From Candidatus Methylomirabilota bacterium (GTDB taxonomy: Bacteria > Methylomirabilota > Methylomirabilia > Methylomirabilales > 2-02-FULL-66-22), in assembly GCA_026387775.1 (NCBI GenBank), contig JAPLLC010000010.1, positions 1 to 32,607 of the forward strand: a stretch of DNA of 32,607 nucleotides, given 5' to 3'. Every line of letters starts with the position of its first letter. Position 1 is the stretch's first letter. Below are positions 1 to 32,607 of this stretch, one piece after another. A model generated the notes under the pieces. That model was not told the origin of the DNA and ran no database searches. It saw only the letters and a list, made by a program, of their open reading frames with translations. The translations under genes and the position numbers were made by a program.

Positions 1-1110
1 CTCGATCACATTCTCCAGCTCGCGGCCGTTGCCGGGCCACGTGTGACTGATAAGGATCGCCATGGCCTACGTGGAGATCTCCCGGATGCCGGAGTTGGAC
101 TCCTGGCCGAACTTCTGCACGAAGTGGTTCGCCAGCAGCGGGATGTCCTCTGGCCGGTCCTTGAGGTCCGGCAGCGTGATCGGGACGACGTTCAGACGGT
201 AGTAGAGGTCCTCGCGGAAGACTCCCTCCTCGACCGCCTTCTTCAGGTCCCGGTTGGTGGCGGCGATCACCCGGACGTCGATCTTGATGGTCCGGGAGCC
301 CCCGACGCGCTCGACCTCCCGCTCCTGGAGGGCCCGGAGGATCTTCGCCTGGAGGTCGAGCCGCATGGAGCCCACCTCGTCCAGGAAGAGGGTCCCCCCG
401 GTGGCCAGCTCGAACTTGCCCACCTTGGTGGCGATGGCCCCCGTGAAGGCCCCCCGCTCGTGGCCGAAGAGCTCCGACTCCAAAAGCTCCGCCGGGATGG
501 CGGCGCAGTTGACGGGGACGAAGGCCTTGGTAGAGCGCGGGCTGTTGTAGTGGACGGCCTTGGCCACCAGCTCCTTCCCCGTCCCGCTCTTCCCGTACAC
601 CATCACGGTGCTGCGGCTGCCGGCCACCTGCTCGATCAGGCCGAACACCTCCTGCATGGGCCGGCTCTTTCCGATCAAATTTTCGAAGTGGTACCGGGTG
701 TGGAGTTCCTGGCGGAGCGCACTGACCTCGTGCCGCAGGCGACGCTCGTCCAGGGCCTTCTCGATGGTGAGGAGCATCTCGTCTATCTTGAAGGGCTTGT
801 TGATGTAGTCGTAGGCGCCGTCTTTCACCGCCTGGACGGCCTGATCGATGGAGCCGAAGGCGGTCATGATGATGACCACGATATCCGGGTTCAGCTCCTT
901 GACGGCCCGCAGGGCCTCCATGCCGCCCAGGCCCGGCATGCGGACGTCCGTCACCACCAGATCGACCGGCTCCTTCTCCAGGAAGGCCAGAGCCTCCGTC
1001 CCGTCGCCGCAGACGGAGGCCTGAAAGCCTTTCCGCTCCAAGACCTTTGCCAGCAGCTCCCGCATCTGCTCTTCATCGTCTACGACCAGGATGCGCTCGT
1101 GCGAACTCAT
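1..1110 (-). pseudogene. Sigma-54-dependent NtrC-family response regulator, interrupted by in-frame TAG at 67-69 and running off the window edge
   Basis: ORF 67..1110 starts [20 protein letters not shown] (receiver), then AAA+ with [11 protein letters not shown] and [10 protein letters not shown]. After the TAG the same frame continues AMAILISHTWPGNGRELENVIE, the expected continuation of the AAA+ domain. Confidence 0.8.
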
Positions 1111-2936
1111 GTGGTGCCTCCCCCTGCTGGGAGCCAGATGGTGAAGGTGGTGCCTTGCCCCACCTCGCTTGCGACGTCGATGCTTCCGTGATGGTCCTCG
1201 ACGATTCGCCGGCTGATCGCCAGTCCCAAGCCCGTGCCTTTGCCCACCCCCTTGGTGCTGAAGAAGGGGTCAAAGATCCGGAGCATGTGCTCGGGAGAGA
1301 TGCCCGTGCCCGTATCCGAGATGATCGCCTCGACGCCGGAAGTTGCGGGCCGGCCGACCCGGTGGTGGCGCTCGCCCGCCGGGACCGGACGCGTCCTGAG
1401 CGTGAGCCGGCCGCCCCCGGGCATGGCGTGCCAGGCATTGATGACGATATTGAGCAACGCCTGCTCCAGCTGATTGGCGTCGCCCACGGTGGGCGGGAGG
1501 CCCGCCCGCAGATCGGTCTCCACGCTGATCTGCCCCTTTACGATCTGGTGCTCGGTTAAGCCCAGGACCTCTCGCAGCAGTTCGCTCAGATCCAGGGGCC
1601 GCAGCTCCATCCGGGCGGGCCGGGCGAAATTGAGCAACTGCTGGATGAGCTTCGTGATGCGGTCCGTCTGGGCAATGATGATCTCCAGTTCCTGGGGGCG
1701 AGGCTTTTCGGCCCCCCATTCCATCATCAGGTATTCCGCGGAGCCGGAGATCACGTTCAGCGGCGTGCCGATCTGATGGGCGATGCCCGCGGCGAGCTGA
1801 CCCACCACGGCCAGCTTCTCGGCCTGCTGGACCTCCTGGGACAAGGCCACGCGGTCCGTCATGTCCTCGATGGCGAGCACCGCTCCCACGACCTCGTCCG
1901 TCGCCCCGCGAAGGGCGCTCCCGCGAATGTTCAGGACAACACGGCCGCGACGGAGGGTCTCGTGCTCGAAGTAGCGCAGCTCGAACTCGCGCGCCTGGTT
2001 CGTGAGCAGGCGGCCCACCTCGGCGCGCAAACCTTCCGACTCCAGTGCGGGGAACGCGTCGAAGAGCTTTCGCCCCAGGACCTCGCTTTCCTGGATCCCG
2101 TAGCGATCCGCCATGGCACGGTTCCAGGTTCGAATGCATTCCTCTGGGTCCACCCCGATGATGCCGTTGGTGATGCTCTGGATCACGTTTCGTGCGTGCT
2201 CGCTCTCCTCGAGGAGCCGCCGACGCGCCTCGTCCAGGTTTCGAGCCAAGGCGTTGAACTCCCGGGACAGCTGGCCGACCTCGTCCCGCCCCGAGATGAC
2301 GACGTCCTCCGACGGGGTCCCGCTGGCCAGGGCCTGGATGCGCGTCATCAACTGGGCCAGGGGCGCGCTCACCGTGCGTTGAATCACCAGGGAGATGAGG
2401 ATGGTGAGGATGAACGTGATGGCGGCCAGCGTGCCGAGGAGGGCGTTTCGCTCACGGGCGAGGGACTCCTGCATGTCCCGCAAGCTCATCGTCACCTTGA
2501 GGGCGCCCAGCAGTTCACCGTCTGCCGTGAGGGCGATGAGGTGACTCCAGACCGGCATCTCACCCAGCACTTCCGGCTTTCCCGACTGTTGGGGGAGCCC
2601 GAGAAGAGGCTGAAGGTCCTCGGGGCGAAGGGCCCGATCGATCGCAAACAGGCCCCAGGTGTAGAACGAGTGGCCGGTGGGATCGTACACGATCACGCCG
2701 AAGCGTCCCCGCTCCAGCGTGGATCGCTTCAGGATCTCGGAGAGATCTGTCGGGGTCCGGCGCTTGAGCGACTCAACCATGGGAATGGCGAGCGTGTTGG
2801 CGATCCGTTCCACCTCCGCCGCAGCCTGCCGCTCGTGCGTCTCACGCTCCCGGCGCAATGTGATCGTCGCCAGGAGGATCAAGACGAGGAGCAGCGGGAG
2901 GAGGACCCAGAGCGTGAGCTTGGAGCCGAGGGTCAT
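1107..2936 (-). CDS. NtrB-like sensor histidine kinase (TM, HAMP, PAS, HisKA, HATPase)
   Basis: Likely ATG at 2936 ([22 protein letters not shown]). H-box [19 protein letters not shown], ATPase [45 protein letters not shown] overlaps at both ends. Confidence 0.92.
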
Positions 2937-3718
2937 CCGCGCTCCTCCCGGCAGGGCAGCCTGAAGGCGCGGCAGGTGTTTGCGGCGGTCGTCCGCCCGA
3001 TTTGTCCGGAGTCGGCGCCCCACAACTCCGCTAGTCGGTCCGCGATCAGGGGCAGGTAGGCCGGCTCGTTTCGCCGACCTCGATGGGGTGTGGGGGGAAG
3101 GTAGGGGGCGTCGGTTTCCAGCAGGACCCGATCGCGCGGGGCGTCACGAAAGATCTCCCGCAACCCGTTGGCATTCGGATAGGTGATCGGCCCTCCCGCG
3201 GCGGTGTAATATCCCCGAGCCCACGCCTCGGTCGCCATGGCGCGGTCTCCGCTGAAACAGTGGAGCACGACGGCGGGAATCTCCTCCGCGCCTTCAGCCA
3301 GGATCCGCATGGTCTCCGCGTGGGCCTCCCGATCGTGAATGGCCACCGGCAGCCGCAGCGCCCTCGCCAGTTCCAGGTGAGCGCGGAACGCCGCCTCCTG
3401 CGCCTCCCTGGGGGAGCGGGTGCGGTAGAAATCGAGGCCGGTCTCGCCGATGCCAACGACCTTGGGATGCGACGCCAGCTCCGCGAGTTCGGTGAGCGCC
3501 GCCGCGGTCGCATCCACGGCGTGATGGGGGTGGATGGCGACCAAGGCGAACACGCCATCCTCCCGATCCGCCAGGAGGACGGCCTCGCGGCTGGAAGGGA
3601 GATCGTATCCGACGAGGACCAGATTTGTCACGCCTGCGGCACGGGCACGCGAGAGAGCCTGAGGCCTGTCGGGATCGAACTCCGGCATGAAGAGATGGCA
3701 ATGCGAGTCAATGAGCAC
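2933..3718 (-). CDS. TatD family metal-dependent hydrolase
   Basis: MLIDSHCHLFMPEFDPDR..., GIGETGLDFYR, VLLETDAPYLPPTPHRGRRNEPAYL. Confidence 0.93.
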   Translation of the reverse strand: MLIDSHCHLFMPEFDPDRPQALSRARAAGVTNLVLVGYDLPSSREAVLLADREDGVFALVAIHPHHAVDATAAALTELAELASHPKVVGIGETGLDFYRTRSPREAQEAAFRAHLELARALRLPVAIHDREAHAETMRILAEGAEEIPAVVLHCFSGDRAMATEAWARGYYTAAGGPITYPNANGLREIFRDAPRDRVLLETDAPYLPPTPHRGRRNEPAYLPLIADRLAELWGADSGQIGRTTAANTCRAFRLPCREERG

Positions 3719-3739
3719 CGTGTGGCACCTTTTCTTCCC

Positions 3740-3768
3740 ATTCTAGCCGACCTGTCCCATTCTGGCAA
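3740..3768 (-). promoter_or_regulatory. Sigma70-like promoter for tatD/kinase/regulator operon (TTGCCA-17-TAGAAT on minus strand)
   Basis: Plus-strand TGGCAA 3763-3768 and ATTCTA 3740-3745, 17-bp spacer, just upstream of the start at 3718. Confidence 0.6.
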
Positions 3769-3885
3769 ACCCCGTTACACAGGCGGCCCAGTGCCGACTC
3801 GCCTCTTGCTTCACAAGAGAAAGTCTGGCAAGCTTCTCCCCGGAGACGACAAGGGTGGACGCGAGATCTCCTGAAGGAGTTCACG

Positions 3886-5037
3886 ATGCCTAGCACGAAA
3901 AGGAAGAAGTGGGGCTGGATCATCCTCGCCATGCTCCTGGTCCTGGTGGCGGGCGGGGCGGTCGGGTACCGGATCGCGGTGGGGATCCTGAAGGGCAAGG
4001 TCGTGGAGGCGCTCGGGCCCGGCAGCGAGATCCAAGACATCCAGGTGGGATGGTCCGGCGTCGCGGTGCGCGGCCTCCGCATCAAAGGCCCCCAGGGATG
4101 GCCCGCGCAGGACGCGCTGCGCGCGGAGCGGGTGACCATCGTCCCTAGCCTGCTCGACCTGCTTTCCGGGGAAATCCGGGTCCGATCCGTCACGATCGAG
4201 AAGCCGTATCTGTCGGCGCTGCGGGCCAAGGACGGAAAGCTCCGGGTCGTTCCCACGCTCCTGGAGCGGCCGCTGGCCAAGGGCGGCGGGGCCGCTCCCC
4301 CAGCCGCCGCGCCTCCCGCGCACATCGCGACGATCACATTGCGTGACGGTGTGGTGGAGTTCTTCGATGCGACGGTCGCGCAGCCGCCACTCAAAGTCAG
4401 GCTGGAGCAACTCCAGGCTTCGCTGCGGAACGTGGTCGTGCCTGCCTTGACCGGCAAGAGCGATTTTGACCTGACCGGAGTCCTGAAGGGGGTCCGCCAG
4501 GATGGCCGTATCAAGATCGGGGGGTGGGCCGAAGCTGCGACCAGGGACTCCACGGTCAAGACGGAGCTGCGCGGCGTGGATCTCGTGGCCCTGCAGCCCT
4601 ACCTGAGCAAGGCCGCTGAGGTGCGGGTGCAAGAGGGCACCCTCGATCTGGATATCCAATCCGACGTGCGCAAGAACCGCCTGCGGGCGCCGGGCAGGAT
4701 TACGATCGCGGGGCTGGAGCTCGCCCCGTCCCAGGGTATGATGGGTACGTTCATGGGGGTGCCCCGCGGTGCGGTGCTGGCGTTCCTGAAGGACAAGGGC
4801 AACCAGATCGCGATGGACTTCATCATCGAGGGGGATATCAACAATCCGCAGTTTTCGCTCAACGAGGCCTTCTCCACGCGCATGGCGGCCTCGATGGCGA
4901 AGACGCTGGGGGTGAGCATCCAGGGGGTTGCCGAAGGGGTTGGTATGCTGGGGCGCAAGGGAGCCGAAGCGATGGGCGGGACCGCCAAGGGGATCGGAAA
5001 CGCGATCGGCGGGCTGTTCGGCGTCCAGAAGAAGTAG
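3886..5037 (+). CDS. AsmA/DUF748-like membrane-anchored protein
   Basis: N-terminal TM WGWIILAMLLVLVAGGAVGYRIAVG; repeated AsmA-like strands (RAERVTIVPSLLDLLSGEIRVRSVTIEKPYLSAL). RBS aaggag upstream. Confidence 0.7.
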   Translation: MPSTKRKKWGWIILAMLLVLVAGGAVGYRIAVGILKGKVVEALGPGSEIQDIQVGWSGVAVRGLRIKGPQGWPAQDALRAERVTIVPSLLDLLSGEIRVRSVTIEKPYLSALRAKDGKLRVVPTLLERPLAKGGGAAPPAAAPPAHIATITLRDGVVEFFDATVAQPPLKVRLEQLQASLRNVVVPALTGKSDFDLTGVLKGVRQDGRIKIGGWAEAATRDSTVKTELRGVDLVALQPYLSKAAEVRVQEGTLDLDIQSDVRKNRLRAPGRITIAGLELAPSQGMMGTFMGVPRGAVLAFLKDKGNQIAMDFIIEGDINNPQFSLNEAFSTRMAASMAKTLGVSIQGVAEGVGMLGRKGAEAMGGTAKGIGNAIGGLFGVQKK

Positions 5038-5045
5038 GCTGCCCC

Positions 5046-5774
5046 CTACTTCTTGCCGGCGGCCTTGGCGACCGCCTCGAGCAAATTGGCGGCGTGCGGG
5101 TTCGTCACCTGGCGCTGGATCAGGATCCCCGTCGGGGTCACGTCCTTCCCGTAGTACGCCTGGTTCAGCGCGTCCCGGACCGCCACGACCGCTCCGCTGA
5201 GCGATGCGCCCGCATACAGCCCGCTGGCGCGCGAGTAACTGATGATGTCGCCGCTCAGATTGGCGGTCGCCGCCTCGGCCCCCACCCCGATCGGGCCGAG
5301 GGCCACGCCCACGTCGGCGCCGAGCTTGCTGCTGGTGGACAGGAGCGCCGCGAGACCCCGGTCGCTCAGCGCCACGAGGACCACCTCGGTGGCCTCGCCG
5401 CCCGCCTGAATGCCGATGCTCCCCTGTCCGATCGTGTAGAACGCCGGCCCGCTCCAGGTGTTGGCCTTCTGATCGTACGCCAGCAGGACGCCGCTTCCAC
5501 CCGAGGCCCCGAGGATGAAGGCGAGGCGGAGGACCTGTGGGTAGATCAGCACAGCCTTGGCGTCTTTGAGGAGGGGGCGAAGACTGGGCCCCACATCCGA
5601 ATCGGCGAGGAACGCCTCGAATGTCATGTGGGCCTTGTCGACCAACTGCTGGGCGTCCATGGCGTCGTCCGCAAACGCCGGGGTCGGGCACCACGGGGGC
5701 GCGAGTGCCAGGAGGCCGACGAGGAAACCCACCTCGATCACCGCCAAAATGCACGTCCATCGCCGTTTGTTCAT
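5046..5774 (-). CDS. SYLF (YSC84-type) domain protein, secreted
   Basis: ATG at 5774 with GGAGAG RBS, signal peptide, then LLKDAKAVLIYPQVLRLAFILGASGGSGVLLAYD and YTIGQGSIGIQAGGEATEVVLV. Confidence 0.85.
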   Translation of the reverse strand: MNKRRWTCILAVIEVGFLVGLLALAPPWCPTPAFADDAMDAQQLVDKAHMTFEAFLADSDVGPSLRPLLKDAKAVLIYPQVLRLAFILGASGGSGVLLAYDQKANTWSGPAFYTIGQGSIGIQAGGEATEVVLVALSDRGLAALLSTSSKLGADVGVALGPIGVGAEAATANLSGDIISYSRASGLYAGASLSGAVVAVRDALNQAYYGKDVTPTGILIQRQVTNPHAANLLEAVAKAAGKK

Positions 5775-5838
5775 CCCATCTCTCCTCGTGTGAAGGGCCG
5801 GTCCGGCCGGCGAGCTTCTCGTCTCCGTCTCGTACACG

Positions 5839-5867
5839 AGTATAAGCGCAAGAAGGCGACCTGTCCA
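5839..5867 (-). promoter_or_regulatory. Sigma70-like promoter for the SYLF gene (TGGACA-17-TATACT)
   Basis: Plus-strand TGTCCA 5862-5867 and AGTATA 5839-5844 with 17-bp spacer. Confidence 0.6.
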
Positions 5868-6017
5868 TAGGTCCCCCCCCCGGACCCCCGGTGCGGTCTG
5901 CGGGGATGAGCAATCCTCCCGCCGTCGCGATCACGTTTTGCTTCTCGGGGGGGGCTGTGATAACCTCCACTTCGCGATGACGTGCTGGTGAACCCTTTCA
6001 CGCGGAGGCCTTTGGGA

Positions 6018-7418
6018 ATGAACAGAACAGAACTGCACGATGTGATCACCGACCTGCGAAGCCTTGGGCTCTCGACCGGTCCGGATCCCCGCCTGCCGAA
6101 AGGCGCGCGGCCGTCCGCCGATATGCTGGATCGTTGGGCCCGCGCGGCCGCCCTGGCCGAGCCGGATGCGCGCCAGGCGGCGATCTGGGCCATCCGCGCG
6201 GCCGCCCATGCCACGGGTCTGGTGCCGGCCTCCATCCAGGGGCTGTACGTCGCCCGGGGGCAGGGGAAGTGGCCCGGCCGCACCGTGCCCGCCATGAATC
6301 TGCGCGGCTGGACCTACCAGACCAGCCGCGCGGCTTTCCGCGCGGCGCGGAAGATGGGGGCCGGCCTCCTCATCTTCGAGCAGGCGCTGGCGGAAGCGGT
6401 CTATGCAGCCCAGCCTCCCGTCGAGTTCACGGCGGGTGTGTTGGCCGCGGGGATGCGGGAGGGGCACACGGGCCCGATCTTTCTCCAGGCGGATCACGAT
6501 CAAATCAACGCGAAGAATTACGCCGCGGATCCGGGCAAGGAGTTCCAGCGGCTGAGCGACGTGATCCGTGAGCAAGTTGCGGCTAGCTTCTTCAACATCG
6601 ACATCGACGCCTCGACGGTGGTGGATCTCGCACCGCCGACCCTGGTCGAGCAGCAGCGGCTGAACGCCGAACTCACGGCGAAGTTCACCCGGCTGGTTCG
6701 GTCCCTGCAACCGGCGGACGTCACCATCTCGGTCGGGGCCGAGATCGGCGAGGTGGGGGCGCACAACACCACGCCGGACGAACTCCGTGCCTTTATGGCC
6801 ACGTATCCCAAGGCACTGGCCGACGCTGGTGGCGGGGCAGGGATCACCAAGGTCAGCGTGAATTCGGGGACCTACCATGGCGGGAAGGTCCTGCCGGACG
6901 GGAGCCTCGCCAAGGTGCCGGTGGCCTTCGACACGCTCCGCGACATCTCGCGGGTCGCCCGCGAGGAGTTCGGCCTGGCCGGTGCGGTGCAGCACGGCGC
7001 CTCCACGCTTCCCATGGATTTCTTCGGCAAGTTCCCCGAGAGCGGGACGGTGGAGATTCACTTGGCCTTGGGCTTCAACAATCTGATCTTTGATCATCCG
7101 CGCTTGCCGCAGGCGATCAAGGACGAGATCCGGACCTACTGCTTCACCCATCATGCCAATGAGCGGAAGCCCGATCAGACCGAGGCCCAGTTCATCTACA
7201 CCACGCGGAAGAAGGCGTGGGCCGGCATGAAGGAGCGATTCTGGAACCTGCCCGCCGACATCCAGGAGGCCCTCATGGTCTCGCTGGAGGAGATGTTTCG
7301 CGACATGTTCGTGCGCATGAACGTGGGCCAGACTGCCGAACTGGTCGCCCAGCACGCCCATGCGCCGGTGGTGCCGGTGCCGGTCCCTCCGGCCCTGGCG
7401 AAGGCGCTCGCCGCGTGA
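6018..7418 (+). CDS. Class II (fructose/tagatose-bisphosphate-like) aldolase family protein
   Basis: GLYVARGQGKWPGRTVPAMNLRGWTYQTSRAAFRAARKMGAGLLIFEQ, GPIFLQADHDQIN, AVQHGASTLP, TVEIHLALGFNNLIFDHP; clustered with PfkB kinase and sugar ABC genes. Confidence 0.65.
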   Translation: MNRTELHDVITDLRSLGLSTGPDPRLPKGARPSADMLDRWARAAALAEPDARQAAIWAIRAAAHATGLVPASIQGLYVARGQGKWPGRTVPAMNLRGWTYQTSRAAFRAARKMGAGLLIFEQALAEAVYAAQPPVEFTAGVLAAGMREGHTGPIFLQADHDQINAKNYAADPGKEFQRLSDVIREQVAASFFNIDIDASTVVDLAPPTLVEQQRLNAELTAKFTRLVRSLQPADVTISVGAEIGEVGAHNTTPDELRAFMATYPKALADAGGGAGITKVSVNSGTYHGGKVLPDGSLAKVPVAFDTLRDISRVAREEFGLAGAVQHGASTLPMDFFGKFPESGTVEIHLALGFNNLIFDHPRLPQAIKDEIRTYCFTHHANERKPDQTEAQFIYTTRKKAWAGMKERFWNLPADIQEALMVSLEEMFRDMFVRMNVGQTAELVAQHAHAPVVPVPVPPALAKALAA

Positions 7419-7460
7419 CGGAGTATTGTCCGGTTGTGCGGAAGAGACGCGGTGTCCTAT

Positions 7461-7490
7461 TTGACAAGAATGTCGGGCGGCACGGATAAT
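7461..7490 (+). promoter_or_regulatory. Sigma70-like promoter TTGACA-18-GATAAT upstream of sugar ABC operon
   Basis: TTGACA 7461-7466, spacer 7467-7484, GATAAT 7485-7490. Confidence 0.7.
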
Positions 7491-7494
7491 CCGG

Positions 7495-7507
7495 AAGTTC
7501 GGAACTT
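7495..7507. promoter_or_regulatory. Palindrome AAGTTC-G-GAACTT at the expected transcription start; candidate operator
   Basis: Perfect 6-bp arms with 1-nt centre immediately downstream of the -10 box. Confidence 0.5.
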
Positions 7508-7512
7508 TTGGC

Positions 7513-7528
7513 GGACCCTTCGGGGTCC
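7513..7528 (+). other. 5' UTR hairpin GGACCC-UUCG-GGGUCC with a C(UUCG)G tetraloop
   Basis: Perfect 6-bp stem, canonical UUCG loop closed by C-G, 37 nt before the start codon. Confidence 0.75.
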
Positions 7529-7564
7529 TCAACGTCGAGGTCTGGAGGGGAAAGGAGTCGGTCC

Positions 7565-8845
7565 ATGTCACGTCTGATTCGGATGTTTGCGGTGATGATC
7601 CTGGCGGTGGCCGTGGTGGTCGCGATGGCTCCGACCGGGGCGTCGGCGGCCAAGGCCGAGGTCAAGTGGTCGCAGTGGAAGACGACGGAGGTGGGCGAGA
7701 AGCTCATGAACGAGCTGAAGGCCGCCTTCGAGAAGGAGAACCCGGACATCACGCTGACCCTGGCGGACTCGCCGTTCACCGGTTTTCACGACAAGGCCGT
7801 CACATTGTTCCAGGCCCAGAAGTCGGCGGATGTCCTGCTGGTCCAGGTGGATTGGGTGGCGGAGTTCGCCGACCTGGGGATACTGGAGCCCCTGGACTCC
7901 TGGCTCGCCAAGGAGCCCAAGGAGTACATGGACAACATCCCCACCACCTTCCAGCAGAAGTGGCAGGGGAAACAGTACTACCTCCCGCTCCACTCCGGCT
8001 GCGTGGCGCTCTACTGGAACACCGAGATCTTCAAGAACGCCGGGATCGCCGGGCCGCCCAAGACCTGGGAGGAGTACGTGGCGATCGCGAAGAAGGTGAC
8101 CAATCCGGAGAAGAAGATCTTCGCCACCACGGCCACCTTGCAGGTCGAGCCGCCGACCAACATGACCTACGACATCTACCCGCTGATCTTCCAGGCGGGC
8201 GGCAGCCTGATCGATGAGAAGACCAACAAGGCGGTCTTCAACAGCCCGGCCGGCGTGAAGGCGATCCAGTGGTACGTGGACCTGATCAACAAGGACAAGG
8301 TGGCGGTGCCCGGCGTCCTCAGCAACGGGGAGAAGGAGAAGCGGGCGAATTTCGGGGCGGGCAACGTTGCCATGATGTTCGAGGGCCCATGGGGGATCGC
8401 CATCCAGAAGCAGTTGAACCCGAACCTGAAGTACGACATCGCCACGCTGCCCAAGGGCATGACGACCGGGACCGTGGTGCGCGGCTCGCTCAACACGGTG
8501 ACCACCCAGGCCCAGAACAAGGAGGCCGCCTGGAAGTTCGTCCGCTGGATGTCCGGCCCGGTGGGGAACGAGATGTGGTCCAAGGGGAGCGGCGACTTCC
8601 CGGGGCGCAAAGACGTGGCGGAGAAGCCGTTCTACAAGGAGAACAAGCTGGTCCAGGCCTTTGTGCAGCAGATGCTCCTGCCGAACGCGCGATCTCCGTT
8701 CCTGGGGATGCCGAATGCGGTGCAGATGAACAAGATCATCACCACCGAGATCCAGAACGTCGTGCAGGGGAAGAAGAACGCCAAGCAGGCCCTGGACGAA
8801 GCGGCGGCGGAGTGGAACAAGATCCTGGCGAAGTACCAGAAGTAA
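7565..8845 (+). CDS. ABC transporter extracellular sugar-binding protein (family 1)
   Basis: Signal peptide MSRLIRMFAVMILAVAVVVAMAPTGASA; EVKWSQWKTTEVGEKLMNELKAAFEKENPDITL; FGAGNVAMMFEGPWGI. Confidence 0.93.
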   Translation: MSRLIRMFAVMILAVAVVVAMAPTGASAAKAEVKWSQWKTTEVGEKLMNELKAAFEKENPDITLTLADSPFTGFHDKAVTLFQAQKSADVLLVQVDWVAEFADLGILEPLDSWLAKEPKEYMDNIPTTFQQKWQGKQYYLPLHSGCVALYWNTEIFKNAGIAGPPKTWEEYVAIAKKVTNPEKKIFATTATLQVEPPTNMTYDIYPLIFQAGGSLIDEKTNKAVFNSPAGVKAIQWYVDLINKDKVAVPGVLSNGEKEKRANFGAGNVAMMFEGPWGIAIQKQLNPNLKYDIATLPKGMTTGTVVRGSLNTVTTQAQNKEAAWKFVRWMSGPVGNEMWSKGSGDFPGRKDVAEKPFYKENKLVQAFVQQMLLPNARSPFLGMPNAVQMNKIITTEIQNVVQGKKNAKQALDEAAAEWNKILAKYQK

Positions 8846-8869
8846 CCTGATCTGGACGAAGGACTGTCG

Positions 8870-8916
8870 TGAACCGGCCCGGCTCCGTCCGCCTCTGGCG
8901 GAGCCGGGGCGGTTCA
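8870..8916 (+). other. Large intercistronic hairpin between binding-protein and permease genes
   Basis: Arms TGAACCGGCCCGGCTCCG (8870-8887) and CGGAGCCGGGGCGGTTCA (8899-8916), 17/18 pairs, 11-nt loop. Confidence 0.85.
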
Positions 8917-8926
8917 GGGTCTGACG

Positions 8927-9826
8927 ATGTCCACACCTCTGACGTTCCGCCGACGCTATCGCCACGAGATCCAGGCCTACGGCTTCCTGGGACCGGCCCT
9001 GGTGCTGCTCGGGCTCCTCATGGTGTATCCCCTGGGCCAGGTCATCCGGATGAGCTTCTACGAGGTCACTCTCCGGAAGGAGGCCTGGGTCGGCCTGGCG
9101 AATTACGCCGAACTGCTCAAGGCACCCCTCTTCTGGCAGGTCCTCTGGCAGACTGTGGCCTTCACGGTGGGCAGCGTGGTGATGCACCTGGTCATCGGGA
9201 TGGGGCTGGCGCTCTTGCTCCACACCAAGATCAACGCGCAGATCCGGAACTTCCTGCGGGGTCTGCTGATCATCCCCTGGCTCTTTGCGCCGACCGTGGC
9301 CGGGATGATCTGGGTCCTGATGCTCTCCCCCTTCGGAGTGGTGAACGGCTTCCTAACCACGATCGGTCTCCTTGATGCCAACGCCACCATCAACTGGCTG
9401 GGGAGCCCGGCCACGTCGCTCGTGTCGGTCACGACCATGAACATCTGGCGGGCCTTTCCGTTCTTCATGGTGATGCTGCTGGCGGGGCTCCAGGCGATCC
9501 CGGAGGACGTGTACGAGGCGGCGGACATCGACGGGACCACCCCGCTCCAGAAGTTCTGGTACATCACCATCCCGGCGTTGAGCGGCGTCATCATGACGAT
9601 CGTGCTGCTGGATTCCATCTGGACCTTCCGCGCCTTCGACCCGGTGTACGTCATGACGGGCGGCGGGCCGGTCAACTCGTCCCAGGTGCTCCCGACCATG
9701 ATCTACTTCGACGCGTTCCAGCGGCTGAAGTTCGGGTACGCGTCGGCCGAGGCGGTGGTCATGTTCCTGATCCTGTTTGCCTTCAGCGTCGTCTACGTCC
9801 GGCGCGCGGTGCGGGAAATTGGCTAG
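8927..9826 (+). CDS. Sugar ABC transporter permease (MalF/UgpA-like)
   Basis: Multi-TM; EAADIDGTTPLQKFWYITIPALSGVI EAA-loop. Confidence 0.93.
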   Translation: MSTPLTFRRRYRHEIQAYGFLGPALVLLGLLMVYPLGQVIRMSFYEVTLRKEAWVGLANYAELLKAPLFWQVLWQTVAFTVGSVVMHLVIGMGLALLLHTKINAQIRNFLRGLLIIPWLFAPTVAGMIWVLMLSPFGVVNGFLTTIGLLDANATINWLGSPATSLVSVTTMNIWRAFPFFMVMLLAGLQAIPEDVYEAADIDGTTPLQKFWYITIPALSGVIMTIVLLDSIWTFRAFDPVYVMTGGGPVNSSQVLPTMIYFDAFQRLKFGYASAEAVVMFLILFAFSVVYVRRAVREIG

Positions 9827-9848
9827 ATCGCGACAAGAGAGCTGGGGG

Positions 9849-10682
9849 ATGCGGGCCCGACGGCGGGCCGCACACGCGGCCATCTACACCATCCTGGTGG
9901 CAGTGACGGCCATCATGCTGTTCCCGGTGGCGTGGATGCTGACGGTGTCGGTGCGGCCGAACGTCGAGGTGATGAAGATTCCGCCGCAGTGGATCCCCAC
10001 GGTCTTCACCCTGGCGCCGTACGCCAAGGTCCTGGGGAGCACGCGCTACCTGCGGACATTCCTGAACAGCTACGTCATCGCCTTGGTCGTGACCGCCTTC
10101 TCCCTCTTCATCGGGGCGCTGGCGGCCTACGCCCTGGCCCGGTTCCGGTTCAAGGGGTATCGCGCGGTGATCATGTTTCTGATCATCACGCAGATGTTCC
10201 CGCTGGTGCTCCTCTGCATCCCGTACTTCCGGCTGGTGGTCCGGCTGGGCCTCTATGACACCCTGACGGCCCTGATCGTCGTCTACACGACGTTCACGCT
10301 TCCATTTTGCATCCTGATGCTGCGGAGCTACTTCGCCCAGATCCCCAAGGATATGGAAGAGGCGGCCATGGTGGACGGCTGCTCGCGTTTGGGCGCCATC
10401 GCCCGGACGCTGTTGCCGATGTCCTTCCCGGCGCTGGTGGGGGCCGGCCTCTACACCTTCCTGCTGGCCTGGAACGAGTTCCTCTTCGCCGTGGTGCTGA
10501 TCGAGTCCTGGGGAAAGCGGGTCATCACCATCGCCATCTACAGCCTGCTGGCCGAGTTCGTCACCGAGTGGAGCATGATGATGGCCTTCTCCGTCCTGGC
10601 CAGCGCCCCCCTGGTGATCGCGTTCATCTTCCTCCAGCGCTACGTCGTACAGGGGATGACGGCGGGGGCCATCAAGTCATGA
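9849..10682 (+). CDS. Sugar ABC transporter permease (MalG/UgpE-like)
   Basis: Multi-TM; EEAAMVDGCSRLGAIARTLLPMSFPALVGAGLYTFLLAWNEFLFA. Confidence 0.93.
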   Translation: MRARRRAAHAAIYTILVAVTAIMLFPVAWMLTVSVRPNVEVMKIPPQWIPTVFTLAPYAKVLGSTRYLRTFLNSYVIALVVTAFSLFIGALAAYALARFRFKGYRAVIMFLIITQMFPLVLLCIPYFRLVVRLGLYDTLTALIVVYTTFTLPFCILMLRSYFAQIPKDMEEAAMVDGCSRLGAIARTLLPMSFPALVGAGLYTFLLAWNEFLFAVVLIESWGKRVITIAIYSLLAEFVTEWSMMMAFSVLASAPLVIAFIFLQRYVVQGMTAGAIKS

Positions 10683-11632
10683 CCCCGGAAGTCGCTGCCG
10701 CGCGCCCGTTCGACGTGGTCGGGTTCGGGGTCAACGCCCTCGATCTGATCGCCATCATCGATGGGTATCCCCTGCCGGACATGAAGGCGCAGTTCAAGGA
10801 GTTCGACGTGCAGGGCGGCGGGGTCACCGCCACGGCCATGGCCGCCTGCGCCCGGCTCGGGCTCCGGACCCGATATGTCGGGAAGATCGGCACCGATTTC
10901 TGGGCGCGTCTCTCGCTGCGCACGCTCTCGAAAGAGGGGGTGGACGTGCGCTGCGTCATCCGGGCCAAGGGGAGTCCGGGCCACGTCAGTCTGGTCCTGG
11001 CGGACCGGGCGACAGGGCAGCGGACGCTGTTCTTCCGCCGCCCCCCGACGTACGCGATCCGACCGGAGGAGGTGGACCGGGCGGCCATCACGGCGGGCCG
11101 GCTTCTGCACGTGGACGGGATCGATCCCGAGGCCGCCGTACAGGCGATCGGCTGGGCCCGCGAAGCCGGCATGCGGGTGACCATGGACGGGGAGCGGATC
11201 GTGCCCGGCATCGAAGAGGTGTGGCCGCGGGTGGACCTGCTGGTCTGTAATCCGCGGTTCCTGGCGGCGGTCACCGGGGAACAGACACCGAAGGAGGGGC
11301 TGCAGGCCCTTGCGGCCCGCGGTCCGTCCCGGGTGGCCGTCACGCTGGCCGAGGAGGGGGTTCTCGGATTCACCGAAGGACGCTTCATGCGCATCCCGGG
11401 CTTTCCGATCAAGGCCGTGGATACGAACGGTGCCGGGGACGTCTTTCACGGGGCCTGCGCCGTCGGGGAACTGCGGGACTGGTCGCTTGAATGGACCCTG
11501 ACCTTTGCCTCCGCCGTGGCCGCCATGAAGTGCCGCTCCCTGGGCGGCCGACGCGGCATCCCTCGCCTGCCCGAGGTTGCCGTGTTCCTCGCGGCTCACG
11601 GCTGCACCGAGATCGCCGACGCGATCGGATGA
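10679..11632 (+). CDS. PfkB family carbohydrate kinase
   Basis: ATGA overlap with permease; DTNGAGDVFHGACAVGE PfkB signature; GGGVTATAMAACARLG. Confidence 0.92.
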   Translation: MTPEVAAARPFDVVGFGVNALDLIAIIDGYPLPDMKAQFKEFDVQGGGVTATAMAACARLGLRTRYVGKIGTDFWARLSLRTLSKEGVDVRCVIRAKGSPGHVSLVLADRATGQRTLFFRRPPTYAIRPEEVDRAAITAGRLLHVDGIDPEAAVQAIGWAREAGMRVTMDGERIVPGIEEVWPRVDLLVCNPRFLAAVTGEQTPKEGLQALAARGPSRVAVTLAEEGVLGFTEGRFMRIPGFPIKAVDTNGAGDVFHGACAVGELRDWSLEWTLTFASAVAAMKCRSLGGRRGIPRLPEVAVFLAAHGCTEIADAIG

Positions 11633-11639
11633 GCCAACC

Positions 11640-12821
11640 TCACGCGGCGGGCCCTCCGTCGAACCGCCCCTGATCGGCCGCGTGCAGCAACCGCCGGCAA
11701 ATCTCGTCGCAGACCAAGAAGCCCTTGGATGTCAGCCGCAGCCTGTCCTCCCGAAAGACCGCCATCCCGTCCTCGATCATCTTGTCCAGGAGGCATCCCC
11801 ACCGCATCTTTAGATCGAAGGCGAAGTCCGCGCTCAAGCCCGTCACGTCGAGTCCGCCGCTCCGGAGACCCAGGAGGATTCGTTCGGCGAGCATCTCTCG
11901 CGGTCCCACCTGCTCCTCACCGCCTACCGGCAAGACGCCCCGTCCCAGCCGTTCAAGATAGGTAGCGAGGTCCGAGATGTTCCACCAGCGCCGGCCGCTT
12001 CGCCCGTCACCGGCCTTCCGAAACGAATGGGCCGACGGGCCGAAGCCGAGATAATCTTCGTGGGACCAGTAGGCGCAGTTGTGTCGGCAGCGGAATCCGG
12101 GGAGGGCGTAGTTCGAGACTTCGTAGTGGTCGTATCCGTGACCGCGCAGCACCTCCATCGTCCGCTCGTACATGTGCGCTTCGAGATCCGTGGGATTCGC
12201 GCGAACCTCGCCGGTCTGTATCTGACCGGCCAGCGGGGTGTGCTCCTCGACGATGAGGCTGTAGGCGGCGACGTGTTGCGGCGCGAGGCCCGCGGCGGTC
12301 GCCAGGTTGTCTTCCCACTGGGCCAGGGTTTGCCCCGGGATCGAGTAGATGAGGTCGAGGCCGAGGTTGTCGAATCCGGCGCTGCGGGCCAGATCGATGA
12401 CGCGGAGCGCCTCCGTCCGGTCGTGGACTCGGCCGAGTGTCCTGAGTTCGGAATCGTGGAACGACTGGATGCCGACACTCAGCCGGTTGACGCCGAGGGC
12501 GCGATAGGCGCGAAGCTTCTCTTCGGTTACCGTGCCGGGGTTCGCCTCCAGCGTCACTTCCGCGTTCGGCGCGATCCTGAAAGCGGCGTGAAGGCGGGAC
12601 AGGATCGACTCGAGCTGTCGGGGAGTGAGAAGCGACGGGGTGCCCCCCCCAAAGAAGAGGGTCTCGAACGTTACGTTTTCGGCGCCTGCTTGGCGGAGCG
12701 AGATCTCCCGCGTCAGCGCTGCGAAGAAGTCCTCGATCAACTCAGTGTTCTCCACCGAGTAGAAGTCGCAATAGAGGCACTTTCGTTCACAGAAGGGGAT
12801 ATGGACGTAAAGAGAGCTCAG
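11640..12821 (-). CDS. hemW: HemW-like radical SAM protein (coproporphyrinogen III oxidase-like), probable CTG start
   Basis: In-frame extension upstream of the GTG at 12755 gives (L)SSLYVHIPFCERKCLYCDFYSVENTE with the CX3CX2C motif; TAA at 12842-12840 leaves CTG 12821-12819 as the only near-cognate start before the motif. FFGGGTPSLL, NRLSVGIQSF, CAYWSHEDYLGFGPSAHS. Confidence 0.85.
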   Translation of the reverse strand: MSSLYVHIPFCERKCLYCDFYSVENTELIEDFFAALTREISLRQAGAENVTFETLFFGGGTPSLLTPRQLESILSRLHAAFRIAPNAEVTLEANPGTVTEEKLRAYRALGVNRLSVGIQSFHDSELRTLGRVHDRTEALRVIDLARSAGFDNLGLDLIYSIPGQTLAQWEDNLATAAGLAPQHVAAYSLIVEEHTPLAGQIQTGEVRANPTDLEAHMYERTMEVLRGHGYDHYEVSNYALPGFRCRHNCAYWSHEDYLGFGPSAHSFRKAGDGRSGRRWWNISDLATYLERLGRGVLPVGGEEQVGPREMLAERILLGLRSGGLDVTGLSADFAFDLKMRWGCLLDKMIEDGMAVFREDRLRLTSKGFLVCDEICRRLLHAADQGRFDGGPAA

Positions 12822-12892
12822 CGCAAGATCCCCTTTCCATTATACGGGGAAGGGTGAACAAGGAGATGGAGATCGGCGTTGGACCCTGTGGC

Positions 12893-13594
12893 CTACTCCC
12901 ACGGTCGTTCAAGCATCTCCCGGGTCTCCTCGACGGCGATCTTCCAGATGGCCTCCATGTCGGCGTCCGGGCGCTGGTGGTAGCCGCCGTAGTTGCCGTC
13001 ACCGAGCAAGGCGCGCAGCGCGACCGGGTCGCACAGCCGCACGCGGTCAAGGTCAACCATGGGCTTCCGCTCGGCCGGCAAAGTGACCCCGGTCAGACGC
13101 GTCCAGGGGAAGTTCTCCATCCACGAGCCGTGCGAGGCGACCGGATCAATCTCCACCACTTGCCCCCAGGTGCGCGGTGCGTTCCACCAGTTGTGGAGAC
13201 GCACCTTCACCCCCGGATGGTCGGCCATCCACTCACCGGCGAGTCCCTGCACCGGCGAGTTGCCGCCGTGGCCGTTCACGAGCAGGATGCGCCGGAAGCC
13301 GCTGTCCGCTAGGGAATCAAGAATGTCGCGGACCACCAAGAGGTAGGTTTCGACGCGCAGCGAGATCGAGCCGGGGTAGGCCCGGAAGTACGGGCTGATT
13401 CCATAGGGGAGCGCGGGAAACACCGGCACCCCGAGCGGCTTCGCGGCCTCGACCGCCACCCGCTCTGCCAGAATCGTATCCGTGCTTAGGCTGAGGTTCG
13501 CATGTTGCTCGGTGCTGCCGAGCGGGAGCACGGCACGATCCTCCCGCCGAAGGGCTGCTTCCACCTGCATCCAGTTCTGTTCGTAGATCCTCAT
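12893..13594 (-). CDS. Creatininase family amidohydrolase
   Basis: ATG 13594 preceded by GGGAGG; VLPLGSTEQHANLSLSTDTILAERVA, ILLVNGHGGNSPVQ. Confidence 0.9.
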   Translation of the reverse strand: MRIYEQNWMQVEAALRREDRAVLPLGSTEQHANLSLSTDTILAERVAVEAAKPLGVPVFPALPYGISPYFRAYPGSISLRVETYLLVVRDILDSLADSGFRRILLVNGHGGNSPVQGLAGEWMADHPGVKVRLHNWWNAPRTWGQVVEIDPVASHGSWMENFPWTRLTGVTLPAERKPMVDLDRVRLCDPVALRALLGDGNYGGYHQRPDADMEAIWKIAVEETREMLERPWE

Positions 13595-13704
13595 CCGACC
13601 TCCCGCTTGTCCCAGGGCCTTGAAGCAACCCGCGTGATGATGACGACCACGAAGCCGTGGTACAACGATCCGAACACGAATAGGATGTTCCGTGGGAGGT
13701 GCAA

Positions 13705-13736
13705 TGTCAAGGGAGGAGAAGACTTTGCCCTTGACA
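13705..13736. promoter_or_regulatory. Perfect 9-bp inverted repeat TGTCAAGGG-N14-CCCTTGACA in divergent intergenic region
   Basis: Arms 13705-13713 and 13728-13736; between divergent starts at 13594 (-) and 13875 (+). Confidence 0.6.
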
Positions 13737-13874
13737 GCATCCCGGCCGTACGGGCATCCTGCGCCGGTTCTGGTGAGGGGAGCCTCCTGGGACTTATTGC
13801 GGCCGGAGAGCCGATCATTCAACCGAGAAGAGACCGCCCCGGCAGTCTCGGATAACAACCCAAAGGAGTGCGAG

Positions 13875-14642
13875 ATGGGAAACGGCAGCAAGCCTGTGCG
13901 ACTGTCCTACGAAGCGCTGCTCGAGCTCAAGCGCTGGAATACGCCGAGCGTGTACAACGGCTGGGAGGCCTTCACCAAGCAGGATCGCACGAAGGGGCAC
14001 TTCAATCTGGAGGAGACGCGCGATTTCATGCCGCAGATGGGCCCCATGGTCGGCTATGCGGTGACCGTGGTCATCGAGCCGAGCAACCCGAGCTATCCGA
14101 AGGCGAACCCGAACGCCTGGAGTGAGTACCGCCGCTATATCGCCGCCGCCCCCGGTCCCAAGATTGTCATTGTTCAGGATCTGGACAAGCCGAACTTCGT
14201 CGGGGCGTATTGGGGCGAGGTCAACAGCAACATCCATCGAGCCCTCGGCTGCGTGGGGAGCATCATCGACGGGGTGATCCGCGATGTGGACGAGATGTGC
14301 AATGCGGGCTTCAAGGCCATAGCGAAACGCACGAGCGTCGGGCACGCATATTCCACCCCCGTCAGATGGAATTGCGAGGTGGATGTGTTCGGGTGTCCAG
14401 TGAAGCCCGGGCAGCTCATTCACGCGGACAAGCACGGGTTCCTGGTCATCCCAGAGGAGGATGAGGCGTATCTTCCCGATGCGTGCCGGTTCATGGACGC
14501 CAACGAGTGCCGCACGCTGATTCCAGCGGCGAGAGCTTCCGCGGGAAAGACGATGGAGGAGGTCCTGCGGGAGATGGACGAAGCGGGAAGGCGGTTCGGC
14601 GAAGCGGTCAAGGAGAAGTTCGGCACCAAGGGGGAAGGGTAG
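13875..14642 (+). CDS. RraA-like family protein
   Basis: ALGCVGSIIDGVIRDVDEMCNAGFKAIAKRTS...VFGCPVKPGQLIHADKHGFLVIP; RBS aaaggag. Confidence 0.8.
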   Translation: MGNGSKPVRLSYEALLELKRWNTPSVYNGWEAFTKQDRTKGHFNLEETRDFMPQMGPMVGYAVTVVIEPSNPSYPKANPNAWSEYRRYIAAAPGPKIVIVQDLDKPNFVGAYWGEVNSNIHRALGCVGSIIDGVIRDVDEMCNAGFKAIAKRTSVGHAYSTPVRWNCEVDVFGCPVKPGQLIHADKHGFLVIPEEDEAYLPDACRFMDANECRTLIPAARASAGKTMEEVLREMDEAGRRFGEAVKEKFGTKGEG

Positions 14643-14775
14643 AGTCGTAACGGCGCGAGGACATGTCGGTAGCGAATATGTATCTCAAGACTCAACACTA
14701 CTAGCCGGGGCCGGGGGCCTGGTCTGTCCCCTCTGTTCTTTTTCTGCCTCAGCACCCGGAAGATTCCGGTTGACT

Positions 14776-14797
14776 CGCTACTCCCCTGGTAGTAGCG
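14776..14797. repeat. Inverted repeat CGCTACT-N8-AGTAGCG upstream of the reductase gene
   Basis: Perfect 7-bp arms 14776-14782 and 14791-14797, just after TTGACT at 14770. Confidence 0.45.
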
Positions 14798-14921
14798 TCC
14801 CCCTCAACGTCGGGTTCCCTGTGGGTTATTGTGCCCCGTTCGCCGGTTTCTGTGGTCCCGCGCTACGCCGGCCAGGTCGCTCCCGGTCGCGCCGGTTTCC
14901 AACTTCCTATCCGGTTCCACT

Positions 14922-15938
14922 ATGCATATCACCGTCTGGGGTGCCGGAGCCATCGGAGGGATCACCGGCGGGGCCTTGGCCCGCACCGGGCATGACGTCC
15001 TGCTGGTGGACGCACATGAAGAGCACGTCCGCGCGATTCAGCGGGACGGCTTGCACGTGCTGGATCCGCGGGGCGACTGGCAGGTGCAGGTCCGGGCGGC
15101 GACGCCGGCAGAGGTGCGAGGGCCAATCGGCCTCCTCCTCCTGGCCGTCAAGGCCCAGGCCACGGCGACCGCGCTGGCGCAGATCGTGCCGCTTCTCAGC
15201 CAGGACTCCATGCTGGTGTCTGTCCAGAACGGCCTCAACGAGGAGCTGATCGCGGAGCGAATCGGGGCTGCCCGCACCGTCGGGTGTCTCGTGAACTGGG
15301 CCGCCGATTGGGTGGCGCCCGGCCGGATCCAGTACGGTGGGCCGGGGAGCCTGACGCTGGGCGAGCTGGACGGGCGGATCACACCCCGCGTCCGCGACCT
15401 GGCGAAGTTGCTCTCGGCCGTCCAGCCCACGCGGGTGACGGAGAACATCTGGGGGCTGCTCTGGGCCAAAACCTGCTACGCGGCGCTCCTCTTCGCCACG
15501 GCGCTGACCGACGAGACGATCTATGACGTGGTGGAGCGGCCCCTGCCGACCCAGCGGATGCTCGTCCTGCTGGTCGCCGAGGCCATGGCAGTGGCCGAGG
15601 CGTGTGGGGTCCGGGTGGAGGCCTTCGACGAGTACGATCCGGCGCTCTATCGCCGGGGAGCGGCGGGGGACCTGACCGCCATCGAGGCGGCCATGGCGGA
15701 GATCTCCCGCTTTTACCGGAAGCACACCAAGGTCAAGACCGGCATCTGGCGCGACCTGGCGGTGCGCAAGCGCAAGACCGAGGTGGATTCGCAGATCGGG
15801 GTGGTGGTCGCCAAAGGCCGCCGCCTCGGCGTGGCCACTCCGCTGCTCGATCGCGTGGTGGTCATGATCCATGACCTGGAGGACGGGCGACGCGTCATGG
15901 GGTGGGCGAATCTGGATGAATTGGTGGCCCTGGCCTGA
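14922..15938 (+). CDS. Ketopantoate reductase (ApbA/PanE)-like oxidoreductase
   Basis: MHITVWGAGAIGGITGGALARTGHDVLLVD Rossmann motif; VSVQNGLNEELIAERIG; NIWGLLWAKTCYAALL. Confidence 0.88.
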   Translation: MHITVWGAGAIGGITGGALARTGHDVLLVDAHEEHVRAIQRDGLHVLDPRGDWQVQVRAATPAEVRGPIGLLLLAVKAQATATALAQIVPLLSQDSMLVSVQNGLNEELIAERIGAARTVGCLVNWAADWVAPGRIQYGGPGSLTLGELDGRITPRVRDLAKLLSAVQPTRVTENIWGLLWAKTCYAALLFATALTDETIYDVVERPLPTQRMLVLLVAEAMAVAEACGVRVEAFDEYDPALYRRGAAGDLTAIEAAMAEISRFYRKHTKVKTGIWRDLAVRKRKTEVDSQIGVVVAKGRRLGVATPLLDRVVVMIHDLEDGRRVMGWANLDELVALA

Positions 15939-15991
15939 GCGGGCCGGGCCGTTTCGTCGGGGAAAGTCCCGATGTGGGGAAGGAGAGGCAG

Positions 15992-17587
15992 ATGCGAAAG
16001 GGAACGCGAGCCACACGGGTACTGGTCGTGATGGCGCTCTTCATCGCGGCCGTCGCCTGGGTGGCGGACGGCGCGGCGGGCGAGAAGCGGGGCGGCACGT
16101 TGACCATCGTCCGGCCCACCGATCCGGTGTCGCTGGATTCCAACCTGGAGACGACCGGGCCCGGGGCCTGGGTCTACTACAACATCACCGAGCCTCTCCT
16201 GGTACTGGACGAGGCGGGCAAGCTCACGCCGCGGCTGGCCACGAGCTGGCAGGTAATCTCTCCCACCAAGATCCGCTTCAAGCTGCGCCCGAACGTGAAA
16301 TTCCACGACGGCACGCCGTTCAACGCGCAAGCGGTCAAGTTCACCATCGACCGGGCCTTCAACGAGAAGCCGGGCGCGCGCTGGGCCAGCCTGGCCGGGC
16401 CGTTCACCGGCGCCGAGGTCGTGGACGATCTGACCGTGGACATCACGACGAGGGAGCCCTACGGGCCCTCCCTGCGCTCGCTGGCCATGGCCTATGTCGG
16501 GATCGTGTCGCCCGCGGCCGTAAAGAAACACGGCGAGAACTACGGGCGGAATCCCGTCGGGACGGGGCCCTTCAAGTTCGTGGAGTGGAAGACCAACACC
16601 AGCATCACCATCGAGAAGAACGCCGACTACTGGGGCGACAAGGCCCTGGTGGACCGAGTGATCTTCAAGGTCGTGCCCGAGGAGGGGGCGCGGATGATCT
16701 CGCTGCGCACGGGCGAGGCGGACATGGTTCTCATCCCGTCGCCGGCCGAGCTGCCGAGCCTCAAGCGCGAAGGCAAGTTCAACGTCTATGAGGTGGTCGG
16801 AGGGCGCATCATCTTCGTGGGCTTCAATCTGAACAAGCCCATCGTGAATGATCCCCTGGTGCGCCAGGCCATGTTCCACGCCGTGAACATCAATACCATC
16901 CTCGACAACATCTACGAGGGGGCGGCGGTCCGGCCCAAGAGCTATCTGGCGCCCAGCGTGTTCGGCTTCAAGGACATGCAGTTCGACAAGCTGTATCCGT
17001 ACGACAAGGCCAAAGCCAAGGCCCTCTTCGCCAAAGCGGGCTGGACGCCCGGGCCCGACGGGATCCTCCAGAAGGGCGGGCAGAAGATGACCCTGTCCTG
17101 GCTGGCCTCCCGTGGCCGCTACCTAAAGGACGCCGAGATGGCCGAGGCGGTGCAGGCCCAGCTCAAGGAGGTCGGTGTGGATGCCCGGCTGCAGTTCCTG
17201 GAGTGGGGGGCGCTCTTCAGCCAGATGCGCTCGGCGAACCTGGACCACCACATGTACACCTTCGGCTGGATCACCACCAACAACGACGCCGACTACACGA
17301 TGTACTCCTCGTTCTTGTGCAAGAGCGAGCCGCCGGCGGGCTGGAACCGCGCCCGGTATTGTGACAGCAAGGCGGACGCGCTGATCGAGAAGGCGCGGAG
17401 CAGCGTGAATCAGTCGGCGCGCGAGAAGATGTACGGCGAGGTCCAGACCATCATGGCCAAGGAGCCCATCTGGATCCCGGTGGCCAACACCAAGGAGGTC
17501 GTGGTCACGCAGCGCTACGTCCGCGGCTTCTCCGTGCATCCGGTCGAGTACAACCTGGACCTGACCAAGGTCTGGATGGATAAGTAA
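15992..17587 (+). CDS. ABC transporter substrate-binding protein, family 5 (peptide/nickel type)
   Basis: KRGGTLTIVRPTDPVSLDSNLETTGPGAWVYYNITEPLL; FKLRPNVKFHDGTPFNAQAVKFTIDRAF. Confidence 0.93.
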   Translation: MRKGTRATRVLVVMALFIAAVAWVADGAAGEKRGGTLTIVRPTDPVSLDSNLETTGPGAWVYYNITEPLLVLDEAGKLTPRLATSWQVISPTKIRFKLRPNVKFHDGTPFNAQAVKFTIDRAFNEKPGARWASLAGPFTGAEVVDDLTVDITTREPYGPSLRSLAMAYVGIVSPAAVKKHGENYGRNPVGTGPFKFVEWKTNTSITIEKNADYWGDKALVDRVIFKVVPEEGARMISLRTGEADMVLIPSPAELPSLKREGKFNVYEVVGGRIIFVGFNLNKPIVNDPLVRQAMFHAVNINTILDNIYEGAAVRPKSYLAPSVFGFKDMQFDKLYPYDKAKAKALFAKAGWTPGPDGILQKGGQKMTLSWLASRGRYLKDAEMAEAVQAQLKEVGVDARLQFLEWGALFSQMRSANLDHHMYTFGWITTNNDADYTMYSSFLCKSEPPAGWNRARYCDSKADALIEKARSSVNQSAREKMYGEVQTIMAKEPIWIPVANTKEVVVTQRYVRGFSVHPVEYNLDLTKVWMDK

Positions 17588-17613
17588 GCTTCTCGGGAAT
17601 CTCGTCTGACTCA

Positions 17614-17653
17614 GGTGCCCCCGGGCGGGTGGCTCGGGGGCACCGGGCTTTTT
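17614..17653 (+). terminator. Terminator/attenuator-like hairpin between binding-protein and permease genes
   Basis: GGTGCCCCCG (17614-17623) and CGGGGGCACC (17635-17644), perfect 10 bp, followed by GGGCTTTTT. Confidence 0.7.
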
Positions 17654-17655
17654 CG

Positions 17656-18576
17656 ATGCTCTTCTACGTGTTGCGCCGACTCCTGCAATCCGTCCCCGTG
17701 ATACTGGGCGTGATCTTTGCGGTCATGCTGACGATCGAGATGATCCCGGGCGACCCCGTTACCCTCATGCTGGGCGAGCACGCCACGCAGGAGTCGGTGG
17801 CGGCGGTTCGTGGGGCCCTCGGCCTGGACAAGCCGCTGCTCGTCCGCTATGTCCAGTACATCGGCAATCTGCTTCACGGCGATCTGGGCCGATCCATCCG
17901 CGAGCGGCGGCTGGTGAGCCAGGAGCTGGCCGACGTCTGGCCGGCCACGCTGGAGCTGACGACGGCGGCGCTCGTCTTCGCCGTCCTGGGCGGCGTGCTC
18001 GCCGGCGTCGTCTCGGCCGTGTGGCCGAACTCCTTCTTCGACGGTGTGATGCGGCTGGGCTCGCTCTTCGGTCTCTCCATGCCGGTCTTCTGGACCGGAC
18101 TCACGCTGATCATCCTCTTCAGCCTGTGGCTTCCCTGGCTGCCGGTGGGGGGTAGCGGCTCCTTGCGCCACCTCATCCTGCCCGCCGTGACGCTGGCCCT
18201 GCCGTCGCTGGCCATGGTCGCGCGCATGACCCGCTCCAGCGTGCTGGAGGTGCTGCGCGAGGACTACATCCGGACGGCGCGGGCCAAGGGGCTGCGCGAG
18301 CAGGTAGTCGTGCTGAAGCACGGGCTGCGCAACGCCTGTATCCCCATCGTCACCCTGCTGGGGCTGCAGGTGGGGCAGCTCCTGGGCGGGGCGGTCCTCA
18401 CGGAGACCGTCTTTGCCTGGCCCGGCATGGGGCGGCTGATCGTGCGGGCCATCTTCGCCCGCGACTATATCCTTCTCCAGGGGGCGATCCTGGTGTTCGC
18501 GCTGACGTTTGTCGTCGTCAACCTGCTCGTGGATATCTCATACGCGATGTTCGACCCGCGGGTGAGCCGGCGCTAG
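17656..18576 (+). CDS. Peptide-type ABC transporter permease (DppB-like)
   Basis: MLFYVLRRLLQSVPVILGVIFAVMLTIEMIPGDPV; EDYIRTARAKGLREQVVVLKHGLRNACIPIVTLLG. Confidence 0.94.
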   Translation: MLFYVLRRLLQSVPVILGVIFAVMLTIEMIPGDPVTLMLGEHATQESVAAVRGALGLDKPLLVRYVQYIGNLLHGDLGRSIRERRLVSQELADVWPATLELTTAALVFAVLGGVLAGVVSAVWPNSFFDGVMRLGSLFGLSMPVFWTGLTLIILFSLWLPWLPVGGSGSLRHLILPAVTLALPSLAMVARMTRSSVLEVLREDYIRTARAKGLREQVVVLKHGLRNACIPIVTLLGLQVGQLLGGAVLTETVFAWPGMGRLIVRAIFARDYILLQGAILVFALTFVVVNLLVDISYAMFDPRVSRR

Positions 18577-18590
18577 CCGCTTCGCGGCGC

Positions 18591-18648
18591 GCAGGGGAGC
18601 AGAGGAAAAGGGAACCCCCCTGCACCCTATCCCCTCTTGCTCCTCTGC
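18591..18648 (+). other. Intercistronic structured region: two crossing complementary pairs
   Basis: GCAGGGG 18591-18597 with CCCCTGC 18617-18623; GCAGAGGA 18599-18606 with TCCTCTGC 18641-18648. Confidence 0.4.
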
Positions 18649-18693
18649 AGCAAACGATAGGTCACGACAACCTCGACTACGGATGCGGAGTCT

Positions 18694-19554
18694 TTGGTGC
18701 AAGCAGGTCAGGCTTCGACAGTCAGGGCGGATGCGTGGAAGCGGTTCTGGCGAAATCGCCTGGCCGTGGTGGGTCTGGTGATCGTGGCCGGCCTGCTGGT
18801 CTGCGCGATTTTGGCGCCGCTGCTCGCGCCGCATGATCCGGGGCTCCAGGAGCTATCGGCCAAGCGGACGCCGCCGGGGGCGCGCTTCTGGCTGGGGGCG
18901 GACGAGTTCGGCCGCGACATCCTGAGTCGCATCATCTACGGGACGCGGGTGGCCTTGCTGGTGGGCACGGTCTCCGTGGGGATCGCGCTGAGCCTCGGCC
19001 TGTTCTTCGGGATCCTCTCGGGGTACGTGGGCGGGTTCGTCGACAGCCTGGTCAGCCGCGCCATGGAGATCCTGCTGGCGTTTCCCTATCTGCTGTTGGC
19101 CATTGCCGTGGTGAGCGCCCTCGGCGCGGGGGTCCTGAACACGACGCTGGCCGTGGGCATCTGGGCCATGCCCGCCTTCACCCGGATCGTGCGGGCCTCG
19201 GTCCTGTCGCTCCGGGAGATGGACTTCATCCAGGCCGCCCGCGCCATGGGGGCCCCCACCCGGGCCATCCTGCTCCGGCACCTGCTGCCGAACTTCCTGC
19301 CCACGCTCATCGTCTACTCGACCCTTTACATGGCGAACGCCGTCCTGGTCGAGGCGGCGCTCTCTTTCCTCGGCCTCGGCGTGCAGCCGCCCACGGCCTC
19401 CTGGGGGCTCATGGTAGCCACGGGCCGCGACTTCCTCCTGATGGCGCCCCACATCACCACCATCCCCGGCCTGGCCATCATGCTGGCAGTCCTGGGCTTC
19501 AACCTGCTCGGCGACGGCCTGCGCGACGCGCTCGATCCCCGGCTCCGCACCTGA
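18694..19554 (+). CDS. Peptide-type ABC transporter permease (DppC-like), TTG or GTG start
   Basis: GADEFGRDILSRIIYGTRVALLVG; MDFIQAARAMGAPTRAILLRHLLPN; EAALSFLGLGVQPPTASWGLM. Confidence 0.93.
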   Translation: MVQAGQASTVRADAWKRFWRNRLAVVGLVIVAGLLVCAILAPLLAPHDPGLQELSAKRTPPGARFWLGADEFGRDILSRIIYGTRVALLVGTVSVGIALSLGLFFGILSGYVGGFVDSLVSRAMEILLAFPYLLLAIAVVSALGAGVLNTTLAVGIWAMPAFTRIVRASVLSLREMDFIQAARAMGAPTRAILLRHLLPNFLPTLIVYSTLYMANAVLVEAALSFLGLGVQPPTASWGLMVATGRDFLLMAPHITTIPGLAIMLAVLGFNLLGDGLRDALDPRLRT

Positions 19555-19662
19555 ACCACCAAGATGCTGAGGACGCCAATCGGGTCGGGCTCCAGACATT
19601 CAGGCACTTAGAAGCGCAGAGGTACCAGGCACCTATTCCCCCTGACGAGACGGAGGCGAGCG

Positions 19663-20628
19663 ATGTCCACGGGACCCATCACGGTCGGCGAGATAACGGC
19701 GGCGCCAGGGCAGAGGGCGCGCGGCTTCCTCAGTGTAGAGGTGGGGAAGGGGCTCAGCGTGCGGATGCCGGTGGTGATCATCAACGGGAAGGCCGACGGG
19801 CCGGTGTTCGCGGTCACGGCGGGTGTCCACGGGGCGGAGTACCCGGGGATCGAGGCGGCCATCCGGCTTTCCCGGACGCTGGATCCGGCCGAGGTGCGGG
19901 GAGCCCTGCTCATCGTTCCGGTGGTGAGCGTGCCCGCGTACCAGCGGCGCGCCATCTACGTGAACCCGCTCGACGGGATCAACTTCAATCGCGTCTGTCC
20001 GGGCAATCCGATGGGCACGGTCACCGAGATGATGGCCGACCTGCTCTTCAAGAACGTGATTGCGCAGGCGGACTACTACATGGATCTGCACGGCGGGGAC
20101 ATGATCGAGGCGCTGGTCCCGTTCACGCTCTACTACAAGACCGGGAATGAGGCGGTCGACGCCAAGTCGCGGGCTTTGGCCGAGGCCTACGGCATCCCCA
20201 TTATCCTGGGCTCGACGGTCCTGCGCGGGGGGACGTACGGGGCGGCGGCGGCGATGGGGAAGCCCTCGGTGCTGACCGAGGCCGGCGGACAGGGGATCCT
20301 GGACGAGCCGTCCGCCCAGACCCACATGCGGGGCGTGCTGAACGTCCTCAGGCGGTTCGGCGGACTGCCCGGCCAGCCCGAGGCTGTCCCCGTGGCGGAG
20401 TACTACAGCAGGTTCGTCTGGCTGACGGCCGAGCAGGACTGCGTCTACTACCCGAAGGTCACGGTGGGGCAGCAGGTCCGGGAGGGGGAACTGATCGCCG
20501 AGTTCACGGATCTCTTCGGGGAGAAGATCGGCGAGTTGAAGTCGCCCGCCACCGGGCCGGTCCTCTTCCTCGTCACCTCGCCCGCCATCAACAAGAACGA
20601 CCCCCTGATGGCGATAGGCTCCCGGTAG
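19663..20628 (+). CDS. Succinylglutamate desuccinylase/aspartoacylase family protein (M14-type deacylase)
   Basis: AVTAGVHGAEYPGIEAAIRLSRTL (HxxE), NFNRVCPGNPMGTVTEMMA, YYMDLHGGDMIEAL. Confidence 0.9.
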   Translation: MSTGPITVGEITAAPGQRARGFLSVEVGKGLSVRMPVVIINGKADGPVFAVTAGVHGAEYPGIEAAIRLSRTLDPAEVRGALLIVPVVSVPAYQRRAIYVNPLDGINFNRVCPGNPMGTVTEMMADLLFKNVIAQADYYMDLHGGDMIEALVPFTLYYKTGNEAVDAKSRALAEAYGIPIILGSTVLRGGTYGAAAAMGKPSVLTEAGGQGILDEPSAQTHMRGVLNVLRRFGGLPGQPEAVPVAEYYSRFVWLTAEQDCVYYPKVTVGQQVREGELIAEFTDLFGEKIGELKSPATGPVLFLVTSPAINKNDPLMAIGSR

Positions 20629-20651
20629 GACTGCAGGGGAGCAGGGGGAGA

Positions 20652-20679
20652 TTGCGAATTTCGAATTGCGAATTTCGAA
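20652..20679. repeat. Two perfect tandem copies of TTGCGAATTTCGAA
   Basis: 20652-20665 and 20666-20679, AT-rich island between convergent genes. Confidence 0.9.
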
Positions 20680-20717
20680 ATTGGCTCGACCCCTCCGCAC
20701 CTCCGTAGTAGTTCCGT

Positions 20718-22487
20718 CTACTTCTTCCTGGACAGCGTGGGTAGAACGGCCAGGGTCGCCTCCACCATGGAGACCGCCTGGTGCAGGTGGAAGCAGACCT
20801 TGTTCTGCGCACGGACGAGCCCGACGCGTAGCTGCCGGGCCTCGTCGCTCTTCGGGGCGAGGGCGCCCAGCCGCCGCATGGGCTCCAGAGTCGGGAAGGG
20901 CGGGACCGCCAGCGTCGGGTCGTGCTCGAAGCGATCCGCCCGGCAGTAACCGATCGGGATCAACTCCCGGCCCAGGGTCATCAGGCAGTCGTTGACCAGG
21001 TCGGTGGCCGCCGCGGAGAGGGGCTCGCGGCGGAGGCGCCGGGCCAGGGCGCCCAGTCGCTTGTCGAGGCGGCCCAGGAGGTCGAGTGCCGGCCCGACAT
21101 CGAAGCGCCCCTTGGCTTCCTTCAGATAGCGGCCGAGGATGGCTTCGGCCTCCGATACGACCGCCCGATAGTCCAGGGGCAGGATCTCGTCCTCCAGCAG
21201 CCGCTGCGCGACCAGTGTGTAGACCTGCGCGTCCCGGACCAGGAAATCCGGGTCCAGCTTGTCCAGCGTATCCTCGGGGGTGTGCCAGAACCAGCCTAGC
21301 CCCCCGGTCCGGGGCTGGCCCCCCATGAGCTGGGCCCAGCCCTGCGCCGAGATCGAGGTGTCTGGCGGCTGCTCTGACAGCGTCATGAAGGCGGAGGGGA
21401 TGCCGTGGCCCCAGAAGGACTGGTCGCCGGCCCGCTTGGGGCGTACCCCGGACAGCCGCTGGCCGGTGATCTTCTCCAGGATGTCGGAGGCGAGGGGCTG
21501 CGCCTCGGCCATGACGAAGGCCTCGGTGAGGACGGTGGCGCCCTTGGCGCCCAGACAGTCCACGTTGAGGTTCAGGACGCAGTGCTCGTGCAGCTCCTGC
21601 CAGAAGGTGTCCGCGTACCAGGCCGATCCCCCGTAGCGGGCATGGGAATGGCCGGACCAGAAGGCCAGCCGCAGGTCCCGCCGCATCCGCTTCCGCCGTC
21701 CGGCCATGATCCGGCCGATCTCGAGTTGCGTGGCGTTGCCCGTGCCGTTGTCCATGGCCCCGTAATACCAGGAGTCCACGTGGCCGCTGACCAGGAGGAA
21801 GTCCCCGCTGCTCTTGGGGGCGCGCAGGTGGGCGATGAGCAGGGGCAGGCTCCGCCACTTTGTGTCCACCGCGGCGCGGATGCGGACGCGCACCGGTCCG
21901 CGGCCGAGGGCCTCGCGCAGTGCCGCGCCGCCCGCGGCGTCCACGGAGACGATGGGGGTCCTGGGGAGGAGCTTGGCCGTCTTCGGAGTGGGGGAGCCCC
22001 AGACGATGGAGGCGATCATCTCGTGGGGGAGCTTGCCGCAGATGTTGATCTGAGCCGCCGCCCCCGCCCCCTCGATGCGGAACATCTTGGCGGGCATCGC
22101 CAGACCGTCGGAGAGCGCCGCCCGCCCCTGCACGGGAAGTGTCGCCAGCGTCGCGGGATCGCCCCGGCCGACGTCGACCAGCTCCAGGACCACCCCCTCG
22201 GGTGGCGTGGAGGCGGCCATGGCATGGGTGATGCACGGAATGCCGAAGGTCTGGCTGTTGAGGATCTCCAGCAACGCTGCGCCCGGCCAGCTCGTCCAGC
22301 AGTCGTGGCGGTGCTCCTCGATCTCAAAGCCCCAGCCCTTGAGCGTCCGGCCGATGTAGCGGAAGGCCTCCCGCTCCTCCGGCGAGCCGGACAGACGCAC
22401 ATTTCGCGTGATGTGGAGTGTGTACTCCTCGATCGTCTCCGCCGTCACCTGCCGCGCCAGCGCCTGCTCGTCCCGTGAGAGTCTCAC
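20718..22487 (-). CDS. M28 family peptidase-like protein with atypical active site, GTG start
   Basis: VSGHVDSWYYGAMDNGTGNATQLEIGRIM, LNLNVDCLG, FWHTPEDTLDKLD; AAGGAG RBS before GTG at 22487. Confidence 0.82.
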   Translation of the reverse strand: MRLSRDEQALARQVTAETIEEYTLHITRNVRLSGSPEEREAFRYIGRTLKGWGFEIEEHRHDCWTSWPGAALLEILNSQTFGIPCITHAMAASTPPEGVVLELVDVGRGDPATLATLPVQGRAALSDGLAMPAKMFRIEGAGAAAQINICGKLPHEMIASIVWGSPTPKTAKLLPRTPIVSVDAAGGAALREALGRGPVRVRIRAAVDTKWRSLPLLIAHLRAPKSSGDFLLVSGHVDSWYYGAMDNGTGNATQLEIGRIMAGRRKRMRRDLRLAFWSGHSHARYGGSAWYADTFWQELHEHCVLNLNVDCLGAKGATVLTEAFVMAEAQPLASDILEKITGQRLSGVRPKRAGDQSFWGHGIPSAFMTLSEQPPDTSISAQGWAQLMGGQPRTGGLGWFWHTPEDTLDKLDPDFLVRDAQVYTLVAQRLLEDEILPLDYRAVVSEAEAILGRYLKEAKGRFDVGPALDLLGRLDKRLGALARRLRREPLSAAATDLVNDCLMTLGRELIPIGYCRADRFEHDPTLAVPPFPTLEPMRRLGALAPKSDEARQLRVGLVRAQNKVCFHLHQAVSMVEATLAVLPTLSRKK

Positions 22488-22802
22488 CGCATCGCTCCTT
22501 GTCGGCTGCCTGCCCGACGCCTCGATGGCCCCTGATGCCTGACGGATCATCCTCCATCCACCGGGCGGTTTTCAACGCCATTCTTGCGATGGAACCGCAA
22601 GCGCGGACAAACCGCCAAGAGGGCTCAGCCGTTCTGTCGGGCGGGAGATGCAGCCGAATCCGGCCACCGTCCGGCGGGACAGCCGCTTGTTGATGAGCGG
22701 CTCGATGGAGCGCAGATCCTGCGTCGGCACGGCAGAGGAAGCGAGAGGCAATCCTCGCGCCGCATGAGCGGAAAAGGTTGACGGAGGGGATATGGTGGCT
22801 CG

Positions 22803-23924
22803 TTAACGCGCCAGCAGCGCCAATATTGCCCCGCCGGCCATCACGGAAGCGATCTGGCCCGCCGTGTTCGATCCCATGGCGTGCATGAGGAGGAAGTTGT
22901 TTGGGTTGGCCTCCAGCCCGACGCGGTTCACGACCCGGGCCGACATGGGGAACGCGGAGATCCCGGCGGCGCCGATCAGCGGATTCACCTTGCCGCGGGT
23001 GACGATGCAGAGCAGCTTGCCGAACCCCAGGCCCGCCACGGTGTCCAGGGCAAAAGCGACGAGACCCATGCCGAGGATGAACAGGGTCTGGGCGGTCAGG
23101 AACTTGCCGGCTGACATGGTGGAGCCGATGGTGAGCCCCAGGAAGATGGTTACCAGATTGACCAGTTCGTTCTGGGCGGCGCTGGAGAGTCGCTCGACGA
23201 CCCCGGCCTCGCGCAAGAGGTTTCCGAACATCAGCATTCCGATCAGGGGAGTCGACATTGGGGCGATCAATCCGCAGACCAGCGTGGTCACGATAGGGAA
23301 GAGGACGCGCGTGGTCTTCGAGACCGGCTTCTCGGTGTAGGGCATGACGATGGCCCGCTCGGCGGGGGTGGTGAGCGCCCGCATGATGGGCGGTTGAATG
23401 ATGGGCACCAGCGACATGTACGAGTATGCTGCGACCGCAATGGGGGCCAGCAGGTCGGGGGCAAGGATGGAAGCCACGTAGATGGACGTCGGGCCGTCGG
23501 CCGAGCCGATGATGCCGATGGAGGCGGCCTGGTTGATGTCGAAGCCGAGAAGGGTCGCCATCAGCAGTGTACCGAAAATACCGAACTGGGCGGCTGCACC
23601 GAGCAGCACGGTCCTCGGCCGCTCCAGGAGCGGGCCGAAGTCGGTCATGGCGCCGATGCCAATGAAGATCAACAAGGGGAACAGCTCGTTCTTGATGCCC
23701 ATATCGTAGAGGATGGTGAACAACCCTCCCGCGTCGGTCATCCCGGTGACGGGGATGTTCGCCATGATGCAGCCGATCCCGATCGGGAGCAGCAGCACCG
23801 GCTCGTACTCCTTGACGATGGCCAGGAAGATCAGGATCCCACCGACCGCGATCATGATCAGGTGACCCCACCCGAAGTTGACGAAGCCCTCCACCAGTTT
23901 GGCGGTGACCTTCGGATCAATCAT
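22803..23924 (-). CDS. Sodium ion-translocating decarboxylase subunit beta
   Basis: GIGAMTDFGPLLERPRTVLLGAAAQFGIFGTLL, ASIGIIGSADGPTSIYVAS, NLVTIFLGLTIGSTMSAGKFL, GKVNPLIGAAGISAFPMSARV. Confidence 0.95.
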   Translation of the reverse strand: MIDPKVTAKLVEGFVNFGWGHLIMIAVGGILIFLAIVKEYEPVLLLPIGIGCIMANIPVTGMTDAGGLFTILYDMGIKNELFPLLIFIGIGAMTDFGPLLERPRTVLLGAAAQFGIFGTLLMATLLGFDINQAASIGIIGSADGPTSIYVASILAPDLLAPIAVAAYSYMSLVPIIQPPIMRALTTPAERAIVMPYTEKPVSKTTRVLFPIVTTLVCGLIAPMSTPLIGMLMFGNLLREAGVVERLSSAAQNELVNLVTIFLGLTIGSTMSAGKFLTAQTLFILGMGLVAFALDTVAGLGFGKLLCIVTRGKVNPLIGAAGISAFPMSARVVNRVGLEANPNNFLLMHAMGSNTAGQIASVMAGGAILALLAR

Positions 23925-23959
23925 GCCAGTTCACCTATCGGCCGAAGGGTTAGCGACGC

Positions 23960-23987
23960 GGCCGGCCGCCTTGGGACGCGGCCGGCC
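23960..23987 (-). other. GC-only hairpin between gamma/biotinyl and beta subunit genes
   Basis: GGCCGGCCGC (23960-23969) and GCGGCCGGCC (23978-23987), 8-nt loop; also 13-bp direct repeat GACGCGGCCGGCC at 23955 and 23975. Confidence 0.75.
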
Positions 23988-23998
23988 TGGATCCCGGT

Positions 23999-25318
23999 TC
24001 AATCGAGCACGAGGAGCGGCGCGCCGAAGGCCACGCTCTGGCTCGGTGCGACGAGGACCTCAGCGACGATCCCGTCGCGTTGCGCCCGGATGCTGTTTCC
24101 CATCTTCATGGCCTCGATCACGCACAGCTCGTCTCCCTTCCTCACGCGATCCCCCGCCTTCACCGCGACCGAGAGAATCTTGCCGGGGAGCGGGGCGGTG
24201 ACGCGCTCGCCCGCGCCGGGGCGACTGGGCGGCGCCGGGGCGGCCGCCGGCGTCGGACCGGACACAGGGACGGCCTGGCGCGCCACCTCCAGCTTTTCCA
24301 CGCGACCGTCGATCAGTACCGTGGCCGAGGTCCCGGCGATCTCCTTGACCTCGACCGTGTGCGGCTGGCCGTTCACCAGGATCCTGGTTCGCTCAGTCCT
24401 ATCCTGCTTCGCCTGGTACCTGGAGCCGTCGAGAAGGACAGCCGTGGCGCCGTCACCCGAGCCCTTCAGTTCGACGGTATGCTGCTTCCCCCCGTGAGTC
24501 AGCGAGAACAGGGCGGGGGCCGCCGGCGCCCGTCGCACGATCTCGACCTTTTGCGAGACCCCGTCGATGACGACCGTGGCCGAGGTCTCGGCCCTCTCCT
24601 TGACCTCGACCGTGTGCGACTGACCGTTCACGACGATCCGCTTGCCGTCCGTCTGGTCGCGCTGAACCTGATAGCGGGAGCCGTCCAGGTGGACGGCCGC
24701 CGCTCCGGCTGTTCCCGCCGTGACCTCGACCGTGTGCGAGGCGCCCGCAACGGTCAGTGTGAGGGCGAACGGCTCGACGCTGGGAGTCATAGACACAGCA
24801 GGCGGTGCTGCGGGCGCCGCCGCCGACCGGGCCGCCGCCGCGGCGACCGTGGAGGCCAGAAGGACCAGCGGGGCGCCGAAGGCCACGCTGTCGCCGGAGG
24901 CGACGCATACCTCCGCGACGACGCCGTCGCGGGGTGCCTTCACGCTGTTTCCCATCTTCATGGCCTCGATCACGCACAGTTCGTCCCCCTTCCGCACGCG
25001 ATCCCCCGTCTTCACCGCGACCGAGAGGATCTTGCCGGGGAGCGGGGCGGTAACCGCCTCTGCGGCCTGTGCCGCGGCGGGTGCCGCCGACCCCGACGCC
25101 TCAGCACCAGCCGGTGGGTGTGCCGGGGCCGCCTGAGCGGGCACGGGTGCCGCTGTCCCCACCGTCAGGCCCTGGGCCTCCAAGAGGTCCTTGCCGGTCG
25201 CCACGGCGAAGATCTTGCCGAGGATCATGATGGCAACCATGAGCACGAGCAAGGCCAGAAAGACGATGCCTAATCCATAGATCGTGACGTTCAGCGCCAG
25301 CATGAAGTCCACGCCCAT
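23999..25318 (-). CDS. OadG-like gamma subunit fused to two biotinyl (BCCP) domains
   Basis: ATG 25318 with GGAGGG RBS; TM MLALNVTIYGLGIVFLALLVLMVAIMILGKIFAVATG; two copies of VTAPLPGKILSVAVK.GDRVRKGDELCVIEAMKMGNS. Confidence 0.92.
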   Translation of the reverse strand: MGVDFMLALNVTIYGLGIVFLALLVLMVAIMILGKIFAVATGKDLLEAQGLTVGTAAPVPAQAAPAHPPAGAEASGSAAPAAAQAAEAVTAPLPGKILSVAVKTGDRVRKGDELCVIEAMKMGNSVKAPRDGVVAEVCVASGDSVAFGAPLVLLASTVAAAAARSAAAPAAPPAVSMTPSVEPFALTLTVAGASHTVEVTAGTAGAAAVHLDGSRYQVQRDQTDGKRIVVNGQSHTVEVKERAETSATVVIDGVSQKVEIVRRAPAAPALFSLTHGGKQHTVELKGSGDGATAVLLDGSRYQAKQDRTERTRILVNGQPHTVEVKEIAGTSATVLIDGRVEKLEVARQAVPVSGPTPAAAPAPPSRPGAGERVTAPLPGKILSVAVKAGDRVRKGDELCVIEAMKMGNSIRAQRDGIVAEVLVAPSQSVAFGAPLLVLD

Positions 25319-25423
25319 ATCCCTCCATGACGCGCAACCCGATTGCGACTGGGAACCTTCCCTGCCGCGGACCCACGCCACAGGCTGTCCGCGGTCCGAC
25401 TCACGATCGTAGTCCGGGTCCCG

Positions 25424-26812
25424 CTACTTCGCCCCGATGGCCACCGCGATGGCCGCCAGTTGGTCCCCGCTCAACTCGACGGCCTTCTTCCCGCGGTTGG
25501 CCAGAAACTCCTTGGCCACCGGCGGGAAGAGCACATACGACAGGACATCCTCTTCGCTCTTCGCGAGCGCGGTTTGCGGCACGGTCAGGGCGGCCTTTCG
25601 CTCCTGGAGCGCGATGCGGACCTGTGTGAACATGCCGACCTTCAGCGCGCGGTCACCGTTCGCGACGCGGATGCGGCTGGTGACGGCGTTGGTGGCCTTC
25701 ACCTCTTTCGGCACCATCTTGTACCGCTCGCCCAGCAGGACGTTGAGCACGGCCTGGCTGCCACAGATCTGGCTGGATGGGGTGACCAGCGGCGGATAGC
25801 CCAGATCCGCCCGCACCCGTGGGATCTCCTTCAGCACCTCTGGGAGTTTGTCCTCCTGGCCCTGTTCGCGGAGCTGATTGACCAGGTTGGAGATCATCCC
25901 GCCCGGGACCTGGAACTGCAGGACGTTGGTATCCACCCCGTAGGTCTTCATTTCGAGATGGCTGTAGTTCTTTCGCACCTTGGCGAAGTGTTTCCCGATG
26001 TCGGACAGCTTGGCCAGATCCAGGCCCGTGGCCCGATCGGTGCCCGCCAACGCCGCCACGAGAGTCTCCGTGGGGGGCTGAGACGAGCCCAGGGACATGC
26101 TGGAGATGGCGCAATCCACCATGTCCACCCCCGCCTCGGCCGCCTTGAAGTAGGCCATGGACGCCATGCCGCTGGTGTAGTGAGAGTGGAGAGAGATGGG
26201 GACCTCGGTCACCGCCTTCAGCCGGGTGACCAGATCGAAGGCGTCGCCGGGGGAGATCAGCCCCCCCATGTCTTTGATGCACAGCGAGTCGGCGCCGATC
26301 TGGAGCAGTTGCTTGAACGTCTTGACGAAGCCCTCGTTGTTGTGCACCGGGCTCAGCGTATAGCAGACGGAGGCCTGGACGTGGCCACCGTACTTGCGCA
26401 CCATGCGCATGGCGGTTTCCATGTTGCGGATGTCGTTCATGGCGTCGAAGATCCGGAACACCTGCATCCCGTTCTCGACGGCCTTGGCTACGAACCGCTC
26501 CACCACGTCGTCCGCGTAGTGGCGGTAGCCGACGACGACCTGTCCTCGCAGGAGCATCTGCAGGCGCGTCTTGGGCATGCGCTTCCGCATGATCCGCAGC
26601 CGCTCCCAGGGGTCCTCGTTCAGGAAGCGCAGGCAGGAGTCGAAGGTGGCACCGCCCCAGACCTCCAGGGACCAGTAGCCGACGTCGTCCAGCATCTCCA
26701 TCGCCGGGATCATGTCCTCGGTCCGCATCCGTGTGGCCAGGAGCGATTGGTGGCTGTCGCGCAGGACGGTTTCGCAGATGCCAAGCGGTTTCTTCGTCTG
26801 AGCCTGGATCAC
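25424..26812 (-). CDS. Pyruvate/oxaloacetate carboxyltransferase (decarboxylase alpha / PycB type), no biotinyl domain, anomalous C-terminal segment
   Basis: GTG 26812 with GGAGGTGGG RBS; ETVLRDSHQSLLATRMRTEDMIPAMEMLDDVGYWSLEVWGGATFDSCLRFLNEDPWERLR; SEEDVLSYVLFPPVAKEFL. Confidence 0.93.
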   Translation of the reverse strand: MIQAQTKKPLGICETVLRDSHQSLLATRMRTEDMIPAMEMLDDVGYWSLEVWGGATFDSCLRFLNEDPWERLRIMRKRMPKTRLQMLLRGQVVVGYRHYADDVVERFVAKAVENGMQVFRIFDAMNDIRNMETAMRMVRKYGGHVQASVCYTLSPVHNNEGFVKTFKQLLQIGADSLCIKDMGGLISPGDAFDLVTRLKAVTEVPISLHSHYTSGMASMAYFKAAEAGVDMVDCAISSMSLGSSQPPTETLVAALAGTDRATGLDLAKLSDIGKHFAKVRKNYSHLEMKTYGVDTNVLQFQVPGGMISNLVNQLREQGQEDKLPEVLKEIPRVRADLGYPPLVTPSSQICGSQAVLNVLLGERYKMVPKEVKATNAVTSRIRVANGDRALKVGMFTQVRIALQERKAALTVPQTALAKSEEDVLSYVLFPPVAKEFLANRGKKAVELSGDQLAAIAVAIGAK

Positions 26813-26965
26813 GGTCCCACCTCCATGTTTGCGACGGTGCTGTGAGCCCTCGCCTAGAACGCCCGGGTGCCATCCGCGCGCATGGCGAGTAAAGTCGGGT
26901 GGATGCGTCGAAGGGGGGAAGCAGGCTGGAAAGCCGGATGGAGCCGCTTCGCCCGAAACCTTCGG

Positions 26966-26987
26966 CTCGACGCTCGTGAGCGTCGAG
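26966..26987. promoter_or_regulatory. 22-bp palindrome CTCGACGCTC-GT-GAGCGTCGAG upstream of decarboxylase operon
   Basis: Perfect 10-bp arms, about 155 bp upstream of the start at 26812. Confidence 0.55.
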
Positions 26988-27226
26988 AATGAAGATCCCC
27001 ACCTCAGTACCGGGTCAGCGAAAGCCAGCTTACCAGGAGCAAGATCGTCCAGGTCGGTTTCAGCGTGTCGCCACCGCCCGCAGCACGAGTATGCTGGCCG
27101 ACCTCTGTCAACATGGCCCGGAGCCATGGTGGATGTCAAGTGGAAATCGTGCGCAGAGTCAGCCGAGGGCACATTTGGGGACCCCTGTTGAATGACGCAA
27201 GCTTGGGACACAAGCCTGGGACTGAC

Positions 27227-27255
27227 TTGACAGGTAACACGAATCGTAATATGGT
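27227..27255 (+). promoter_or_regulatory. Sigma70-like promoter TTGACA-17-TATGGT
   Basis: TTGACA 27227-27232, TATGGT 27250-27255; about 200 bp upstream of the family-5 binding protein. Confidence 0.4.
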
Positions 27256-27403
27256 GCCATTCCAGATGCTCCGAGGAATGACCACCCATTCTTCCGCGAA
27301 GGCTCACCGCGGATTCGAGGTAATCAGACTCCAGCAGCCGTAGCGATCACCGGAGTTCGCTCGCGACGAATGGCGAGTGCGGCCTGGCGTTTGTTGGTTC
27401 ATG

Positions 27404-27434
27404 GGTAGCACGTATATTTATCAGGTGGCACGTA
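27404..27434 (+). promoter_or_regulatory. Direct repeat GGTAGCACGTA / GGTGGCACGTA, 20 bp apart, upstream of third ABC operon
   Basis: 10/11 matching repeats at 27404-27414 and 27424-27434; TATATT at 27413-27418 overlaps, TTGTTG 16 bp upstream. Confidence 0.5.
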
Positions 27435-27452
27435 GAAAGGAAAGGGATCGAG

Positions 27453-29018
27453 ATGCGCAGGCGGATTGTGAGAGCGTTTTTCGCAACGTGTGGTGTGCTG
27501 GTGGGGCTCTTCAGCATCTCGACGGGTTCAGGCTGGGCCGCGTCGAGCGTGGAGCCGGCAAGCCAGATCGTGCTGGGATCGCTCGAAGAGCCGGGGAGTC
27601 TCTCGGCCCTGGTAGACCTGCCGCATCATTTCCCGGAGCATGCGCCCCAGACGCTCCTCTACGACAGCCTGACCCAGTTCATGCCGGACGGCACGGTCAG
27701 GCCGAAGCTGGCCCAGAAGTGGACGGTGAGCCCGAACAATCTGGTCTACACGTTCACCCTGGCGCCGAACGCGAAATTTCACGATGGGGCGCCCGTCACG
27801 GCGGCGGACGTCAAGTTCACCTTCGATGCCGCGCGCGATCCCAAGACCCAGTCCTCGGACGAGGGACTGGAGGCCGTCGAGAAGGTTGAGGCGGTCAATC
27901 CTCGGACGGTCCGGGTCACACTCTCGCGCGTGACTCCCCAGTTTCTTGCCACGGGCGGTGCGCGCGGGATCGTCCCCAAGCACCTGCTGGAGGGGAAGGA
28001 TCTGAGCAAGGATGCTTTCAACCAGAAGCCGATCGGGTCGGGCCCGTACCAGCTGGTGAGCTTCGCGCCCGGCCAGTCGATCGTGCTGGAGGCCGTGCCG
28101 GACTTCTATCGGGGGGCTGCGAAGATTCGCCGCGTGATCTTCAAGGTCTTGCCAGACCAGAACGTGATCCTCACCCAGCTTCGCTCTGGCGAGATCCAGT
28201 ATGCGCTCCTGCAGCCGCGGGATCTCGCCGCGGTCCAGAATACGGCCGGTCTGCGGGTGGCTGAATCCCCCACGCCACGCTTCTACGACCTTACCATGAA
28301 TCTTCAGCGAGCCTACTGGCAGGACCACCGGGTCCGAGAGGCCGTTCTCGCGGCCATGGATCGGGAGGGGATTGTCCAGAAAGTGCTGCTCGGGCATGGG
28401 CAGGTGGTTCATGCAAATGCCACCCCCTCGTCCTGGGCCTACACGTCAGACGTCCCCAGGTACCCGCACGATCCTGTACGGGCGAAGCAGCTCCTCGACG
28501 ATGCGGGCTGGCGTCCAGGCAGCGACGGTATCCGGACAAAGGACGGCCAACGTCTCCGCTTCACGGTGATGCTCAAGAACTTCGATCGGACGCTGGAGCA
28601 GGTCTTCGTGATCGCCCAGCAGCAACTGCAGCCGGTCGGGGTGGACCTCCAGATCGAGCGGGTGGAGCCCGGGGTCTTCCCGCAGCGGATGCGCGCGGGA
28701 AATTTCGACGCGCTGAGCCGGGTCTGGAACCCGGTATATGATCCCGACCAATCGAATCTCCTGCGGACCGGGAACCGGTACGGGGGGTACAGCAATCCGC
28801 AAGTGGATGCCCTGCTGGATCGGACCCTCGCGACCCTGGATCGGGCGAAGCGGAAGCAGGCCTTCATGGCGCTGCAGCGCCTGCTGAGTCAGGACCTCGC
28901 CCGCCTCTACCTGTATACCGAGAACGAGCTCCACGTCGTGCCGGCCGGGCTGCGCGGCGTCCAATGGCATCCGGTGAACATCTTCTGGAACTTGAAGGAC
29001 TGGGAGCTGGGGCGCTGA
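27453..29018 (+). CDS. ABC transporter substrate-binding protein, family 5
   Basis: Signal peptide; HAPQTLLYDSLTQFMPDGTVRPKLAQKWTVSPNNLVYTFTLAPNAKFHDGAPVTAADVKFTFD. Confidence 0.93.
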   Translation: MRRRIVRAFFATCGVLVGLFSISTGSGWAASSVEPASQIVLGSLEEPGSLSALVDLPHHFPEHAPQTLLYDSLTQFMPDGTVRPKLAQKWTVSPNNLVYTFTLAPNAKFHDGAPVTAADVKFTFDAARDPKTQSSDEGLEAVEKVEAVNPRTVRVTLSRVTPQFLATGGARGIVPKHLLEGKDLSKDAFNQKPIGSGPYQLVSFAPGQSIVLEAVPDFYRGAAKIRRVIFKVLPDQNVILTQLRSGEIQYALLQPRDLAAVQNTAGLRVAESPTPRFYDLTMNLQRAYWQDHRVREAVLAAMDREGIVQKVLLGHGQVVHANATPSSWAYTSDVPRYPHDPVRAKQLLDDAGWRPGSDGIRTKDGQRLRFTVMLKNFDRTLEQVFVIAQQQLQPVGVDLQIERVEPGVFPQRMRAGNFDALSRVWNPVYDPDQSNLLRTGNRYGGYSNPQVDALLDRTLATLDRAKRKQAFMALQRLLSQDLARLYLYTENELHVVPAGLRGVQWHPVNIFWNLKDWELGR

Positions 29019-29022
29019 CGCG

Positions 29023-29976
29023 ATGTGTGGGTTTGTGCTGCGCCGATTGGCGCAGGTCGGTCTGACGATCGCGCTGCTCGCGGGCGTGGTGTTCGTTGCG
29101 CTGCGGGTCGCCCCCGGCGGCCCCGCGTACGCACTCCTCGGGCCGGATCGCTACACTCCTGCGCTGGCGGCCCGGATCGACCAACAGCTCGGCCTCGACC
29201 GGCCGCTGCCCGAACAGTTCGTCCGCTGGGTGGGAGAGATGGCCCACGGCGAGCTGGGCTATTCTTACTTCCATCACCTCCCCGCGGTCGGGGTGGTTCT
29301 GGAGCGGCTGCCAGCGACCCTGCAGTTGGGCGGGCTTGCCTTCCTCCTATCGCTGGCGGTGGGAGTGCCCGTGGGGGTGTGGGCGGCGGCCCGCCGGGGG
29401 AGCGTGGCGGATCGCCTTCTGAGTAGCAGCGCCGTGGTCGTGCTCTCCACCCCAAGCTTCTGGCTGGGGATCGGCCTCATCCTGGTATGCAGCGCGCAGT
29501 TGCACCTCCTCCCCTCGGCAGGGCAAGCCCCCATCGGACGAGACGGCAATCTGTGGGAGCGCCTCCGATACCTCATCCTGCCGCTGCTCACTATGGCTGC
29601 CAGCCATACTGCCTCGCTCGCGCTCTATACGCGGACAGCCATGATCGAGGCCCTGACCGCGGATCATACACGCACTGCCAAGGCAATGGGGGCCAGTGGC
29701 GTCAGATTGGTCTGGCGACACGCGCTGGCGACCGCCGCGATCCCAATTGCCACGATTGCCGGCCTCAACCTGGCCCACTTTCTGGAAGGAAGCCTCGTTG
29801 TCGAGACGGTGTTCGCCTGGCCCGGGATCGGGCAACTGACCGTGGCCAGCGTGACGCGTCGGGACTATCCGGTGCTCCTGATCATCAGCCTGATAGCGGG
29901 GGTAGTGGTGGCTCTGGCGAACCTGCTGACCGACCTCGCCTATCGCTGGCTCGACCCGAGGATGGAAACGGAATGA
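29023..29976 (+). CDS. Peptide-type ABC transporter permease (DppB-like)
   Basis: MCGFVLRRLAQVGLTIALLAGVVFVALRVAPGGPAYALLG; DHTRTAKAMGASGVRLVWRHALATAAIPIATIAGLN. Confidence 0.93.
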   Translation: MCGFVLRRLAQVGLTIALLAGVVFVALRVAPGGPAYALLGPDRYTPALAARIDQQLGLDRPLPEQFVRWVGEMAHGELGYSYFHHLPAVGVVLERLPATLQLGGLAFLLSLAVGVPVGVWAAARRGSVADRLLSSSAVVVLSTPSFWLGIGLILVCSAQLHLLPSAGQAPIGRDGNLWERLRYLILPLLTMAASHTASLALYTRTAMIEALTADHTRTAKAMGASGVRLVWRHALATAAIPIATIAGLNLAHFLEGSLVVETVFAWPGIGQLTVASVTRRDYPVLLIISLIAGVVVALANLLTDLAYRWLDPRMETE

Positions 29977-30824
29977 GGATGCGGCTGGAGCGAGTCGGCT
30001 TGCTTGCAAGCGGGCGTCCTTCGACAGCCACGCTGGTGGGAATCGTTCTGGCGTGTCTGGTCGCCCTGCCGAGCCTATTGTCGCTGGCCCCCTACGCCGT
30101 GGATCTGGAGGCGATCCTACAGCCCCCCAGCCGGATCCATCTGCTCGGGACGGATGAGAACGGCCGCGATGCGCTTGCGCGCCTGGTCGTCGGCGCGCGC
30201 GCGACCCTCGGGATCGGCGCGGGCGCGACGCTCGTGGCGATTGCCCTGGGGGCTGCCATCGGAGCGATCGCCGGGTACCGCGGCGGTTTCCTTGATTCCG
30301 CTCTGATGCGTTTCGTAGACTTCGCCCTGGCTTTCCCTAGCCTGTTTGCGATCCTCCTCTTTGCCGCCGTGTTTTCGCCCGGACCCTTGCAGCTTGTCCT
30401 CCTGATCGGCTGCACCGGATGGATGACCACGGCCCGCCTAGTCCGCGCGCGGATGAAGGAGTTGTTGGCGACACCCTATGTGGAAGCCGCCTGGTCGCTG
30501 GGGGCGTCCGGTCGCGAAGTGATCTACAACCATCTGATACCCAATCTGCACGGGATTCTGTTCGTGGCGGGGCTCGTCCAATTGAGCCGCTCGGTCGTGG
30601 CCGAGGCCACGATCTCGTTCCTCGGCTTTGGCGTCCAGCCCCCCACCCCGACATGGGGGAACCTTCTCATCGGCGCGCAAAACTACGTTTACACCGCGCC
30701 CTGGCTGGCGCTGGCGCCCGGCCTGGCGATCACGGGAACGCTGCTGGCGATCTCCACGCTGGGGATCGGCGGCCCGCCGACTCGGCTGATCCGCGGTCCA
30801 CATGAAGACATCTCCGACACTTGA
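29973..30824 (+). CDS. Peptide-type ABC transporter permease (DppC-like)
   Basis: ATGA overlap with previous gene; LLGTDENGRDALARLVVGARATLGIG; EATISFLGFGVQPPTPTWGNLL. Confidence 0.92.
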   Translation: MRMRLERVGLLASGRPSTATLVGIVLACLVALPSLLSLAPYAVDLEAILQPPSRIHLLGTDENGRDALARLVVGARATLGIGAGATLVAIALGAAIGAIAGYRGGFLDSALMRFVDFALAFPSLFAILLFAAVFSPGPLQLVLLIGCTGWMTTARLVRARMKELLATPYVEAAWSLGASGREVIYNHLIPNLHGILFVAGLVQLSRSVVAEATISFLGFGVQPPTPTWGNLLIGAQNYVYTAPWLALAPGLAITGTLLAISTLGIGGPPTRLIRGPHEDISDT

Positions 30825-30887
30825 TTCCATCGGACTTCTTGGCAATAATGAGTTGTCTACCCCCAACCTGGAGGAGGGTATGAACGC

Positions 30888-31280
30888 ATGGCTCGGTCCC
30901 AACGCGCTGCCATGTCGCATGGGACGACGGCAATGAAGCATGGAGGGATGGAGGTAGGTGACACGCCCACGCCCCCGACCGTGAAGCTCACGGTCCGCAA
31001 GGATGCGAAGGCGGGGTGGAATCTTCAGACCCAGGTGACCAACTTCCGCTTTGCGCCGGAGCATGCCAGCACGGCACATGTGCCCGGCGAGGGCCACGCC
31101 CACCTATACATCGACGGCAAGAAAGTCACCCGTCTTTACGGGGAGTGGTATCACATTCCCTCGCTTTCGCCGGGGACCCACAAGATCACGGTCACGCTGA
31201 ACGCAAACTCCCATGAGGATCTCATGGTGAAGGGCAAGGTCGTCTCAGACAAGCAGGAAGTCCGTGTTTCCGCCAAGTAG
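30888..31280 (+). CDS. Hypothetical small protein with Met/His-rich N-terminus
   Basis: ORF MARSQRAAMSHGTTAMKHGGMEVG...GEGHAHLYIDGKKVTRLYGEWYHIPSLSPGTHKITVTLNANSHEDL; start uncertain, the strong RBS precedes an out-of-frame ATG at 30880. Confidence 0.6.
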   Translation: MARSQRAAMSHGTTAMKHGGMEVGDTPTPPTVKLTVRKDAKAGWNLQTQVTNFRFAPEHASTAHVPGEGHAHLYIDGKKVTRLYGEWYHIPSLSPGTHKITVTLNANSHEDLMVKGKVVSDKQEVRVSAK

Positions 31281-31692
31281 AGCCGCCAGAAGGATCGATT
31301 CGGGGGTTGTCTCCTGTCGTCTCGGCAGGCTGAAGGGGCGCCTTTTCGGTGTAGACCCGCTCGCCTTGCTTCCGCAGATCTGCAACGAAAACCGAGGCGA
31401 AGAGAAGTTGAACGTCCGGACCTTCTTGAAGAGAATATCTCGCACTCTTTCGCCTCGGGGGGGCCATCAGGGCACCGGCCCGCCTCTGGACAGGTGCGGG
31501 ATTGCTTCTTGCCGCTGGGCGAGCAAACAGACATTTCCCCATTTTTGGGATGACAGAGCCGCCACATGGTGTAAGATAAGTGATTGTGCCAGTGGATACG
31601 GGGCGCTTTCCGCAGTGACCGCTCAGAGGTCTTGAACCGAGGAAATGGCCCCCCGTGGGCCGGCCCCTGAGCCATGCATGGAGGAGGTCTTG

Positions 31693-32607
31693 ATGATGAT
31701 CGGGCGTTTCAGTGGAAGGAAGGTCGTGCAGAGGAGCGGGTTCCTGGTGGGGGTCTTGGTGGCCATGCTGGCCCTCGCCGTCCCCATCGGAGCTACCGCC
31801 GCGGATGAGCAGGCCAAGCGGGACGACCGGCCGGAGCGAGGCATCGGGATCTACACCGACTTCTCGGGCGTGGTCATCCCGCTCGGCGAGAGCGTGCGGA
31901 TGGATCTCACGGTCGAGAACAAGGGCAAGCAGGATGAGGTTGTCGACCTGAAGCTCGCCGGCGTGCCGAAGGGCTGGAAGGCGTCCCTCAAAGGCGGGAG
32001 CTTCACCGTGACGGGTGCCGCGGTCCCGAGCGGGAAGACGCGGAGCCTGGCCTTTAGCGCCGAGCCGGAGAAGGGGATGGGCCCTGGGACCTACGACTTC
32101 ACGATCGAGGGGCTCACGCCGGACGGGAAGCTCAAGGCCAATTACACCATCGTGGTGACGACGCGCGATCGGGGCCGCATGGGGACGGAGGACATCCAGA
32201 TCACGACGTCCTATCCCGTCCTGCGGGGGCAGAGCGACGCGACGTTCGAGTTCTCGCTGGAGGTGGCCAACAAGAGCGAGAACGACCGCAACTTCAACCT
32301 GGCCGCCCAGGCCCCGGAGAAGTGGGAGGTCAACTTCAAACCCGGCTACGAGGCGAAGCAGATCTCTAGCCTGCGAATTCGCGGCGCCGGCAGCCAGACG
32401 GTGGCGGTGTCGGTGACGCCCGCGCGGGACACGGTGGCCGGCGAATACCCGATCCTGGTCCGCATCAGTTCGGGGGAGTCGAAGGCGGAAGTGAAGCTGA
32501 TGGTGGTGCTCAGCGGCATCTACAAGCTGGAGGCAGCCACCTCCACGGGGATCCTGTCCACGGAGGCGGTGACCGGCAAGCCCACCACGGTGTCGTTCCT
32601 GGTCAAG
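31693..32607 (+). CDS. NEW3/NPCBM-associated-like secreted protein, partial at window end (not in ORF track because no stop)
   Basis: My translation: MMIGRFSGRKVVQRSGFLVGVLVAMLALAVPIGATAADEQ...GIYTDFSGVVIPLGESVRMDLTVENKGKQDEVVDLKLAGVPKGWKASLKGG...; open to 32607; RBS ggagg. Confidence 0.8.
   Translation, partial: MMIGRFSGRKVVQRSGFLVGVLVAMLALAVPIGATAADEQAKRDDRPERGIGIYTDFSGVVIPLGESVRMDLTVENKGKQDEVVDLKLAGVPKGWKASLKGGSFTVTGAAVPSGKTRSLAFSAEPEKGMGPGTYDFTIEGLTPDGKLKANYTIVVTTRDRGRMGTEDIQITTSYPVLRGQSDATFEFSLEVANKSENDRNFNLAAQAPEKWEVNFKPGYEAKQISSLRIRGAGSQTVAVSVTPARDTVAGEYPILVRISSGESKAEVKLMVVLSGIYKLEAATSTGILSTEAVTGKPTTVSFLVK

Follow-up and report, generated by a model that had tools for sequence, protein, structure and literature searches.

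The oad cluster and its alpha subunit gene

The window, i.e. the whole stretch of 32,607 nucleotides that was analysed, carries an OadA-OadG-OadB cluster on its minus strand, with the biotinyl/gamma and beta subunit genes that mark an OadA/PycB gene. The alpha subunit gene (25427-26812, minus strand) has a GTG start and encodes an OadA/PycB-type carboxyltransferase of 462 amino acids, as judged from NCBIfam profile searches (PRK09282, E=1.7e-199; oadA TIGR01108, E=1.6e-189) and from its 84% identity to the protein of a same-genus relative. Pfam recognizes its TIM barrel (HMGL-like, E=1.3e-18), and columns R18-D19, K180, H209 and H211, which we take to be the catalytic and metal residues of the family, are invariant in an alignment that includes the window protein. 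The TIGR01108 score falls below the family cut-off (631 vs 756.5 bits), a shortfall that is partly expected because the model continues into a biotinyl tail absent from the alpha subunit protein. In translation, the gene shows no further decay, with neither a stop nor a frameshift.

The next gene downstream (23999-25381, minus strand) encodes a gamma-like subunit with two biotinyl domains, seen as two stretches of Pfam Biotin_lipoyl, and is syntenic in the same-genus relative. Both of its biotinyl domains hold the motif EAMKMGNS, with BT-like stretches between them and a hydrophobic stretch at the N-terminal side; the two-domain layout also occurs in the relative. The cluster includes the beta subunit of a Na+-translocating decarboxylase (OadB/GcdB; 22803-23924, minus strand; OAD_beta, E=1.7e-154; TIGR01109, E=8.4e-140). 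Gene order matches that of the relative on both flanks of the alpha subunit, and the remainder of the operon is therefore sound. Elsewhere in the window, about 11.2 kb (~11633-22803) lie between two blocks syntenic with the relative's contig, which has ~2.3 kb there; this interval contains oligopeptide/nickel-type ABC transporter genes and a ketopantoate-reductase-like gene.

A piece of oadA replaced by RND-adaptor sequence

Translation of 25424-26812 (minus strand) reads ...LNVLLGERYKMVPKEVK, then ATNAVTSRIRVANGDRALKVGMFTQVRIALQERKAALTVPQTALAK, then SEEDVLSYVLFPPVAKEFLANRGKK..., where the middle part is a 46-amino acid segment at residues 372-417 of 462 (25559-25696, minus strand), in frame and exactly where a sequence-only reading of this DNA had located it. 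The N-terminal part (residues 1-371; 25697-26812, minus strand) is normal and comprises the TIM barrel and the start of the PYC_OADA domain; over 25697-26803, its DNA is 87% identical to that of the relative by blastn, with the alignment stopping at the 5′ joint. The C-terminal tail (residues 418-461/462; 25427-25558, minus strand) also aligns normally with the relative (82% protein identity over residues 49-97 of the relative-derived query). The PYC_OADA domain itself is incomplete: the best stretch of PF02436 in the whole protein (297-373; profile 86 of 201) ends at the joint, and the columns of the segment are lost.

The closest relative, of the same genus and with the same gene order (public contig JAKPQH010000104.1), has the normal carboxyltransferase linker that had been anticipated for known family members, with a canonical segment of 53 amino acids, NIAKGMYGRTPAPIDPAFQKQILGDEAPITCRPADLLEPELEKAKAEIGALAK. 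The segment under study had been described as “inserted”, which is wrong: the native 53 amino acids are gone and 46 stand in their place, a replacement with a net change of -21 bp that keeps the frame. Alignments by blastn cover 23999-25571 and 25697-26803, and the gap between them is the minimal unambiguously foreign DNA (25572-25696, minus strand), of 125 bp vs 146 bp in the relative. At the 5′ joint, gap-free identity of 87% runs up to the joint itself, with the last ~37 bases identical to the relative, and no long shared word, such as would explain a de Bruijn-graph switch, is visible there. At the 3′ joint, similarity to the relative resumes at CGCGCTCGCGAAG|AGCGAAGAG. The 13 bp of CGCGCTCGCGAAG (25559-25571, minus strand) are nearly identical to the relative's CGCGCTGGCGAAA, so that the exact crossover cannot be placed. 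Third-position divergence from the relative is 0.52 in the 3′ tail and up to 0.45 in the 5′ part of oadA; as the highest oadB window also reaches 0.52, nothing is read into this value, and a different origin of the tail was rejected.

When the 46 amino acids are scanned alone against NCBIfam, they match the RND_mfp model TIGR01730 (E=3.3e-7, model positions 218-261), MacA (6.9e-5) and CzcB/NccB (1.3e-4), with no carboxylase model among the matches, while Pfam gives none for the segment alone. The PDB matches are solely MacA chains, all in the same register and all weak (E 0.2-0.5). A tblastn search of plasmids with the segment reached 112 records, and among the matches listed with annotation, most are RND periplasmic adaptors; tblastn identity to such adaptors goes up to 53.5%. 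The beta-barrel/VP motif of RND adaptors is present in the segment, and its 29.6 bits over 44 positions lie below the TIGR01730 cut-off of 94.9 that marks the full architecture. On these profile and database comparisons, the resemblance to RND adaptors is real and specific, and the earlier reading of the letters, which saw in this segment the end of such a protein's beta-barrel, is borne out by both TIGR01730 and tblastn. Carboxyltransferases with a similar segment at the same position were looked for as its best matches, and none matched.

That the segment could be native after all, a fast-diverged or frameshifted linker whose likeness to an RND adaptor is fortuitous, is scarcely credible. 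MAFFT can align ERKAALTVP with CRPADLLEP, but this R.A.L..P likeness is superficial, and it has to be set against an RND_mfp match (E=3.3e-7) in the correct register. Moreover, beyond the 13-bp joint the DNA of the foreign stretch is no more similar to the relative's segment than shuffled sequence is, and the stretch therefore is not a frameshifted native segment; this shuffle level is reached while the flanks are 87% identical, with ~37 perfect bases up to the 5′ joint.

Conservation of the lost segment and the search for a donor

As judged by alignment, the swap takes out a conserved part of the enzyme. Columns G377, G380 and R404 (relative's numbering), all lost here, are kept in 84-90 of 94 homologous matches, both glycines in 90 of them, and three columns of the segment are invariant in a 20-member alignment from which the window protein was left out. 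None of the 94 matches examined shows any sign of the adaptor segment, and among 95 genomes of the class this is the only one with the 46 amino acids at E<=1e-4. A pattern scan of public genomes, with the segment peptide KVGMFTQV as one of its patterns, gave at least 80 stretches; the loci looked at were carboxyltransferase genes, and the scan is not taken as evidence of absence. Within the genus, oadA is found at E<=1e-20 in two of seven genomes, this one and the relative with the canonical segment. These two also have the highest contamination estimates of the seven (6.18% and 10%, respectively).

The window protein and its relative were modelled by AlphaFold2 with essentially the same 20 homologues. 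The relative's segment has a pLDDT of about 88-93 and the foreign one of ~30, with residues 361-414 and the helix at residues 337-359 of the window protein below 50; these low values are a warning and not a proof, because a foreign piece without homologues in the alignment contributes to them. The whole model has 2nx9 as its best Foldseek match. If the swap is real, the protein would probably be impaired: the chemistry of the barrel could persist, and the C-terminal helical domain would be broken.

The bin consists of 312 contigs, with an estimated contamination of 6.18%. It has ten places with an RND adaptor match that by itself exceeds the family cut-off, plus some weaker ones, and none is close to the segment, whose next best matches in the bin are 39% identical (E 0.008-0.07). 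Neither an intact second oadA nor a reciprocal product was found in the bin, where the relative's segment has no match outside the unaltered tail. Searches of the class, of 386 relatives that extend into other phyla, of plasmids and of three small samples at phylum or class level yielded no close donor; the best match over these sampled genomes and plasmids is 53% identical over 43 amino acids. The search covered sampled lineages and plasmids, and a donor may exist in genomes beyond them. Absence from the closest relatives and lack of a donor in the bin, two marks of an assembly chimera, coincide here. In contig C24 of the same bin (6125-6798), the reading frame of an RND adaptor match shifts towards its end (6250-6798 vs 6125-6256), which may reflect a frameshift or indel error of this assembly.

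Origin of the replacement

The locus is a two-joint chimera, in which a 125-bp piece of RND periplasmic adaptor stands where 146 bp of oadA belong. We infer a technical cause, an assembly or library chimera, as the most likely reading, with a probability of about one half. A chimeric read, a gap fill or an assembly path in a metagenome-style bin would have made the swap, the 13-bp near-match at the 3′ joint may have helped the join, and the OadA of the actual organism would in that case be an ordinary one, conserved segment included. We favour this cause because the swap is unique to the contig, because neither donor nor native copy occurs in the bin and conserved residues are lost, and because the bin is fragmented and 6.18% contaminated and the segment is modelled at a pLDDT of ~30. 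However, a careless join would not usually produce two joints within ~125 bp that both keep the frame, with the donor read in its native frame as well; the 5′ joint lacks the long shared word of a de Bruijn-graph switch, and in codon usage the segment is unremarkable within the window (68th percentile). The preserved frame counts for less than it seems to, since the near-match GCGCTNGCGAAN that holds the 3′ joint is phased by codon and so fixes the frame on its side.

A real and recent illegitimate recombination, which would have put the adaptor piece into oadA and left an open frame, a damaged enzyme and a pseudogene in the making, is a serious second possibility. The two flanks clearly come from one vertically inherited gene whose operon is unchanged, codon usage is host-like, both joints keep the frame and the donor is read in its native one, and the near-match of 13 bp recalls microhomology-mediated events, albeit at one joint only; the loss of conserved residues and the poor structural model would fit the damage. 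On the other hand, searches of this genome, of its class and of further genomes and plasmids brought up no close donor, no second genome carries the event, and an oadA with no stop or frameshift shows none of the other decay of a pseudogene.

It is improbable that the enzyme works as a hybrid, with the RND beta-barrel piece in place of the native linker and perhaps an altered docking of the gamma-like biotinyl domains. The two in-frame joints, the native donor frame, the intact downstream tail and the retention of TIM-barrel columns invariant among relatives all agree with such a hybrid, but the lost residues are near-invariant in relatives, the structural model is poor for the segment and its surroundings (to which the missing homologues contribute), and no relative carries it. 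About as improbable is a genuine sub-domain exchange in an expressed, functional carboxyltransferase, with the native segment in the C-terminal helical domain of this cytoplasmic enzyme replaced by a piece of beta-barrel from a periplasmic adaptor. Recombination ranks next after the technical chimera, and a working hybrid is the least likely of these three; an error of assembly, or else a recombination that damaged the gene, is more likely than a new kind of protein. Were it real and functional, the protein would be a striking case of a new architecture that arose when one fold took over a sub-domain of an unrelated one. As an artefact, it would be instructive in another way: the frame is kept on either side and gene calling accepts the chimera, so that quality checks based on frame would miss it.

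Compared with known OadA/PycB proteins (PDB 2nx9, 5ks8; PRK09282, TIGR01108), the window protein is alike in residues 1-371 and 418-462 and in its operon with a biotinyl gamma-like subunit and OadB, and it differs in the foreign residues 372-417, where the conserved ..YVKGLYG.P...RPADLLEP.. segment is missing. With the RND periplasmic adaptors (TIGR01730; MacA, CzcB, AcrA), it shares the part of the beta-barrel that ends in the VP..A motif, about 44-46 of 322 model positions, and it differs from them in having no barrel-sandwich, hairpin or membrane-proximal domain. The third comparison is with local chimeras in metagenome-derived assemblies. Here both joints are in frame, unlike in those cases, and the technical cause is one that we infer; the likeness lies in the shortness of the foreign patch, its absence from the closest relative and the lack of a donor in the bin.
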